A DNA stretch of 64,000 nucleotides, taken from positions 1,054,001 through 1,118,000 of the forward strand of contig NZ_AP023354.1 of NCBI RefSeq assembly GCF_018324685.1, read 5' to 3'. Source of the stretch: Actinocatenispora sera (GTDB taxonomy: Bacteria > Actinomycetota > Actinomycetes > Mycobacteriales > Micromonosporaceae). Shown here in pieces: positions 1 through 64,000 of the stretch (position 1 is its first letter; the number at the start of each line of letters is the position of its first letter). A model generated the notes under the pieces. It saw only the letters and a program-made list of their open reading frames with translations, was not told the origin of the DNA and ran no database searches. The position numbers and the translations under genes are program-made.

Positions 1-1
1 G

Positions 2-1018
2 CTCGGCGAGCCAACGATGATGCAGTGGTCGCCGGACAGCGGTACCCGTACCGTCCCGGCCCTCCGCGAAGCATTGCTCGACTACCGCCAGCTGTCCCCG
101 TTCCTGTCGACCGCCGACGACGAGCCTGTTGCGCTACCGGTGTTGAAGTCCAGCGTCGACGACGTCAGGACCGCCTACCAGGAGTCGCAGTTCGGGTACG
201 TCGTCAACCGCCTGCCGGCCGTGCTGTCCGACGCGCAGACCGCGGTACGCAGCTCGACCGGCGACGACCGCGACCACGCCCGCCAGGCGCTCGCCCTCAC
301 GTACCAGGCAGCTGCGACCCTATTGACGAAGCTCGGCGAGACCGACCTCGCGTGGATCTCCGCCGAACGCGGCTTCCATCTCGCCCAGGACGCCGGCAAC
401 CCCGTCGTACTCGGTTCCCTGTTCCGATCGCTCACGCATACGCTGCTCGCCACCGGCCGCTACGCCGACGCCGTCCGCCTGGTCGAAGACGCCGCCAACT
501 TCCTCGAACCCGGCCTCAACAAGGCGACCCCGACCTACCTGTCGGTGTACGGAACACTGTTCCTCACCGGATCCGTCGCCGCCTCCCGCAGCGACAACCG
601 AGCCGCCGCGCAGACCTTCCTCACCGAAGCAGACTCCGCAGCCCACCGCATCGGCCAGGACGCCAACCACCTGTGGACCGCCTTCGGCCCAACCAACGTC
701 GCCATTCACCGCGTGCAAGCCGCACTCGAACTCGGCGACGTACAGGTAGCGATCGACCTCGCCCCCGGCGTCGACACGTCCAGCCTCCCGGCCGAACGCC
801 GCGCACGGCACGCCATCGAGACCGCCCGCGCGTACAACGCGTGGAACCGCACCGACGACGCCATGACCGCGCTGCTCGACGCGGAGCAGTTCGCACCCGA
901 GCAGATCCGGTACCACGCCGCGAGCCGCAACCTCGTCCGCACGTGGGTACGCCGCAGCAGAGGCACGCCGAGCCACCAACTCACCGGCCTCGCCCGTCGG
1001 ATGCAGGTCGCCGAGTAG
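2..1018 (+). CDS. C-terminal part of an XRE/TPR-type transcriptional regulator (partial at left edge)
   Basis: The frame is open to the first base of the window, so the N-terminus is missing; the first internal ATG is at 17. What remains is an all-helical protein of about 335 residues with helical-hairpin segments resembling tetratricopeptide repeats (for example around residues 80-150 and 240-300). It resembles the C-terminal ligand/peptide-sensing half of actinomycete helix-turn-helix regulators; the helix-turn-helix itself would lie outside the window. It ends 19 bp before a Nudix gene on the same strand, so the two are probably co-transcribed. Regulator-Nudix neighbours are common in actinomycete integrative elements, which fits the att site at 5258. 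The regulatory role is inferred from fold and context, not from a visible DNA-binding motif. Confidence 0.6.
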   Translation, partial: LGEPTMMQWSPDSGTRTVPALREALLDYRQLSPFLSTADDEPVALPVLKSSVDDVRTAYQESQFGYVVNRLPAVLSDAQTAVRSSTGDDRDHARQALALTYQAAATLLTKLGETDLAWISAERGFHLAQDAGNPVVLGSLFRSLTHTLLATGRYADAVRLVEDAANFLEPGLNKATPTYLSVYGTLFLTGSVAASRSDNRAAAQTFLTEADSAAHRIGQDANHLWTAFGPTNVAIHRVQAALELGDVQVAIDLAPGVDTSSLPAERRARHAIETARAYNAWNRTDDAMTALLDAEQFAPEQIRYHAASRNLVRTWVRRSRGTPSHQLTGLARRMQVAE

Positions 1019-1037
1019 CCCGCATACCCTCGACCCT

Positions 1038-1508
1038 GTGACGACACCCGGACCGCACAACCCCACCCGCGCAGCGGCAGCAGCCGGAGCCCTCTTCACC
1101 GACGCCGAGGGCCGCATCATGATGGTGCGCGCCACCTACAAGGATTACTGGGACATCCCCGGCGGCTACGTCGAGCCCGGCGAGACCCCCTACGAAGCCT
1201 GCGTACGCGAAGTCGAAGAAGAACTCGGCATCCGCCCCACCATCGGCCGCCTCCTCGTCGCCGACTGGGCCCCCTCAGACCGCGACGGCGACAAAATCCT
1301 CTTCATCTTCAACGGCGGCCACCTCACCAACGAACAGCACGCCACTATCAAGTTCCAGGATGCGGAGATTGCTGAGTACCGATATGTCCATCTCGACCAG
1401 AACCGCGAGCTGACTCTTCCTCGGCTAGTCCTCAGGTTGGCTGCTGCGCAACAAGCAGTGACGTCAGGGGACACGAACTATCTCGAAAACGGCCACCCTC
1501 TTCAATAG
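1038..1508 (+). CDS. Nudix hydrolase
   Basis: A 156-aa protein with a complete Nudix box: GGYVEPGE followed by REVEEELGI (residues about 43-66), the metal-binding helix that hydrolyses nucleoside diphosphates linked to another moiety. The substrate cannot be read from the sequence. The GTG start at 1038 lies 19 bp after the preceding regulator gene, suggesting an operon. Codon use changes inside the gene: up to about position 1340 third positions are almost all G or C, while the last 50 codons use many A/T-ending codons (ATT, CTT, GAT, CAA), like the downstream module. This suggests a recombination joint within the gene. Family assignment is firm; partner and substrate are unknown. Confidence 0.85.
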   Translation: MTTPGPHNPTRAAAAAGALFTDAEGRIMMVRATYKDYWDIPGGYVEPGETPYEACVREVEEELGIRPTIGRLLVADWAPSDRDGDKILFIFNGGHLTNEQHATIKFQDAEIAEYRYVHLDQNRELTLPRLVLRLAAAQQAVTSGDTNYLENGHPLQ

Positions 1509-1578
1509 ATTACCGAGGTTTTCAATTGGTGAACTGCTCTACCGGCGGTTACGGAGAGGTCGGGACCATCCAGAGGAC

Positions 1579-1607
1579 TGGACTCTCCGCCGCGATCACG
1601 GTAAAGT
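1579..1607 (+). promoter_or_regulatory. Candidate promoter of the ImmA/IrrE-DUF4411 module
   Basis: TGGACT (1579-1584) and TAAAGT (1602-1607) are separated by 17 bp and resemble a sigma-70 type -35/-10 pair. They sit 41 bp before the GTG start at 1648, in the 139-bp gap after the Nudix gene. Each hexamer matches consensus only partly, so this is a candidate only. Confidence 0.3.
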
Positions 1608-1647
1608 AAGCAGCCAAGCACACAGGGCTAGCACATTGGAGGCGACT

Positions 1648-2808
1648 GTGGCTGTTCGTGTCAATGTCGCTCCCACGATGCTCCGTTGGGCTCGCCGTCG
1701 AGCTGGCCAGAGTACCCATAGTCTGTCGGGCAAATTCCCGAAACTACCAGACTGGGAGACTGGGCGCGCAGTTCCGACAATGCGACAACTTGAGGAATAC
1801 GCGCGTGCTACCCATGCTCCGCTGGGGTTCTTCTTCCTATCTGAACCACCAACGGAAGAGTTGCCGGTGCACGACTTTCGAACGTTCGATAGCCAGGCCG
1901 TTCACACACCGACTCCCGACCTTCTCGACACCATTTACCTTTCCGAGCAAAGGCAAGAATGGTACCGCCACTTCGCCATCAGGAACGGCGAGCCTCGGGT
2001 GGCGATCGTCGGTAGTTTGTCAGTACGCAACAGGATCACCGAGGCGGCAGCGTATCTGCGCGATGCTCTCCATTTCGATCTTAGCAGTCGAACTGGCTAT
2101 TCAAACTGGAATAAGGCCCTGAGTGGCCTGGTAGCAAATGCTGAAGATGTCGGCATCTTGGTTATGATCAGCGGTATCGTCGGTTCAAATACCCATCGCA
2201 AGCTCGATCCGCGCGAGTTTCGCGGCTTCTCACTGGTTGACCGAGTCGCTCCGGTAATCTTTATCAACGGCGTGGACACGAAAGCCGCTCAGATATTCAC
2301 TCTCGCACACGAAATTGCCCATGTTTCCCTCGGCGAATCGGCGCTGTCCAAGCCGGATCTCTCACAGACGAACGTGACTGACCGAACTGAGCGTTGGTGC
2401 AATTCGGTTGCGGCAGAACTCCTCGTGCCCCTGGAGTCGATTCGTGACGAGTATGAGCCTCGGAACCGACTTACCGAAGAATTAAACAGGCTTGCTCGGT
2501 ACTACAAGGTGAGCACTCTGGTTATTCTTAGGCGCATATTCGATGCTGATCTCATTTCGCACGACAACTTTGAAACGTCCTTTAGTGCGGAATTACGCCG
2601 CGTTATGGCACTACTCGCAAAGAAGAAATCAACAGACGGCGGCGACTACTACAACACCCAGCCCGTCCGCCTTAGTAAGCGCTTTGCTCGTGCTCTAATT
2701 TCCGACACCTTGGAAGGAGGAACACTCTACGGAGAAGCCTTCCGCCTCCTCGGGTCGAAGAAGCTTTCAGTCTTCGAGGAGCTGGGTCAGAGACTCGGAG
2801 TCGCCTGA
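1648..2808 (+). CDS. ImmA/IrrE family metallo-endopeptidase with degenerate XRE-type N-terminus
   Basis: A 386-aa protein. The first ~75 residues resemble the XRE-type helix-turn-helix that precedes COG2856 proteases (WARRRAGQS... PDWETG..PTMRQLEEYARA). The protease core carries the zinc motif HEIAH at about residues 221-225 and a downstream Glu in WCNSVAAELLVP. Family members cleave repressors or antitoxins; the target here is probably a partner regulator or the DUF4411 product (inference). GTG 1648 is chosen because GGAGG lies at 1638-1642, 5 nt upstream; the TTG at 1636 has no such site. The stop overlaps the next start by one base (TGATG), so translation is coupled. Base composition is less GC-rich than the surroundings, pointing to horizontal acquisition. 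Confidence 0.85.
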   Translation: MAVRVNVAPTMLRWARRRAGQSTHSLSGKFPKLPDWETGRAVPTMRQLEEYARATHAPLGFFFLSEPPTEELPVHDFRTFDSQAVHTPTPDLLDTIYLSEQRQEWYRHFAIRNGEPRVAIVGSLSVRNRITEAAAYLRDALHFDLSSRTGYSNWNKALSGLVANAEDVGILVMISGIVGSNTHRKLDPREFRGFSLVDRVAPVIFINGVDTKAAQIFTLAHEIAHVSLGESALSKPDLSQTNVTDRTERWCNSVAAELLVPLESIRDEYEPRNRLTEELNRLARYYKVSTLVILRRIFDADLISHDNFETSFSAELRRVMALLAKKKSTDGGDYYNTQPVRLSKRFARALISDTLEGGTLYGEAFRLLGSKKLSVFEELGQRLGVA

Positions 2809-3227
2809 TGTACCTGATTGACACAAACGTGTTGATCGATGCCAAAAACAGACACTACGCCTTTGACATCGTTCCGGCATTTTGGGACTGGCTCAAGCAA
2901 GGACACAAAGCAGGCAAGGTTTTTACAGTCGAGAAAGTGGCCGAAGAGATCTTAGGCACGGCCGACGAGCTAGCCGCCTGGCTACGCAAATTGCCTCCCG
3001 CCTTCCGCCTCACCCCTCACCCCAAGGACACGGCCTCTCTAACGGCATTAAGCAAATGGGCGAGCTCCGGTCACTACACCTCGGCCGCCGTCTCCACTTT
3101 CCTTAGTAGTGCTGACTACTTTCTTGTCGCGCAGGCGTGCTCGCACCATTGCGTTGTTGTCACCCACGAAACGGCCGACCCGGCATCAAAGCGCCGAGTG
3201 AAGATCCCAGATGCCTGCGCCGCGCTA

Positions 3228-4116
3228 AAGGTTGTCCCGTAATCGTTGGTCCGCTCGGTCGTTGACCTTGGTGTGGAGCAGACGATCAGGTCCGATCAGC
3301 CGCAGTGGATCCCGGTGTTCACCGGCCTGTCAGCCCGGCAGTTCGGCAAGCTGGTGGCCATCGTGGCTGGTCGCGGCGGACAGCAGACCGGCGCTGGCCG
3401 CCGGTGGGGGCTCCCGCTGGCCGACCGGGTGCTGTTGGTGGCCACCTACTACCGCACCAACCTGACCCTGCGGCAGATCGCGCCGCTGTTCGGAGTATCG
3501 AAGTCGGCCGCCGGGCGCATCGTCGATCACCTGGCCCCACACCTGGTACTGGAGCCCCAGAGCCGCCGGCACCGACCCGACACGGTCCTGATCGTGGACG
3601 GCACGCTGGCGCCCACCCACGACCGGAACATGTCGGCCCGGTCGAAGAACTACCGGTACTCCACCAACCTGCAAGTGGCCATCGACGCCAACACCCGCCT
3701 GACCGTCGCGGTCGGAGATCCGTTGCCCGGCAACCGCAACGACTGCCGCGCCTACACCGACTCCGGCGTCGACCAACAGTGCGCCGGCGCGGCGGTAATG
3801 GCCGACGGCGGCTACCAGGGCAACCCGGAGGTAATCATGCCCTACCGCAAGCCGCGCGAGGGTGAACCGCCGCTGCCGCAGTGGAAACAGGACCTCAACA
3901 CCGTCCACCGCCGTATCCGCGCCCGCGTCGAGCACTGCTTCGCCCACATGAAGTCCTGGAAGATCCTCCGCGACTGCCGCCGCAAACAACGAGGCGTCTG
4001 GTACGCCGCCGCCGGTATCGCGTTGATGCGCAACCTGACCATGGTCGTATGACCGGCCCGACGCGGCCGTGAAGTCCTTCCGCGTCAACCCATCAAGATC
4101 ATTACGGGACAACCTT
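3228..4116 (+). mobile_element. IS5-family (IS427-type) insertion sequence
   Basis: An 889-bp element bounded by perfect 16-bp terminal inverted repeats, AAGGTTGTCCCGTAAT at 3228-3243 and its complement at 4101-4116. It is flanked by a TA dinucleotide on both sides (3226-3227 and 4117-4118), the target duplication known for the IS427 subgroup. It carries one transposase and no passenger gene. Excision in silico, keeping one TA, restores the DUF4411 reading frame, which confirms both boundaries. Confidence 0.92.
3246..4052 (+). CDS. IS5-family DDE transposase (DDE_Tnp_4 type)
   Basis: A 268-aa transposase filling the IS at 3228-4116. A helix-turn-helix (LRQIAPLFGVSKSAAGRIVDHL, about residues 76-98) precedes the catalytic core. 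The core has Asp in VDGTLAP, Asp in ADGGYQG and Glu in RARVEHCFAHMKSW, the DDE triad of this family. The frame is single and unbroken, so no programmed frameshift is needed. The start is either TTG 3246, just inside the left inverted repeat, or GTG 3273; neither has a strong ribosome site. It is probably intact and active in principle. Confidence 0.9.
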   Translation: MVRSVVDLGVEQTIRSDQPQWIPVFTGLSARQFGKLVAIVAGRGGQQTGAGRRWGLPLADRVLLVATYYRTNLTLRQIAPLFGVSKSAAGRIVDHLAPHLVLEPQSRRHRPDTVLIVDGTLAPTHDRNMSARSKNYRYSTNLQVAIDANTRLTVAVGDPLPGNRNDCRAYTDSGVDQQCAGAAVMADGGYQGNPEVIMPYRKPREGEPPLPQWKQDLNTVHRRIRARVEHCFAHMKSWKILRDCRRKQRGVWYAAAGIALMRNLTMVV

Positions 4117-4202
4117 TAGGCGTGGAATGCACCACGCCTTTTATGATGCTGAGGCGCGAGCAAGCACGTTTCACACTCCCGTGACCCGTTTCCTTCCTGA
4201 CT

Positions 4203-4244
4203 GTGATCAGTCGGTTGTGATCAGTCGGTTGTGATCAGTCGGTG
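4203..4244. repeat. Three tandem 14-bp units, each with a TGATCA palindrome
   Basis: GTGATCAGTCGGTT is repeated at 4203-4216 and 4217-4230, and with one change at 4231-4244. Each copy centres a TGATCA palindrome, so three palindromes are phased 14 bp apart. The array begins 18 bp after the restored DUF4411 stop codon. Confidence 0.8.
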
Positions 4245-4576
4245 TGTTGCCGATTTGTTCTCTACATGATCAAGGCGCCGCGCGGGCGCGGCGCGGCGCC
4301 GGCCCGGCGGCGGTAAGGCCCGGCCCCTTCGGCTGCCGCCTCTGGGGCCGGAGCGCCGCCGCCGAACCGGCGCCATTCGACTCCCACGGCCAGGACTACG
4401 AGGCCGTTTCGGGGTTGCGGCCCACGATCGCCCTGCTCGGTCACCGTGAACCGCGGTAACGGGCGATCGACGCCAAGGCGGCCCAACACCGGGGCCGCCT
4501 TGCCACCGGCACCGACGCTCACCGTCCGTTGGTCTGGCACTGCCCATCATTGACCGTCGGAAGCGTGCGGCGCAGC
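4245..4576. other. Gene-poor spacer with GC-rich hairpins
   Basis: No convincing gene is seen here. Short frames on both strands (for example minus 4262-4540) lack a recognisable domain or ribosome site. The spacer contains a 10-bp inverted repeat GGCGCCGCGC (4274-4283) with its complement at 4291-4300, and a 7-bp one at 4321-4327/4344-4350. Either could act as a terminator between the DUF4411 gene and the next gene. Confidence 0.4.
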
Positions 4577-5137
4577 ATGAGGGCCGTGCCAGACACCGAC
4601 CTACTCACCACAGCACGTCGCCGGTACCCCACCGGCGACCAGGTGCAAGGACGCATCAGCGACAAGCCATGGGGCGACGGACGCACCGGCGTCATCGTCG
4701 ACCTGGGCACCCGGCCACCCTTCGGATTCATCGACGCACTCCACCTGCCCTACCAGGCCCAGCAGTGGCCCGCCATCGGACGTGAAGCGCCGTTCGAGGT
4801 GCTGCAACACCGGCCCGGACAGGTCCGTCTCTACCCGCTCGACCCCGACATGCGCTCGCACCGCCCGACCCTCTGCCGCCTGACCAGCGAAGCATGGGAG
4901 GAACTCTGCGCTCGACACCCAGTGGGCTCCACTGTCACGGCGACCGTCACCTCCGTCTACCCGAGCAACCGCGAGTACGTGACAGAGTTCGACGGCCATC
5001 ATGCCGTGCTGGAGTACGACGAGCCGGCGCCCACCGTCGGCGCCGTCGGTCGATACCGAGTGGTCCGCCTACTCCACGCAACACAACGCATCCGACTAGC
5101 GGCGACTACCCAGGACGCGAACAGCCGGCAAGCCTGA
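4577..5137 (+). CDS. S1-like (OB-fold) domain protein, hypothetical
   Basis: A 186-aa soluble protein with two segments resembling S1/OB-fold strands: GDQVQGRISDKPWGDGRTGV followed by IVDLGTRPPFGFID (about residues 15-55), and GSTVTATVTSVYPS followed later by a V-G-RYRVVRLL stretch (about 115-170). Such folds often bind RNA. ATG 4577 is preferred over the upstream ATG at 4529, because the conserved part starts just after it. It is the last gene before the tRNA-Gly attachment site, so it belongs to the right end of the integrated element. Function is not known; the S1 resemblance is by eye and moderate. Confidence 0.6.
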   Translation: MRAVPDTDLLTTARRRYPTGDQVQGRISDKPWGDGRTGVIVDLGTRPPFGFIDALHLPYQAQQWPAIGREAPFEVLQHRPGQVRLYPLDPDMRSHRPTLCRLTSEAWEELCARHPVGSTVTATVTSVYPSNREYVTEFDGHHAVLEYDEPAPTVGAVGRYRVVRLLHATQRIRLAATTQDANSRQA

Positions 5138-5257
5138 CCGGCAGGCCGCCGCCGTGCCATTGGCGTGCCATTCGGGGTGGCCAACGAGGGTTAGTCCAGG
5201 CCGGTGGCGGCCAGATAGACGCGCTGGTCAGGGCGTTGAACGTTGATCGTGGTGCGG

Positions 5258-5301
5258 TTCCCAAGCTGACAGTGCGGGTTCGATTCCCGTCACCCGCTCC
5301 A
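5258..5301 (+). other. attR-like site: 3' fragment of tRNA-Gly(CCC)
   Basis: The 44 bp from the anticodon loop to CCA match the 3' half of an actinobacterial tRNA-Gly with CCC anticodon: TTCCCAA loop, anticodon stem GCTGAC, T-arm GCGGG-TTCGATT-CCCGT, and acceptor strand CACCCGC followed by T and CCA. Nothing upstream supplies the D-arm or the GCGGGTG 5' acceptor strand, so no tRNA can form. This is the usual scar of site-specific integration into a tRNA 3' end. The element lies to the left, and the complete tRNA should be at its far end outside the window. Confidence 0.8.
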
Positions 5302-5309
5302 CAGTTCCC

Positions 5310-5340
5310 GTCCAGGTCAGAGCACCTCTCCGACCTGGAC
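5310..5340. terminator. Hairpin after the tRNA fragment
   Basis: GTCCAGGTC (5310-5318) pairs with GACCTGGAC (5332-5340). AGAG and CTCT extend the stem across a two-base bulge to a CAC loop. It sits 8 bp past the tRNA 3' end and is probably the native terminator of the original tRNA-Gly gene, now separated from it by the integrated element. No T-run follows. Confidence 0.65.
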
Positions 5341-5450
5341 GGTTGATCTTCATACCGGGTTCTTGCGTCGGCCATGCCCGTTACGTGCCCGGTCCCGACC
5401 CGTGCGCGACCTGCTTGTCCAGACCCTCAGCGATCACACGGTCCCGTTGC

Positions 5451-6831
5451 GGGTCTGTCAAACGTTCGGTGTATCTCAGGGTTGGGTGGGTTACTTCTTG
5501 CCGGCGGCCAGACGGCCGTCGAAGGCGATGTCGAACGCGTTGAGTGCGGGCTTCCACCGCATCATCCAGCGTTTGCGTCCGATGCCGGTCGGGTCCAGGC
5601 TCATCACCGCCATGTAGACACACTTGAGCGCGGCCTGTTCGTTGGGGAAGTGCCCGCGGGCCCGCACAGCGCGACGGATCCGGGCGTTGACCGACTCGAT
5701 CGCGTTGGTCGAGCAGACCACCCGCCGGATCTCCGGGTCGAACGCCAGGAACGGCACGAACTCGGCCCAGGCGCGTTCCCAGAGCCGGACGATGGCCGGG
5801 TATCGGGTGCCCCACGCCTCGGTGAACTCGGCGAACCGCTCGGCCGCGGCGGCCTCGGTGGGCGCGGTGTAGACCGGCCGTAGCGCCTTGGCGATAGCGT
5901 CGAAGTGCTGCCGGCCGGCGTAACGGAAACTGTTGCGCAGCAGGTGCACCACGCAGGTCTGCGTCACCGTGGCTGGCCACACACTGGCGATCGCTTCCGG
6001 TAGCCCGGACAGCCCGTCGCAGACCATCATCAACACATCGGCCACGCCCCGGTTCTTCAGCTCAGTGAGCACATGCAGCCAGTACTTGGCGCCTTCACCG
6101 CCGTCACCGGCCCACAGCCCGAGGATGTCACGGTTGCCCTCGCAGGTGACCGCCAGCGCCACATAGATCGGCCGGTTCGCAACCTGACCATCACGGATCT
6201 TGACGTGGATAGCGTCGATGAACACCACCGGATACACTGCATCCAGCGGCCGGTTCTGCCACTCGACCATGCCCTCGATCACCTTGTCGGTGATCGTGGA
6301 GATCGTCTGGCGTGACACCTGCGCCCCATACACCTCAGCCAGATGGGCCTGGACCTCGCCGGTAGTCAATCCCTTGGCCGCCAGAGAGATCACCATCTCA
6401 TCGACCCCGGACAGCCGCTTCTGTCGCTTCGCCACGATCCTCGGCTCGAAACTGCCATTGCGGTCCCGAGGAACATCCAGCTCGACCGGACCGACCTCGG
6501 TGAGCACGGTCTTGCTGCGGACGCCGTTGCGGGAGTTGCCGCTACCTCGACCAGCCGGATCGTGAGCCTGGTAGCCCAGATGGTCGGTAATCTCGCCCTC
6601 CAACGCCGACTCCAGCACCCGCTTGGTCAGCGCCGCCAGCAGCCCGCCCTCCCCGGTCAGCTGCAGCCCACCGGCCTTGGCCCGATCGACCAGCTGATCA
6701 ATCAGCTGCTCATCCAGCCCGCCCAGGCCAGCCGCCCGTGTCGGATCGTCGGTGTTGTCCATACCAGACATCATCTCGGTCATCGATGTCACTTCCATGA
6801 TCGGGAGTTACACCGAACGTCTTACAGTCCC
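5451..6831 (-). mobile_element. IS256-family insertion sequence
   Basis: A 1381-bp element with imperfect 27-bp terminal inverted repeats. The left end reads GGGTCTGTCAAACGTTCGGT at 5451-5470, and the right end, read inward, GGGACTGTAAGACGTTCGGT; four positions differ over 27. It is flanked by an 8-bp direct repeat CCCGTTGC at 5443-5450 and 6832-6839, the duplication length known for IS256. It contains one transposase on the minus strand and inserted in the spacer between the tRNA scar and the SARP regulator gene, breaking no visible gene. Confidence 0.9.
5491..6798 (-). CDS. IS256-family (Mutator type) transposase
   Basis: A 435-aa transposase with the family features in order: an N-terminal helical region, a DHLGY motif and SRNGVRSKTV, then the DDE core. 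The core has Asp in VFIDAIHVK (about residue 197), Asp in VCDGLSGLPEAI (about 265) and Glu in TNAIESVNARIRR (about 366). The characteristic C-x2-H element (TCVVHLLRNSFRY) lies between the second Asp and the Glu. Length is normal for IS256 and the frame is intact. ATG 6798 is inside the right terminal repeat region; MTEMM at 6783 is an alternative start. Confidence 0.93.
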   Translation of the reverse strand: MEVTSMTEMMSGMDNTDDPTRAAGLGGLDEQLIDQLVDRAKAGGLQLTGEGGLLAALTKRVLESALEGEITDHLGYQAHDPAGRGSGNSRNGVRSKTVLTEVGPVELDVPRDRNGSFEPRIVAKRQKRLSGVDEMVISLAAKGLTTGEVQAHLAEVYGAQVSRQTISTITDKVIEGMVEWQNRPLDAVYPVVFIDAIHVKIRDGQVANRPIYVALAVTCEGNRDILGLWAGDGGEGAKYWLHVLTELKNRGVADVLMMVCDGLSGLPEAIASVWPATVTQTCVVHLLRNSFRYAGRQHFDAIAKALRPVYTAPTEAAAAERFAEFTEAWGTRYPAIVRLWERAWAEFVPFLAFDPEIRRVVCSTNAIESVNARIRRAVRARGHFPNEQAALKCVYMAVMSLDPTGIGRKRWMMRWKPALNAFDIAFDGRLAAGKK

Positions 6832-6914
6832 CCCGTTGCTGGTAACGCATCGAGGAGTGCCTCCTGCGCGCCATCAGGTGGGCCAGGGTCGCGCGGTTGT
6901 CGGTACCCAGCGTG

Positions 6915-9900
6915 TTACCGCGTCGCTTCGTCCGGCTCGTCGTGGTGGGCGGCGGTCAGCAAGGTGTGGACGTCGTCGGCTTCGGGGGATCCGAGTTCGG
7001 TGAGGATGTGGTGGGCGGCCCGCCAGTGCTCGGTGGCCTGGGTCGGGTGTCCGGTGGCAGTGGCGAGGTGGCCCAGCTCGATCAGGGCCACGCTCTCCTC
7101 GTAGGGGGCGCGGATCTGCCGGAGGATGCGTAGGGCCTGTCGGCAGTCGCGGGCCGCCTGCTCGTGATCGCCGGCCAGCCGGTGTGTGGTGGCCAGCTCG
7201 CACAGGGCCCAGCCGAGCTCGGTACGGCCGCCCTCGCGCCGGATGCGGTCGGCCGCTTCGGTGAAGCAGGCTCGGGCCTGGTCGAAGTCACCCAGCTCGC
7301 GCCACGCGCAGCCGAGGTTGATCTGGGTACGGTTGGTGAGGCTCGGGTGTTCGATCCGGCGGGCCATCGAGAGTGCGTCGGTCAGCAGCTCGCGCGAACA
7401 GCGGTAGTGGCCGCGCATGCCGGTCAGCACACCGAGGTTGAGCCGGGCGAGCGCCTGGTTCTCCTGGTCGTCCGCCTCTTCGGCCAGCCGCAGGGCCTGG
7501 GCGAAGTGGTCACCGGCGGCGTCCCAGCGGCGGGCCTGCAGGTGCACCAGTCCGAGGTTGTCGATCGCCGTCGTCTCGCCCTGGCGGTCGCCGATCGACC
7601 GGAACTCGGTCAGCGCGCGTTCCAGCACCGGCTCAGCCTCGACGGTACGGAACTGCATCAGCAGGCTGCCGCCGACCTGGTTGCGGGAGTGCGCGATCAG
7701 CCACGGATCGTCGCCGGCCTCGGCGAACCGGAGGGCCTCGCGGCTGTGCCGTTCGCCGGCCAGGTGGTCCGAGCAGTCCTTGTCGTAGTAGGAGAGTGCG
7801 AGGGCGAGGTGGGCGGCGGCCGACGTGTCGATGTCGAGGTCGGAATCCCGGCAGAGTTGGGTGAGCGCGGTCAGGTTGGTGTACTCGGTGCCGACCCACG
7901 CCATCGCGGCGGCCCGGTCCGGGAACGCGTCCTCGGTCTCGCGGAGCAGGGTGTAGCGGGTGAGCCGGGCGATGCCCGCGGTGTGGGTCACGGCACGGCG
8001 CAGCGCCGCGGCTCGCGCGGACGGGGGGTCGACAGCGCTTGCCAGGTCGTTGGCGTACGCGCGGACCAGGTCGTGCATGCGGTACCGGCCGATCGCGGTG
8101 CTGGCCAGCAGGTGCACGTCGACGAGATGTTCGAGGAGCTCCTCGGCGCCGGTGTGGGGCAGGTCGAGCAGCGCGGCCGCGGTGGGTTCGGGGATGTCCG
8201 CACCCGGCCACAGCCCCAGCAGCCGGAACGCGCGGGCCTGCGGCGGGGTGAGACCGTCGTAGCTGAGCCGGAACGAGGCGCTGACCGCGAGGTCTCCGAC
8301 CGCCAGCTCCGACAGCCGTTGCCGGGCCTCGGACAGGCGGGTGGCGAGGTGGTCCACGGTCCAGTGGCGGCGGGCCGCGAGGCGTGCACCGGCGATGCGG
8401 GTGGCCAGCGGGAACCCGTCGCAGGCGGTGGCGATGCGGCGCGCCGCGTCCGCCTCGGCGCCGACCCGGGTGGCCCCGGCGATGCGGCCGAGCAGTTCGA
8501 CGCTCTCGTCCAGGCTCATCGGCGGCAGCGCGACATGGCGGGCGCCGGGCAGGTCGGCCAGCTGTCGGCGGCTGGTGATCAGGACGGCGCACCCGGACCC
8601 GCCGGGCAGCAACGGCCGTACCTGCGCCACGTCGCGGGCGTCGTCGAGCACGAGCAGGACCCGGCGGTCGGCGAGTACGGAACGCAGCAGCGCGGCGGCC
8701 GGCTCGAGCCCGTCGGGCACCGCTACCCGCAGTGCGGTGAGCAGCAGCCGCAGCACGTCGACGGGCGCCGCCGGCACGGGGGCCGCGCCGCGGAGGTCCA
8801 CGCAGAGCTGCCCGTCGGGGAAGCGCTCGCGCAGCAGGTGCCCGGCCCGTACCGCGAGAGTGGTCTTGCCGGTGCCGCCGGCCCCGCTGATCACCACCAG
8901 CGGGGCGGCGCCGGGGTCGCACAGCCGTCGGACCTCGGCGAGCGCCGTGTCGCGGCCGGTGAAGTCCGGGATGTCGGCAGGCAGCTGGGCCGGGGCCGGC
9001 CAGCGGTACGGCCGCTCGGCGCCGGCCCAGCTGTCGCCCGCCCTGCCGGCATCGTCGTCGGCGCGGAGGATGTCGGTGTAGGCGGCCTGGAGTTGCCTGC
9101 CGGGCCGGACGGCAAGGTCGTCGGCGAGTGCCTGCCGGATCCGGTGGTACGTGTCGAGGGCGTGGGCGCGGCGGCCGACCGCGGCCAGGACGCGGATGAG
9201 GCGGGCGGCAACGGCCTCATCCAGGGGATCGAGGGTGGCGAGCCGCGTCAGCGGCGTCAGAGCGGTCTCGGCGATGCCGCGCACCGGAACGGTACTGGTC
9301 AGGGCGGCATCCGCGTGCCGGATCGCGGCCGCCGTGATCTCGCGCTGGATCGCCGCCGCGGCAGGCTGTCCGGCCAGCGCGGGCAGGTCTGCCAGGGGCG
9401 CACCGCGCCACAATCGCCAACACCGCGCCCACGACTCGAGTGCCGCGGTGGGGCGGCCGTCGGCCCAGGCAGCATCGGCTTCCCGCGCCGCGGTACGAAA
9501 GGCCAGCAGGTCGACGTGCGTCTCGTCCACCACCAACCGGTACGCGCCACCGACGCGTTCCAGCCGCGGGCCGCCGGCACCGAGTAGCCGCCTGATCCGG
9601 GAGACGTGGGTGTGCAGCAGCTCCGGGGGCGGCGACTCCAGATCGGGCCACACCCCCTGCAGCAGGTCCGACACGGCGACCGGGGTGTTCGGGTACAGCG
9701 CGAGCAACGCCAGCAGGCTGGCGCGGCGGGCCGAGCCCACCGGGACCGGCTCACCGTCCCGGATCACCAGCAACGGTCCCAGCACCTGCAGCCAGGTCCC
9801 GACCCGGTCGGACCGCGACCGGCCGAGCGCTTCGGGCCCCGCTGCCGGCGCGGCCGCCGACGGACCAGCGGCCAGCGGCTCGACCGGTGGCGGGTCGGCG

Positions 9901-10106
9901 GCCAGCGGCTCGACGTCCGGTGGTTGTAGCGCCGCTGCCAGTCGCCGCAGCGTCGCCGGCCGGGGGTTCGGCACCCGGCCCCGCTCCAGGTCGCGGACGG
10001 CGCGGACACTCAACCCGGCCCGGGCGGCCAGCGCATCCTGGGTCAGGCCCAGCCGCCGCCGGGCCTCGCGCAGTCCCTCCGGTAACCGGAACTTTTCCAC
10101 CACCAC
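6915..10106 (-). CDS. XRE-SARP-NB-ARC-TPR regulator (AfsR-like)
   Basis: A 1063-aa multidomain regulator. An XRE helix-turn-helix (RLGLTQDALAARAGLSVRAV, residues about 10-60) comes first. A SARP winged helix and bacterial transcriptional activator domain follow (LLALLALYPNTPVAVSDLL.. HTHVSRIRRLLG, about 110-345). Next is an NB-ARC ATPase with P-loop SGAGGTGKTTLA at about 405-416 and VLLVLDD. The C-terminal third holds tetratricopeptide repeats. AfsR-type proteins activate secondary metabolism or differentiation genes by binding direct repeats near -35 elements. No biosynthetic cluster is visible within 10 kb, so its target is unknown. The start is taken as the first of three GTG codons (10106-10098), because translation further upstream is unlike the domain and the XRE motif follows immediately. 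Confidence 0.85.
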   Translation of the reverse strand: MVVEKFRLPEGLREARRRLGLTQDALAARAGLSVRAVRDLERGRVPNPRPATLRRLAAALQPPDVEPLAADPPPVEPLAAGPSAAAPAAGPEALGRSRSDRVGTWLQVLGPLLVIRDGEPVPVGSARRASLLALLALYPNTPVAVSDLLQGVWPDLESPPPELLHTHVSRIRRLLGAGGPRLERVGGAYRLVVDETHVDLLAFRTAAREADAAWADGRPTAALESWARCWRLWRGAPLADLPALAGQPAAAAIQREITAAAIRHADAALTSTVPVRGIAETALTPLTRLATLDPLDEAVAARLIRVLAAVGRRAHALDTYHRIRQALADDLAVRPGRQLQAAYTDILRADDDAGRAGDSWAGAERPYRWPAPAQLPADIPDFTGRDTALAEVRRLCDPGAAPLVVISGAGGTGKTTLAVRAGHLLRERFPDGQLCVDLRGAAPVPAAPVDVLRLLLTALRVAVPDGLEPAAALLRSVLADRRVLLVLDDARDVAQVRPLLPGGSGCAVLITSRRQLADLPGARHVALPPMSLDESVELLGRIAGATRVGAEADAARRIATACDGFPLATRIAGARLAARRHWTVDHLATRLSEARQRLSELAVGDLAVSASFRLSYDGLTPPQARAFRLLGLWPGADIPEPTAAALLDLPHTGAEELLEHLVDVHLLASTAIGRYRMHDLVRAYANDLASAVDPPSARAAALRRAVTHTAGIARLTRYTLLRETEDAFPDRAAAMAWVGTEYTNLTALTQLCRDSDLDIDTSAAAHLALALSYYDKDCSDHLAGERHSREALRFAEAGDDPWLIAHSRNQVGGSLLMQFRTVEAEPVLERALTEFRSIGDRQGETTAIDNLGLVHLQARRWDAAGDHFAQALRLAEEADDQENQALARLNLGVLTGMRGHYRCSRELLTDALSMARRIEHPSLTNRTQINLGCAWRELGDFDQARACFTEAADRIRREGGRTELGWALCELATTHRLAGDHEQAARDCRQALRILRQIRAPYEESVALIELGHLATATGHPTQATEHWRAAHHILTELGSPEADDVHTLLTAAHHDEPDEATR

Positions 10107-10435
10107 ACCACCCCCGCCCGGCAACCGGCCAGACCGCGGCCGGCAGGACGGAGCGTACAATGGCGGCGCATCAGGACGATCCGCCTCCCGTGACGGCGCC
10201 TGGCGGCGGACCGGCAGAACCGGCCAGCCACGTGCAAGTGCGGGCGCGGATCCTGCACGAGTGCCCAGCCACGAGGGGTCGGCGCCCGGACTGGGCTCCA
10301 CCGATCGGCACCGACCTCCCCGCCTGCACTCCGGCTGACCGGCCATACCCGGAGGCCGTACGATGGCCGGTTCCAGAGATCCGAAGGATCGCCGGGTCGG
10401 TGAGCTTGAACCCGCCTTGCGCAAGGGAGCGCTCG
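10107..10435. other. Divergent spacer between SARP regulator and zinc-ribbon gene
   Basis: No gene is seen in these 329 bp. Two small inverted repeats lie near the plus-strand gene: GGCCAT/ATGGCC at 10341-10346/10363-10368, and GATCC-GAA-GGATC at 10378-10390, about 45 bp before its ATG. TACAAT at 10156-10161 resembles a -10 hexamer on the plus strand, but no good -35 precedes it. Both promoters of the divergent pair must lie here. Confidence 0.4.
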
Positions 10436-11044
10436 ATGAAATTTCGGTTCGGCCGCAAGAGCGAGAAGCGGACCGCCGCGCCTGCCCCCGGTACCGCTCC
10501 TCGGCCCCGCCCTCAGACGGGGCTGAATCGGGTGATGGCCGAGGTCGGAAACCTCGCGGCGGCCAGCAGTGCCGATATCAGGGACAACTTCGACCGGGTG
10601 CGCGACACGTGGGGGGCGCGGGAGGTACTCGACCTGACTGCGGAGGAGCTCCGCCGGCAGGTGACGGACATACTCACGACCGACCGTCGTGCGGGCTTCA
10701 CCGAAACGATGGTCGACGCGGATGAGGGTCCGGCTCAGCCGAACGTTCAGTTCAACACGATTTCGATCGAGTCGGGGACCGGCAGGTTCTACCGCATCAT
10801 GCGCCGGGAGGACGGCAGGTACGCGCTCTTCGGTCACGAGGCGATGTACCGCAACCGGCAGAGCGGCGGGCGTGCTCGTCAGACGTCGGGCGCGACGTAC
10901 GTGGACGTGAACATACCCGTGAGATTCCTGATCATCGCCCGCCCGGACACTGAGCCCTTTTCATCGTGGTGGGGATGTGTTGGGCCGCTGGGGATCGAGA
11001 CGGGTTCGTGACCGAGAGGGGCGTGTCGCGGTCGGGGATGTAGC

Positions 11045-11100
11045 GAAGCCCTTGCTATGACGGCGATCGACCAAGATCTGCTGTCGTCAGCAAGGGCTTC
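11045..11100. repeat. 12-bp inverted repeat just upstream of the transposase start
   Basis: GAAGCCCTTGCT (11045-11056) is complementary to AGCAAGGGCTTC (11089-11100), with 32 nt between them. The right arm ends 3 nt before the ATG at 11104, in the place of the ribosome site. A transcript entering from the host gene would fold over the start, a known way for IS elements to limit read-through expression (mechanism inferred). Confidence 0.7.
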
Positions 11101-11103
11101 TTC

Positions 11104-11874
11104 ATGTTGTTTTACCGTGCCGCGCTGCCGTTGTCATCTCAGACCCTGACCTTCGTGTCTGGACTCATCCGCCGCCATCGTCGGCAACTCGGCTCGCGGT
11201 GGCGGGCGCTGGATGCGGGGCAACAGGCGCTGCTGGTGCTGGTGTATCTGCGCAAAGGTGAACCGTTCACGCAGGTCGGGGCGGGTTTCGAGGTGTCCAC
11301 AGCCACCTGCTGGCGCTACGTCAACGAGACGGTGGAGCTGCTGGCCGACCGGGCACCGAAGCTGCAGGCGGCGCTGAAGACCGCGAGGCGGGCCGGCATG
11401 GCCTACGTGATCATCGACGGAACCCTGGTCCCGATCGATCGGGTGGCCGCCGACCGGCCGTTCTACTCCGGCAAGCACCGGATGCACGGGATGAACCTGC
11501 AGGTGATCTCGGCACCCGACGGGGCCATCCTGTGGGTGTCGGGTGCGTTGCCCGGCAGCGTGCACGACACCGCCGCCGCCCGCATCTGGAACATTCTCGC
11601 CGCGCTACGCCAGGCCGGGCTGATCGCCCTGGGCGACAAGGGCTATCACGGGATCGGCGAGCCGGTGATCACTCCGTACAAGGGCAAGGGTAAACCCGAG
11701 TCTCAGAAAGCTGCCAACCGGGCGCACGCGAGGCTGCGTGGCCCCGGCGAACGCGCCAACGCCCAGCTCAAAACCTGGCGCATCCTGCGCAAGCTACGCT
11801 CCAGCCCCCACCGCGCCGGCCGACTCGCCAAAGCCATCCACGTCCTTCAAGACCACGAACTCGCAGCAGGATGA
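11104..11874 (+). CDS. IS5-family DDE transposase (ISL2 type)
   Basis: A 256-aa transposase occupying the IS at 10952-11883. It has an N-terminal helix-turn-helix region (LVLVYLRKGEPFTQVGAGFE, STATCWRYV) and a DDE_Tnp_4 core. The core carries Asp in IIDGTLVPIDR, Asp in LGDKGYHGIG and Glu in GPGERANAQLKTWRILRKLR. It is shorter than the IS427-type transposase at 3246 and clearly different in sequence, so the two IS5 elements arrived separately. The start ATG follows the right arm of an inverted repeat closely. The reading frame is intact. Confidence 0.9.
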   Translation: MLFYRAALPLSSQTLTFVSGLIRRHRRQLGSRWRALDAGQQALLVLVYLRKGEPFTQVGAGFEVSTATCWRYVNETVELLADRAPKLQAALKTARRAGMAYVIIDGTLVPIDRVAADRPFYSGKHRMHGMNLQVISAPDGAILWVSGALPGSVHDTAAARIWNILAALRQAGLIALGDKGYHGIGEPVITPYKGKGKPESQKAANRAHARLRGPGERANAQLKTWRILRKLRSSPHRAGRLAKAIHVLQDHELAAG

Positions 11875-12443
11875 AAAAGGCTCACTGCAACCAAACTCCT
11901 GCGATCGTTGCTGGAGAAGGGAATGCCGGCGACACTGTTCGAGATGGATTTCGGGGTCGGCGAGCTCAAGTGTGTCGGCATGCCGAGCAGTTCCGCATCC
12001 GGCAACCGGCCGGACATCACGATCTCGGAATCGCAGACGGCGACGAGTTCCACGGGCGAAGGTACCCGCGGCTGCACGAAGTGCCAGACCCGTTGGAAGT
12101 CGGTGTACGGAGAACTCCAGGACTCCACGGAGCTCACCAGGCTCGCGAAGCAAGGCGATGTCTCGGTGAACGCAAGCCGGGACCAGATCATCGGTCTGAC
12201 CTGCATCAGCTGCCGGGAAAGCGTGTGCATCAACGACCTGGGGCAGCAGCTTCCGTCCGAGGGTCTGGCGAAGGGCAACGTCACGTGCCCGTCCTGCGCC
12301 GGCCACCTGTACTACGCCTGACCAGGGGCGGTTCGAGCCGCGTCGGTGCGGGAACCCGCGGCGGCGGCGGGTGGGTGCGACACGTCCATCGAGGCGCACC
12401 TCGGCCGCTGCGGCGGCGGGTGCGTCGTCGGTCGAGGCGCGCC

Positions 12444-13157
12444 TCAGCCGTCGCTGCGACCCGGCTGATGGCGCGTCCTCGTCAGCAGGCGCATCGCCGC
12501 GACGTTGGGTGGCTGCTCCCAGAACAGGCCGACCAGGTCTGCGTCAAGCTCGTCTCGGTGGCTTCCGACGATGCCGCGGCGGAAGAAGCCGGCATCGACC
12601 CGCTGCAGTTCGGTGAACGTCGGCGGCTCGGCGTTCGCCTGTGGCGTCAGCCAGGGAGCGACGACACGCACCGCCGCGCGGATGGCGTGCAGCGGGTCGG
12701 CGATCAGGTCCTCGTAGCGAACGACCACCCGATGCCGTACCGGCGGGTCCAGCCAGCTCAACACGTTCGTCGCCCATGCCCCGGCGCCGGCACCACCGCC
12801 GTCGGTGAACTGGCCGCGTACGTCGGCCGCGAAGCTCTCTCGCGGGTCCCCTGGTTTACGTCGCAGCCGAGCCCACGAGACCGCCGCATCGCGCCCGTCC
12901 CGGACCAGGCAGATCGAGGGCGTCTCGTCCCCAGGCTCCCGTGGGCGGTGTGTCTTGACGAAGTACAGCTCCGGCGCCGCCTGCATCGCCGCGACCTCCG
13001 TCGGCCGCTCGCGTGCGCCCATCAGCTCCGAGCCGATGCGCTCCGCGACACCGTCCTTCTCGTACACCACGTAGGTCGGTACGCCGTACAAGCGATGCAG
13101 GGCGATGCGCGCCAGCGTGTTGCCCGAGCGAGGGTACGAAGCCAGCCAGACGATCAC
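12444..13157 (-). CDS. Sulfotransferase family protein
   Basis: A 237-aa cytosolic enzyme of the PAPS-dependent sulfotransferase fold. YPRSGNT at residues 8-14 is the 5'-phosphosulfate loop, and LVRDGRDAAVSW (about 84-95) is the 3'-phosphate-binding segment. VVRYEDLIADP is the usual central motif. Members transfer sulfuryl groups to small molecules or glycans; the acceptor cannot be predicted. The start is GTG 13157. It faces the interrupted zinc-ribbon gene tail to tail. The 122-bp spacer 12322-12443 contains two degenerate copies of a 45-50-bp GC-rich repeat (GCGGCGGCGGGTG...CTCGGCCGCT), with no function assigned. Confidence 0.8.
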   Translation of the reverse strand: MIVWLASYPRSGNTLARIALHRLYGVPTYVVYEKDGVAERIGSELMGARERPTEVAAMQAAPELYFVKTHRPREPGDETPSICLVRDGRDAAVSWARLRRKPGDPRESFAADVRGQFTDGGGAGAGAWATNVLSWLDPPVRHRVVVRYEDLIADPLHAIRAAVRVVAPWLTPQANAEPPTFTELQRVDAGFFRRGIVGSHRDELDADLVGLFWEQPPNVAAMRLLTRTRHQPGRSDG

Positions 13158-13287
13158 CCGCGCAGCCTAGGGTCCCACCGACGCCGATCGGCCTGGGACA
13201 GCTGCCGGACCGCGCCCGCAGGTTCGATCCGGACTCGCACGGCACGGCACGCGGCGGTTGCGGTGATCCGCGCAGAGGACGGCGGTG

Positions 13288-14220
13288 TCAGGCGTCGTCG
13301 TTCAGTACCCGGTCGAGGGCGGCCTGGCCGGCGGGGAGCCAGTGCGGTTTGCCGCCGGGGAGACCGCGGTCGCCGTTCTGGCCCATCAGCATCAGGAAGA
13401 AGCACTTCATGGCGGCCAGCCCGCGGGCGCGGCGAATCGTCGCCTCGTCGGCAACCGCGTACGTGTCGAAGAACCGGGTGGCCGTGCCCGCCGGCAGTAG
13501 CAGCCATGCGGCGGCGAGGTCCCAGGCCGGGTCGCCGGCGAACAGGCCGCCGAAGTCGACGACACCCGAGAGCGTTCCGTCGGAGACGACGACGTTCGCG
13601 GGATGCAGGTCGCCGTGCACCCACACCGGCGGGCCCTCCCACGCCCCGGCGGCCACGGCGTCGTCCCAGAGGGACCGGACCCGCGCAGCGATGTCGTCGG
13701 GCGTCAGGTCGCCGCGGCGGGGCAGCGAGCCCATCGCGACGGCTCGGCGGAACCGCTCGAATCCGGCCGTACAGTCCCGGGGATGGGCACCGCGGTCCGT
13801 GGCGGTCGGCGCATCGGCGGGCGCCTCGACATGCAGCGCCCGCAGGAAGTGCGCCAGGGTGTCGGCGGCGTGGGTACCGCGGCTGATCGAGCCGTGGTCC
13901 AGTGGCTCGCCCGGTACCCAGGTCATCACGGTCCAGTGCTTCGGGAAGCGCGCGGACGGCACACCGAGCCGCACCGGCTCCGGTACCGGCAGCGGCAGGC
14001 GCGGGGCGAGAACCGGCAGCCACCGCCGCTCCTTGAACTGCAGCTCCGGCGTCGCGTCCATGCGCTGCATGCGTACCGCCAGCTCGTCGCCGAGCCGCCA
14101 CATCTGGTTGCCCCAGCCGCCCGGCACCTCGCGGATGGTCAGCCCGGCGAGATCGGGGTGCTGCTCCCGCAGCAGCTCGCGGACCAGCTCGGCGGTCACC
14201 TCGATCTCGGCGTCGGCCAT
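13288..14220 (-). CDS. Aminoglycoside phosphotransferase-fold kinase
   Basis: A 310-aa kinase-like protein of the APH family. The N-lobe has the nucleotide-binding strand around GGWGNQMWRLGDELAVR, the C-lobe the Brenner motif HGDLHPANV (about residue 206) and the metal-binding VDFGG (about 223). Such proteins phosphorylate aminoglycosides, macrolides, homoserine or other small hydroxylated substrates; the substrate here is unknown. ATG 14220 is 54 bp from the start of the divergent kinase-like gene at 14275, so the two probably share a promoter region. Confidence 0.8.
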   Translation of the reverse strand: MADAEIEVTAELVRELLREQHPDLAGLTIREVPGGWGNQMWRLGDELAVRMQRMDATPELQFKERRWLPVLAPRLPLPVPEPVRLGVPSARFPKHWTVMTWVPGEPLDHGSISRGTHAADTLAHFLRALHVEAPADAPTATDRGAHPRDCTAGFERFRRAVAMGSLPRRGDLTPDDIAARVRSLWDDAVAAGAWEGPPVWVHGDLHPANVVVSDGTLSGVVDFGGLFAGDPAWDLAAAWLLLPAGTATRFFDTYAVADEATIRRARGLAAMKCFFLMLMGQNGDRGLPGGKPHWLPAGQAALDRVLNDDA

Positions 14221-14274
14221 GCGAAGCCACGGTACCGGCGCGGGCAGCACGGCATGCGGGGGTTCTAGGCTCGG

Positions 14275-15204
14275 GTGGTGCGGAGTCCGACTCAGGTGGC
14301 GTTGTCGCGCGCCGATATTGCCGCGATGGTGGTCGACGGGCTGGGCCCGGTCGACATCGTCGAGGCGGTCGAGTTGAGCGGCGGCACGTTCGCCACCGTC
14401 TGGCGGGTGTCGCTGGCCGACGGCCGGGACGTCGTGGTCAAGGTGGGGCCGCCACCGGGAACTCGAATCCTCCGGTACGAGCGGGGGCTGATCGCGGCCG
14501 AGGCGGAGTACTTCCGGCTGGTACGCGAGCGGGCACCCGGGGTGCCGGTGCCGCAGGTGCTGGCGGCGAGCGACGACTGGATCATCACGACGCTGCTGCC
14601 GGGCCGACCGCTGACCAGCGAGGACGCGCCACGGGCCCGCACCGAGCTGGGCGCCGCGATCGCCGCGGTGCACGAGATCTCCGGGTCGCACTTCGGCTAT
14701 GCCGGCGACCGGCCGTCCGCGCCCGACTGGCCGACCGCGTTCGGTGCGATCGTGGCGGCGCTGCGGGCCGACGCCGCGGAGTGGAACGTGCCGCTGCCGC
14801 CGCTGGACGGGGTGCTCGAGCGGCACCACGACGTCCTCGCCGCGGTGACCCGGCCGACGTTGCTGCACTTCGACCTGTGGGACGGCAACGTGCTGGTGTC
14901 CCCGTCCGGCGGGCTCGCCGGCCTGGTCGACGGCGAGCGGTACCTCTACGGGGATCCTTTGCTGGATCTGGTGTCCCCGGCGCTGTTCCGCCGTATCGAG
15001 GACGAGCCGGACCACCCGTTCCTGCGCGGGTACCGGCCGGCGCCGTTCGACGCGGCGGCGCGGATCCGGCTCTCGCTGTACCGGGTGCACCTCTACGTCC
15101 TCATGATCACCGAGGGCCCGAGCCGGGGGATCGCGCGAAACGACGGCCGCCACGACCGCCTCACCGACCTGCTGACCGCCGAACTCACCCTCCTCGCCGC
15201 CTGA
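14275..15204 (+). CDS. Phosphotransferase-fold kinase (fructosamine/choline kinase-like)
   Basis: A 309-aa protein of the same broad kinase fold as its divergent neighbour, but from a different branch. It has GGTFATVWRVSLADGRDVVVK (Lys for ATP), LLHFDLWDGNVLV as the catalytic Asp loop (about residue 200) and GLVDGERYLYGDPLLDL for the metal site. His is kept ahead of the catalytic Asp, which sits in DLWDGNV, as in fructosamine and choline kinases. The start is GTG 14275 or GTG 14278. The substrate is unknown. Confidence 0.75.
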   Translation: MVRSPTQVALSRADIAAMVVDGLGPVDIVEAVELSGGTFATVWRVSLADGRDVVVKVGPPPGTRILRYERGLIAAEAEYFRLVRERAPGVPVPQVLAASDDWIITTLLPGRPLTSEDAPRARTELGAAIAAVHEISGSHFGYAGDRPSAPDWPTAFGAIVAALRADAAEWNVPLPPLDGVLERHHDVLAAVTRPTLLHFDLWDGNVLVSPSGGLAGLVDGERYLYGDPLLDLVSPALFRRIEDEPDHPFLRGYRPAPFDAAARIRLSLYRVHLYVLMITEGPSRGIARNDGRHDRLTDLLTAELTLLAA

Positions 15205-15229
15205 TCGGCGGGGAGGGCGGCGCGGTCGG

Positions 15230-16075
15230 TCAGGTGGCGGGCTGGAAGTGCTGGGTGCCGATGACGCGGAGCAGGTCGAGCTTCGCACCGTCCTCGGCCG
15301 GATCGACCGGGAAGAACACCAGCAGGTGCACGCCCTCGTCCGGGGTGAGCAGTACCTCGCAGCGCAGGTGGACCAGGCCGACCTCGGGGTGCTGGAAGTC
15401 CTTGCGGTCGGCGCGACGCACCGCGACCTCGTGGCGCTGCCACAGCTCGCGGAACTCGGCGCTGCGCTCGAGCAGGTCGTGGACCAGCTCGGTGACGTCG
15501 CGGTCGCCGGCGCGCCGGGAGTACGTGGCGCGCAGGTCGCTGACGCTCGTGGCGGACAGCCGCGCCCAGTCCGCCGTGGGCAGCCGCTCGCGCGAGGACG
15601 GTTCGGTGAACCAGCGCCAGATGAGGTTGCTGTCCCGGCCCGGGCGCAACTCGTTCAGCCCGCTGACGGCGGCGAACAGCGCGTTGCGCCACACCACCTC
15701 ACCCAGGTCGGTACTGATGCAGACCGGCACGTCGACCAGCCGGGTGGCGAGGTCGATCAGGCCCGGCCGGACGTGGCCGCCGGCCACCCGGGCCGGTGCG
15801 GCCAGTCCGGCCAGGTGGAACAGGTGGTCGCGCTCGTCGATGTCGCAGCGCAGCGCCCGGGCGAGGGCCGCCACCACCGATTCGGACGGCGCCGAGCCGC
15901 GGGCCTGCTCCAGCCGGGAGTAGTGGTCGGTGGACACGCCGGCGAGCTGCGCCACCTCCTCGCGCCGCAGGCCGGGGGTACGCCGCCGGGTGCCTGCCGG
16001 CAGGCCGACGTCGGCCGGGCGCAGCGTTTCGCGGCGGCGGCGCAGGAAGTCCGCCAACCCGGTACGGTCGATCAC
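15230..16075 (-). CDS. XRE-family regulator with MmyB-like ligand-binding domain
   Basis: A 281-aa regulator. Residues 1-75 form the helix-turn-helix (TPGLRREEVAQLAGVSTDHYSRLEQAR is the typical signature). Residues about 105-275 form the MmyB-like PAS-type ligand domain (FWRWFTEPSSR-type motif seen as IWRWFTEPSSRERL). Members usually repress or activate a divergent oxidoreductase gene. Here the divergent neighbour is an aldo/keto reductase whose start is 100 bp away, so it is the likely target (inference from context). Confidence 0.88.
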   Translation of the reverse strand: MIDRTGLADFLRRRRETLRPADVGLPAGTRRRTPGLRREEVAQLAGVSTDHYSRLEQARGSAPSESVVAALARALRCDIDERDHLFHLAGLAAPARVAGGHVRPGLIDLATRLVDVPVCISTDLGEVVWRNALFAAVSGLNELRPGRDSNLIWRWFTEPSSRERLPTADWARLSATSVSDLRATYSRRAGDRDVTELVHDLLERSAEFRELWQRHEVAVRRADRKDFQHPEVGLVHLRCEVLLTPDEGVHLLVFFPVDPAEDGAKLDLLRVIGTQHFQPAT

Positions 16076-16175
16076 CGCTCCAGTCTGCGCGCCGTACCGG
16101 CCGCCTGCCAGGGAGAGGCGGTCCCTGGATGTGCCGTGCCTGGTTGCCGAGTCGGGGCCCGATCACGCTGGCGGC

Positions 16176-17165
16176 ATGACCACAGCACTCGACACCCGAA
16201 CCCTGGGCCGTACCGGCCCCGCAGTTTCCACTCCCGGCCTCGGCTGCATGGGCCTCTCCGGCGCGTACGGCCGGGTCGACGACGACGAGGGCGTCCGCGT
16301 CGTGCACGACTACCTGGATGCCGGCGGGACGCTGCTCGACACCGCCGACTTCTACGCGGCCGGGCACAACGAGCAGTTGATCGGCCGGGCCCTGCGCGGC
16401 CGGAACCGCGACGACGTCGTCCTTTCGGTGAAGTTCGGGGCGGTCCTCGCCCCGGGTGGCCAGATGCGCGGTTTCGACGCACGGCCGGACGCCGTGCGCA
16501 ACTCGCTCGCCTACTCGCTGCAGCGGCTCGGTACCGACCACGTCGACGTGTACCGGCCGGCGCGGCTGGACCGGACCGTACCGATCGAGGACACGATCGG
16601 CGCGATCGCCGAGCTGGTCGACGCCGGGTACGTGCGGCACATCGGGCTCAGCGAGGTCGGCGCGGCGACCATCCGGCGGGCCGCCGCGGTCGCCCCCATC
16701 AGCGACCTGCAGATCGAGTACTCCCTGCTCAGCCGCGGCATCGAGGACGACATCCTGTCCACCTGCCGGGAGCTCGGCATCGGGATCACCGCGTACGGGG
16801 TGCTCGCCAAGGGGCTGATCGGCGGCAGCCCGGTGCGCGGCGACTCGCGGACCATGTTCCCCCGCTTCCAGGGCGAGAACCGGGAGCACAACGACGCGCT
16901 CGTCGCCCGGCTGCGCGAGCTGGCCGACGCGAAGGACGCGTCGCTCGCCCAGCTCGCGATCGCCTGGGTGTCCGCGCAGGGCGGCGACATCGTCCCGGTC
17001 GTCGGAGCCCGCCGGCCCGACCAGGTGACCACCATGCTCGGCGCCAACCGCGTCGTACTGGATGCCGACGACCTGGCCCGGATCGACGAGCTGGTGCCGC
17101 GCGGTGCGGCCCGCGGCGACCGCTACCCGGCCGCGTTCATGGCCGACCTCGACAGCGAGCGCTGA
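16176..17165 (+). CDS. Aldo/keto reductase
   Basis: A 329-aa NADP(H)-dependent (beta/alpha)8-barrel oxidoreductase. Asp and Tyr of the catalytic tetrad lie in LLDTADFYAAGHNE (about residues 50-63), and Lys in LSVKFGA (about 85). The segment VDVYRPARLD replaces the usual His with Arg/Pro context, as in the YakC-like branch. The cofactor-binding end is VVGARRPDQV. ATG 16176 is chosen because upstream in-frame translation is not conserved in character. The substrate is unknown. It is divergent from the XRE/MmyB regulator that probably controls it. Confidence 0.88.
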   Translation: MTTALDTRTLGRTGPAVSTPGLGCMGLSGAYGRVDDDEGVRVVHDYLDAGGTLLDTADFYAAGHNEQLIGRALRGRNRDDVVLSVKFGAVLAPGGQMRGFDARPDAVRNSLAYSLQRLGTDHVDVYRPARLDRTVPIEDTIGAIAELVDAGYVRHIGLSEVGAATIRRAAAVAPISDLQIEYSLLSRGIEDDILSTCRELGIGITAYGVLAKGLIGGSPVRGDSRTMFPRFQGENREHNDALVARLRELADAKDASLAQLAIAWVSAQGGDIVPVVGARRPDQVTTMLGANRVVLDADDLARIDELVPRGAARGDRYPAAFMADLDSER

Positions 17166-17188
17166 CGCGCCGGACGGCCGGACGAGCC

Positions 17189-17215
17189 GTGCCGGCCGGA
17201 CGAGCCGGCCGGCAC
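17189..17215. terminator. Bidirectional hairpin terminator
   Basis: GTGCCGGCCGG (17189-17199) and CCGGCCGGCAC (17205-17215) form a perfect 11-bp stem with a 5-nt loop. It lies between the convergent aldo/keto reductase and sensor-domain genes. There is no T-run, as is common in actinobacteria. Confidence 0.75.
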
Positions 17216-17233
17216 AGGTCGCCGACCGGAGCG

Positions 17234-17806
17234 TTACTCGGCGGGGCCGAGGAGGCGGCGGGTGAGGGCGGCGTGCAACGTCGTGAGCGCCCGGACCAGG
17301 TGCGGGATCAGCAGGAACGCGGCGAGCCCGCCGGCCATGTGCACTGCCACCGCGCCGACCACGGTCGGGCCGCCCCACGAGGTGCTCAGATCCATCGCCC
17401 AGGAGTACACGAACGGGAACAGGATCAGGTTCCGTACCGAGACCAGCGCCCAGAAGACGATCAGCCCGACGCCGAGGCCGCCCAGCGGCACGGACAGCAG
17501 CAGGTGCGCCACCGCGCGCAGCAGCCCGCGCCGCGGCGGAACGGCGGTACCGATCAGCCCGTGGCGGCGGCGCTCGAGCCGGGCGGCGGGCAGCGCGAGG
17601 GCGAACGCCAGCCCGACCGCCACCGGTACCCCGAGCGCCGCCAGCCGGGTGCCGGCCAGCCCGGTGATCGTGGCGATCGACAGCGCGAACCAGGCGACCC
17701 CGGTCAGCGTGGTCAGCGCGTAGGCGTTGCGCCGCCAGTCCCACAGCGGGGCGAACAGCTGTCGCGCGAAGAAGTGGCCGGTCCGATCGATCGTCAGCTC
17801 GCTCAT
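17234..17806 (-). CDS. Sensor-domain membrane protein
   Basis: A 190-aa integral membrane protein with about four transmembrane segments: around TLTGVAWFALSIATITGLAG, LAALGVPVAVGLAFALALPA, LGGLGVGLIVFWALVSV and VVGAVAVHMAGGLAAFLLIP. The layout and the cytosolic ARLERRRHGLIG loop resemble the putative Sensor domain (PF13796) found alone or fused to histidine kinases. It stands alone here, with no kinase beside it. ATG 17806 is preferred because GGAGGA lies 6-8 nt upstream; the longer frame to 17845 has none. Function is not proven. Confidence 0.65.
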   Translation of the reverse strand: MSELTIDRTGHFFARQLFAPLWDWRRNAYALTTLTGVAWFALSIATITGLAGTRLAALGVPVAVGLAFALALPAARLERRRHGLIGTAVPPRRGLLRAVAHLLLSVPLGGLGVGLIVFWALVSVRNLILFPFVYSWAMDLSTSWGGPTVVGAVAVHMAGGLAAFLLIPHLVRALTTLHAALTRRLLGPAE

Positions 17807-17867
17807 GCCGACATCCTCCGGTCCGGCACCGGCGCGGCACATCACCGCGCGGAGCCAGCCCGACCCC

Positions 17868-18686
17868 CTACCCAGGTACGACGGCGCGGCGGCCGGCGCG
17901 CAGCACGGTGAGGTGCCGACGGGGTACGCGGTCGCCCAGGCGGGTGCGGATCCGGTCGGCGACCGCGTCCAGCAACGGTTCGCGCACGTCGGCGGGCAGC
18001 CGCCGGTACGGCGACAGCGAGCGCAGCAGGTCGGCGAAGCCGGCGCCGTCGAACCACTGCACGGTCGGGTACCAACGGACCGTCGTCGGGCCGAACAGCG
18101 GTCCGGGATCCTCGACCTGCCCCCAGCCCGCGCCGGTGGCCCGGACCTGATCCTCGGTGGGCGGGTGACCCCAGTCCGGGTTGCCCGGGGAGAACCGCTC
18201 GTGCAGGTCGGCGGTCTCCGCGTACACCTCCGGTTCGCCCGGCCGCCGCACCACGACGTGCCCCAGCAGCGCCGCCCACCCGCCGGGCCGCAGCACCTGG
18301 TACGCCCGGGGCCAGCCCACCGCGGGATCCACCCAGTGCCAGGACGACGCCGCGACCAGCGCGTCGTACCGCCGGCCCCGGTCGTCCCACCGCTCGAAGG
18401 TGGACGTCTCGACCTCGACGCCGGGCGTGCCGGCCAGCCGCTGGCGCGCCAGCGTCGCCAGTTCGGCGCCCGGTTCGACCGCGGTCACCCGCCAGCCGCG
18501 GCCGGCGAGCGAGCGGGTCGCCTGGCCGGTGCCGCAGCCGACCTCCAGCACCGCCGACCCGGCGGGCAGGCCGGCGAGGTCGGCGAGATCCGCGAACAGC
18601 TCGTCCGGGTAGCCCGGGCGGACCCGGTCGTACAGCTCCGGTACCTCGTTGAACACGCGCCCGAGCGCCCGCCGGTCCGCACCCAC
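17868..18686 (-). CDS. Class I SAM-dependent methyltransferase
   Basis: A 272-aa protein with the Rossmann methyltransferase motifs: AVLEVGCGTGQAT (motif I, about residues 45-57), VTAVEPGAEL (motif II) and ALVAASSWHWVDP. The opening RVFNEVPELYDRVRPGYP is typical of the Methyltransf_11/25 family acting on small molecules. GTG 18686 is chosen because GGAGG lies at 18693-18697, exactly 6 nt upstream. The GTG at 18692 would touch that site. The substrate is unknown. It lies 61 bp upstream of the sensor-domain gene on the same strand. Confidence 0.85.
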   Translation of the reverse strand: MGADRRALGRVFNEVPELYDRVRPGYPDELFADLADLAGLPAGSAVLEVGCGTGQATRSLAGRGWRVTAVEPGAELATLARQRLAGTPGVEVETSTFERWDDRGRRYDALVAASSWHWVDPAVGWPRAYQVLRPGGWAALLGHVVVRRPGEPEVYAETADLHERFSPGNPDWGHPPTEDQVRATGAGWGQVEDPGPLFGPTTVRWYPTVQWFDGAGFADLLRSLSPYRRLPADVREPLLDAVADRIRTRLGDRVPRRHLTVLRAGRRAVVPG

Positions 18687-18789
18687 CGTCACCCTCCGAG
18701 ATCCGACCACCGAGTGTCCCAGACCGTCGCCGGGCGCCGTACCCGTTTCGGCGTCGCGGACCATCGCCCGCCGGACCCGTTTCGGGTCG

Positions 18790-19392
18790 TCACCGCTGCA
18801 CGGGCCACGATCGCCGGTCCAGGAAGAGCGTCATCCGGGCTGCCGCGTCGTTGTCCCAGGACAGCTGCACGCCGACGAGCACCGCGACGACCAGCGACAC
18901 GATCGGCGTCAGCAACCAGCCGTCCGCCAGCGTGCCGATCAGGTCCTGCCACGCCGACTCCGGCGGCGCCGCCGCCAGCACCGCGTCGGCGACGTCGCTC
19001 TGCGTCGTGTAGTCGATGCAGCACCCGTTCGCGAGGCAGCACATGCTGCCGATCGCGACGACCACGAACGCGACGGCGCGGGACGGCTCGCTCCGGGCGA
19101 GCAGCAGCCAGAGGCCGCCGAGCAGGAACAGCGGTGCCATCGCGAGCGAGTAGATGACCATGTCCTCGGCGATGGCGGCCACGACGACGGTCGCCTCGTG
19201 GGCGTCCGCGGCGGAGACCGGATGCGCCGCCGTCGCCGCCGCGGCCCACTGGCCGGCCGAGCGCATCTCCGACCAGGCACACCCGGCCGCGACGAGCAGC
19301 ACCACACCCTGGCCCAGCAGCAACGATCCGGACAGTCTGGCCGGCCACTGCGGCGCCGGTTCCGGCGCGTTCCCTTCCGCCCCAACGATCAC
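18790..19392 (-). CDS. Hypothetical multi-pass membrane protein
   Basis: A 200-aa protein with four hydrophobic segments (LSGSLLLGQGVVLLVAAGCA, IYSLAMAPLFLLGGLWLLLA, AVAFVVVAIGSMCCLANGCC, LTPIVSLVVAVLVGVQLSW) separated by short loops. The third segment ends in a Cys-rich stretch, CCLANGCCIDY. No known family is recognised. It lies upstream of the methyltransferase gene on the same strand with a 103-bp gap. Confidence 0.65.
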   Translation of the reverse strand: MIVGAEGNAPEPAPQWPARLSGSLLLGQGVVLLVAAGCAWSEMRSAGQWAAAATAAHPVSAADAHEATVVVAAIAEDMVIYSLAMAPLFLLGGLWLLLARSEPSRAVAFVVVAIGSMCCLANGCCIDYTTQSDVADAVLAAAPPESAWQDLIGTLADGWLLTPIVSLVVAVLVGVQLSWDNDAAARMTLFLDRRSWPVQR

Positions 19393-19494
19393 GGCCAGCA
19401 GCGTAGGGCGACTCCCGATCCCCGGCCCGGTTCACCACCAGGCCGACCACACACCCACCCACATCCGCCACATTCGACACGACGGCACCATCGA

Positions 19495-19983
19495 TCAGGG
19501 CAGGGCCACCGCCCACACCACCAACGGCGGTACCGCTTCCACCGAGTCGCCGGCGTCGTCGTCACCGCCGTCATCGGACCCGGCGTCGGCGTCGGCGAGA
19601 TCCGACCAGGCGACGAGGCCCGGCTGGTCGTCGGCCGCGGCGAGCGCGACGACCTCGGTGGCGCGGACCGCCAGGCGGTACGGGCCACCAAACGGGAGCC
19701 GGTCCGGCGGCGCGGAGGACAGCGAGCATCGAAGCTGACCCGCCTGCGCGTCGTACCACGAGTAGAAGGTGCCGGCATCGCCACGTCGCGAGAGGCGTAC
19801 GCGCAACACGCTCGTGACCCGTTCCAGCGCTGCGCCGACTGCGGGCACGTCGACGGCGCCGGCCGGTACGCCGTAGCCCCAGGTGTTCGCGCGCACCTCG
19901 GCGGCCGGGTCGCCGGGCATCAGGGCGACCTCGTCGTCGTCCAAATAGGACTGAATCAGGTCGACGAGCGACTCGTCGGCCAC
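19495..19983 (-). CDS. Hypothetical acidic protein
   Basis: A 162-aa soluble protein with an acidic N-terminus (ADESLVDLIQSYLDDDEV) and an Asp/Gly-rich acidic loop near the C-terminus (DADAGSDDGGDDDAGDS). No domain is recognised. GTG 19983 is preferred over TTG 19989, because the run GGAGGGGG lies about 6 nt upstream of it. Composition matches neighbours, so there is no sign of transfer. Confidence 0.55.
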   Translation of the reverse strand: MADESLVDLIQSYLDDDEVALMPGDPAAEVRANTWGYGVPAGAVDVPAVGAALERVTSVLRVRLSRRGDAGTFYSWYDAQAGQLRCSLSSAPPDRLPFGGPYRLAVRATEVVALAAADDQPGLVAWSDLADADAGSDDGGDDDAGDSVEAVPPLVVWAVALP

Positions 19984-20055
19984 GACCAACCCCCTCCGTC
20001 AGCACCGCCTCGGGCCGATCGCCGCAGCGTCCGGCGTCCCCGAAGCCGTCGGGCG

Positions 20056-20607
20056 CTACTCGGGGCGGCCGCCGAACTGCCAGCTGTGCACCTCGATCGC
20101 GTCGTAGCGGTCGGGCGTGAGCACGGCACGCGCGGCGTCCGGGTCGGGGGCGCGGAGCAGAACCGCGGTACCCAGCCAGTGGGCGCCGTCGTCGGACAGC
20201 AGCGGCCCGTACGCGATCAGCTCGTCCCGGTCGGCGGGCGGCGCGGCATCCACCGGCTCACCCGCGCCGAGCCCGAGCACCAGGTAGCGGCTGCCGCCGG
20301 TACGGCCGCCGGGAAACTCCCACATGGTGCGTCCCAGCAGGTTGCGCCACCGGCGCAGCAGCACGTCACGGTAGACGCCGGCCTGGTAGTTCGGCTCCTC
20401 GAAGGCGAACCGGCGCGCCGCCGCCGGGTCGGGGAGATCGAGGACGTGCACGCTGCCGGTCGCCGTGTCGAGGTCGTCGGCGAGGGTCGGGCCGCGCGCG
20501 ATCATCTCCGCCGCGAACCCGTCCATGTAGGACCAGTGCGCCTCGACCAACTCGTCCCGCAACGCCCCGGATCCGGGCCGATCCCGGTGATAACAGAGGA
20601 ACTCCAT
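20056..20607 (-). CDS. YciI family protein
   Basis: A 183-aa protein. The first ~100 residues match the YCII-type ferredoxin-like fold: EFLCYHRDRPGS, then LVEAHWSYMDGF with its His/Asp pair, then ARGPTL and FAFEEPNYQAGVY. Residues 120-180 look like a second, more divergent copy (ARAVLTPDRYDAIEVHSWQFGGR). The biochemical role of this family is poorly known; some members are dehydrochlorinase-like or isomerase-like. The ATG 20607 start precedes the conserved EFLCYH directly. Confidence 0.75.
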   Translation of the reverse strand: MEFLCYHRDRPGSGALRDELVEAHWSYMDGFAAEMIARGPTLADDLDTATGSVHVLDLPDPAAARRFAFEEPNYQAGVYRDVLLRRWRNLLGRTMWEFPGGRTGGSRYLVLGLGAGEPVDAAPPADRDELIAYGPLLSDDGAHWLGTAVLLRAPDPDAARAVLTPDRYDAIEVHSWQFGGRPE

Positions 20608-20632
20608 CCGCGCAGTCTCGCCGACACCCGGG

Positions 20633-21214
20633 TCAGCGGGCCAGCGAGTAGCCGGCGGTGGCGAACAGCGCGACGCCGGACAGCACGCCGGAGACCAGGC
20701 CGATGACGGGCGCGCCGGCGCCGACCGCGTCGAGCACGAAGCCGGCCACACCCAGCGCGGTCATCGCGGTGCCGAGGACGTGGAACCGGGTGAGCCGGAA
20801 CGCCCGGCCGAGCCCGAAGAAATGCAGGCCGACGACGACCGCGATCCACGCCACCGCGACCTCGGAGTGGCCCAGCACCCCGTTGATCACGTACAGCCCG
20901 GCGAACAGCGCCGCCGTCTCGATCGCGACGATCACCCAGAACCGCCGGTACCCGAAGAACGTCGCCGAGCCGGCACCGGCCCGGTCGGTCGATCCGCTCG
21001 GGTCCGAGCGCGCGGCGGCCGGTCCCGGGCGGGGGCGCCGGACGAGCAGGGCGATCAGCAGCACGGCGGCCACCGCGACCCCGGCAAGCCGGACCACCGT
21101 CGGCCAGGGTGTGGCGAGCCCGCCGCTGTTGACGACGACGAACACCAGCCCGAACACGATGGCGATCAGCGACCCGACGACCTGGCCCGGGCTTCTTCCG
21201 GTAGCGGTGGACAT
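20633..21214 (-). CDS. Hypothetical membrane protein (four to five TM segments)
   Basis: A 193-aa protein with hydrophobic segments at VVGSLIAIVFGLVFVVVNSG, LAGVAVAAVLLIALLV, FWVIVAIETAALFAGLYVIN, AVAWIAVVVGLHFFGLGRAF, and a C-terminal pair around ALGVAGFVLDAVGAG/GLVSGVLSGVALFATAGY. No family is recognised. It lies 25 bp upstream of the YciI gene on the same strand and probably forms an operon with it. The start is ATG 21214. Confidence 0.65.
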   Translation of the reverse strand: MSTATGRSPGQVVGSLIAIVFGLVFVVVNSGGLATPWPTVVRLAGVAVAAVLLIALLVRRPRPGPAAARSDPSGSTDRAGAGSATFFGYRRFWVIVAIETAALFAGLYVINGVLGHSEVAVAWIAVVVGLHFFGLGRAFRLTRFHVLGTAMTALGVAGFVLDAVGAGAPVIGLVSGVLSGVALFATAGYSLAR

Positions 21215-21300
21215 GCCCGCAATCCTGCCTGACCTGCCGGAGCCACCGTACGCGACGCCGGTGTCCGCCCCGGTAGCTGCGCCCCGGTAGGCTGCGGCCC

Positions 21301-21855
21301 GTGCGGTGGCTGGAGGTACGGCGACACTCACGGACGAAGAAGGGCCTCGCGCGGGGCTGCGGCAGCGCGCTGTCGGCTGACGGGGTGCGCCTCGCCCGCG
21401 AGGTCGGGGCGCGCACCGGACCGTTCGGGTACGTGCTGGCCAGCACCGTGCCGCGCACCGTGGAGACGGCGCTGGCGATGGGCTTCGCCTGCGACGACAC
21501 CGCCGAGATGCCGTCGGGCTACCTGCCCGGCGTGGTGGGCCGGCACGACCAGTGGCGCTGGCCTGCCCCGTACTCCCGTTACGCCGCACTGCTTGCCGCC
21601 TCGGCGGAGCTGCGATCGGTTGCAGCCCAAAACCTCGCGCTGTGGACACACGCGGTTCGTGCGGTATCGGACGGGTCCGCCGCGCTGGTGGTCTCGCACG
21701 GCGGCGCGATCGAGTTGGCCCTCGTGCACGGCCTGCCGCACGGCGACCACGCGTCCTGGGGCGTCCCGCTGCAGCCCTGCGACGGCGTCCGGCTGGCCTT
21801 CGACGGCACCGGATTCACCACCGTCACGTTTCACCGCACCGGATTCGGCGAGTGA
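21301..21855 (+). CDS. Histidine phosphatase family protein
   Basis: A 184-aa protein of the phosphoglycerate mutase/histidine phosphatase superfamily. The catalytic His is in VRRHS (residues 6-10, the RH motif), followed by LSADGVRLAREV. The second His is in VVSHGGAIELAL (about 136). Arg in STVPRTVETA binds phosphate. The substrate is unknown. It starts with GTG 21301, divergent from the membrane-protein gene at 21214, and ends 4 bp from the convergent frameshifted gene. Confidence 0.8.
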   Translation: MRWLEVRRHSRTKKGLARGCGSALSADGVRLAREVGARTGPFGYVLASTVPRTVETALAMGFACDDTAEMPSGYLPGVVGRHDQWRWPAPYSRYAALLAASAELRSVAAQNLALWTHAVRAVSDGSAALVVSHGGAIELALVHGLPHGDHASWGVPLQPCDGVRLAFDGTGFTTVTFHRTGFGE

Positions 21856-21859
21856 CGGG

Positions 21860-22233
21860 TCAGCGCGCATGCTCGACGTGCAGGACGCTCAGCTCGCGCG
21901 CGTCCCGGTCGCGCTTGCCGCGGCCGTGCAGGCCGACCACGAGGTCCTCCCCGCCCGGTACCTCGTCGGCGGCGACGTAGGTCATGATGTCCGGGTGGTG
22001 GCAGGTGACCGCCAGCCCGACCCCGGATCGAGCGTCACCACGTCGAAGTCGCCGGCCGGACTGCCGGCGTGCACCGGGCCGTACTCCCAGAGCAGTGCGG
22101 TGGCGGCCGCCGCGAGATCGGCCGCTGGATCCGGGTTCGGCAGCACGACGTACGTGCCCTGCGCGAACACGACCCAGGATTTCCCGGCGCCGACGATGAC
22201 CCGCCGCCACGCGCCCGGAGAGCTCTCAGCCAT
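21860..22233 (-). pseudogene. Hypothetical gene with a single-base frameshift
   Basis: The first ~71 codons from ATG 22233 encode MAESSPGAWRRVIVGAGKSW and later VVTLDPG. The sensible continuation, GLAVTCHHPDIMTYVAADE to LSVLHVEHAR, is in another frame and ends at 21860. One extra base in the GGGG run near 22022-22025 would join the two parts into about 124 residues. This may be a real null allele or a sequencing error. The start overlaps the 3' end of the kinase gene (22226) by 8 bp, so the two form one operon. No family is recognised. Confidence 0.6.
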
Positions 22234-23158
22234 GCGCCAGATCCTGCCAGCCCGACCCACACAGCGCCGCCCCACCATCCAGCGCGGCGAGCAGAAACCG
22301 CTCGTACCCTGGTGGCACGTCGCGGCCACCGGACAGCATCCAGTGCAGCCGGCTGATCCCGGTCAACAGCACCGTGACCGTGTACCCCAGCCGGACCGCC
22401 GCTGGCTCGAACCGACCGCGGGCGGCGGCAAGATATTCCGGTACCGGATCGTCCAACGTGGACAGCGCCAGGTGGGCGAGATCGGCGCCGACCGGTGCGA
22501 TGCCGAGCGTGGCCCAGTCGAGTACGACGGTGTCGGCGCCGGCGGCGATCAGGTTGCCGCGGTGGAAGTCGCCGTGCGACAACACGGTCGGCACCGACTC
22601 GACCACCGCGAGCAGTTCACGGCGGCGGGCCCAACAACGCAGCAGCGGGCGCGCGACCGGCATATCGGCCCAGTCCAGCGAGGTCACCGCGAGCCGCTGC
22701 GCCAGCTGGTGTCCCGCGAGCCAGCCTGGGTCCGTTGCCGGGGTGCTCGTCTGCCACGCCGCCAGCCGCCGGGCCGCTCTGCCGCCGGATTCCGGCCCGC
22801 CGGTCGTGTCGGCCAGGTAGACGGTGTCACCCACGACGCCGTAGCAGAGCGGCGCCCTCAATCCGGGGCCACGTGGCAGCAGATCGGACGCGTAGGCGAG
22901 CGGTTCGCGCCGCCAGTAGGCGAAGTGCCGGGGATCGCGCGCGCCCGCCGCGTGCCGTCCGGTACCAGCGGGCCTGGCCCGCTTCCGGATCAGCGTGAAT
23001 GGCCGCACGTCGGCGCCGGTACGCAGCTCGCCGGTGAGTCGGGCCACTCCGCCGGTGGCGGCACCGGTACCGGCGCCGATCGATTCGGCGTGGCGGGACA
23101 CGAGCGTGCCGGCCATCCCGCCGGCGAGCGCGAGGATTACCTGGTCGGGTAGCTGCAT
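22226..23158 (-). CDS. Aminoglycoside phosphotransferase-fold kinase
   Basis: A 310-aa protein of the APH fold. The Brenner loop is LSHGDFHRGNLI (about residue 196) and the metal-binding Asp is in VVLDWATLG (about 213). The N-lobe is unusual, with Gly/Thr-rich TGAATGGVARLTGEL and a Lys in LIRKRARP. The family phosphorylates small hydroxylated compounds; the substrate is unknown. It is upstream of and overlaps the frameshifted gene at 21860-22233. It is divergent from the Nudix gene at 23359, with a 200-bp spacer that should contain both promoters. Confidence 0.75.
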   Translation of the reverse strand: MQLPDQVILALAGGMAGTLVSRHAESIGAGTGAATGGVARLTGELRTGADVRPFTLIRKRARPAGTGRHAAGARDPRHFAYWRREPLAYASDLLPRGPGLRAPLCYGVVGDTVYLADTTGGPESGGRAARRLAAWQTSTPATDPGWLAGHQLAQRLAVTSLDWADMPVARPLLRCWARRRELLAVVESVPTVLSHGDFHRGNLIAAGADTVVLDWATLGIAPVGADLAHLALSTLDDPVPEYLAAARGRFEPAAVRLGYTVTVLLTGISRLHWMLSGGRDVPPGYERFLLAALDGGAALCGSGWQDLAHG

Positions 23159-23358
23159 GACGAGATCCCATCAGCGAATCGGCCGGCTCGCAGCCGGTTT
23201 GTACCCAGGGAGCGGTGCTGGCCGGTCCGTCTCGGTCCGGGCCCCCGCTGGCGGCACGCCGTCGATCGGTGTCGAGAGGCGCGAGGCAGGAGCAGCCTGG
23301 GCGAGGTCACGCTCGGAGGTGGCGGGGTCGGGCAGTGCGTGGGAGGTGGCAGACTGCG

Positions 23359-23760
23359 GTGGTGCACGTGATCGACAAGGTTGCCTGGTTGAAGGTGCAG
23401 GACGGGCGGATTCTGAGCACCCGGTCCCGGGGCAAGGACACCTACTACGTGCCGGGCGGTAAGCGGGAGCCGGGCGAGAGCGACGTGCAGACCCTGGTAC
23501 GCGAGATCGCCGAGGAACTGGCCGTCGACATCGCCGCGGAGACGGCGGTACACGCGGGTACGTACGAGGCGCAGGCGCACGGCCACGCGGAGGGCGTGCT
23601 GGTGCGGATGACCTGCTACACCGCCGACCATGTCGGTACGCCGACGGCCAGCAGCGAGATCGAGGAGGTCCGCTGGCTCGGCTACGCCGACCGGGACCGG
23701 GTCTCTCCGGTGGACCGGATCATCTTCGCCGACCTGCACGCGTCGGGCCGGCTCTGCTGA
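23359..23760 (+). CDS. Nudix hydrolase (MutT-like)
   Basis: A small 133-aa Nudix enzyme. The Nudix box is GGKREPGES followed by REIAEELAV (about residues 32-54), with the family's catalytic Glu residues present. Its size and DTYYVPGGKREPGE resemble 8-oxo-dGTP-type or general NTP pyrophosphohydrolases, though the substrate is inferred. Several GTG codons (23359, 23362, 23368) could start it. GGGAGG at 23341-23346 is nearest to the first, at a longer spacing than usual. It ends 2 bp from the convergent GNAT gene. Confidence 0.8.
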   Translation: MVHVIDKVAWLKVQDGRILSTRSRGKDTYYVPGGKREPGESDVQTLVREIAEELAVDIAAETAVHAGTYEAQAHGHAEGVLVRMTCYTADHVGTPTASSEIEEVRWLGYADRDRVSPVDRIIFADLHASGRLC

Positions 23761-23762
23761 CT

Positions 23763-24323
23763 TCAGTCCGCTGTGGACAGAGCAGATTCGCTGTCGGACA
23801 ACGTGATCCAGTAGCGGCGGGTGCGGCCGAGTTCGGTGTCCCGGACGTCGTCGAGGACGCCGCCGGCGCGTTCGATGGTGCGCGCGGAGGCGACGTTGTC
23901 ATCGGCGCAGGTGATCAGCACCCGGTCCATGCCGCGGTCGCGGGCCCGGTCGAGCACGGCGACGAGCGTCCAGCCGGCCAGGCCACGGCGGCGGGCGGAC
24001 GGGCGCACGCCGTATCCGATGTGGCCGCCGGCCCGAAGCAGGAAGTCGTTGAGCTCGTGCCGCAGCGAGATGGCACCGAGGATCTCGTCGCCCGACACGA
24101 TCCACCAGTAGCTCGCGTGCACCCGATCCGGCGCCACCGGTACCGAGTCGTCCGCCTGTTGGCGCAGCCGGGCCACCCAGGCGGCGAAGCCGGCGTCGGT
24201 GTCCACGTCGTCGGCGTCGTCGTTCAACCCGCTGCCGTCCTGGTGCACCCCGCGACCCCAGTCGTCGCGGGCGGCCCGCCAGGACGCGGCCAGCCGGGCC
24301 GTCGGCTCGATCAGTTCGGGCAT
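23763..24323 (-). CDS. GNAT family N-acetyltransferase
   Basis: A 186-aa acetyltransferase. Residues about 70-160 carry the GNAT core: GDEILGAISLRHELND, GYGVRPSARRRGLAGWTLVAV (acetyl-CoA pyrophosphate loop, here RRRGLAG) and ADDNVASARTIERAGG. The layout resembles the acetyltransferases with a long N-terminal helix region that modify small molecules. The substrate is unknown. It starts at ATG 24323 and converges with the Nudix gene. Confidence 0.8.
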   Translation of the reverse strand: MPELIEPTARLAASWRAARDDWGRGVHQDGSGLNDDADDVDTDAGFAAWVARLRQQADDSVPVAPDRVHASYWWIVSGDEILGAISLRHELNDFLLRAGGHIGYGVRPSARRRGLAGWTLVAVLDRARDRGMDRVLITCADDNVASARTIERAGGVLDDVRDTELGRTRRYWITLSDSESALSTAD

Positions 24324-24411
24324 GCGCCGCAGCGTAGGCAGCCGCCGCCGGTACCGCCAGCCGTTTGCCCGGATCCCCGAGCGGCCGATGCGACCGTCGC
24401 CCCGGGCGCCG

Positions 24412-24912
24412 TCAGTCGAGTTCGGCGGCGGGCAGCGGTACGGGCGGGGCGAACCAGGCGGTACCGGCGGGGTGCAGGGCGGCAGTGATGCAGGCCAGGT
24501 GGCGCGGCGGGATGTCGGGCAGCCGGTCCAGCTCGAACCAGCCGACGTCGATCGACTCGTCGTCGTTGACCCGCGGTTCCCCGCCGACGGCGCGGCAGCC
24601 GAACGCCAGGTCCAGCATGTACACCTGATCCCTGTTCGGGAACGTGATCAGGTCCATCGACTCGACCCGCAGCAGGCTCTGCACCTCGGCGACGATGCCG
24701 GCCTCCTCCCATACCTCGCGGATCACCGCGGTGGCGGGCTGCTCGGGCGGTTCCAGGCAACCGGTGACGAGCGTCCACCGGTGGTTGTCCGCCCGGCGTA
24801 CCAACAGGATCCGGCCGTCGTCGTGACGGACGACCGCGGTGACACCGGGCAGCGGCAGCGGATCGTGGCCCAGCTTCGACCGGATGCGGGTGACGAACTC
24901 GGGTACGGCCAT
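24412..24912 (-). CDS. Nudix hydrolase
   Basis: A 166-aa protein. The Nudix box reads GCLEPPEQPATAVIREVWEE then AG (about residues 51-72). The catalytic REVWEEAG helix is intact, but the loop has GCLEPPE instead of the usual GGxxEPGE. The domain is preceded by a helix (FVTRIRSKLGHDPLPLPGVT) seen in actinobacterial Nudix proteins. The substrate is unknown. It lies 88 bp upstream of the GNAT gene on the same strand. Confidence 0.85.
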   Translation of the reverse strand: MAVPEFVTRIRSKLGHDPLPLPGVTAVVRHDDGRILLVRRADNHRWTLVTGCLEPPEQPATAVIREVWEEAGIVAEVQSLLRVESMDLITFPNRDQVYMLDLAFGCRAVGGEPRVNDDESIDVGWFELDRLPDIPPRHLACITAALHPAGTAWFAPPVPLPAAELD

Positions 24913-24960
24913 CCGCCGACTCTACGAGGTCTCCGCCGGCCCGGCGAACCGACACCACCG

Positions 24961-25221
24961 TCAGCGTTCGACGACCGGACGCCAGTCCCGGACCGCGGTG
25001 ACCTCGACACCCGCGGTCCGGTAGTACGGGTCCGTGTCCAGGATCTGCTCGACCGCATCCCGGTCGGCGGTGAACACCAGCAGGGCGCCGGAGTCGTCGG
25101 CCCACGGGCCGGCGGCGAGCAGCGCACCCTCGTCGCGCAGCCGGGTCAGGTAGGCGCGATGCGCCGGGCGGGCGGCGAGCCGTTCGGGTGTGGCGGTGAA
25201 GGTGAGTTCGACGACGATCAT
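24961..25221 (-). CDS. YciI-like protein
   Basis: An 86-aa single-domain protein of the YciI fold: VVELTFTATPERLAARPAHR, LRDEGALLAAGPWADDSGAL and FTADRDAVEQILDTDPYYRTAGV. The conserved His and the DP[YF] pair are present. The exact function is unknown. It is divergent from the Crp/Fnr gene at 25245 with only 23 bp between starts, so their promoters overlap each other's coding starts or are leaderless. Confidence 0.75.
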   Translation of the reverse strand: MIVVELTFTATPERLAARPAHRAYLTRLRDEGALLAAGPWADDSGALLVFTADRDAVEQILDTDPYYRTAGVEVTAVRDWRPVVER

Positions 25222-25244
25222 TCGCCGACCGTACGGTGGATCCC

Positions 25245-26150
25245 GTGACCAGGCCTGTAACAGGCGATACACCGACCCGGCTGCAAGCCGTACCGCTGTT
25301 CGCCGGGCTCGACGATGCGCGGCTGCGGGCGGTGCTCGCCAACTCCGTGCCGCGGCGGTACCGGCCGGGGCAGCCGCTGTGGCACGCCGGCGACGCGGCC
25401 GGGCGGCTGGCGATCCTGCTCGCCGGGCGGGTCGCCGCGACGACCGTGACCTCGGCCGGCCGGGTACTTCGGTTCGGCGAGTGGGCCGCGCCGTGCGCGC
25501 TGGACAAGGTCGCCGTGATCGACGCCGGCGGGCACACCGCGACGTTCGTCGCGCAGACACCGTGCCGGGTCCGGCTACTGCCGCGGGAACGGTTCCTCGC
25601 TCTCGTGGACACCGCCCCGGCGGTGCGCCGGCACGTCCTCCAGCTGCTCGCCCGGCAGGCCCGGGACCAGCAACAACGCTGGGTGGGCGGGACCGGCTCG
25701 GCGCAGGCCCGGCTGGCCGCCTGGCTACTCACCGAAGCCGGGACCCCGACCGCCCCGAGCCAGCACGTGGCCCGGGCCGCGACCCCGACCGCCCCGAGGG
25801 AACGTGCAGGCCAGACCGGGACCCCGACCGGCCCGAGGGAACGTGCAGGCCAGACCGGGACCCCGACCGGCCCGAGGGAACGTGCAGGCCAGGCCGGGAC
25901 CCCGACCGGCCCGAGGGAGGAGGAGGGCCGGGCCGGGATCCCGGCGGACGATCCGGGCGGTAGACCCGCGCCGGGCGTCGTGGTCGCGCTGCCGGACAGC
26001 CAGCAGGCGCTGGCCGAACTGCTCGGCGTCACCCGGGTCACCGTCAACCGCGCGCTGGCCCGGCTGCGCCGCGACGGCCTGATCGCCGTCGACGGCGGTA
26101 CCGTCCGGATCCTCGCGCCGGAGCTGCTCGCCCGCCGCGCCGACGACTGA
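25245..26150 (+). CDS. Crp/Fnr family regulator with an expanded repeat linker
   Basis: A 301-aa regulator, longer than the family's usual 220-240. Residues 1-125 form the cyclic-nucleotide-binding-type barrel (PLFAGLDDARLRAVLANSVP... FGEWAAPCALDKVAVIDAGG), and then comes the dimer helix (HVLQLLARQARDQQQRW). Residues about 163-235 are a repeat-built Pro/Gly/Arg linker. The C-terminal winged helix is LAELLGVTRVTVNRALARLR. An N-terminal Cys cluster is absent, so it is not an FNR-type iron-sulfur sensor. GTG 25245 has GGTGGA just upstream; GTG 25236 is possible. The repeat lies between the dimer helix and the DNA-binding domain, where it would lengthen their connection. Confidence 0.85.
   Translation: MTRPVTGDTPTRLQAVPLFAGLDDARLRAVLANSVPRRYRPGQPLWHAGDAAGRLAILLAGRVAATTVTSAGRVLRFGEWAAPCALDKVAVIDAGGHTATFVAQTPCRVRLLPRERFLALVDTAPAVRRHVLQLLARQARDQQQRWVGGTGSAQARLAAWLLTEAGTPTAPSQHVARAATPTAPRERAGQTGTPTGPRERAGQTGTPTGPRERAGQAGTPTGPREEEGRAGIPADDPGGRPAPGVVVALPDSQQALAELLGVTRVTVNRALARLRRDGLIAVDGGTVRILAPELLARRADD
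25742..25936. repeat. Five tandem 39-bp repeats inside the Crp/Fnr gene
   Basis: Copies begin with GACCCCGACCG at 25742, 25781, 25820, 25859 and 25898, exactly 39 bp apart. Each encodes 13 residues (consensus TPTGPRERAGQTG), so copy-number change keeps the frame. Copies 2-4 are nearly identical; the first and last are diverged. Confidence 0.95.
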
Positions 26151-26219
26151 GCAGAGCGCGCCAGCGATCCACGTACCGGCGGTGCCGTCCGGGTTCCCCG
26201 GGGCGCGCGGGGTGCAGGG

Positions 26220-27122
26220 TCAGCGCCGCAGTTCGGCGATGCAGCACTTGACGGAGCCGCCGCCGCGGTGCAGTTCGGTCAGCTCCACCGGCACCGGCTC
26301 GTACCCGCGGGCGGCCAGCTTGGCGATCATCCCGGTCGCGGTCGAGTTCAGCACCACGTGCCGGTTGTCGCTGACCACATTCAGGCCGAACGCCAGCGCG
26401 TCCGCCTCGTCGGCAAGCAGCGCGTCCGGGAACAGCTGCCGCAGCACCCGCTGCGAGGCCGCGCTGAACGCACCCGGGTAGTACGCGACGGTCGCGTCGT
26501 CGATCGAGGCCAGCGCGGTGTCCAGGTGGTAGAAGCGCGGGTCGGTCAGGTGCAGCGAGACGACCGGACGGGCCAGCGCCTCCTGCGCCTCGGCGTGCGC
26601 TCCGATCGCGGTGCGAAAGCCGTACCCGGCGAGCACGACGCCGCCCATCCCGGGCACCGCGGGCAGGTAGGCGAAGTCACCCTCGCCCTCGTTGGTGTGC
26701 TCCGGGATGTGGAAGTCGCTCCAGCCGTTCGCCAGGTACCAGGCGCGGTGGTAGCCAGCCTCGGCCCGCCGCTGCTGGTAGCGGAACCGAGCCCCGTACA
26801 CCGCGCCGTCCACCACGAACGCACCGTTCGCCGCGTAGACCATGTCGGGCAGGCTGGACTGCGGATCGAGCACGTGCACCGTGTGGCCCAGCCGGGTCAG
26901 CGTCTCGCGCAGCCCGTACCACTGCTTGACCGCGAGCTCGGTGTCGACCGGTTGTTCGGGATGCATCCACGGATTGATCGCGTACTCCACCGCGAAGTGC
27001 TCGGGCGGGCACATCAGGTACTCGCGGGTACGGACGGGGCGGGGCGCGGCGGTCGCCGGCGCGGCGAGCGGGGAGTCAGCCGGTACCACCTCGTACTGGC
27101 CGGCACGTGGCGTGTCGATCAC
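26220..27122 (-). CDS. ddaH: Dimethylarginine dimethylaminohydrolase / arginine deiminase-like amidinotransferase
   Basis: A 300-aa guanidino-modifying enzyme of the pentein fold. EYLMCPPEHFAVEYAINPWM opens the core. PDMVYAANGAFVVDG, EGEGDFAY and DPRFYHLDTALA (catalytic His) follow, and GGGSVKCCIAELRR near the C-terminus carries the nucleophilic Cys. This matches bacterial DDAH, which converts methylarginines to citrulline and methylamines; arginine deiminase-type activity is possible. It is divergent from an Lrp/AsnC regulator whose start is 67 bp away, which probably controls it. The C-terminal GGSVKC motif confirms completeness. Confidence 0.85.
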   Translation of the reverse strand: MIDTPRAGQYEVVPADSPLAAPATAAPRPVRTREYLMCPPEHFAVEYAINPWMHPEQPVDTELAVKQWYGLRETLTRLGHTVHVLDPQSSLPDMVYAANGAFVVDGAVYGARFRYQQRRAEAGYHRAWYLANGWSDFHIPEHTNEGEGDFAYLPAVPGMGGVVLAGYGFRTAIGAHAEAQEALARPVVSLHLTDPRFYHLDTALASIDDATVAYYPGAFSAASQRVLRQLFPDALLADEADALAFGLNVVSDNRHVVLNSTATGMIAKLAARGYEPVPVELTELHRGGGSVKCCIAELRR

Positions 27123-27189
27123 GCTTACGAAGGTAGATACGCTGGCGGTTCACGGATACGCGGTTCCGTTGCGGGATAGGAGCATTCCG

Positions 27190-27648
27190 TTGCGTCTTGA
27201 CGAGCTCGACCGGAGGATCGTTGCGCTGCTCTGCGAGGACGCCCGCTTCTCGTACGCGGAGATCGGCGCTCGGGTCGCGCTGTCCGCGCCGGCGGTCAAG
27301 CGGCGGGTCGACCGGCTGCGCGCGACCGGCGTGATCCGCGGCTACACCGCGCTGGTCGACCCGGCGGCGCTCGGCTGGTCGACCGAGGCGTTCGTCGAGC
27401 TGTTCTGCACCGGGCGCACCACGCCGGCGGAGATCGAGCGCGCCACCCGGCGACACCCCGAGGTCGTCGGCTCGTACACGGTGTCCGGTGGCGCGGACGC
27501 CCTCGTACACCTGCGGGCGTCCGACATCAGCCATCTGGAGCAGGCGCTGGAGCGGCTGCGCGCGGAACCGTTCGTGACCCAGACCCGGTCGATGATCGTG
27601 CTGTCCCGGCTGGTCGACCGGCCCGCCTCCGGCCTCACCTCATCCTGA
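27190..27648 (+). CDS. Lrp/AsnC family regulator
   Basis: A 152-aa regulator: an N-terminal helix-turn-helix (LDELDRRIVALLCEDARFSY, then GARVALSAPAVKRRVDRLRA) and a C-terminal RAM ligand domain (TEAFVELFCTGRTTP, VVGSYTVSGGADALVHLRA). Family members sense amino acids. With a divergent ddaH, arginine or a methylated arginine is a reasonable guess. TTG 27190 is selected because AGGAG at 27178-27182 lies 7 nt upstream. The spacer has direct repeats (GATACGC...CGGTTC twice and TTCCGTTGCG twice) that could be its binding sites. Confidence 0.85.
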   Translation: MRLDELDRRIVALLCEDARFSYAEIGARVALSAPAVKRRVDRLRATGVIRGYTALVDPAALGWSTEAFVELFCTGRTTPAEIERATRRHPEVVGSYTVSGGADALVHLRASDISHLEQALERLRAEPFVTQTRSMIVLSRLVDRPASGLTSS

Positions 27649-27663
27649 CCCCAGTCGTACGGG

Positions 27664-28707
27664 TCAGAGATACATGCCGGTGCGCTCGGCGCGGCTGACG
27701 CCCTTGTCGCCCTCGCCGAAGAACCGCTTGCCGCCGAAGTCGCCCTGCAGCCGGTCGTCCAGCTCGTCCGCCAGCCGCGTCATGACCTGCAGCGCGAGCA
27801 GCAGGTGGGTCGGCTGGAAGTCTCGCCCGAACACCGGCACCGAGGCCCACACGGTGCTCTCGGTGCAGTACAGCCGGCCGATCGGCATCCGCTGGGTCAG
27901 CTGGGAGAGCCGCTCGTAGAGCCGCTCGTCCGGCTCGACCTCGGTCAGTATCGGCGAGTACACATCGACCAGGCGCGGGTTGTCGTTGATCTTGACGAAC
28001 ACCATCGCGGAGCCGGCCCGCACGCTGAACTCACCGTCGTCGTCCGGGTTCAGCGCGTCGGGGTCGGTCTTCGACAGGCTCGCCACGACCGTGCGGACCT
28101 GCTCCTCCAGCGGGATGTCGTACGCCGCCACCGCCGACGACGGGGTGTGCGCGGCGAGCACCGTACCGGCGGCGACCGGACGGGCCGACCCCAGCGCGGG
28201 CAGCACGTCGTCGCCGCTCACCGTGTATGTCAGGAACGCCGGGTGCGGTGCCCCGTACACGTCGCGCAGGGTGCGGGTGACCACGCTCGCGACGCCCGGC
28301 GCCTCGTCCATCGGCACCCGAAGGCCGAACCGGTCCGCGGTCTCCTCGACCACACCCGGCGGCGACCAGCCGAGCGCCACCAGGTCGCCCACCGCGACCC
28401 GGTCCAGCCGGTACTCCTCCGGCAGGCCCGCGTTGCCCACCGCGTCGGCGTGCACCACCGACTGCGGCAGCACCCGCAGGACCACGTCGTACACCGCCTC
28501 GCCGGTACCGGTGGCGGTCGGGTCCAGGGTCACGGTGAGCCGGCTGCCGACCGGCATCGCCGGCAACGCCGCCTCCAGCGCGGTCCGGAAGTCGGACCAG
28601 GCGCCATCGACCTTGCCACGCAGGTCGACGGTGGCCGGATCGCCGATCACCGTGCGCTGGGTCAGCGTCGCGCGCGCCGCACGCGCAGCTTCGGGCCGCT
28701 CGCTCAC
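27664..28707 (-). CDS. YbjN/type III secretion chaperone-fold protein
   Basis: A 347-aa soluble protein. Its C-terminal half (about 200-330) resembles the YbjN/CesT-like peptide-binding fold ([20 protein letters not shown], then [20 protein letters not shown], and later [20 protein letters not shown]). In actinobacteria such proteins are often annotated as T3SS/YbjN peptide-binding chaperones, although no type III system exists. The client is unknown. GTG 28707 has GGGGAGAG about 5 nt upstream. It converges with the Lrp gene, 15 bp apart. Confidence 0.65.
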
Positions 28708-28872
28708 GTGGCTCTCCCCTCCCCGGGTCGACCCGCCACCGAGCGCCGCCGGCGGGCCTCACGCGCCCACCCTATCCACTCGCCTCCGCCCCGCAGTCGG
28801 CTCGGTGCCACCCGGACGATCACGGCGATATCGGACGCCAGCCCGCCGCGCCGCCACGCGGACGGGTTCGGA

Positions 28873-29556
28873 TCACCGGCCCGACTCGGCCGGCCCCGGC
28901 CGGTTCGGCCGGGCACCGCGCAGCGTGGCAGCGGCGCGGGCGGCGGCATCGGGGGTGTCGCAGTCGTACCAGGGCGGGGGATCGGCGGAGGCAACGACCG
29001 GCACGTGTCGCAGCGGGGCCAGCAGTGCCCGGACCGAGCTGCCGGCAAGCGCTTTCCCTGCTACCCCGCCGGCCTCGGCGCAGCGCCGCACCAGCGCCGG
29101 CAGTCGCCACACGCCGCACAGCAGTTGCGGGCGACCGTCGTCGACGTAGACCGCACCAGCGATGCCGGCCGGGGCGGACCGCAGCGCGTCGAGCAACACG
29201 GTCACGGCCTGCTCCGACAGCAGCGGCTGGTCACCCGCGAGCACCGCGACGCAGGAGGGCCCGTCCCCTGGTCGACGGGAGCGGCCGCCGTGGCGGACCG
29301 CGGCCAGCACCGCACCGGCGCCGGCGGCGATCGCCGCAGCCGGGCCACCGAGCGGCGGGTCCTCCCGCACCACCACGACGTCGTGGGGGACCGCCTGATC
29401 GGGACCGACCACGACTCGGGGCCAGGCCCGGGGCACCGCGGCCAGCACCCGGTCGAGCATCGGGGTGCCCGCCACCGGGATCGCCGGCTTGTGCCGGCCA
29501 CCCCACCGCCGGGCGGCGCCACCGGCGAGCACGATCGCCGCAAGGTCCAGGCTCAC
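28873..29556 (-). CDS. mobA: Molybdenum cofactor guanylyltransferase-like NTP transferase
   Basis: A 227-aa nucleotidyltransferase. The GTP loop is [20 protein letters not shown] (residues about 9-28), close to the MobA signature LAGGxSxRMGxxKA. The metal/nucleotide site is in [12 protein letters not shown] (about 105-116), where Asp is conserved. MobA attaches GMP to molybdopterin to give the guanine dinucleotide cofactor used by formate dehydrogenase-type enzymes. The divergent neighbour is fdhD, which supplies sulfur to formate dehydrogenase, so the two serve the same enzyme class. No dehydrogenase gene is in the window. The start is GTG 29556. Confidence 0.8.
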
Positions 29557-29736
29557 GCCCCGAGCCTATGGCCCGGACCGCAGGCTCGTCCGGTGTCGGC
29601 GTGCGGGGTGTTCGGGAGTCGATCCGGGGGTGGGGAAGCCGACGCCGAGGGCCGGGTGTGCGGGATCGCGGGGGACGACCCTCGGCGTCGGGGCTGGTGC
29701 GACCGGACGGCGCGGGCCGCCCGGCGGCCGGTGGGC

Positions 29737-29804
29737 CCGCCAGGACGGTGTGGCCGCCAGGCCGGTGTGGCCGCCAGGCCGGTGTGGCCGCCAGGCCGGT
29801 GTCG
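29737..29804. repeat. Four tandem 17-bp repeats between mobA and fdhD
   Basis: CCGCCAGGCCGGTGTGG is repeated at 29754-29770 and 29771-29787. A one-base variant lies at 29737-29753 and a fourth, altered at its end, from 29788. The 299-bp mobA-fdhD spacer (29557-29855) holds no gene. The array lies about 50 bp before the fdhD start and may affect promoter spacing. Confidence 0.85.
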
Positions 29805-29855
29805 GCCGCGCGGGCAAGGTGGCAGGGCGAGGCGATGCGGTCTAGCGTCTGGTGG

Positions 29856-30758
29856 GTGGGCAGGATGACGGACCGGCGGCCGACCGTGCGGATCGTCGAC
29901 GACCGGGAATCGCACCGACCGGACACGTTGGTGGTCGAGGAGCCGCTGGAGATCAGGGTGGACGCAAGTCCGCTCGCGGTCACCATGCGGACGCCTGGGG
30001 ACGACGTCGATCTCGCGGTTGGTTTCCTGTGCACCGAAGGCGTGGTGCGAAACAGGGACGACGTGCGCACCGCACGGCACTGCTCGGGCAACGTCGTCGG
30101 CGAGGCGAACGCCGGCAACGTGCTGGACGTGACACTCGCTCCCGACACCCCGGTGCCCAGCGTCGATCCGACCCGGAACTTCTACACCACGAGCAGCTGC
30201 GGGCTGTGTGGCAAGGCGAGCATCGACGCGGTGCGCACCCGCACCGCGTACCCGGTCGCGGACGACGACCTGCGGGTGTCGGTGGAGACCCTCGCCGCGC
30301 TGCCGGACCGGCTGCGGGAGGCGCAGCGGATCTTCGATCGCACCGGCGGGCTGCACGCGGCCGGCCTGTTCGCCCCGGGCGGTGCCGCGTGGTGCGTGCG
30401 CGAGGACGTCGGCCGGCACAACGCCGTCGACAAGGTGATCGGCTGGGCGCTGCGCAACGACCGGCTGCCGCTGCGCGGCAGCGTGCTGCTGGTCAGCGGT
30501 CGGGCGAGCTTCGAGCTGGTGCAGAAGGCGTCGATGGCGGGGATCCCGATGCTCGCCGCGGTGTCCGCGCCGAGCACGCTGGCGGTCGACCTCGCCGCCG
30601 AGGTCGGCATGACCCTGGTGGGCTTCCTGCGCGGTAACCGGATGAACGTCTACACCGGAGCCGAGCGGGTCGTGGCCGATCACGAGTCGACCCCGTCCGA
30701 CGTGGAGGTCGGCGTGGGCCGCCAGGCGGTGGGCGGCAGGCCACCGGCCAGCGCCTGA
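29856..30758 (+). CDS. fdhD: Formate dehydrogenase accessory sulfurtransferase FdhD
   Basis: A 300-aa protein with the FdhD signature [12 protein letters not shown]. Its cysteines, at about residues 115 and 118, carry sulfur from a desulfurase to the Mo-bis-PGD cofactor of formate dehydrogenase. Other conserved parts are [27 protein letters not shown] (cofactor binding) and the C-terminal [16 protein letters not shown] 29856 gives the MGRMTDRR start usual in actinobacterial FdhD; ATG 29865 is possible. The last 79 bp overlap the 3' end of the opposite-strand DUF4192 gene. Confidence 0.93.
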
Positions 30759-31714
30759 GCCAGCAGTAGCGCCATCGAGTAGCTCGGATCCACCGCGAGG
30801 GCCCGGCCGAGCGCCATCATGCCGACCGCGCCGTCGCCCTGCTGCCAGCAGACGAATCCGGTCAGCGCGGCCGGCGCCGCCAGGTACTCGTCGGTGACCC
30901 TGCGCAGCACGTCCGTCCACAGTGCCCGGTGACCGGCCAGGTCGCCCTCGGCGAGCAGCCACGCCTCGTCTCGAACCTGGGTGGCGGCGAGCACGATGCC
31001 GAGCCAGGCGACCTCGTCGTCGGTCAGCCGGACGGCCGGGTCGGTGCCGTACCGCCGGGCGGCGTCGCGCACCGCGGCCAACCCGTCGGCGAGCATCCGC
31101 TCGGCCGCGGCGGCCGGGGTCGGTGCGGTGTCGAGCAGCGACTGCAGGCGCAGTTCGGCCCGGTGCGTGGCGCGCTCCATCGCCACCCGGGCAGGGCCGG
31201 TGACCGGCGCGAGCTGGGCGGCCAGCGCGTCGCGGGACGGCAGGGCGACGAGGCCGGCGAGCGTGGCCTCGGCGGCGACCCGGGACGGCACACCGAGCGG
31301 CTGCCCGTCCGGCGGGCAGCAGTCGGACCGGCGGCAGGAGTCGGACCAGAACCGCCCTGCCTCCGTACGCAGCCGGTCCAGCACCGGTCGGCCCGCGTCG
31401 GCGAGCGCGGCCGCGACGGGTTCGCTGATCGGGTCGACCCGCTCGGCCGGCCCGTAGCCGATGATGATGACACCGGTCAGCGACTGCGCCGAGAGCATGG
31501 CGGCGATCCGGTGCGGCGCGGGTGGGTCGGCGAGGTCGGCTCGGAAGCAGAACGCGATCCTGCCTTCCCGCAGGCCGACCACGACCAGGCTGTCGGTGGG
31601 GTGGAAGCCCAGCAGGTAGGGGATGACCGCGAGCAGGTCGGCCGGTCCGGCGAGGCGGATGGCCGGCGCGGTGTGTGGTGCGCCGGGCGGGGTGGTGTCG
31701 GGTGCGCGGGTCAT
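30680..31714 (-). CDS. DUF4192 domain-containing protein
   Basis: A 344-aa actinobacterial protein. The N-terminal part shows the DUF4192 signature [35 protein letters not shown] and [10 protein letters not shown], and the C-terminal part is helical ([40 protein letters not shown]). The function of the family is unknown. ATG 31714 is taken as the start because the longer frame to 31792 runs into a palindrome. Its 3' end overlaps fdhD by 79 bp antiparallel. A 27-bp palindrome lies 48 bp upstream. Confidence 0.8.
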
Positions 31715-31761
31715 GCGGCCCAGCGTCCGGCGGCGGCGCGGGCCCGGCCAGCGAGCACCGT

Positions 31762-31788
31762 GACCTGTGGACAAACTGTCCACAGGTC
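31762..31788. promoter_or_regulatory. 27-bp perfect palindrome upstream of the DUF4192 gene
   Basis: GACCTGTGGACA (31762-31773), a 3-nt centre AAC, and TGTCCACAGGTC (31777-31788) form a perfect 12+3+12 palindrome. It is 48 bp before the DUF4192 start and could be an operator. It contains the TGTCCAC core shared with other palindromes in this window. Confidence 0.7.
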
Positions 31789-31862
31789 GCACCGTCCGTG
31801 ACCGCGATGACCGCTGCGCCAGCGTGGAGCGGCGCAGTCAGCTACCGCCGGTCACTACCTCC

Positions 31863-31881
31863 ATCGTCCACTGTGGACGAT
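31863..31881. repeat. 19-bp palindrome at the 3' end of a GNAT gene
   Basis: ATCGTCCAC, one central T, and GTGGACGAT form a perfect palindrome ending at the last base of the GNAT stop codon. Its core GTCCACAGTGGACGATG (minus strand) reappears inside the GTPase gene at 58342-58358, so it belongs to a repeated motif. Confidence 0.7.
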
Positions 31882-32414
31882 CAGTACCGGAAGCGGAGGT
31901 CGTGCAGGTCGATGCCGTCGCGCCAGGCCCGGCCGGACTCGGTCAGGTCCAGCGTCAGCGTCAGGTGCGCCAGCACGTCGTACCCGGCGCGATGGAAGGA
32001 ACGGATCGCGTCCAGGTTGCGGGTCGACGGCGAGATGGACAGCTCGCTCAGCCGGCGCCGGCGCGCCTCCGCGGCCACCCGGTCCAGCAGCGCCCGCCCC
32101 ACCCCGGCACCCCGGTACGGGCCGGCCACCACGATCGGGTCGACCTCGCCGCGGCGGCCGTGCAGGATCAGCCCGGTGAAGCCGATGACACCCGCCTCGG
32201 CATGGTCGGCGACCCACATTCCGGACAGTTCCAGCCGCGCCATGAAGTGTTCGAACCCGGCGCCCGGGTCGTCCTGGCGGGGCGCGTCGTAGCGGCGCCG
32301 GTCGTCGTCGGTCAGTTCGGCCCACAGGTCACGGCAGGCCCGATGGTCCAGCGGGCGGAAGGACCGGATCGTGGTCTGCGCGTTGATCGGGGTTCCCGTC
32401 GCGGTCTCTGCCAT
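31881..32414 (-). CDS. GNAT family N-acetyltransferase
   Basis: A 177-aa acetyltransferase. The GNAT core runs from GMWVADHAEAGVIGFTGLIL through VDPIVVAGPYRGAGVGRALL (acetyl-CoA loop RGAGVG at about 100-108) to NLDAIRSFHRAGYDVLAHLT. The substrate is unknown. It is divergent from the kinase gene at 32527, with 112 bp between starts. A 19-bp palindrome overlaps its stop codon. Confidence 0.82.
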   Translation of the reverse strand: MAETATGTPINAQTTIRSFRPLDHRACRDLWAELTDDDRRRYDAPRQDDPGAGFEHFMARLELSGMWVADHAEAGVIGFTGLILHGRRGEVDPIVVAGPYRGAGVGRALLDRVAAEARRRRLSELSISPSTRNLDAIRSFHRAGYDVLAHLTLTLDLTESGRAWRDGIDLHDLRFRY

Positions 32415-32526
32415 TACTTCTGCATACTCCCCCGCGGCCGTTCCCGCCTGTCGTTGCCCGTCCGCACCGGACAGCGAATTCGGCCGGCACAGCAGGGCGA
32501 ACCGGATTCCTGGGTACCCTTCCGGC

Positions 32527-33393
32527 GTGGACCTCGGTTATCTGCGCGAGCATCCGAACCAGCTCGCGACGTTCCTCAAGCACCAGCGCATCCGCACCAC
32601 ACCGGTCGCCGGCGGCTCGATCTGCCAGGCCGAACGGCTCACCCTCGACGACGGTACGGACGTGTTCGCGAAGAGCCGCCCGGGCGCGCCCGACGACTTC
32701 TTCGCCATCGAGGCCGCCGGACTGCGCTGGCTGCGCGACGCCGCCGGCGCACCCGTCCCGGAGGTCCTCGCCAGCACCGCGGACATGCTGGTGCTGACCT
32801 GGGTCCAGCCGGCCGAACCGACCCCCGCGGCGGCCGAACGGTTCGGCCGGGAACTCGCCGCGACGCACCGGGCCGGGGCGCCGTCGTTCGGCGCCGAGCG
32901 CGACGGATACCTGGGCACGCTGCCGCTGGACAACACGACCGGCAGCGCCTGGCCGGCGTGGTTCGCCGAGCACCGGCTCCGCCCGTACCTGCGGCGGTCG
33001 GTCGACAACGGCGCGCTGGACGGCACCGACGCCGGCCGGATCGACGCGGTACTGGACCGCATCGAGACGCTCGCCGGCCCACCGGAGCCGCCGGCCCGGG
33101 TGCACGGCGACCTGTGGCCGGGCAACGTGCTGTGGTCGGCCGGCCGGGCCTGGCTGGTCGATCCGGCCGTGCACGGCGGCCACCGGGAGACCGACCTCGC
33201 CCTGCTCCGGCTGTGGGGCGGGCTGCCCCACCTGGACCGGGTGCTCGCCGCCTACCAGGAGGCGTTTCCGCTGGCCCCCGGCGCCGCCGACCGGGTGCCG
33301 CTGCACCAGCTGTACCTGCTGCTCGCGCACACCGCACTGTTCGGCGCGGCGTACCGCGGCGAGGTCCTCACCGCCGCCACCGCGCTCCTGTAG
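32527..33393 (+). CDS. Fructosamine kinase family protein
   Basis: A 288-aa kinase of the fructosamine/ketosamine-3-kinase family. It has GGSICQAERLTLDDGTDVFA with the ATP Lys in AKSRPGAP, FAIEAAGLRWL, and the catalytic loop VHGDLWPGNVLW (about residue 196). The metal site is in WLVDPAVHGGHRETDLAL, and WPAWFAEHRLRPYL is family-typical. These enzymes phosphorylate ketosamines on glycated proteins or small amines, leading to deglycation. GTG 32527 gives the expected start, about 10 residues before the first helix. Confidence 0.87.
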   Translation: MDLGYLREHPNQLATFLKHQRIRTTPVAGGSICQAERLTLDDGTDVFAKSRPGAPDDFFAIEAAGLRWLRDAAGAPVPEVLASTADMLVLTWVQPAEPTPAAAERFGRELAATHRAGAPSFGAERDGYLGTLPLDNTTGSAWPAWFAEHRLRPYLRRSVDNGALDGTDAGRIDAVLDRIETLAGPPEPPARVHGDLWPGNVLWSAGRAWLVDPAVHGGHRETDLALLRLWGGLPHLDRVLAAYQEAFPLAPGAADRVPLHQLYLLLAHTALFGAAYRGEVLTAATALL

Positions 33394-33478
33394 CGAGGCA
33401 CATCTCGCCGCGGCGGTGGCGGTGAGTTCGTTGCCTGGGCGTGACCGGTGAGCCACCTTCGAATATCTATCGTGCGGC

Positions 33479-34195
33479 ATGCGCAGGTTCACGGGGATTC
33501 TGCTGGTCACGGTGGCACTGCTCGCCGGCTGCGGTACGGCGAGCGGGGATGGCGGCCCGAGCCGGTCGCCGCGCGCCGCGCCGAGCCCGAAGGTGAGCTG
33601 CCCGGAGGCGGGCGGCCGGCGGATCAGCTTCGGCGCCGACCACGCCACCGGCCCGCTGTACGGGTCGGGCAGCAGCGGCGTGGTGCTGGTCAACCAGAGC
33701 GACCTGGACTGGTGCGGCTGGTTCCCGCTGCCGAAGGCGATCGCCGGCAAGGGCCGGATGTACCTGGGCTTCGACACCGCCAAGGACGGTACCGTCGCCG
33801 ACATCGGCAACGCGGTCGCCGAGTTGCGGCGGCGCGGCGCGAAGCACGTCGTGGTGGTGGGCGCCTCGGCCGGGGCGCGCGACTCGCTGGTGGCCGCCTC
33901 GAAGATCACGCCGCGGGTGGACGCGGTGATCGCGCTCTCGCCGGAGCGGCGCGACTACGTGCTGGCCGCGGTGCCGAAGCTGCGGGTACCGACGTTGATC
34001 GCGTCGGCGCGGCAGGACAGCTGGGTACCGGCCGCCGACGCCAAGGCGATCGCCGCGGCGGTGCCCGCCCGGTACCGGCATCAGGCGCTGATCGACGGGT
34101 CCCGGCACGGCATCGACATGGCCACCTACGACGCGCCGAAGTCGGTGCTGCGCACGATCTCGGCGTTCTTCGCCAGGTACGCCCCGGCCGGCTGA
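33479..34195 (+). CDS. Lipoprotein with alpha/beta-hydrolase fold
   Basis: A 238-aa exported protein. It has a signal peptide (MRRFTGILLVTVALLAGC) with lipobox LLAGC, so Cys18 should be lipidated and the protein anchored outside the membrane. The mature part has a nucleophile elbow GASAG (about residue 123), an acid loop around SARQDSWVP and a catalytic His in DGSRHGIDM. These are consistent with a serine hydrolase. The substrate is unknown. It follows the fructosamine kinase gene by 85 bp on the same strand and converges with the AAA ATPase gene. Confidence 0.8.
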   Translation: MRRFTGILLVTVALLAGCGTASGDGGPSRSPRAAPSPKVSCPEAGGRRISFGADHATGPLYGSGSSGVVLVNQSDLDWCGWFPLPKAIAGKGRMYLGFDTAKDGTVADIGNAVAELRRRGAKHVVVVGASAGARDSLVAASKITPRVDAVIALSPERRDYVLAAVPKLRVPTLIASARQDSWVPAADAKAIAAAVPARYRHQALIDGSRHGIDMATYDAPKSVLRTISAFFARYAPAG

Positions 34196-34214
34196 CCGCC
34201 ACCCGGGGCCAGGT

Positions 34215-35414
34215 TCAGCTGGGCTGGGTGCGCAGGTAGCGGGCGAAGTGCGGCACGGTGAAGGCGACCGTGCCGCGCTCGCCGGAGTAGATCAGCCCCT
34301 TCTTGATCAGCGAGTCGCGTGCCGGGGACAGGCTGGACGGCTTGCGCCCCAACGACTTCGCGATCTCGGCGGTGGCCACCGGCGCGTCGGCGTCGGCGAG
34401 CTCGGCCATGCTGCGCATGTACTCCCGCTCGGCCGGGGTGGCCCGGTCGTAGCGGGAGCCGAAGAAGCCGACGGCGAGTTCGCTCTCCGCCGCGGGCCCC
34501 GCGACCCGGACGTCGGCCGCGGTGATCGGCGAGATCGGCGCGTGGTCCCAGGTCGCCTTCCCGTACGCCTGGACGAAGTACGGGTAGCCGCCGGACAACT
34601 GGTACAGCTCGGCCAGCGCGGCGGGCTCGAAGTCGACGTCCTCCCGGTCGGCCGGCGCGGTGAGCGCGCGGTCGGCGGCCTCGCGCTCCAGCCGGTCGAT
34701 CCGGGTGTACCGGAACAGCCGCTCCGAGTACGACTTCGACGCGGACAGCACCGCCGGCAGGTGCGGCAGGCCGGCGCCGACCACGATCAGCGGCCCGCCC
34801 AGCTGGGACAGTTCGTGGCAGGCGGCGCACAGCGCGGATGCGTCGGCCGGCCCCACGTCCTGCATCTCGTCGATGAACAGCGCGATCCCGGTACCGACGT
34901 CGGTGGCGATCGCGGCCGCGTCGGTGAACAGCTCGACCAGGTCGATCTCGATGTCGCCGGAGTCGGCCCGCCCGGTCGCCGCCGGTACGTCGATGCCGGG
35001 CTGCCAGCGGTCCCGCAGCTTCGCGCCGGCCGGGTTCGACCGCAGCGCGAACGCCTTGAGTACGCCGACGAACTCGTCGATGCGATCCGGGGCGCGGTGC
35101 CGCGACGCGAGTTCGCGGACCGCCATGTGCAGCGCGGCGGACAGCGGCCGGCGCAGCTGCTGGTCGGGGCGGGCCTCGATCTTGCCGGTGCCCCAGAGCC
35201 GGCCGATCGCCTGGCTGCGCAGCGCGTTGAGCAGGACCGTCTTGCCGACGCCGCGCAGGCCGGTCAGCACCAGGCTGCGCTCCGGCCGCCCGCGGGCGAC
35301 CCGCTCCAGCACCACGTCGAAGGCGGTGACCTCGGTGTCGCGGCCGGCGAGTTCGGGCGGTCGCTGGCCGGCGCCGGGCGCGTACGGGTTCCGGATCGGA
35401 TCCACGTCTCGCAC
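34215..35414 (-). CDS. AAA+ ATPase (STAND/Orc1-like) with C-terminal winged helix
   Basis: A 399-aa ATPase. Walker A is LTGLRGVGKTVLLNAL (about residues 50-65) and Walker B is GIALFIDEMQD (about 175-185). A sensor-like segment PLIVVGAGLPHLP is followed by an arginine-rich RLFRYTRIDRLER, and a C-terminal winged helix (TPAEREYMRSMAELAD, then TAEIAKSLGRKPSSLSPARD) ends the protein. This is the architecture of prokaryotic AAA ATPase-like proteins whose DNA or partner is unknown. The start may be GTG 35414 or GTG 35405. It ends 19 bp from the convergent lipoprotein gene. Confidence 0.8.
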   Translation of the reverse strand: MRDVDPIRNPYAPGAGQRPPELAGRDTEVTAFDVVLERVARGRPERSLVLTGLRGVGKTVLLNALRSQAIGRLWGTGKIEARPDQQLRRPLSAALHMAVRELASRHRAPDRIDEFVGVLKAFALRSNPAGAKLRDRWQPGIDVPAATGRADSGDIEIDLVELFTDAAAIATDVGTGIALFIDEMQDVGPADASALCAACHELSQLGGPLIVVGAGLPHLPAVLSASKSYSERLFRYTRIDRLEREAADRALTAPADREDVDFEPAALAELYQLSGGYPYFVQAYGKATWDHAPISPITAADVRVAGPAAESELAVGFFGSRYDRATPAEREYMRSMAELADADAPVATAEIAKSLGRKPSSLSPARDSLIKKGLIYSGERGTVAFTVPHFARYLRTQPS

Positions 35415-35449
35415 CGTATCGCATCATCTAGCCCTGACACTAGATTCCG

Positions 35450-36067
35450 CTAGATGGGCCTATCGGACCCGGTCGGCGGGGTGTCGGTGCCCGTCCGTGC
35501 CCACCTCCTGGACACGTCGCGCAGGCCGGCGGTGAGGGTGTCGATCAGGACCTGGTAGCTGTCGTCGAGCTTCTCCGGCAGGCCGAACCCGCCGCCGATC
35601 TCCAGCAGGACGAACCCGTGCGCGGCGGCCCGCAGCCCGCGGGTGACGTGGATCGCGTCGGCGCCGTCCAACCCGTACCCGCGCAGCACGGCGAGGAAGA
35701 CCGCCACCGCGCGGTCGCCGGCCCGGGCCAGTTCCGGCTCGTCCGCCGGCTGCTGCGGCAGGGCGGCGTAGCGGTGCGGGTGCTCCTGCCCGTACCGCCG
35801 GTACGCGTGCAGCACGGCGGCCAGTGCGGCGTCGGTACTGCGGCCCATCGCCGCCTGCTCGCAGTTCGTGGCGAGCTCGTCCAGTACCCGGACGGCGACC
35901 AGGTCGCGGAGCGCGCCGAGCCCCTTGACGTGCTTGTACAGCGAGGGGGTGGCGACGCCGGCGTGCACGGCGACGGCGGCCAGGGTCAGCCCGTCGACGC
36001 CGGCCTCGTCGAGGACCGCCAGCGCGGCGTCGACGACCGCGGTCGGGTTGAGGCCGGCCCTAGGCAT
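35450..36067 (-). CDS. TetR family repressor
   Basis: A 205-aa TetR-type regulator. The helix-turn-helix is LTLAAVAVHAGVATPSLYKHVKG (about residues 26-48). The C-terminal ligand domain resembles TetR_C_33/WHG (HAYRRYGQEHPHRYAALPQQ... RGLRAAAHGFVLLE). Its start overlaps the hydrolase gene stop by 8 bp, so the two are co-transcribed and the TetR gene is second. The 19-bp palindrome at 36868-36886 before the hydrolase gene is its likely operator, making the unit self-repressed. Confidence 0.88.
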   Translation of the reverse strand: MPRAGLNPTAVVDAALAVLDEAGVDGLTLAAVAVHAGVATPSLYKHVKGLGALRDLVAVRVLDELATNCEQAAMGRSTDAALAAVLHAYRRYGQEHPHRYAALPQQPADEPELARAGDRAVAVFLAVLRGYGLDGADAIHVTRGLRAAAHGFVLLEIGGGFGLPEKLDDSYQVLIDTLTAGLRDVSRRWARTGTDTPPTGSDRPI

Positions 36068-36860
36068 CGAACGCCTCCTTCAGCAGCTGCAGCGTGGCCG
36101 GCGCGACGACGTCCGGCGCCTCGGTGGCCGGGTAGTGCTTCACCCCGTCCACGATCTGCACGGTGGCGTGCGGGAGCAGTTCCTGGGCCCGCTTCGCCTG
36201 CGCGGCCAGGTCCGGGAAGTCGGGGTCCTTCGACCCGTACAGGACCAGGGTCGGCACCGTCACCCGGGGCAGCGACGCGTTCGCCTCGGTCTTGTCCGCG
36301 TCGCCCATCGCCCGCACCGCGGCCATGCCGGTCCGGCCGAAGCTGCGCTCGACCAGCTCGCGGTTGGCGGCGAAGTCGGCGGGGACCGTCGTGAACAGCG
36401 ACTTCCAGTACATCAGCCAGAGCGCCCGGCGGCTCATCACCTGGCCGCTGACCAGCCGCATCACCGGGTTCATCGTCGGGTTGTCGGTGAACATGCTGAG
36501 CAGCACCAGCCCGGCGACCTGCGCCGGCGCCTGCACGGCCGCCCAGGCCGCCGCGCTGGGCGAGAACGACGTCGCGACCAGCACGGCCGGCCCACCGAGG
36601 TGCTCGATCAGCGCCAGCACGTCGGCGCCGACCGCCTCGGGCCGGTAGCTGTCCCAGCCGGTACTCGACTCGCCCTGGCCGCGCAGGTCGACGCTGGCCA
36701 CCCGGTAGCCGGCGTCGGCCAGCCGCGGGGCCAGGAACCGGTAGCTCTGCCGCAGGTCGCCCATCCCCGGCAGGGCGATCACCAGCGGGCCGTCGACCGG
36801 CCCGACCACCTCGTACGCCAGCTGTCCGCCCGGCACGTCAAGAAACTCTGTGTTCGCCAT
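36060..36860 (-). CDS. Alpha/beta hydrolase
   Basis: A 266-aa cytosolic hydrolase. The oxyanion region is ALPGMGDLRQSYRFLAPRLA, and the strand to the nucleophile is PAVLVATSFSPSAAAW, with the catalytic Ser in ATSFSPS. This elbow departs from the classical GxSxG, which is known in some members of the fold. The acid is in YGSKDPDFPD and the His in DGVKHYPATEAP. It is the first gene of a two-gene unit with TetR and is preceded by a strong palindrome 7 bp before its ATG (36860). The substrate is unknown; the setting suggests inducible breakdown of a xenobiotic or ester. Confidence 0.83.
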   Translation of the reverse strand: MANTEFLDVPGGQLAYEVVGPVDGPLVIALPGMGDLRQSYRFLAPRLADAGYRVASVDLRGQGESSTGWDSYRPEAVGADVLALIEHLGGPAVLVATSFSPSAAAWAAVQAPAQVAGLVLLSMFTDNPTMNPVMRLVSGQVMSRRALWLMYWKSLFTTVPADFAANRELVERSFGRTGMAAVRAMGDADKTEANASLPRVTVPTLVLYGSKDPDFPDLAAQAKRAQELLPHATVQIVDGVKHYPATEAPDVVAPATLQLLKEAFDA

Positions 36861-36867
36861 AGCCAAT

Positions 36868-36886
36868 AAGCTAATGCTATTAGCTT
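36868..36886 (-). promoter_or_regulatory. 19-bp palindromic operator for the TetR-hydrolase unit
   Basis: AAGCTAAT (36868-36875), GCT and ATTAGCTT (36879-36886) form a perfect 8+3+8 palindrome. It is AT-rich in a very GC-rich region and directly precedes the hydrolase ATG at 36860. The position and symmetry fit a TetR dimer site that blocks transcription or covers the -10 region. Confidence 0.8.
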
Positions 36887-36892
36887 CACTTG

Positions 36893-37381
36893 TCAACCGT
36901 GGGTCAGCAGGTGCACGTTGATGTCGGCCACCTCGGCCGCGAGCTCCGGCAGCTGGAGCACCGTCACGCCGGCGTCGGCCAGCACCCGGGCACCGTCGCC
37001 GGCGACGAAGATCGCCGGCTCCCGCCAGGCGAACACCACCCGCGCCACCGCGGCGGTACTGATCAGCTCGGCGCAGGTGTGCGGCCGGGACGCCCGCTGC
37101 GAACACGGCTCCAGCGAGCTGAAGACGGTGCTCCCCGGTGGCACCCGGCCGACCCGCTGGCCACCGGACAGCTGCACCGCGGCCGCCGGGTCGGCGTCGG
37201 CGAGCTTCGCCAGCGCCGACTCCTCGGCGTGCACCTTCTCGTCGCCCTCCCGCGAGTACCCGCGGGCCAGCTCCGCGCCGTCCGGCCCGACCACGATCGC
37301 GCCCACCGAGAACGCGGTCGCCGACGGCGGGCAGCGCCGCGACTCCTCGATCGCCGCGGCCAGCCAGTCCCGATCAGTCAC
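36893..37381 (-). CDS. RibD-like deaminase (cytidine deaminase fold)
   Basis: A 162-aa zinc deaminase. The catalytic HAEE (about residue 51) and the zinc cysteines in SLEPCSQRASRPHTC (about 90-104) match the deaminase half of RibD/RibG or related CMP/dCMP deaminases. Its start overlaps the 3' end of the reductase gene by 8 bp. The two together equal a RibD split into separate proteins, reversed in order. The substrate could be the riboflavin intermediate diaminohydroxyphosphoribosylaminopyrimidine or another pyrimidine. No other riboflavin gene is nearby, so the pathway is inferred only. Confidence 0.75.
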   Translation of the reverse strand: MTDRDWLAAAIEESRRCPPSATAFSVGAIVVGPDGAELARGYSREGDEKVHAEESALAKLADADPAAAVQLSGGQRVGRVPPGSTVFSSLEPCSQRASRPHTCAELISTAAVARVVFAWREPAIFVAGDGARVLADAGVTVLQLPELAAEVADINVHLLTHG

Positions 37382-38060
37382 CGTCGTCTCCCAGCAGGTA
37401 GCGCAGCAGCACCACGTCGTCGAGCTGGCGCACCTCCGCGAGCCGCATCCGGTGTTCGGCGTCCCACCGGTACCGGCCGGGGCCGGCGAACCGTGGCGCC
37501 GACTCGGCGCCGACGAACAGCGGCGCCACCACCAGCTGCAACTCGTCCGCCAGCCCGGCGGTCAGGAACGCCGTGTGCACCTCGCCACCGCCCTCCACCA
37601 GCAGCCGGCCGATGCCGCGGTCGGCCAGGTCGGCGAGCAGGGCAGGGAGTTCGACCGAGGCGCCGGTGTCGATCACGGTGGTGGAGCCGTGCAGCCGGTC
37701 GGCGAGCGCGGCGGCCGCCCCGCTCGGCGCGTACACCAGCTTCGAGGCGGGGCCGAACGTGAAGAACCGCGACTCCGGCGGCAGGTCGCCGGAGCCGGTC
37801 AGGGTCACCTTGACCGGCTGCGCGGGGCGCCCCTCGGCGGTGCGGTGCTCGGCCCGTACCGCGCCGACGACCAGGCGCGGGTCGTCGGCCCGGACGGTAC
37901 CCGCGCCGACCAGGATCGCGTCGCATTCCGCCCGTACCGCGTCGACCCGGTCCAGATCGGCCGGACCGGACAGGATGAGCCGGTCGTCGCTGGTGTCGTC
38001 CAGGAAGCCGTCGACCGACATCGCCGCGCTGAGAATCACGTACGGCCGTGAATCAGGCAT
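37374..38060 (-). CDS. RibD C-terminal/dihydrofolate reductase-fold reductase
   Basis: A 228-aa NADPH-dependent reductase of the RibD_C fold. PYVILSAAMSVDGFLDDTSD opens the domain. CDAILVGAGTVRADDPRLVV and RLLVEGGGEVHTAFL (NADPH-binding glycines) are family signatures, and it ends with DVVLLRYLLGDDG. Proteins of this branch are the second half of bifunctional RibD, or stand-alone reductases such as RIB7. The gene is first in the unit and overlaps the deaminase gene by 8 bp, so reduction and deamination are probably coupled. Confidence 0.82.
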   Translation of the reverse strand: MPDSRPYVILSAAMSVDGFLDDTSDDRLILSGPADLDRVDAVRAECDAILVGAGTVRADDPRLVVGAVRAEHRTAEGRPAQPVKVTLTGSGDLPPESRFFTFGPASKLVYAPSGAAAALADRLHGSTTVIDTGASVELPALLADLADRGIGRLLVEGGGEVHTAFLTAGLADELQLVVAPLFVGAESAPRFAGPGRYRWDAEHRMRLAEVRQLDDVVLLRYLLGDDGD

Positions 38061-38176
38061 CCCGCCGCCCCCCGACGGCCGCCGCCGGCCCGCCGCGCCG
38101 GACCCCCGACAAACTCGGGGTCGATTCAGGGTGCCAGCACCATGGCGAAGCCGCCTCGAGCACGCACACTGGAGTC

Positions 38177-38515
38177 ATGGGTACCATCATCGACCTCATC
38201 GCCACGGTCGTTGCCGTTGTCGGACTGCTCGTCGCGCTCGGCCACGACGGTTACCTGCTGTTGCTCGGTTCTGCCGCGAAGAAGCGGGCCGGCGGTGAAC
38301 CGGTGAGCCGGTTCGTCCGGGGACGCGTGCCGATCGCCGTGCTCGCCACCCTCGGCGCGCTGATCGCCCTCGCCTTCACCGGCGGCGGCGCGTTCGCCGA
38401 CATCGTCGGCCTGCTGATCGGCGCCGGCAGCGGGTACGCCGCTGCCAAGTCGCTGCAGAAGACCAGGAAGAAGTTCCTCGACGGCCCGGGATACCCCGAA
38501 CTGCCGGGTCGGTGA
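38177..38515 (+). CDS. Small hypothetical membrane protein
   Basis: A 112-aa protein with two or three hydrophobic segments (IIDLIATVVAVVGLLVALGH, VPIAVLATLGALIALAFTGG, ADIVGLLIGAGSGYAAAKSL) and a basic C-terminal tail (KTRKKFLDGPGYP). No family is recognised. GGAG lies only 2 nt before ATG 38177, an unusually short spacing, so the start is uncertain. It is divergent from the reductase gene. Confidence 0.55.
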   Translation: MGTIIDLIATVVAVVGLLVALGHDGYLLLLGSAAKKRAGGEPVSRFVRGRVPIAVLATLGALIALAFTGGGAFADIVGLLIGAGSGYAAAKSLQKTRKKFLDGPGYPELPGR

Positions 38516-38529
38516 CCCGACCCGACACC

Positions 38530-38560
38530 GAGCCGCCCGGCCGTCGAGGCCGAGCGGCTC
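38530..38560. terminator. Bidirectional hairpin terminator
   Basis: GAGCCGC (38530-38536) pairs with GCGGCTC (38554-38560). Inside it CGGCC pairs with GGCCG around a GTCGA loop, with single-base bulges. It lies between the convergent membrane-protein and deformylase genes. Confidence 0.7.
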
Positions 38561-38657
38561 GATGCCTGTCGGGCCGCGCCCGCCAGGCACGCCGTACGGT
38601 CGGGCCGGCGACGGGCGCGCAGCCGTTGCGATGCGCCAGCCAGCTGCGGCGCTGCGG

Positions 38658-39197
38658 TCAGCCGAGGCGCCAGGGGGCGCCGGCCGGTTCCCGACGGCTG
38701 GCCGGCAGGAACCAGGACGACTCGCGGACCGCGCGCATCGCCTTGCGGCGCTCGGTCGCGTCCAACCGGTCCAGATAGAGCAGGCCGTCCAGGTGGTCCG
38801 TCTCGTGCTGCAGGCACTGGGCGAGCACGCCGGTACCGCTGACCACCACCGGCTCGTTGCGCAGGTCGACGCCGCGGCACACCGCCCGCACCGCGCGCAC
38901 CGTCGGGAACCACAGATCCGGTACCGACAGGCAGCCCTCGTCGATCTCCTGCCGCTCCTCGGACAGCTCCACGATCTCCGGGTTCAGCACGTACCCGAAC
39001 TGGTCGTCCACGTTGTAGCTGAACGCGCGCAGGCTCACCCCGATCTGGTTCGCGGCGAGGCCGGCCCGGCCGGGCAGCTCCACCGTCTCCAGCAGGTCGG
39101 TGACGAGCTCCGCGGTACGCGGGCCGAAGTCGGTGACCGGGTCGCAGATCGTCTTCAGCACCGGATCGCCGAAGTGGCGCAACTCCTGAACGCTCAT
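38658..39197 (-). CDS. def: Peptide deformylase
   Basis: A 179-aa metalloenzyme that removes the formyl group from new polypeptides. All three motifs are present: GRAGLAANQIG (motif 1), EGCLSVP (motif 2, metal Cys) and QHETDHLDG (motif 3, the HExxH zinc/iron site). ATG 39197 overlaps the stop of the ArsR gene (ATGA), so translation is coupled to that regulator. Most actinobacteria have several def genes; this one seems to be controlled rather than constitutive, because of the twin operators upstream of the operon. Confidence 0.93.
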   Translation of the reverse strand: MSVQELRHFGDPVLKTICDPVTDFGPRTAELVTDLLETVELPGRAGLAANQIGVSLRAFSYNVDDQFGYVLNPEIVELSEERQEIDEGCLSVPDLWFPTVRAVRAVCRGVDLRNEPVVVSGTGVLAQCLQHETDHLDGLLYLDRLDATERRKAMRAVRESSWFLPASRREPAGAPWRLG

Positions 39198-39763
39198 GAA
39201 TGCTGGTCCTTCGTCTCGGGCGGCAGTGGGGTCTCGGGTAGCAGCGGGAACAGCCGCAGGACGGAGCCGACCGGCCCGGCGCCGGCGGGGCGGGCGGCCG
39301 GGTCGTGTTCCCGCCCGGTGTACCGGTGCAGCACCGTACGGATCTCCCCGGCCAGGGCCTGCAACTCGGCCGGGGTCAGGTAGAGGACCGCGCTGTCGGC
39401 GGCGTCGACCCGCCACTCCGGCGGCGCGTCGGCGCGCTGCGCGAGCCAGCGCCGGTACCCCTCGTCTTCCAGCTCCCGGGACAGCTCGCCGAGCCCGGTC
39501 ACCGCGCTCGGCTCGGGGGCCGGCTCCGCGCCGCGCAGCCGCCACGGCCGCACCCGGCCGCGGGCGGGCGCCGCTTCGAGGTAGCCGTACCGGGCGAGTT
39601 GACGCAGGTGGAACGAGCAGAGACCGCTGCTGTGACCGAGCCGGCGGGCCGCCTCGGTCGAGGTCACGGTGCCGAGCTCGCGCACCAGGTCGAGCAGCTG
39701 GGCCCGGATCGGATGGCGGAGTGCCGCGCCGTCGACGCGCCGGGCCTGCTCCTCCTCCGCCAT
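39194..39763 (-). CDS. ArsR-type winged-helix regulator
   Basis: A 189-aa regulator. The N-terminal winged helix (LRHPIRAQLLDLVRELGTVT, then TEAARRLGHSSGLCSFHLRQ) resembles ArsR/helix-turn-helix-20 proteins. The long C-terminal part (LEDEGYRRWLAQRADAPPEW, YLTPAELQALAGEIRTVLHR) is typical of the actinobacterial branch. No cysteine metal site is evident. ATG 39763 is used; the TTG at 39772 lies within an operator palindrome. The gene overlaps def by 4 bp and should control its own operon. Confidence 0.8.
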   Translation of the reverse strand: MAEEEQARRVDGAALRHPIRAQLLDLVRELGTVTSTEAARRLGHSSGLCSFHLRQLARYGYLEAAPARGRVRPWRLRGAEPAPEPSAVTGLGELSRELEDEGYRRWLAQRADAPPEWRVDAADSAVLYLTPAELQALAGEIRTVLHRYTGREHDPAARPAGAGPVGSVLRLFPLLPETPLPPETKDQHS

Positions 39764-39791
39764 GCTTTGCAAAGCTACCAGCTTTGCAAAG
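39764..39791 (-). promoter_or_regulatory. Twin palindromic operators at the ArsR start codon
   Basis: GCTTTGCAAAGC (39764-39775, a perfect 12-bp palindrome) touches the ArsR ATG, and GCTTTGCAAAG recurs at 39781-39791. The copies are 17 bp apart centre to centre. They are AT-rich against the background and placed where bound repressor would block both RNA polymerase and ribosome access. Confidence 0.8.
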
Positions 39792-39811
39792 AACCCTCGA
39801 TGCGGGGCCGA

Positions 39812-40246
39812 TCAGGCCCGGTCGAACGTCGTCAGCAGGTGCAGGTCCTTCGCCGGTCCGGTGACCGTCCAGTCCTGGACGAACGTGTCGGCCGAGGTCA
39901 CCCGGAACTCACCGGCGTAGCCGTCCGCCCGGCACGGGTGCGTCACCGACCAACCGCCGCCCCGCAGATCGAGGTCGTGGAAGAACCGGCCGTCGTCGAA
40001 CTCGACCCGAACCAGCTCGCCGTCACTGCGGTACCGCAGCCGCCGCCACGCCGGCCCCCGGTGCGGGCCGAACGTCAGCTCGCCGCGTTCGGCGTAGTCG
40101 AGCCCGCCGGGCACCGGCACGAACTCGCCGACCCCGGTGAACGTGCCGGTCTGACCGGCGCGAGCGTCGGTGAGCCGGCGATCCAGCCGCCACCGGCCGG
40201 TCAGGTAGCCGAGCGTGTCCGGCACCGGGTAACGCACGTCGTTCAC
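39812..40246 (-). CDS. DUF6314 family protein
   Basis: A 144-aa protein with the family's characteristic strands: LGYLTGRWRLDRRLTDARAG, FTGVGEFVPVPGGLDYAERG, YRSDGELVRVEFDDGRFFHD, and a C-terminal TFVQDWTVTGPAKDLHLLT. It looks like a small beta-barrel, lipocalin-like. The function is unknown. GTG 40246 starts it; longer in-frame extensions run through the terminator hairpin at 40289-40327 and are not credible. It is upstream of the ArsR promoter region and reads toward it. Confidence 0.8.
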   Translation of the reverse strand: MNDVRYPVPDTLGYLTGRWRLDRRLTDARAGQTGTFTGVGEFVPVPGGLDYAERGELTFGPHRGPAWRRLRYRSDGELVRVEFDDGRFFHDLDLRGGGWSVTHPCRADGYAGEFRVTSADTFVQDWTVTGPAKDLHLLTTFDRA

Positions 40247-40288
40247 CGTTCCAGCGTCGCACCCGGCCCGGCCGCCAGCGGCCCCGGC

Positions 40289-40327
40289 ACCGGGTATCGG
40301 GCCCGGCCGGCGGGCCCGATACCCGGT
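40289..40327 (-). terminator. Strong 16-bp hairpin terminator
   Basis: ACCGGGTATCGGGCCC (40289-40304) and its exact complement at 40312-40327 enclose a 7-nt loop GGCCGGC. It begins 32 bp downstream of the MFS gene's stop codon and precedes the DUF6314 gene. It should end the MFS transcript; no T-run follows. Confidence 0.8.
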
Positions 40328-40359
40328 CATGCGGCCCGGCCGGCGTGCCTGGCACCGGG

Positions 40360-41631
40360 TCATGCGGCCCGGTCGTCGTCCAGCACGGCGGACGACGCCG
40401 CCGGCAGGTTCCGTACCGACCGGCTCAGCAACCCGGCCGCCACCGTCACGGCGACCACCACCGCACCGAGCCCGGTCACCGCCCGGGCCGGGAACGCGGC
40501 AGCGAGCCAGCCGGCCGCCACCTGGCCCACCGGCAGCGCGACGAACGAGCCCAGCGCGTCGTACGAGGAGACCCGAGACAGCGCGGTCAGCGGCACGTGG
40601 GTGACGAGCGAGGTCTCCCAGGCGACCTCGAACAGCCCGATACCGAACCCGCCGGCCAGCGCCAACACCAGCAGCAACGGCCAGCCGTGCGGCCAGACTC
40701 CCAGCGCCGCCATCGCCGGTACCAGCCCGAACACCCCGACCATGCCGACCAGCAGCGGCCGGCGCGGCCGGTACCGCAGCATCACCAGCATCGCCACCAG
40801 CAGCCCGGCCGACTGTGCGGAGACCGCGAGCCCCCACACCCGCCGGCCGAACGACTCGTCCGCGATCACCGGGCCGAGCGTCGTCCAGGCGCCCGCCTCG
40901 ATCGCGTTGATGACGCCGAACGCCAGCACCACCACCCACAGCCAGGTCCGGGAGGCGAACTCGCGCCAGCCGTCCCGCAGGTCGCGCAGTACCGAGGTGA
41001 CCTCGGCCCGGTCCGCCGCCGGCAACCGGAGCCCGATCAGCAGCAGCGCACTGACCGCGAACGAGGCGGCGTCGACGGCGAGACCCCAGCCGGAGCCGAA
41101 CGCGGCCACCGCGACACCGCCGAGCGCCGCACCGGCGACGCTGCCGCCGTTCTGCGCGAACCCGCCGAGCGCGCTCGCCTGCTGCAACTGCTCCCGCGGT
41201 ACCAGCTGGGGCAGCACCCCGGTCATCGCCGGCATGATGAACGCGACGGCCGTACCGTTGACCGCCTCGATCACCGCGAGCTGCCAGATCTGCGCCGCGC
41301 CGGTGAGCACCAGTACGGCGGCGACCGCCTGAGTGGCGAACGAGACAAGGTTGGCCGCGACCATCACCAGATGGCGCGGCAGCCGGTCCGCGAACACGCC
41401 GCCCAGCAGCAGGAACACCACCAGCGGGAGGCTGCGGGCGGCGAGCACCAGGCCGAGGTCGGCGGACGAGCCGGTCAGGTCGAGTACCGCGAAGGCGACC
41501 GCGATGGTGGCGAACCCGCTGCCGAGCACCGACACCAGCCGGGCGCCCAGGTAACGCCGGAACCCGGTGCTGCGCAGCGGCCCGAGGCCGTGGAGCGACC
41601 CGGGACCGCGGGTCGACCCGGGCTCCCCCAT
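40360..41631 (-). CDS. MFS transporter (EntS/MFS_3-like exporter)
   Basis: A 423-aa membrane transporter with about ten to twelve transmembrane segments. The N-terminal FRRYLGARLVSVLGSGFATI, then FLLLGGVFADRLPRHLVMV (the MFS loop 2-3 signature GxxADRxxRR in the form GGVFADRLPRH) and QLVPREQLQQASAL are typical of MFS_3 proteins such as enterobactin exporters. The cargo is unknown. Starts at 41631 or 41640 are possible. The C-terminus SSAVLDDDRAA is cytosolic. A strong hairpin follows the gene. Confidence 0.87.
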   Translation of the reverse strand: MGEPGSTRGPGSLHGLGPLRSTGFRRYLGARLVSVLGSGFATIAVAFAVLDLTGSSADLGLVLAARSLPLVVFLLLGGVFADRLPRHLVMVAANLVSFATQAVAAVLVLTGAAQIWQLAVIEAVNGTAVAFIMPAMTGVLPQLVPREQLQQASALGGFAQNGGSVAGAALGGVAVAAFGSGWGLAVDAASFAVSALLLIGLRLPAADRAEVTSVLRDLRDGWREFASRTWLWVVVLAFGVINAIEAGAWTTLGPVIADESFGRRVWGLAVSAQSAGLLVAMLVMLRYRPRRPLLVGMVGVFGLVPAMAALGVWPHGWPLLLVLALAGGFGIGLFEVAWETSLVTHVPLTALSRVSSYDALGSFVALPVGQVAAGWLAAAFPARAVTGLGAVVVAVTVAAGLLSRSVRNLPAASSAVLDDDRAA

Positions 41632-41684
41632 GGAGCGCAAGGCTAAGCCGCCCGCCGGGGGAGCACCATCCGATTACGGGGCGG

Positions 41685-42473
41685 TCACTTCTGGGTGGCG
41701 AGGCACAGCACGAACGACTTCTTGCTGTCCGAGTAGGACGTGAACTTGTACGTGTAGTTCGTCTGCGGCTTCGGGCACTTGGCGTCGTTGGTGGTGCCGT
41801 TGATCCGGTCGATGACCTTCAACGCGCCCTTGGCCGAGCACTTCGCCGGGGTGACGCTGTTGCCGGTCTTGGGCGGCACCACGCAGTCGCCCTTCTGCAC
41901 GCCGGCCGCCTTCACCTCGCCGCTCGGGCTGGTGGACGGGCTCGCCGAGCCCTTGCCCTTGTCGCCCTTCGCGTCGGTGGTGGAGTGCGACTTGCCCGGG
42001 CCGAGGAAGAAGTACCAGCCGGCTCCGCCGCCGCCCAGCAGCACCACCACGATCAGCACGATGACCAGGACCAGCGGGCCCTTGCCCTTCTTGGGCGGCT
42101 GCGGCGGCGCCGACATCGGCACGCCACCACCGTCCCACGGCGGCGGGCCACCGGCCGGGTTCGGCTCGAAGCCGCCGAAGCCGCCCTCCGGCGGCGGAGC
42201 TCCGAAGCCGGGGCCTGCCGGAGCGCCGCCGAAACCGGGGTCCGGCGGCGGGGCGCCGAACCCGCCCTGCGGTGGGGTCGGCGGCGGGCCGCCGAACGGG
42301 TTCGCCTCGTCCGGCATCGGCCCGGGCGGACCGGCCGGCGGGGGACCGCCGAAACCGCCACCGGGCTGCCCACCGAACGGGGACTGCTCCGGCGGGCCGG
42401 GGGGTGGCCCGGGCCAGGACCCGTCCGGCTGCCCGTACGGTCGGTCACCACCTGGCGGCCCGTAGTGCGACAT
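41685..42473 (-). CDS. Proline/glycine-rich single-pass membrane protein (LppU/SCO3897-like)
   Basis: A 262-aa protein in three parts. A cytosolic Gly/Pro-rich N-terminus of about 125 residues comes first (FGGPP/GFGAPPP-type repeats). A single transmembrane helix follows (GPLVLVIVLIVVVLLGGGGA) and then an extracytoplasmic domain of about 110 residues with four Cys (GDCVVPP, AKCSAK, AKCPKPQ, FVLCLATQK) that probably form two disulfides. ATG 42473 has AGGAGG about 4 nt upstream. It is a paralogue of the protein at 42631. Actinobacteria have many such LppU-like proteins; their role is unknown, perhaps envelope sensing. Confidence 0.8.
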   Translation of the reverse strand: MSHYGPPGGDRPYGQPDGSWPGPPPGPPEQSPFGGQPGGGFGGPPPAGPPGPMPDEANPFGGPPPTPPQGGFGAPPPDPGFGGAPAGPGFGAPPPEGGFGGFEPNPAGGPPPWDGGGVPMSAPPQPPKKGKGPLVLVIVLIVVVLLGGGGAGWYFFLGPGKSHSTTDAKGDKGKGSASPSTSPSGEVKAAGVQKGDCVVPPKTGNSVTPAKCSAKGALKVIDRINGTTNDAKCPKPQTNYTYKFTSYSDSKKSFVLCLATQK

Positions 42474-42517
42474 CGATCCTCCTCGACAACATCCGCCTCC
42501 GCGCGAACTGGACAGCA

Positions 42518-42529
42518 ACGGTAACCGGC
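42518..42529 (-). promoter_or_regulatory. Shared upstream motif GCCGGTTACCGT (copy 1)
   Basis: Read on the minus strand, GCCGGTTACCGT lies 45 bp before ATG 42473. The same 12 bases occur upstream of the paralogous gene at 43563. It could be a sigma or regulator site. Confidence 0.5.
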
Positions 42530-42630
42530 GCTGTCAGGTCTCCCGGTGCCGGTACGCACACCACACCGCCCGTCGGGAACGATGCTCGACGGACGGTGAT
42601 GGTGCTGCTATTCAGCGTGTGGTCGCAGGT

Positions 42631-43563
42631 TCAGTCCTGCTTCTGCAGGCAGAGCACGAAGTCCAGGCTGGACAGGTCGCTGCCGAACTTCTGGTAGTAG
42701 CTGCTGTCCGAGCCGGCCACGTCGTTGCACTTGTCGGTGTCGTGGGTGCCGCGGAACCTCTTCAGGACCTTGTACGTGCCCTTGGCGCAGTCGACGATCT
42801 TCAGGTTCGGCTTCGAGTCGGTGCCCTCGTTCTTGACGCACTGGCCCTCCTGGACCGAGTACGCGTCGCCGCCCGGCAGCGTCGCCGACGGCGTCGGTGA
42901 CTCGGACGGGCTGGGGCTCTCCGAACTCGGCGACGGGCTCGCACTGCTGCGCTCCGCGGTCGGGGTCGGTTTCGGGTCGGGGCTGCCACCGCGCCCGGCG
43001 ATCGCCCAGGCGCCGACGCCGACCACCGCGAGGAGCACCACCGCGACCACGACGATGATCGCGATCATCGGTCCCTTGCTCTTCTTCGGCGGCTGGTTGA
43101 ACCCGCCGGGGCCCCAGCCGCCGCCCCCGCCGTACGGCGGGGGTCCGCCACCGGGCGGCATGCCCGGACCGCCGGGGCCGGGCGGCATCGGCGACGTCTG
43201 CCCGTACGGATCCTGACCGTACGGGCCTGGTTGCCCGTATCCGGGCCCGCTGGGCTGGCCGTAGCCGGCGCCGCTGGACGGATCCTGCCCGTACCCGGGT
43301 GGCCCGCCCGGCTGCCCGCCGTAGCCGGGGCCGCCGGACTGCCCGCCATAGCCCGGGCCGGACGGCTGCCCGCCATAGCTCGGGCCGGACGGCTGCCCGC
43401 CGTAGCCGGGGCCGGACGGCTGCCCGTACGGCGGCTGCCCGGGCGGGTTCGCAGCCGGATCGGGCGGCCCGTACGGCGAGGAACCGCCGGGCTGGTCGCC
43501 ACCCTGCTGCCACGGGTCCTGCGGCGCTCCCGGGTAGCCGCCGGGCGGTCCGTAGTTCGACAT
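42631..43563 (-). CDS. Proline/glycine/tyrosine-rich single-pass membrane protein, paralogue of the previous
   Basis: A 310-aa protein with the same plan as its neighbour. About 160 residues are Gly/Pro/Tyr-rich with tandem GQPSGPGYG-type units, then come a transmembrane helix (GPMIAIIVVVAVVLLAVVGV), a Ser/Pro-rich stalk (SPSPSSESPSPSESPTPSAT) and a four-Cys domain (EGQCVKN, VDCAKG, DKCNDV, FVLCLQKQD). The shared ending FVLCL and Cys spacing show duplication. ATG 43563 has GAGGAGG a few nt upstream. The two paralogues are 157 bp apart with separate motif-bearing upstream regions. Confidence 0.8.
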   Translation of the reverse strand: MSNYGPPGGYPGAPQDPWQQGGDQPGGSSPYGPPDPAANPPGQPPYGQPSGPGYGGQPSGPSYGGQPSGPGYGGQSGGPGYGGQPGGPPGYGQDPSSGAGYGQPSGPGYGQPGPYGQDPYGQTSPMPPGPGGPGMPPGGGPPPYGGGGGWGPGGFNQPPKKSKGPMIAIIVVVAVVLLAVVGVGAWAIAGRGGSPDPKPTPTAERSSASPSPSSESPSPSESPTPSATLPGGDAYSVQEGQCVKNEGTDSKPNLKIVDCAKGTYKVLKRFRGTHDTDKCNDVAGSDSSYYQKFGSDLSSLDFVLCLQKQD

Positions 43564-43658
43564 CGTTCCTCCTCGCCACGGTCGCCGGCCCGAGGCGCCC
43601 CGCCGCACCCCGCGTCGGTCGCCACACCAGCGCGAGGCATGCGACCGTTGTCCACGTC

Positions 43659-43670
43659 ACGGTAACCGGC
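43659..43670 (-). promoter_or_regulatory. Shared upstream motif GCCGGTTACCGT (copy 2)
   Basis: A second copy, identical over 12 bases, lies 96 bp before ATG 43563. In both copies the following bases keep a GTG/CTG-rich pattern (TGCTGTCC versus GACGTGGA). Confidence 0.5.
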
Positions 43671-43800
43671 CCGCACCGCCCGGCCGGAGGCTGTTGGCGA
43701 TCTCATGGTCGGCGCGGCTCGGCCCGTCCGCCCGGCCGGCCGGGGCCCGCCGCCGCGAAGCTGGTCGGAGAGCCCGGCCCGAGCGGAGCCCCCAACCGGC

Positions 43801-47286
<3,486 letters not shown>

Positions 47287-47433
47287 CCTGCCATGAAACT
47301 CTGCGTCACCTACCGGGGCTCGCCGGTACGGCACCGCCGGGCGGGCCGGACGCTCGTTTCCCTCGGTACCGGGCCGGGCGCCGTCGTCACGCCGGGCGGG
47401 TGGCTGCCGGCGGTGTGGGGCCGGTACGAGAGC

Positions 47434-48027
47434 ATGGGTGAGGTGGATGTGCTGGTGGACGGGGACCTGGCGGTACGGCCGATGGGCGAGGGCGACTTCG
47501 CCACGATGGCCGGCTGGCTGTCGGACCCGCGCGTACTGAGCTGGTTCGGCGGCCGGGACCGCCCGATGTCGCTGCTCGACATCACCGCGAAGTACACGCC
47601 GCGGCTCGCCGGCACCGTGCCGATCCACTGCCTGATCGCCGAGTACCACGGGATGCCGGTGGGCTACCTGCAGTTCTACCGCTGGCGTGACTTCGCCTCG
47701 GACGCCGCGGTACTACGACTGTCCACTCTGGACAATCCGTACGGGGTGGATCTGTTCGTCGGCCGACCCGAGCTGTGGGGCGCCGGACTCGGCACCCGGA
47801 TGCTGCGGCTCACCCTCGACCACCTGTTCGGCACCCTCGGCGCCCGGCGCGTCGCGCTGTCCGCGATGTCACACAACTACCGGGCCCAACGGGCCTACCA
47901 GAAGGCCGGCTTCCGGCGCGTCCGCCTGGTCCCCGACGCCGAGGTGCACGAGGGCATCGCCCGGGACGAGTGGCTCATGGTCGCCGACCGCAACTCCTAC
48001 GCCGCGCCGGACCGGCCGCAGACGTGA
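47434..48027 (+). CDS. GNAT acetyltransferase (aminoglycoside 6'-acetyltransferase-like)
   Basis: A 197-aa acetyltransferase. It has LAVRPMGEGDFATMAGWLSD, PVGYLQFYRWRD, YGVDLFVGRPELWGAGLGTR (acetyl-CoA loop) and NYRAQRAYQKAGFRRVRLVP. The order resembles AAC(6')/RimJ-like proteins, including the FVGRPELWGxGLG signature of AacA enzymes. Whether aminoglycosides are substrates is not shown. ATG 47434 is chosen; GTG 47446 is an alternative. It is divergent from the helicase fusion, 147 bp apart. Confidence 0.8.
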   Translation: MGEVDVLVDGDLAVRPMGEGDFATMAGWLSDPRVLSWFGGRDRPMSLLDITAKYTPRLAGTVPIHCLIAEYHGMPVGYLQFYRWRDFASDAAVLRLSTLDNPYGVDLFVGRPELWGAGLGTRMLRLTLDHLFGTLGARRVALSAMSHNYRAQRAYQKAGFRRVRLVPDAEVHEGIARDEWLMVADRNSYAAPDRPQT

Positions 48028-48042
48028 CCCGGTGACGACCGG

Positions 48043-48909
48043 TCAGTCGCAGTCGAGGAGGTTGCGGGCGGCGGGTGGGGCGGTGCTCAGCGCGTGACAC
48101 GGGTACGAGCCGACCGCCACCGCGCGCCAGCCGCCGGTGCCGTGCTGCAGCACCACCCGGATGGTGCCCACCTTCGGCGCCGACAGGTCCGCCACCAGGT
48201 ACTCGTCGGCGCACCGGCGGGCCGCCACCGTGGTACCGGTGGGCAGCCCGTCCGTCGCCTTCAGCGCGGCGAGGGTGAGGATCGTCCGGTCGCTCGGCGC
48301 GTACGCGGGGCACGCCGTCACCGCGGGGGCCGGCGCACCGCCGATCGGCCCGGTGCCGGTGGGCAGCGGAACCGTGGGGTCCGACGGCAGGCCGGTGCCC
48401 GGCTGGCTGGGTGTCGGCGATGCGCTCGGGCAGCCGGTCTCGCCGGGCACGCCGGGGTTGGGGGTACCGATGCCACCGCCGGTCGGCGCCCCGGGCGTCG
48501 TCGTGGTACCGCCCGGCGGGCGGTAGGTGCCGGTCGGGTACGGCGGGGCGGTGGCGGTCGGCGGCACCGGTCCGTCGGTCTCCCCGCCGCCGGCGCCCGG
48601 CTGCGCCCCGGCCGTCGGCAGGACGCCCCCGGGCGTGCCGCCGTCCGCCCCAGGTGTCGAGGCGCCAGGTGTCGAGGCGCCAGGTGTCGAGGCGCCGGGA
48701 ACCGAGCCGTCGGGGGTCGAGCCGTCGGGGGTGACGCCGAGGCCGGGCATGCCGGTCGGTGCGGCGCCGCAGCTGCTGCCCGCCGGCGCCGGCGACTTGC
48801 TGATGACCGGCGACTCGGGCAGGTAGGTACGCACGCAGCCGGTGGCGGCGAACAGCACGGCGGCCAGCGGCACCGCGCACAGTGCCGCCCGCCGGACGCC
48901 GCCTCCCAT
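48043..48909 (-). CDS. Lipoprotein with Thr/Pro/Gly-rich stalk
   Basis: A 288-aa exported protein. A signal sequence with lipobox FAATGC (about residue 25) predicts lipid attachment. Residues about 30-190 form a low-complexity Pro/Thr/Gly stalk, including three perfect PGAST units from a 15-bp repeat at 48651-48695. The C-terminal ~90 residues form a small folded domain with two Cys pairs (TACPAY, ARRCADEYLV, SYPCHA, LLDCD). Function is unknown. It converges with the GNAT gene, 15 bp apart. Confidence 0.75.
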   Translation of the reverse strand: MGGGVRRAALCAVPLAAVLFAATGCVRTYLPESPVISKSPAPAGSSCGAAPTGMPGLGVTPDGSTPDGSVPGASTPGASTPGASTPGADGGTPGGVLPTAGAQPGAGGGETDGPVPPTATAPPYPTGTYRPPGGTTTTPGAPTGGGIGTPNPGVPGETGCPSASPTPSQPGTGLPSDPTVPLPTGTGPIGGAPAPAVTACPAYAPSDRTILTLAALKATDGLPTGTTVAARRCADEYLVADLSAPKVGTIRVVLQHGTGGWRAVAVGSYPCHALSTAPPAARNLLDCD

Positions 48910-48995
48910 GCCCTGTGTGTACCGCAATCCACGCCGAGCCGAAAAGACCGCCCCGATCTCATTCCGATAAGAGCCGTTCTCACCCACCCAGTAGG

Positions 48996-49589
48996 TCAGG
49001 TACAGGTGTTCCAGCGGTGCGCGTCGAGGCCGGCACAGATCTGGGGGCGGGCGCTGTTGTAGCCGCCCCGGGCGGTGCCGCTGGCGGACACGGTACGGCC
49101 GGCGTCGGTCAGGGTGATCGTGCAGCTGACGTGGCCGCTGCCGGCCAGCTGCGCGGTGATCGAGTAGTACCGCGCCGAGGCCGTGAGCCGCTCGTGCGCG
49201 GTGAAGGGCAGGCTGGTCGCCTGCGATCCGCCGGTGGACGGGCCGTAGGAGATGTCGATCCCGGTGGGCGCCGAGCCGGTGCACCGGTAGGTCACGCCGT
49301 CGGGCGCCGTCCCGGTCGCCGACGGCGATGCCGCGCTCGGCTCGGCGGGCCCGGCGCGGGTCGTCCCGGCGGTCGGCGTCCGGGACGCGGTGGAACGGTC
49401 GGAGGGCGACGCGCCGACGGACCCGGGCGCGGCCTCGGATCCGCGCCGCTGCACCAGCGCGACCGTGATCGTGCTCGCCGCCCCGATCAGGGCCGCCGCG
49501 ATCGCGCCGATCAGCGCGATCTTGGCACCGGTGATCGTCGGATCCGGTTTGGCCGGGTATCGCGCCTTCGCACCAGTCGAGCGGCTCAT
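48996..49589 (-). CDS. Single-pass membrane protein with extracytoplasmic domain
   Basis: A 197-aa protein: a short basic N-terminus, a transmembrane helix (KIALIGAIAAALIGAASTIT, about residues 23-45), a Ser/Thr/Pro/Ala linker and a C-terminal domain. That domain holds Cys residues in YRCTGSA, VSCTITL, QICAGLD and WNTCT. The C-terminal fold resembles small secreted beta domains, but no family is recognised. ATG 49589 starts it. Confidence 0.65.
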   Translation of the reverse strand: MSRSTGAKARYPAKPDPTITGAKIALIGAIAAALIGAASTITVALVQRRGSEAAPGSVGASPSDRSTASRTPTAGTTRAGPAEPSAASPSATGTAPDGVTYRCTGSAPTGIDISYGPSTGGSQATSLPFTAHERLTASARYYSITAQLAGSGHVSCTITLTDAGRTVSASGTARGGYNSARPQICAGLDAHRWNTCT

Positions 49590-49640
49590 CGACCAATTGT
49601 CCTGCCGCGTGGGCGGTACCGACGGCTCCGGAGCCGGATA

Positions 49641-49659
49641 AGAAAAGCCCGGCCGGGCT
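49641..49659 (-). terminator. Rho-independent-like terminator
   Basis: On the minus strand, AGCCC-GGCC-GGGCT (49659-49646) is followed by TTTTC. It lies about 80 bp downstream of the lipoprotein gene that ends at 49742. A second inverted repeat, GCGGGCGCC at 49681-49689 with its complement at 49714-49722, stands between. Confidence 0.55.
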
Positions 49660-49741
49660 GTGGGCGTCCACCAACGCGCGGCGGGCGCCCACGGCTCGAT
49701 GCGGTCGTACGGAGGCGCCCGCGGTGGCCGCGGCCGGCGGG

Positions 49742-50281
49742 TCAGCGGTCGACGACCACGACCAGGCGCGCGGTGTCGGTCTTGCCCTGCTCCCGGCCGG
49801 CGACGCCGACCTGCTCGTTCGCCTTCACCGCGGACGCCTCGGCGCGCTCCCGGTGGGCGCGGACCCGGGTCGCGTCGGTCAGCCGCCACGTCTCGGTGAA
49901 GCCGTCCGAGGACTTCACGGTCAGTTCGGTCGAGGTCACCGACACGACGGTGCCCCGCTGTACCGCTACTGTCTGTGGGCCCTTCTTGGTCTGCACCGTC
50001 ACGCTGCCGTGCAGGGTGTGCTTGCGCAGGTACCGGCGCAGCCGCGGGTGCCGTTGCCGGGGGTGTTGCCCGTCCGGCGAGGCCGACGCGCTGGCACCCG
50101 TCGTGGACACGTCCGAGGTGTCCGTCGTCGAGATGCCGAGGGCGGACATCGCCTGCTGGTCGACCGAGTCCGGGTCGGTGCCGGTCGCCGCCGCGCCGCA
50201 GCCGGTGAGGACGACCAACCCGGCCACGCCCGCCGTCGCGGCGAGTGCCCAGCGCCGACCCGTACGATTCCTGTCCCGCAC
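49742..50281 (-). CDS. Lipoprotein with DUF5666-like domain
   Basis: A 179-aa exported lipoprotein. The signal ends in VVLTGCG (lipobox Cys about residue 28). After a Ser/Thr-rich spacer, a beta-rich domain (GSVTVQTKKGPQTVAVQRGT, VVSVTSTELTVKSSDGFTET, VGVAGREQGKTDTARLVVVV) resembles DUF5666-type OB-like repeats. It lies 112 bp downstream of the histidine kinase gene on the same strand, so it may belong to the two-component regulon. GTG 50281 starts it. Confidence 0.7.
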   Translation of the reverse strand: MRDRNRTGRRWALAATAGVAGLVVLTGCGAAATGTDPDSVDQQAMSALGISTTDTSDVSTTGASASASPDGQHPRQRHPRLRRYLRKHTLHGSVTVQTKKGPQTVAVQRGTVVSVTSTELTVKSSDGFTETWRLTDATRVRAHRERAEASAVKANEQVGVAGREQGKTDTARLVVVVDR

Positions 50282-50393
50282 CGTTCCTCCTTCGCCCGGT
50301 GCCGACCGGAAGGGCTGTCGGCACCGTGTAGCCGAACACGACAGCGACAGCCTGCCGCCCGCCGACCCGGCTGGCGTCAGGCGAATGTTCGGA

Positions 50394-51974
50394 TCAGGTA
50401 AGGATCGGCAGCGTCACGGTGAAGGCGGCGCCACCCTCGGCGGCGTGGCCGGCGGCGATCCGGCCGCCGAGCCGGGCCACCAGCCGGGCCGCGAGCGCCA
50501 GCCCCAGCCCGGTGCCTACGCGACGGACCCCGCGGTACTTCCGGTAGAGCCGGCCTCGCTCGAAGGCGGTCGCCAGGTCGTCGTCGGACAACCCCGGCCC
50601 GCCGTCCCGCACCTCCAGCACCGCCGACCGGCCGTCGGTGCGTAGCGCGAGCACCACCGGTCCGCCAGCCGGTACCACCCGGAGCGCGTTCTCCATCAGG
50701 CCGTCCAGCACCTGCCGCAGCCGGCCCGGATCGGTGCGCACGCCGACCGGACCCGGCGGTACCTCCGTGCGCAGCTCCAGGCCGCTGGTCCGGCACCGCG
50801 GGACCCAGGCGGCGGCCGCGGCGGTGACCAGGTCGACCAGGTCGACGTCGACCAGTTCGATCGGGAAGTCCTGCGCGGCCAGCCGGGCCAGCGCGAGCAG
50901 GTCGGTCACCAGCCGGTCCAGCCGGGCCGACTCGGCGAGCACGGTGGCGCCGGCGGAGCGCACGGCCGCCTCGTCCGGCAGCACGCCGTCGGCGAGCGCC
51001 TCGCCGTAGCCGCGGATCGCGGTCAGCGGGGTACGCAGCTCGTGCGACACCGACAGCAGGAACTCGCGCTGCCGCCCCTCGCTCGCCGCCAGCGCGCCGG
51101 CCAGCTGGTTCAGCGCCGACGACAGCTCCGCCACCTCGGCCGGATCCTCCACCGGCAGCCGTACGCTCCGGTCCCCGGCGGACATCCGCCGCGCCGCACC
51201 GGCCGCCCGCCGGATCGGGCCGGACAGCCGCCGGGCCAGCAGCACCCCGGCGAGCAGACCCGCGATCAGCCCGGCGACCAGCGCCAACGCCAACGGCAGG
51301 ACGGCCGCGCCCGGGAGCAGCCGCGGTACCGGCTGGGCCAGTACGACGCCCTCGCCGGCGCCGGTGGGCCGGCCGGCGAGCAGCAGGCGCCGCCCGCCGC
51401 GCCGCGCCGAGGTGTCCACCGCCTCGCCGCGGCCGAGCCGGCGCGCCACCCGGGACGGCACCCAGTCGCGATCCGCCGTGCCGTGCGTGACCACGGCGAG
51501 TTCCACCCCGGCCGCCCGCAACCGGCGCACCAGCACCGCGGTACGCACCGGGCGCTCGGTTCGCTTCGCCACCAGCGCGGCGACCACGTCGGCCTGCTGG
51601 CCGAGCCCACGCCGCTCGGCCCGGGCGCCGGCCGCGCGCGCCAGCGGTACCGCGACGGCCGCCGTCACCAGCACCGAGATCACCGCGACCGCGCAGGTCA
51701 CCAGCATCGACCGCCCGACGATCCCGCGCCGTCCCACCGCCCGATCCTCCGGCCCGGGCCCACCGGCCGATCCGGCCACCGAAGGCGGTCCGGACGCCGG
51801 CGGCGGCGGCCCCGGCGGCGAGGGCGGTCGCAACGCACCCGGCGGAACGGGCGGACCCGGAGGACCCGGCGGAGAGGGCGGCCCCGGCGCCCCCGGCGGA
51901 CCCGGAGGATCCGGCGGCGACGGCGGAAGCGGCGGGCGCGGCGGGTCCGGCGGAGAGGGTGGCGGCTGGGTCAT
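50394..51974 (-). CDS. Two-component sensor histidine kinase
   Basis: A 526-aa membrane kinase. The first ~75 residues are an unusual cytosolic run of Pro/Gly (PPSPPDPPGPPG-like repeats). Then come two transmembrane helices (MLVTCAVAVISVLVTAAVAV; ALALVAGLIAGLLAGVLLAR) around a ~125-residue extracytoplasmic domain. HAMP follows, then the phosphoacceptor SVSHELRTPLTAIRGY (His about 308) and the ATPase with MENALRVVPAGG, DGGPGLSDDDL and GTGLGLALAARL (N, G1, G2 boxes). Its ATG overlaps the stop of the response-regulator gene by 4 bp (ATGA), so both are translated together. The signal is unknown. Confidence 0.9.
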   Translation of the reverse strand: MTQPPPSPPDPPRPPLPPSPPDPPGPPGAPGPPSPPGPPGPPVPPGALRPPSPPGPPPPASGPPSVAGSAGGPGPEDRAVGRRGIVGRSMLVTCAVAVISVLVTAAVAVPLARAAGARAERRGLGQQADVVAALVAKRTERPVRTAVLVRRLRAAGVELAVVTHGTADRDWVPSRVARRLGRGEAVDTSARRGGRRLLLAGRPTGAGEGVVLAQPVPRLLPGAAVLPLALALVAGLIAGLLAGVLLARRLSGPIRRAAGAARRMSAGDRSVRLPVEDPAEVAELSSALNQLAGALAASEGRQREFLLSVSHELRTPLTAIRGYGEALADGVLPDEAAVRSAGATVLAESARLDRLVTDLLALARLAAQDFPIELVDVDLVDLVTAAAAAWVPRCRTSGLELRTEVPPGPVGVRTDPGRLRQVLDGLMENALRVVPAGGPVVLALRTDGRSAVLEVRDGGPGLSDDDLATAFERGRLYRKYRGVRRVGTGLGLALAARLVARLGGRIAAGHAAEGGAAFTVTLPILT

Positions 51975-52663
51975 GACGGGCTCTCCGCGGCGTAGCCGAC
52001 GCCCCGGACCGTACGGATCGGGCTGGCCGCGCCGAGCTTGCCGCGCACCTGGGCCACGTGCACGTCGACGGTACGGGTGCCGGCCTGCGCGGCGTAGCCC
52101 CACACCGCGGCGAGCAGCTCGTCCCGGGTGAAGACCCGCCCGGGGCGCGCCATCAGGTGCGCCAGCAGATCGAACTCGGTGGCCGTGAACGGCACCGGCG
52201 CGTCGTCCAGGCTGACCCGGCGCCGCTCGGTGTCGACGCTGACCCGACCCAGCCGGTACACCCGGTGGGTCGCCGGGCCGGCGGTGCGGCGCAGCACCGC
52301 GTGCAGCCGGGCGACCAGCTCGCGCGGGCTGAACGGCTTGGTCAGGTAGTCGTCCGCGCCCAGCTCCAGCCCGACCACCCGGTCCACCTCGTCGTCCGCG
52401 GCGGTCAGGAACAGCACCGGGGTCCAGTCGTCCGCGGCCCGCAGCCGCCGGCACACCTCCGTACCGTCGATGCCGGGCAGCCGGATGTCGAGCACCACGG
52501 CGACCGGTCGCTCCCGTCGTACCGCGGCCAGGCCGGCCTCGCCGTCGCCGTGACAGCTCACCCCGAACCCGTCCCGGACCAGGTACATCCGGACCAGGTC
52601 GCTGATCGCCGGCTCGTCCTCGACGACCACGACCAGCCCGCGACGCTGCGTCTCGGTCAGCAC
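51971..52663 (-). CDS. OmpR/PhoB-type response regulator
   Basis: A 230-aa regulator. The receiver domain has the acidic pocket VVEDEP (Glu15/Asp16), the phospho-accepting Asp59 in VVLDIRLPG, and Lys in DDYLTKPFSP. The C-terminal winged helix is PFTATEFDLLAHLMARPGRV, then VDVHVAQVRGKL and VRGVGYA. It pairs with the histidine kinase gene directly downstream. GTG 52663 is preceded closely by GGGGAGG, so the exact start (this or a few codons on) is not certain. It resembles CseB-type regulators of envelope stress only in general form. Confidence 0.9.
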   Translation of the reverse strand: MLTETQRRGLVVVVEDEPAISDLVRMYLVRDGFGVSCHGDGEAGLAAVRRERPVAVVLDIRLPGIDGTEVCRRLRAADDWTPVLFLTAADDEVDRVVGLELGADDYLTKPFSPRELVARLHAVLRRTAGPATHRVYRLGRVSVDTERRRVSLDDAPVPFTATEFDLLAHLMARPGRVFTRDELLAAVWGYAAQAGTRTVDVHVAQVRGKLGAASPIRTVRGVGYAAESPS

Positions 52664-52890
52664 GTCCTCCCCGGCAGTACGGCCCGCGCCGGCTCGGCCG
52701 CCGGCGCACACACCCCGGTCATCATCCGCCGAACCGCGGCCGAAGGATCCTCGCCGAACCGGATGACGATCCGGTCACGAGTGCGTACGAGCCAGGTCAG
52801 CTCGCGCGTACGGTGCCGCGGTCCGGCGCCGGGACGGTGCTGCGACCAGGCGCCGGGACGGTGCTGCGGTCAGGCGGGACGGTGCCGCGG

Positions 52891-53985
52891 TCAGGCGCCG
52901 GCGACGGTGGCGGGGCCGGCGACCCGGTTCCGGCGGGCCCGGACCGCGTCGGCCAGCCGGTGCAGCACCGGTACGGTCGACTCCCAGCCCAGGCACGCGT
53001 CGGTGACGCTCTGCCCGTAGGTGAGCTCGCCGGAGCCGCCCTCGATGCCGAGCGACTGCTTCCCGTCCACCAGGAAGCTCTCCAGCATCACGCCGACGAT
53101 GCCGCGCTGGCCGGCCGCCAGCTGGCCGGCGATGTCCGCGGCGACCAGCGGTTGGCGGGTGTGGTCCTTGCCGCTGTTGCCGTGCGAGCAGTCGACGATC
53201 ACCCGCTCCGGCAGCCGCGCCTCGCGCAGCTGAGCCAGCGCCGCGCCGACCGGCTCGGCGGCGTAGTTCGGGCCGGACCGGCCGCCGCGCAGGATGACGT
53301 GGCAGTCCGGGTTGCCGGCCGTCTGCATGATCGCCGCCACGCCGTGTTCGGTCACGCCCGGGAACACGTGCGGTACCGCCGCGGCCCGCACCGCGTCGAT
53401 CGCCACCCCGACGCCCCCGTCGGTACCGTTCTTGATCCCGATCGGCATCGACAGGCCGGACGCGAGCTGCCGGTGCACCTGGCTCTCCGCGGTCCGGGCG
53501 CCGATCGCGCCCCAGCTCACCGTGTCCGCGAGGTACTGCGGCAGGATCGGGTCGAGGTACTCGCAGCCCACCGGCAGGCCGAGCGCGCCGATGTCCAGCA
53601 GCAGCCGCCGGCCGATCCGCAGCCCCTCGTTCGCCTCGAAGGAGCCGTCCAGCCGCGGGTCGTTGAGCAGGCCCTTCCAGCCGACCACGGTGCGCGGCTT
53701 CTCGAAGTACACCCGCATCACGATCGCCAGGTCGTCGCGCAGCTCGCCGGCCGCGCCGGCCAGCCGCCGGGCGTACTCCAGCGCGGCCGCCGGGTCGTGC
53801 ACCGAGCACGGGCCGACGATCACCAGCAGCCGGTCGTCGGCACCGGACAGCACGTCGGTCACGGCGCGCCGGCCGGCCCGTACGGTGGCGGCGACGGGTT
53901 CGGTGATCGGCAGCTCCTCGGCGAGCAACGCCGGTTGCACCAGCGGGCGGACCGAGGCGATGCGGCGATCGCGGAGCGGTTCCAT
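52891..53985 (-). CDS. aroF: Class I DAHP synthase (3-deoxy-7-phosphoheptulonate synthase)
   Basis: A 364-aa enzyme of the AroF/G/H class. It joins phosphoenolpyruvate and erythrose 4-phosphate, the first step of aromatic amino acid synthesis. Family signatures are GPCSVHDPAAALEYARRL, MRVYFEKPRTVVGWKGLLND, GARTAESQVHRQLASGLSMP, GIKNGTDG, VIVDCSHGNSGKDHTRQP and GGSGELTYGQSVTDAC. This is the E. coli-type class, whereas many actinobacteria rely on class II enzymes, so this may be a second, regulated copy. The 182-bp region before it (53986-54168) carries a leader peptide with Tyr, Trp and Phe and a terminator hairpin, indicating attenuation. Confidence 0.93.
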   Translation of the reverse strand: MEPLRDRRIASVRPLVQPALLAEELPITEPVAATVRAGRRAVTDVLSGADDRLLVIVGPCSVHDPAAALEYARRLAGAAGELRDDLAIVMRVYFEKPRTVVGWKGLLNDPRLDGSFEANEGLRIGRRLLLDIGALGLPVGCEYLDPILPQYLADTVSWGAIGARTAESQVHRQLASGLSMPIGIKNGTDGGVGVAIDAVRAAAVPHVFPGVTEHGVAAIMQTAGNPDCHVILRGGRSGPNYAAEPVGAALAQLREARLPERVIVDCSHGNSGKDHTRQPLVAADIAGQLAAGQRGIVGVMLESFLVDGKQSLGIEGGSGELTYGQSVTDACLGWESTVPVLHRLADAVRARRNRVAGPATVAGA

Positions 53986-54046
53986 GTACTGACCTTTCCG
54001 CAGGCCGCACGCGGTCCCATCCGGCCGGCCTGCTGCGGGAAACAGG

Positions 54047-54073
54047 AAAGGCAGGGGAGAATCCCCTGCCTTT
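54047..54073 (-). terminator. Attenuator hairpin before the DAHP synthase gene
   Basis: On the minus strand, AAAGGCAGGGGA-TTC-TCCCCTGCCTTT makes a perfect 12-bp stem with a 3-nt loop, followed by CCTGTTT. It lies between the leader peptide stop (54100) and the gene start (53985). Segment 54074-54088 abuts its 5' arm and can pair with 54125-54139 in the leader (13 Watson-Crick pairs plus one G-U over 15), or with 54017-54029 downstream. Confidence 0.82.
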
Positions 54074-54099
54074 GCCGGCTCTGGATGGTTGTCGAGGCG

Positions 54100-54168
54100 T
54101 CAGTGCACGGTGGCCCGCCCGACCCCACCCAGGGCCGGCGATGTAAACCACCGATACAGACGCGTCAC
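54100..54168 (-). CDS. Aromatic amino acid leader peptide (22 aa)
   Basis: GTG 54168 to TGA 54100-54102 encodes a 22-residue peptide starting MTRLYRWFTSPALGG. Tyr5, Trp7 and Phe8 cluster within four codons, an arrangement expected of a leader that senses aromatic aminoacyl-tRNA supply. Tyr and Phe are written TAT and TTT, codons rare in this GC-rich genome, where TAC and TTC dominate. The peptide lies 115 bp before the DAHP synthase ATG, with a terminator hairpin between. The ribosome site is weak (GGTAGAG about 9 nt upstream). Confidence 0.75.
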   Translation of the reverse strand: MTRLYRWFTSPALGGVGRATVH

Positions 54169-54191
54169 GACGGCGACTCTACCAGCAGCCC

Positions 54192-54668
54192 TCAGCGCTG
54201 CCGGGGGATGTTCCGGCCCGGCGCGTGCCGGCGCGCGGCCAGCTCGTCGGTGCCGGCGGCGAAGGTACGGCCGAACACGCTCACCAGGTGCCCGAGCTGC
54301 TGCCGGTGCGGTGCCCGGACCCACAGGTGGTGCCGGTCACCGTCGACGGCGAACCGCAGGTCGAGCAGCCCGATCCGGTCCCGCGGCGTCCAGTCGATCT
54401 CTGCCAGTTCGGTCAGATCCGCGCTGATCAGCGGCCGAACCCGGTCGAACAGCCGGCTCTGCCGGGTGACCACCAGCCGCCGCCGGGTCAGCAGCAGGAC
54501 CAGCCCGGCGTTGATGAAACGGTTCGGGTCGACGCACTGCGCGACCGCGAGCGTCGTGTCGTGCCGCCCGACGTCACGCCGGAACACCGGTACGTGCCGG
54601 CTGACGGTCAACGTGTCCAGGCCGGCATCGGCCGCGGCGGGCAGCAGGGAGAGCGAGAACGTGTCCAT
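54192..54668 (-). CDS. Hypothetical PH-like protein
   Basis: A 158-aa soluble protein, largely beta strands: FINAGLVLLLTRRRLVVTRQ, ADLTELAEIDWTPRDRIGLL, DLRFAVDGDRHHLWVRAPHR and a C-terminal helix (QQLGHLVSVFGRTFAAG). The layout resembles bacterial PH/YvbH-like domains, but the match is by eye. It lies upstream of the leader peptide on the same strand, 23 bp apart. Its transcript could run into the aro leader unless a promoter lies at the gene's end. Confidence 0.5.
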   Translation of the reverse strand: MDTFSLSLLPAAADAGLDTLTVSRHVPVFRRDVGRHDTTLAVAQCVDPNRFINAGLVLLLTRRRLVVTRQSRLFDRVRPLISADLTELAEIDWTPRDRIGLLDLRFAVDGDRHHLWVRAPHRQQLGHLVSVFGRTFAAGTDELAARRHAPGRNIPRQR

Positions 54669-54743
54669 GAAGATCCTCCGGCCGTTACAACGCGGCGGCC
54701 GAGGGTCCCGTCACGCGGGTCGACCGATCCGGTGACGGACACG

Positions 54744-54778
54744 CCGCGGGCCCCGCACGTCGTGTACGGGGCCCGCGG
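54744..54778 (-). terminator. 12-bp hairpin terminator
   Basis: CCGCGGGCCCCG (54744-54755) and CGGGGCCCGCGG (54767-54778) form a perfect stem with an 11-nt loop. It starts 20 bp after the stop codon of the membrane-protein gene at 54798. Confidence 0.8.
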
Positions 54779-54797
54779 TCGTGCTGCGCTCGCGCGC

Positions 54798-55853
54798 TCA
54801 GGTCAGCTTGTCGAGCGTGCCCTTCGCGCTCTCGATGGCCTGGTCCCGCACCTTGTCCAGGTCGGAGTCGGACCACTTGCTGTCGTCCGAGTGGAACACC
54901 ATCGGGCTCATCTGCAGCATGAAGTTGCCCTTCAGCACCTGCACGTACAGGATGGCGCCGCCGTCCGAGCCGTCGCTCGACTCGCTGACGTACGAGCAGG
55001 CCTGGTCGCCGATGTCGGCGTCCTTCATCGAGCCGCTCTTGACGTTGCTGGCGTCGTCGCCGCAGTAGTACTTGAACAGGTTGCTCGCGTCGCTCGCGGT
55101 GTCGAAGTACAGCCCGGCGACCGACACCGAGGCGTACGTGGAGCCGCTGTAGCTGCCGAACGTCTGGGTGGCGCGCACCTGCGTCATGGTGTCGTCGCTG
55201 GACTTGCTGTTCGACACCGAGCCGGACGACTTCCCGTACGCGTCCTCGAACGGCGACCAGTCGACCTTGTCGTCGATCTTGTCCGGCGGCTCGCCGGTCG
55301 AGCCGCTGTCGTCGCCGCTGTCGCTGTCGCTCGGGGCCGGCGACGCCGACGCCGACGCCGAGGTGCTGTCCTTGGCGACCGGCGGGTTGTCGTCCTTGCC
55401 GGACTTCGTCACCAGCAGCACGGTGACGACCACGATCGCCACCAGCACCAGCACGCCGCCGCCGATGATCCCGCCGATCAGCGGGCCCTTGTTGCCGCCG
55501 GAGCCACCGGTGGGCGGCGGCGGGTAGCCCTGGGCGCCGTAGCCGGGCGCGCTGGGCTGCCCGTACGCCGGACCGCTCGCCGGGTTGGCCTGGTAGCTCG
55601 CGTACGGATCCGGGCCGTAGCCGCCGGACACCGGCGCGCCCGAGTTCGGCACCCCCGAGTAGGGAGCGCCGTCCGGCTGCTGCCAGCCGGGGTCGGGCTG
55701 GCCGTACCCGGTCTGGTCGTACGACTGGGGTTGCTGACCGTACCCGGGCTGCTGCTGACCGTATCCGGGCTGCTGCTGACCATAGTCGGGCTGCTGACCG
55801 TAGCCCGGCTGGTTCCCGTAGCCGGAGTACGGATCGTAGGGGGGCTGCGTCAC
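54798..55853 (-). CDS. Gln/Gly/Tyr-rich single-pass membrane protein
   Basis: A 351-aa protein. The N-terminal ~125 residues are Gly/Gln/Tyr/Pro-rich with GYGQQQP-type repeats. A transmembrane helix follows (GPLIGGIIGGGVLVLVAIVV, about 128-150), then an acidic Ser/Asp linker (SPAPSDSDSGDDSGSTGEPP) and an extracytoplasmic domain of about 160 residues. Two Cys (YYCGDD, QACSYV) may pair. It shares the plan, but not the four-Cys domain, of the proteins at 41685 and 42631. GTG 55853 starts it. Function is unknown. Confidence 0.72.
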   Translation of the reverse strand: MTQPPYDPYSGYGNQPGYGQQPDYGQQQPGYGQQQPGYGQQPQSYDQTGYGQPDPGWQQPDGAPYSGVPNSGAPVSGGYGPDPYASYQANPASGPAYGQPSAPGYGAQGYPPPPTGGSGGNKGPLIGGIIGGGVLVLVAIVVVTVLLVTKSGKDDNPPVAKDSTSASASASPAPSDSDSGDDSGSTGEPPDKIDDKVDWSPFEDAYGKSSGSVSNSKSSDDTMTQVRATQTFGSYSGSTYASVSVAGLYFDTASDASNLFKYYCGDDASNVKSGSMKDADIGDQACSYVSESSDGSDGGAILYVQVLKGNFMLQMSPMVFHSDDSKWSDSDLDKVRDQAIESAKGTLDKLT

Positions 55854-56042
55854 GGCGATACCTGAGCTTTCGGACGGGTGGTACGCGATGGGGGTCTGGC
55901 GCGCCGCGGCCAGAGGGCCAATGGCCCCGACGGCGGCACCGCCGGAGGCCCCGTGCGGACTCACCCTAGACAATCCGCGCCACTACCACATCATCGGCAG
56001 GCCGAGCCGGGACCAAGGACCCGGGATCAAATCGGGCGTCGA

Positions 56043-56843
56043 TCACGCGAAGAGCGGAAACTGCGCCGCTGCGGGCCCCAGCACGTCACGCTCCGTCGCG
56101 CTCAGCGGAGTTCGGCCGGTGCCCTTCAACACATAGTCACGATCCACCCAGCCGGGGCGCCGCACGCCGGCACCGAGCAGCCCGTCCAGCGTGCGCCGGG
56201 TCAACGCCAGCGGCAGCGGGTCGGGCTTCGGCGCGTCGGCCAGCTCCACCGTCATGTCCAGCCCGTGCACGCAGGCCTCCACCGCCAGCGTGGCGAGCAG
56301 GTCGGGCAGCATCAGCACGTGCTGCTGGGTACTGAGCCGCAGGTCGGCATCGGCGGCCCGGGCGGCGTGCACCGCGGCCGTCGCCGTCTCCTGCCAGAGC
56401 TGCACCAGGGTGCGCGGGCGAAACGCGGACGCGGCGATCCGGACCGCCCGGGCGTGCTCGTTCGCACCGATCCGCGGGGACGCCGGGAACGACCGCCAGT
56501 ACGAGATGTAGTCGGTGTCGGCGACCCGCTCGTCCGGGGTGGCCAGCGCGATCAGCGCCCGCTGCGCGTCGAGCAGCACGTGGTAGAGCACGTCGAGCAC
56601 CGACCAGCCGGTACACCGGGTGGGCCGGATCAGGTCGGCGTCGGGCCGGCCCTGGACGACCGCGGTGAGCTGCCGGTAGGCGACGGCCAGCGCGGCGAGC
56701 GCCTGTTCTCGGGTCACCGCGGTGGGCTCCGCCGCCGGTACCGGGTCGGAAGGACCGGGCGGTCGGTGGTCGGCGGGCGCGTCGGCAGGACGCTGCGTGT
56801 CGTTTCCATCGTGCGGGGCCCCGGCCGCTCTCCTACCGTGCAT
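56043..56843 (-). CDS. Maleylpyruvate isomerase family mycothiol-dependent enzyme
   Basis: A 266-aa protein of the DinB/MDMPI helical-bundle family, whose members use mycothiol as thiol cofactor. The metal ligands are in CTGWSVLDVLYHVLLDAQRA (His) and VEACVHGLDMTVEL (His), with PTRC...W typical of the first helix. The ~45 N-terminal residues are Pro/Ala-rich and variable, so the start (ATG 56843 taken) could be further in. The substrate is unknown. The presence of this family supports an actinobacterial host. Confidence 0.75.
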   Translation of the reverse strand: MHGRRAAGAPHDGNDTQRPADAPADHRPPGPSDPVPAAEPTAVTREQALAALAVAYRQLTAVVQGRPDADLIRPTRCTGWSVLDVLYHVLLDAQRALIALATPDERVADTDYISYWRSFPASPRIGANEHARAVRIAASAFRPRTLVQLWQETATAAVHAARAADADLRLSTQQHVLMLPDLLATLAVEACVHGLDMTVELADAPKPDPLPLALTRRTLDGLLGAGVRRPGWVDRDYVLKGTGRTPLSATERDVLGPAAAQFPLFA

Positions 56844-57065
56844 GCGAACCAGCCCCGTTAGAGTTGACAACGACCGATATGGGAAGAATATCCAGCCAGC
56901 GGTACCGCTCGACTTTCGCACACCCGACCGGGCGGCGATGTCATCGGCATGACAGATCCGTCGCGCCCGGGGTCAGCGTGATCGGGCAGGGAAGCTTACC
57001 GTTACCGAGGTCGAGGCGGGACCAAGCGAGGCGCCGAGGCGGAGCCCGCCGTACGGAGGGGCATC
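56844..57065. other. Spacer between the MDMPI gene and the GTPase unit
   Basis: No gene is seen in these 222 bp. A perfect -35-like TTGACA lies at 56864-56869 on the plus strand, but the best -10 at 17-bp spacing (AATATC, 56887-56892) is poor. Short repeats ACCGTTACCGA and CCGAGG occur near 56998-57040. The promoter of the downstream GTPase unit should be here. Confidence 0.3.
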
Positions 57066-57191
57066 ATGTCACGCATGCCGGAAACATACCGTCGTTACCG
57101 ATATCAGCTCCACACTGGGGTGGAAACCGCGGACGTGCTCTGGCGTGTGCGTTGTGGCCCGGTTGGTCGATCGGGCACCCTTGAGCCGTGA
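57066..57191 (+). CDS. 41-aa small ORF coupled to the GTPase gene
   Basis: ATG 57066 is preceded by GGAGGGG (57055-57061) at ideal spacing. The frame runs 41 codons to TGA 57189-57191, overlapping the GTG start of the GTPase gene (57188) in GTGA. The peptide opens MSRMPETYRRYRYQ and holds a later DVLWRVRC. The GTPase gene itself has no ribosome site, so ribosomes finishing this ORF probably restart there. The peptide may be a regulator or only a coupling leader; no family is recognised. Confidence 0.55.
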   Translation: MSRMPETYRRYRYQLHTGVETADVLWRVRCGPVGRSGTLEP

Positions 57192-60100
57192 CGACGCAGC
57201 GAGACAGCGGCGTCGCGCCAGCCGGGGGGCGACGGTTCACCGAGACAGGTCGGCAGCCTGACGAGCCAGGCGACAACCGCCCGACGGACACCACGGAACC
57301 GACCGGTTCCACGCATCGACCGTACCCACCCGAGCCGGCGCGCGCCGAGCGCCGGGAACCGACGGAGCACCATGCCCCGCCGGCCGCCCCGGACGACCTC
57401 GGTAACCAGGTGCTCGGCGAGGCGCTGCAGCAACTGCGGACCGCCGTCGCCGGCGCCCGGTTCAGCCTGGCCACGGCCGGCGCCGCGGAGGCCCGGCAGC
57501 TGGCCCGGCGGCTCGCCGGCACGCTCGACGACTACCTGTCCCCGCGGCTCGCCGAACTGGCCGGGCCACTGCTCGTCGTCGTCTGCGGCCCCACCGGCGC
57601 AGGCAAGTCGACGCTGGTCAACAGCCTGGTCCGAGCGCCGGTCAGCCAGGCCGGCGTGCTCCGGCCGACCACCCGGGCGCCGGTCCTGGTGGCCAACCCG
57701 GCGGACGCGTCCTGGTTCGGCCGGCCGCGGCTGCTCGCCACCTTCGCCCGCACCGGCGGTACCCCGCCGCAGGGCCGGCACCTGCAGGTGGTGGCCGCCC
57801 CCGCGCTGCCGCCCGGGCTGGCGCTGCTGGACGCGCCGGACATCGACTCGGTCGCCGCGGACAACCGGGAGCTGGCCGACGAACTGATGGGCGCCGCGGA
57901 CGCCTGGCTGTTCGTCACCACCGCCAACCGCTACGCGGACGAGACGCCCTGGCAGCTGCTGCGCACCGCCCGCGACCGCAACGCCGGACTCGCCGTCGTC
58001 CTGGACCGGATGCCGGTCGGCGAGGCCCGCCGGATCCGCAGCCACCTCAGCCGGCTGCTGGCCGAGGACGGGCTGGCCGACGTGCCACTGTTCGAGCTGG
58101 CCGAGTCCGCCATGGACCACGAGCGGCTGCTGCCCGCCGAACAGGTCGCCGCGCTGCGCGACTGGCTCGAACGGCTCGCCGCCGACGGCGCCGCTCGCGC
58201 CGCGGTCGCCCGGCAGACCCTGGACGGCGCGATCGCCACCCTGCCGGCGAAGCTCGCCGAGTTGACCACCGAACTCGCCGCGCAGCACCGCGAGTCCGAC
58301 GCGCTGCGCGCCGAGGTGCGTACCGCACACGCCCACGCGCTGTCCACAGTGGACGATGCGGTCCGGGGCGGCGGACTGCTCGGCGGCGAGCTCGCCGCCC
58401 GATGGCAGGAGCTGGTCGGCGGCGGCGAGCTGGTCCGCGCCGTACAGTCCCGCTCCGGGCGGCTGCGCGACCAGCTGCTGGTCTCGCTGGCCGGACGCGC
58501 TCTGCCCGGCCGGCAGTTCGTCCCGGCAGCCAGGGCGGCCCTGCACAGCCTGGTCGACGAGACGCTCGCCGACTCGGCCCGCCGGATCGCCGATGCCTGG
58601 CAGCGCGGCCCGGCCGGCACCGCACTACTGTCCGATGTGGACAGCTACACCGGGCCGGACCTGGTCGGACAGTGGTTCGACGATCTGGACGAGTGGATCC
58701 GGACCGACGACGGGCAACGCTCGGTGGCCCGCCAGACCGAGTACACGATCGCCGCGGTACGGCTGCTCGTGCTGGTCGCGGTGCTCGTCGCGCCGGCGCG
58801 CACCGATGCCACCGGCTCCGAGCGCGCCATGCTCGACACCGTCCTCGCCGACCCGGTGGTACGGCGCATCGCCGGTACCGCCCGGGACGCGCTGGTCGGC
58901 CGGCTCCGCGAGCTCGCCGACCAGCAGCGCCGGCGGTACGACGCCGCGCTCAACCGGGTCGCGGTGGACGACACCGCGGTGGTTGCGCTGAGTACCGCGG
59001 CCGCGGCGCTGGTGCCGGCCCGTACCGCGGCCGCGCTGGTCACCGAGCGCCGCTCGCTGCCACCGGCGACACCGCCCGTACCCCCGGCGTCGGCACCGAC
59101 GACCGGCCCGCTCCCCGGCCCGGACAGTCCGCTGTTCCACCCGGCGACCGAGTCCACCGGTACTGACGGGGTCGCCCCGGCCGCCGCCGGGTCCATCGAC
59201 ACCGGTACCGGGGCCGCCGAGTCCACCAGCACCGCGACGACCCGACCCACCGACCCAAGGGCGATCGAACTCACCGGCACCGACGGGCCCACCGACACCG
59301 AGCCTGTCGAGTTCACCAGCACCGAGACGACCGGACTCACCGACAGGGAAACGGTCGGACCCACCGCCACCGAAGCTGTCGAGTCCACTCACACCGAGGC
59401 GACCGGACCCTCCGACAGGGGAACGGTCGAGCAGACCGACACCGACGGGCCCGCGAGCACCGAGTCCGCCGAGTCCACCGGCGCCGAAGCGAACGGAGTC
59501 CCCGGCGCCGAGGAGACCGAGACCCCGCGCACCGAGGAGGTCCGAACCGGCGGCGCCGGAACGGCGCCCGACGCCACCACCGATCGTGCCGGCGCCACCC
59601 CACCGGCAGCCGGCGCCGCGGCTGCGCCGGACGCTGCCGCACCCGTCGATGCGGGACCGGGCGGTACGGCACCGGGCGACGAGGTACCGGGCGACGGGGT
59701 ACCGGGCGACGCGGTACTGGGCGACGCAGTACCGGGCGAGACCGCCTCGGGCGAGCCCACATCCATCGACGCCGGCTTCGCCGAACCCGCCCCGTCCGGC
59801 GCCGGGTCGATCGAGGCGGGTGCCGCCACGGCAGCCGGCGGCGCGATCGATGACGGTACAACGGACCGAGCCGTCGCCGACCCGACGGCGGACGCCTCGG
59901 GTCCGGCGAGCCCGGCGGCGGTAGGCGAGGGTACGGCCGAGACCACCGAGGCGACGACCGAGGCCGGGGCGGAATCCGTCCCGCCGCTGGACGACGCCGT
60001 ATCGCCGGACGAAGGCGCCTCCGGCCCTGCGTCGGAACATGCCGAGGCCGCGCCGGCCGACGCCGCACCGGGCCACACCGACAGCGAGCAGAGCGAGTCC

Positions 60101-61606
60101 GACAGCGAGCAGGGGCGGTCCGTCCGCCAGTCGGGTACCGACACGGAACCCCGTGCGGACGCCCGCGAGCAGCGGCAGGACGGGACCGAGTCGCTGCACG
60201 CCGCGGCCACGGTCGCGGCGGCCCGGGCCGGCGGCGAGTCGACCGGCCCCGACGCCACCGAGCCGGCCCCAGGCGACACGACACCAGGCGCCGCACCGAC
60301 CGGCGAACCAACGACCGACGGCCGTGCCGCGCCGATCGACCACATCGCGGCGCCCACGGCCAGCGACCCGACCGAGGACGGGGCGAGCGGCCCCGCGGCC
60401 GAACCAGTCCCTGGCGTACCGGCGAACGTCGAGGCCACTGGCCCCGGCAGCACGACGAACAACGAGGCCAGTGCCGCAGGCAGCACGACGAACAACGAGG
60501 CCAGTGCCGCAGGCAGCACGACCAACGACGAGGGCACCGAACCGGCCCCCGACGACGTGACGAACGAGCACGTCACCGGACCGGACAACGACGTCACCAT
60601 GCCCGACGTGGCTGGAGAGAGCGGCGATGCGGCGACCGGGCCGATCGACGACATCGCGACATCCCCGGCCAGCGAGCCACGCGAGGACGCGGCGAATGAG
60701 GACGCGACCGGGCCGGCCCATGGGTTCGCGATGCCCGAGGCTGCGGCCGAGGGGACGAGCGGAGGCGGTACCGAGGGGCTGGGCGCCGAGACGACGTCCG
60801 GCCTCGGGGATTCGATCGACGCCGAGGCGACGGACGGGGCACCCGGCGGCAAGACGACGGCCAAGGCCCGCGGCAAGGCGACGGACCGGGCACCCGGCAG
60901 CAAGACGACGGCCAGGGCCGGCGGCAAGACGACGGCCAGGGCCGGCGGCAAGACGACGAACAAGGCCGACGGCAAGACGACCGACAGGGCCGGAAGCACG
61001 GCGACGGGCACGGCGGGCGGCAAGACGACGAACAAGGCCGACAGCAAGACGACCGACAGGGCCGGAAGCACGGCGACGGGCACGGCGGGCGGCAAGACGA
61101 CGAACAAGGCCGACAGCAAGACGACCGACAAGGCCGACGGCAAGGCGACGGACAAGGCCGACAGCAAGACGACGAACAAGGCCGACAGCAAGACGACCGA
61201 CAAGGCCGACGGCAAGGCGACGGACAAGGCCGACAGCAAGACGACGAACAAGGCCGACAGCAAGACGACCGACAAGGCCGACGGCAAGACGACGGACAAG
61301 GCCGACAGCAAGACGACGGGCACGGCGGGCGGCAGGACGAGGGACGGGCAACCCGGCGGCAAGACGACGGACAGGGCCCCCGAGGACGCGCTTGGCGACG
61401 ACGACGCGGAGGGTACGGACGGCACGGGCGCGGGGGACGGCGACGCCGGGCCGAGCGGCGCAACGGATGGCGCGACCCCCGGCGAGCGGCCGGCCACCGA
61501 CGACGAGACCGCGACGGGCGGCGGGCGGGTGGCCGAGGACGGGCGTACCGACCGGGCGGGCGTAGCGGACGAGACCACCGACGGCACCGGCCAGGAGGAC
61601 ACGTGA
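57188..61606 (+). CDS. Dynamin-like/AAA-type GTPase with a ~850-residue disordered tail
   Basis: A 1472-aa protein. Residues about 75-620 hold a GTPase: G1 [17 protein letters not shown] (about 131-147), G3-like [10 protein letters not shown] (about 213-222), G4-like VVLDRMP in place of NKxD, and helical regions ([20 protein letters not shown] is a hydrophobic helix). From about residue 620 on, the protein is a low-complexity Thr/Glu/Ala/Asp/Gly/Pro tail ending in Lys-rich KADSKTTD repeats. The C-terminus GTGQEDT meets the next GTPase gene by a GTGA overlap. Paired GTPases of this type occur in actinobacteria; their role, perhaps membrane or ribosome related, is not known. Confidence 0.75.
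60840..61365. repeat. Lys-rich tandem repeats in the GTPase tail
   Basis: About 24-bp units encoding [24 protein letters not shown] alternate over this stretch, preceded by longer units containing GGKTT and [11 protein letters not shown]. The copies are nearly identical at DNA level, so the number likely varies by slippage. A separate 33-bp repeat ([11 protein letters not shown]) occurs 2-3 times at about 60448-60535. Confidence 0.9.
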
Positions 61607-64000
61607 GCCGGCCAGAAGCCGCGCGAACCGGCGCGGACGACGACGCCGATCCCGAGATGACCGCCTGGATCCAGCAGCTCGCCTCGGACGAACCACTGCC
61701 GGACCCGCACCGGCCGGCGGCCGACGCGGCAGCGGAGCCGGCAGCCACGCCGGCGCCGGACGCGGTCGAGCCGACCGCGGTACCGGACCGTGCCGGCCGG
61801 GCACACCGGGGCTCGCACCGCCGCGGCGGTAGGACCAGGGCGGCGGCCAGCGGCGCCACACGCCCCGACGGCATCCCGACCGAAGCAACGGCCGGCGATG
61901 GGCCCGCGGCGCCGACCGCCGGCACCGTGACCGACCACGGCACCGACCGGCCGACTCCCGACGGTGGAGAGCCCGCTGCCACCGGCGCAGCGGACGGCTC
62001 CATCGCGGTCGAACCGCAGCATCCCGCCGACCGCGCCCACCACCCGGCCGGCCCCGCGCGGTACCCGACAGGCACCGCCCAGCACCCAACCGACACCCGG
62101 CAGCGCCCGGACAACACCGCCCAGCACCCAACCGGCACCCCGCAGCACCCGACCAGCGCCGCGCAGCACCCGGCTGCTACCGCACCGCATTCAGACGACG
62201 CCGCGCAGCGCCCGGCCTACGACGCGATGCACCGCGCCTCCGGCGCCGCGCCGCATCCCGCCGGCCTCACGGAACACCACCTCGCCGGCCCGAGGGGCGC
62301 GGACAGCGAGACCGGTTCGGCGTCCGACGGCTCGGCGCGGCATCCGGTCGATCCGGCGACGCAGGGGGCGACCGAAACCACGTGGGCGGCGTCCGCGCTC
62401 GACGGCGGGTCCGAGCCGAGCCTGCCCGTACCGACCGATCCGGCGCAGCCGGCCACGCCCGGCGGCGGCGCGGCCGGGCGTGCGGCCACCGGCGATCCGG
62501 CAACGCACCACGGCCCCGCCGGGCAGACCCGGCACCAGGCAGGCATCGCAGCGGCCGGGCGCCAGGCCACCGCCGAGCCGGCCGAGCGCACGGACGACAT
62601 CGGACCAGCCGCCCAGGTCACCGCAAGGCAGACCCGGAACCCGGCAGGCATCGACGCGGCCAGGGACAAGGCCACCGCCGAGCCGGCCCAGCGCGGGGAC
62701 GGCACAGCCGAGCAGCAGATCGTCGCCGGGCAGATCCGGCACCAGGCAGGCATCGCAGCGGCCGGGCACGAGGTCACCGCCGAGCCGGCCCAGCGCAGGG
62801 ACGGCATCGACGCAGCACCGCACCAGGGCCCGGCCGGGCAGCCCCGGTACCAGGGAGGCATCGCAGCGACCGGGCAGCAGGTCACCGCCGAGGCAGGCGG
62901 GCACCGGCGCGGTACCGGCGCGGTCGACCCGACGACGCAGCCCACCAGCGACGGCGATGCGGGACCGGAGACGACCCAGGATCCGGCGGTGCCCCAGGAG
63001 GTTCCGCTCGGTGACCTGCCGGCGCGACTGCGTGCGCTGGGTGAGTTCGCCGCAGCGACCGGGACGCGGGTGGACGCCGACCGGCTCGCCCCGGTACACG
63101 CGCTGCTGGCCCGCGCCGACGAGCGGCTGGCGCTGTCCGAGCGACACACGGTCGTGGTGCTGGCCGGTACCACCGGGAGCGGGAAGTCGCGGCTGTTCAA
63201 CGCGCTGACCGGGCTGGACCTGTCCCGGGTCGGTGCCCGCCGGCCGACCACCGCCGATCCGCACGCCTGCATCTGGGAACCGGCGGGTACGGGGCCGTTG
63301 CTCGACTGGCTCGGCGTGCCGCCGGAGAACCGTACCGAGCGGGAGAGCGTGCTCGACGGTGACGCGCAGCGGGCGCTGCACGGGCTGGTACTGATCGACA
63401 TGCCCGACTTCGACTCGATCGAGCGCGGGCACCGGCCGATGGTGGAGCGGCTGATCGGCTCCGCCGACATGGTGCTGTGGGTGCTCGACCCGCAGAAGTA
63501 CGCGGATCGCACCGTGCACGAGCGCTACCTGTCGTCGCTGGCGGACCGGGACGCCGCGCTCACCGTCGTCCTGAACCAGGTGGACCGGTTGCCGGAATCC
63601 GATGTCGACCAGCTGGCCGCCGATCTGCGCCGGCTGCTCGCCGAGGACGGCCTGGCCGCCGTGCCGGTGCACCTGGCCTCGGCACGGACCGGTCTCGGCG
63701 TGGCGGCGCTGCGGTCCGCGCTCGCGGACGCGGTCGCCAGCCGGCAGGCCGCGACGGTACGGATAGCGGCCGACCTCACCGCGACCGCCGACGGCCTGGT
63801 CGACCTGACCGACACCGAGCCGCCGGCCGGCGTGGCCGTGGACGAGCTGGCCGATCGGCTGGCCGCGCACGTCGGGGTGGCCGGCCTGGTCGACGCTGCG
63901 GAGCAGGACATGCGCCGCCGCGGCCGGCGGGCGACCGGCTGGCTGTTCGTCCGGCGGGCGCTGGGTGGTCGCAATCCCGACCGCATCCTGGCGCAGGAGC
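61603..64000 (+). CDS. Second GTPase with N-terminal disordered region (runs off the right edge)
   Basis: GTG 61603 overlaps the stop of the previous gene (GTGA). The frame is open to the end of the window (799 codons). Residues 1-~465 are low-complexity, with degenerate ~38-residue repeats around [14 protein letters not shown] / TAEPAQR (about 62520-62900). The GTPase domain follows: G1 [21 protein letters not shown] (about 517-537), where Thr-Thr-Gly-Ser-Gly-Lys-Ser is a full P-loop, G3 [16 protein letters not shown] and G4 LNQVDRLPE. It resembles YfjP/Era-like GTPases. The C-terminal part, probably a membrane-associated helical region, lies outside. Confidence 0.8.

Follow-up and report, generated by a model that had tools for sequence, protein, structure and literature searches.

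The DNA analyzed here is a 64,000-nt stretch of Actinocatenispora sera contig NZ_AP023354.1, called the window below. On its minus strand a short leader ORF sits directly 5' of a class I DAHP synthase gene (Table 1). A genome-wide search for PF00793 hits no gene but this one at E ≤ 0.001, and DAHP synthase matches of class I and class II each occur once in the genome. Elements A and C can pair as the leader helix P, which covers the remaining part of the leader ORF and reaches right up to the terminator-like hairpin T, with no gap between them. Element D, located between T and the gene, is the alternative partner of C.

Table 1. Features of the class I DAHP synthase locus (window positions)
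Feature	Position	Strand	Remark
-10-like box TAGAGT	54181-54176	(-)	7 nt 5' of the leader GTG; read from the sequence
Leader ORF, MTRLYRWFTSPALGGVGRATVH	54168-54100	(-)	GTG start, 22 codons + TGA
Presumed sensor codons TAT CGG TGG TTT	54156-54145	(-)	Tyr-Arg-Trp-Phe, codons 5-8
Tyr5 (TAT)	54156-54154	(-)	Arg6 lies between Tyr5 and Trp7
Trp7 (TGG)	54150-54148	(-)
Phe8 (TTT)	54147-54145	(-)
Element A	54139-54125	(-)	5' strand of leader hairpin P; starts 5 nt past the last aromatic codon
Element C	54088-54074	(-)	3' strand of P; alternative partner D
Hairpin T	54073-54047	(-)	Perfect 12-bp terminator-like hairpin, 3-nt loop; gap of 0 to C
Element D	54029-54017	(-)	Near copy of A; C:D pairing would enclose T
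GGAAAGG	53999-53993	(-)	Shine-Dalgarno-like sequence of the DAHP synthase gene
Class I (aroFGH type) 3-deoxy-7-phosphoheptulonate synthase gene	53985-52891	(-)	364 aa; ATG at 53985

A first-pass annotation of the window had called an attenuator here, with a 22-codon ORF carrying Tyr5, Trp7 and Phe8 and a perfect 12-bp hairpin ahead of the class I gene. Both agree with the sequence at the positions in Table 1. The annotation described TAT and TTT as rare, which is borne out by 7 of 233 Tyr codons and 8 of 242 Phe codons in the 29 long ORFs of the window. The two competing pairings that it drew for element C were also recovered against dinucleotide shuffles (A:C, z = -4.1; C:D, in two blocks, z = -2.7). 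Its remark that the paired segment adjoins the terminator arm and does not overlap it is correct (C ends at 54074, T starts at 54073) and matters for the mechanism.

The U tract of T in the window is poor: TTT lies inside the stem and is followed by CCTGTTTCCC (also given as CCUGUUUCCC). This explains why a consensus scan of 53850-54400 listed no terminator; the scan listed no sigma-70 promoter either (no -35 match). In many relatives, four or more T follow the T stem. A search of Rfam 15 with the window stretch and 20 related loci gave no match near the gathering score. Just 5' of the -10-like box lies a 158-aa ORF (54192-54668, minus strand) without Pfam or NCBIfam match at E ≤ 0.001. Elsewhere in the window, a 1472-aa ORF (57188-61606, plus strand) has a P-loop motif (GPTGAGKST) near its start and a long low-complexity, repeat-bearing tail.

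Leader peptides at actinobacterial DAHP synthase loci

We collected 167 upstream regions of class I DAHP synthase genes: 21 from named actinobacterial contigs, 63 from a set with a class I match in 219 of 250 genomes (the window's own locus is counted here), 76 from a set with a match in 78 of 394 genomes (G369, at a contig end, was left out) and seven from a third set with a match in seven of 31 genomes. Three named actinobacterial loci that lack a leader by the filter (L017, L027, L061) were added afterwards, for a total of 170. The automatic filter passed 135 loci, two of which (L154 and L167) look like tails of another gene and were removed. An aromatic-cluster leader was therefore found at 133 of 170 loci. 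The 133 leaders comprise 125 distinct ORF sequences and the loci are thus not independent. Another seven loci (L024, L142, L146, L175, L187, L217 and L229) failed the filter, show an aromatic codon cluster by eye and were not counted; in L024 the frame of the cluster has no nearby stop. None of the 22 class I genes fetched from the f19 family (of 23 found) has a leader by the filter, and these make up 22 of the 34 loci not counted among the 167. Five loci (L226-L228, L230 and L231) are referred to as Corynebacterium-like, a genus inferred from the FYF leader and an aroF start resembling the primer in PMC7356990.

Tyr, Trp and Phe codons occur together in 116 of 133 leaders (109 of the 125 distinct sequences). 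The remaining clusters contain Phe and Tyr only (15/133) or Trp and Tyr only (2/133). The alignment of relatives that the first-pass annotation had proposed as a check thus came out in its favor, since the aromatic codons and both hairpins recur. A short leader ORF rich in codons for the end products of the pathway, as in trp-type attenuators, is found at these loci. The codon choice within the clusters is strongly skewed. Across the 133 leaders, Tyr is encoded by TAT 146 times and by TAC six times (n = 152) and Phe by TTT 140 times and by TTC 21 times (n = 161), compared with TAT in 1 of 353 Tyr codons and TTT in 4 of 397 Phe codons in 69 pooled class I DAHP synthase genes. In the genes compared (window ORFs and DAHP synthase genes) the two codons account for 0.3 to 3.3% of Tyr or Phe codons. 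The A motif also keeps its distance to the last aromatic codon, which is 5 nt in 112 of 133 loci; four Corynebacterium-like loci were scored at 8 nt where the filter fell one codon short, and the spacing from their final Phe codon is 5 nt.

A TANNNT box lies 6 to 8 nt 5' of an in-frame leader start in 129 of 133 loci (exactly 7 nt in 100), compared with 0.6% at random upstream positions; this null is somewhat lenient, as it draws a single random position whereas any of several in-frame starts could score in the test. The four loci without the box are Corynebacterium-like. Between T and the gene, TANNNT was found in only one of 115 loci. The box position and its near absence downstream of T suggest that T probably lies within the transcription unit and that the transcript is probably leaderless, starting at or next to the leader GTG, where translation would begin as well. 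Transcription starting downstream of the hairpin, which the annotation had named as fatal to its proposal, is therefore not what the sequences indicate.

Covariance searches and chorismate mutase leaders

A covariance model, R2, was built from 26 leaders, 25 of them from outside the window's family; the exception, L051, is presumably a Catellatospora and so within it. In the 7.04-Mb genome, R2 matches the window site with E = 9.9e-7 and nothing else at E ≤ 0.01 (E-values of the R1- and R2-type models are rough). Model R1 gave a match in 50 of 101 genomes of the family, with a single match in each except G092, where two were found alongside two class I matches. R2, run on 296 genomes of the class, matched 46. 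It finds the aroF leader in one of six Corynebacterium-like genomes (9.9e-6), and in six genomes whose leaders lack T it found none of the aroF sites.

Some genomes matched by R2 have no class I match at E ≤ 1e-80, and 12 such regions were taken for inspection. In 11 of the 12 an AroQ-type chorismate mutase gene lies downstream (L303-L312 and L314), in ten of the 11 joined to a decayed DAHP-synthase-like domain. Four of the eleven genes were run against Pfam and NCBIfam and the others were judged by sequence likeness; one of the four Pfam-tested genes gave a DAHP synthase match under the Pfam cut-off. The R2 match in G421 (L313) was rejected as a leader, as no aromatic leader was seen there. 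Ten f19 genomes with a leader before chorismate mutase have no class I match at E ≤ 1e-80.

The chorismate mutase leaders (e.g., MNRSFAFIEPAPGSRS and MDRRYFGFTPPAPDEPVGAP) contain Phe or Phe plus Tyr, and all 11 are without Trp; where alternative starts exist, the codon 7 nt after the TANNNT box was taken as the start. Trp is present in 118 of 133 DAHP synthase leaders and in none of the 11 chorismate mutase leaders (Fisher p = 8e-10, overstated in that ten of the eleven come from one family). The TAT preference is absent from the chorismate mutase leaders, in which Tyr is TAC in six of eight cases. The pathway to every aromatic amino acid begins with DAHP synthase, and chorismate mutase feeds Phe and Tyr only. 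The codon content of the leader thus matches the product range of the enzyme downstream. We also looked ahead of trpE-like genes at 17 related loci for a Trp leader (W-W or W-x-W) and found none within 520 nt; the placement of two of them (L242 and L243) is uncertain, the locus being cut by a contig end.

Predicted adjoining hairpins before the gene

Unguided consensus folding placed P next to T both in an alignment of 34 Micromonosporaceae-type leaders (A1) and in an alignment of 26 others (A2). T shows two-sided base changes in both alignments. In A2 the outer P pairs also show two-sided changes (C-G to U-A in five, G-C to A-U in four). In A1 the outer six P pairs are invariant within Micromonosporaceae, and two inner pairs show two-sided changes. 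Against dinucleotide shuffles, the A:C pairing reached p ≤ 0.05 in 103 of 133 loci (Micromonosporaceae type 44/65, mycobacterial type 18/18, f22 18/18, Corynebacterium-like 5/5, other 8/9 and loci without T 10/18). The C:D pairing did so in 83 of 133 (54/65, 7/18, 9/18, 0/5, 5/9 and 8/18 in the same order). The 18 loci without T (L002-L005, L008-L011, L014, L018, L117, L118, L120, L122, L135, L191, L218 and L221) belong to Nocardia, Rhodococcus, Amycolatopsis, Pseudonocardia and similar genera, in which the leader, P and often C:D are seen without a clear U-tract terminator.

The 3' end of the outer P helix falls between -2 and +4 nt from the first T pair in 105 of 115 loci, and a second measure of the gap puts 93 of 113 within range. 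Outliers include wrong terminator calls and loci scored on the inner helix block, the window among them: its automatic gap of 7 arises from the inner block being the longest unbroken helix, and its outer block GCCGGC ends at 54074. P takes none of the T 5' arm in 87 of 113 loci, 1 to 2 nt in 23 and 6 nt in three (L219, L220 and L223). Leader segments complementary to the T arm reached p ≤ 0.05 in seven of 115 loci, which is the chance rate (mean z near 0), whereas the same test gave z of -4.1 to -4.8 for three proteobacterial DAHP synthase leaders.

Among 46 class I loci from other phyla, ten have an aromatic leader and a terminator by the filter, and in nine of the ten the leader helix (typically CTGGCGG:CCGCCAG) lies inside T. 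These leaders, from Burkholderia, Caballeronia, Xanthomonas, Dyella and relatives, resemble the window in having an aromatic-rich leader before a class I DAHP synthase gene and a terminator, and differ in the classical overlap of the leader helix with the terminator arm. Examples of their peptides are FYFYFFW and FYFWYYGF (L052, L059, L066, L072, L073, L077, L078, L079 and L081). An antiterminator sharing a strand with the terminator hairpin is thus seen in the proteobacterial controls and was not found in the window or, above chance, in the actinobacterial leaders. For the same enzyme, the sequences point to overlapping attenuators in those Proteobacteria and abutting ones in Actinobacteria. 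The literature searched held no description of DAHP synthase leaders in those proteobacterial genera.

Folding with and without a stalled ribosome was another check proposed by the first-pass annotation. T forms in each modelled position: by partition-function folding its pair probability in the window is near 1 without a ribosome, with a stall on Tyr, Trp or Phe, and with a ribosome at the stop codon. Element D can form its pairing only once T has been passed, and C:D may serve a function later on, in transcripts already extended beyond it.

Possible regulation and relation to known leaders

The aroR leader of the C. glutamicum aroF operon is said to have been described by Neshat et al. in 2014. 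In the accessible text of PMC11802643, Phe limitation raises aroF operon transcription and Tyr availability has no effect on it, despite a Tyr codon in aroR; C. glutamicum sRNA work lists the aroF leader with Phe-Tyr-Phe (PMC4046766). aroR resembles the window in the enzyme, the leader peptide with aromatic codons and, very likely, attenuation. The five Corynebacterium-like loci share with the window the 5-nt spacing to A, the A:C helix (5/5) and a terminator beside C. They differ in C:D pairing, which is above chance in Micromonosporaceae-type loci and not in theirs. In codon content, aroR has Phe-Tyr-Phe without a Tyr response, whereas the window and most relatives carry Tyr, Trp and Phe.

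Attenuation at this locus is very likely. Our favored reading, for which we see about as much chance of being right as wrong, is a ribosome-mediated attenuator of the aroR-aroF kind (a family defined here from the window and five inferred-Corynebacterium loci) with codons for all three aromatic amino acids. Codon conservation, rare-codon choice, the Trp-less chorismate mutase leaders, the predicted folding of P and T and the -10-like box argue for it at the sequence level. The exact switch is what we infer from these features. With enough charged tRNA, the ribosome would run through the ORF and unwind P, leaving C single-stranded; T would then form and transcription would stop. A shortage of Tyr-, Trp- or Phe-tRNA would stall the ribosome at the cluster codons, and P would form ahead of it. 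The end of P at the base of T might then sterically keep the lower T stem from closing in the RNA exit channel, and polymerase would read on into the DAHP synthase gene. P would act as an antiterminator that abuts T and does not overlap it, relieving termination without base competition. The direction of this switch (stall = on) is taken from the behavior of C. glutamicum aroR in the accessible text of PMC11802643, and with this direction P must lower termination at T without competing for its bases. We propose that a long helix and a closing T stem cannot share the exit channel, which would explain the kept P-T gap. Exit-channel blocking also predicts constitutive read-through when the leader is not translated.

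This reading is least certain in two places, the blocking of T by the end of P and the idea that the Tyr, Trp and Phe codons each sense, which is suggested by their conservation. The first-pass annotation had suggested that a single leader reads all three aromatic amino acids, and the codon set is indeed kept in 116 of 133 leaders and matched to the products. The Tyr part of that suggestion is weakened by aroR, where Tyr availability has no effect according to the accessible text of PMC11802643, so that a cluster codon may be present without serving as a sensor. Several points count against the favored reading. In the folding model, T forms regardless of where the ribosome is. T in the window has a poor U tract and was not listed by the consensus scan. 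If the ribosome stalled with its A site on the last (Phe) codon, it would cover approximately the first 4 nt of A, and such a footprint would shorten P exactly where P meets T. P is predicted even without a ribosome, so the model needs read-through when the leader is untranslated. In the sequences compared, the outer six P pairs never vary within Micromonosporaceae. A broader proposal, which we advance tentatively and with more doubt than belief, is that the abutting antiterminator represents a class of attenuators in which the ribosome-controlled helix shares no base with the terminator and prevents its closure by bulk at the RNA exit channel. In Actinobacteria it would be the usual sensor of aromatic amino acids, and ahead of chorismate mutase it would recur with the Trp codon dropped. 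Termination would need leader translation, the opposite of trp.

The same flush arrangement of P and T could be read the other way round, with P and T together forming the termination state, as helices 1:2 plus 3:4 do in E. coli trp. A stall would mask the first A bases and open P, and T would lose a support such as coaxial stacking. A starts only 5 nt past the last aromatic codon in 112 of 133 loci and could be partly masked by a stalled ribosome, but with the ribosome held up at the Tyr or Trp codon, P would stay almost intact. T alone forms with a probability near 1 in the window, and with the leader/T-arm match not above chance, an opened P offers no antiterminator. A comparable arrangement is that of ilvB-II of Corynebacterium, in which a uORF spans P1 and is followed by terminator stem P2; its accessible description reports in vitro folding, covariation, attenuation and an antiterminator marked by the authors (PMC10272879). 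ilvB-II is like the window in the uORF-spanning hairpin followed by a terminator stem, in covariation and, very likely, in attenuation, and differs in serving branched-chain amino acids and another gene, the two being compared by text description. On balance we regard this alternative as rather unlikely.

Control of translation is less probable still, and we consider it a doubtful candidate. P would free D to pair near the ribosome binding site, C:D would leave that region to fold over the Shine-Dalgarno sequence, and T would be a constitutive partial terminator. A and D do compete for C (C:D at p ≤ 0.05 in 83/133), and the 18 loci without a clear T keep A:C in ten and C:D in eight. In 80 of 133 loci, a modelled stall at the first aromatic codon made the Shine-Dalgarno sequence cheaper to open by more than 0.3 kcal/mol, but the direction was reversed in 37, strongly so in the window, and a stall at the last aromatic codon gave little or a reversed clade-mean effect in the largest clades. 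C:D is at 0/5 in the Corynebacterium-like loci. aroR has been termed a translational regulatory leader peptide (PMC7356990, accessible text). A cascade down to the Shine-Dalgarno sequence, which looks attractive by eye in Nocardia and mycobacteria, was rejected as the main reading: helices closing over that sequence reached p ≤ 0.05 in 9 of 133 loci, not above chance, and the window goes in the opposite direction. It is kept here as a rival.

A classical attenuator, with a leader segment that pairs with the 5' arm of T and prevents T, is disfavored and in our view very improbable. This layout holds for the nine of ten filtered leaders from other phyla (Burkholderia, Xanthomonas and relatives) and could be accommodated at the three actinobacterial loci with a 6-nt overlap. 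It was rejected for Actinobacteria on the chance-level complementarity (7/115, against the three proteobacterial controls) and on P taking 0 to 2 nt of the arm in 110 of 113 loci. A reading of T as an ordinary leaky terminator or a site of RNA processing, behind a leader ORF without regulatory function, would suit the poor U tract of the window, but is hardly credible given the codon choice, the enzyme-matched codon set, the kept spacing and the covariation.

Trp-type attenuators, such as E. coli trpL, share with the window a leader peptide, cognate codons and a terminator, and differ in sensing one amino acid and in the strand shared by antiterminator and terminator. The trp leaders of Streptomyces and Corynebacterium are of this type (PMC1262725, accessible text). 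In Acholeplasma, uORF control has been proposed for uORFC-13-1 before aroF, a motif immediately 5' of a terminator stem with a U run coding for Phe, found in Acholeplasma and environmental sequences only (PMC8632094, accessible text). By description alone it is like the window in the enzyme, the uORF and the position next to a terminator; the Phe-coding U run and the restricted distribution set it apart. In the accessible parts of two surveys, Seliverstov 2005 found no conserved RNA element for phenylalanine/tyrosine genes in Actinobacteria (PMC1262725), and the eight leaders listed for S. lividans include none for DAHP synthase (PMC8079986). The accessible text of the aroR descriptions (PMC11802643, PMC4046766 and PMC7356990) makes no mention of the abutting P/T geometry. 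The literature searched, partly accessible and with few subscription papers, held no description of the aromatic leader outside Corynebacterium or of its chorismate mutase version.

It was concluded that an aromatic leader known in one genus is spread over several actinobacterial families and has a geometry that is not the classical one. New are its breadth, the three-amino-acid codon set, the match of codons to pathway and a helix without a strand shared with T. A codon set for three products, kept against a synonymous bias of approximately 97 to 99% and following the reach of the enzyme, provides a compact natural case for studying the evolution of multi-amino-acid sensing. The abutting geometry is of mechanistic interest, and actinomycetes that make antibiotics may use the element to adjust their precursor supply.
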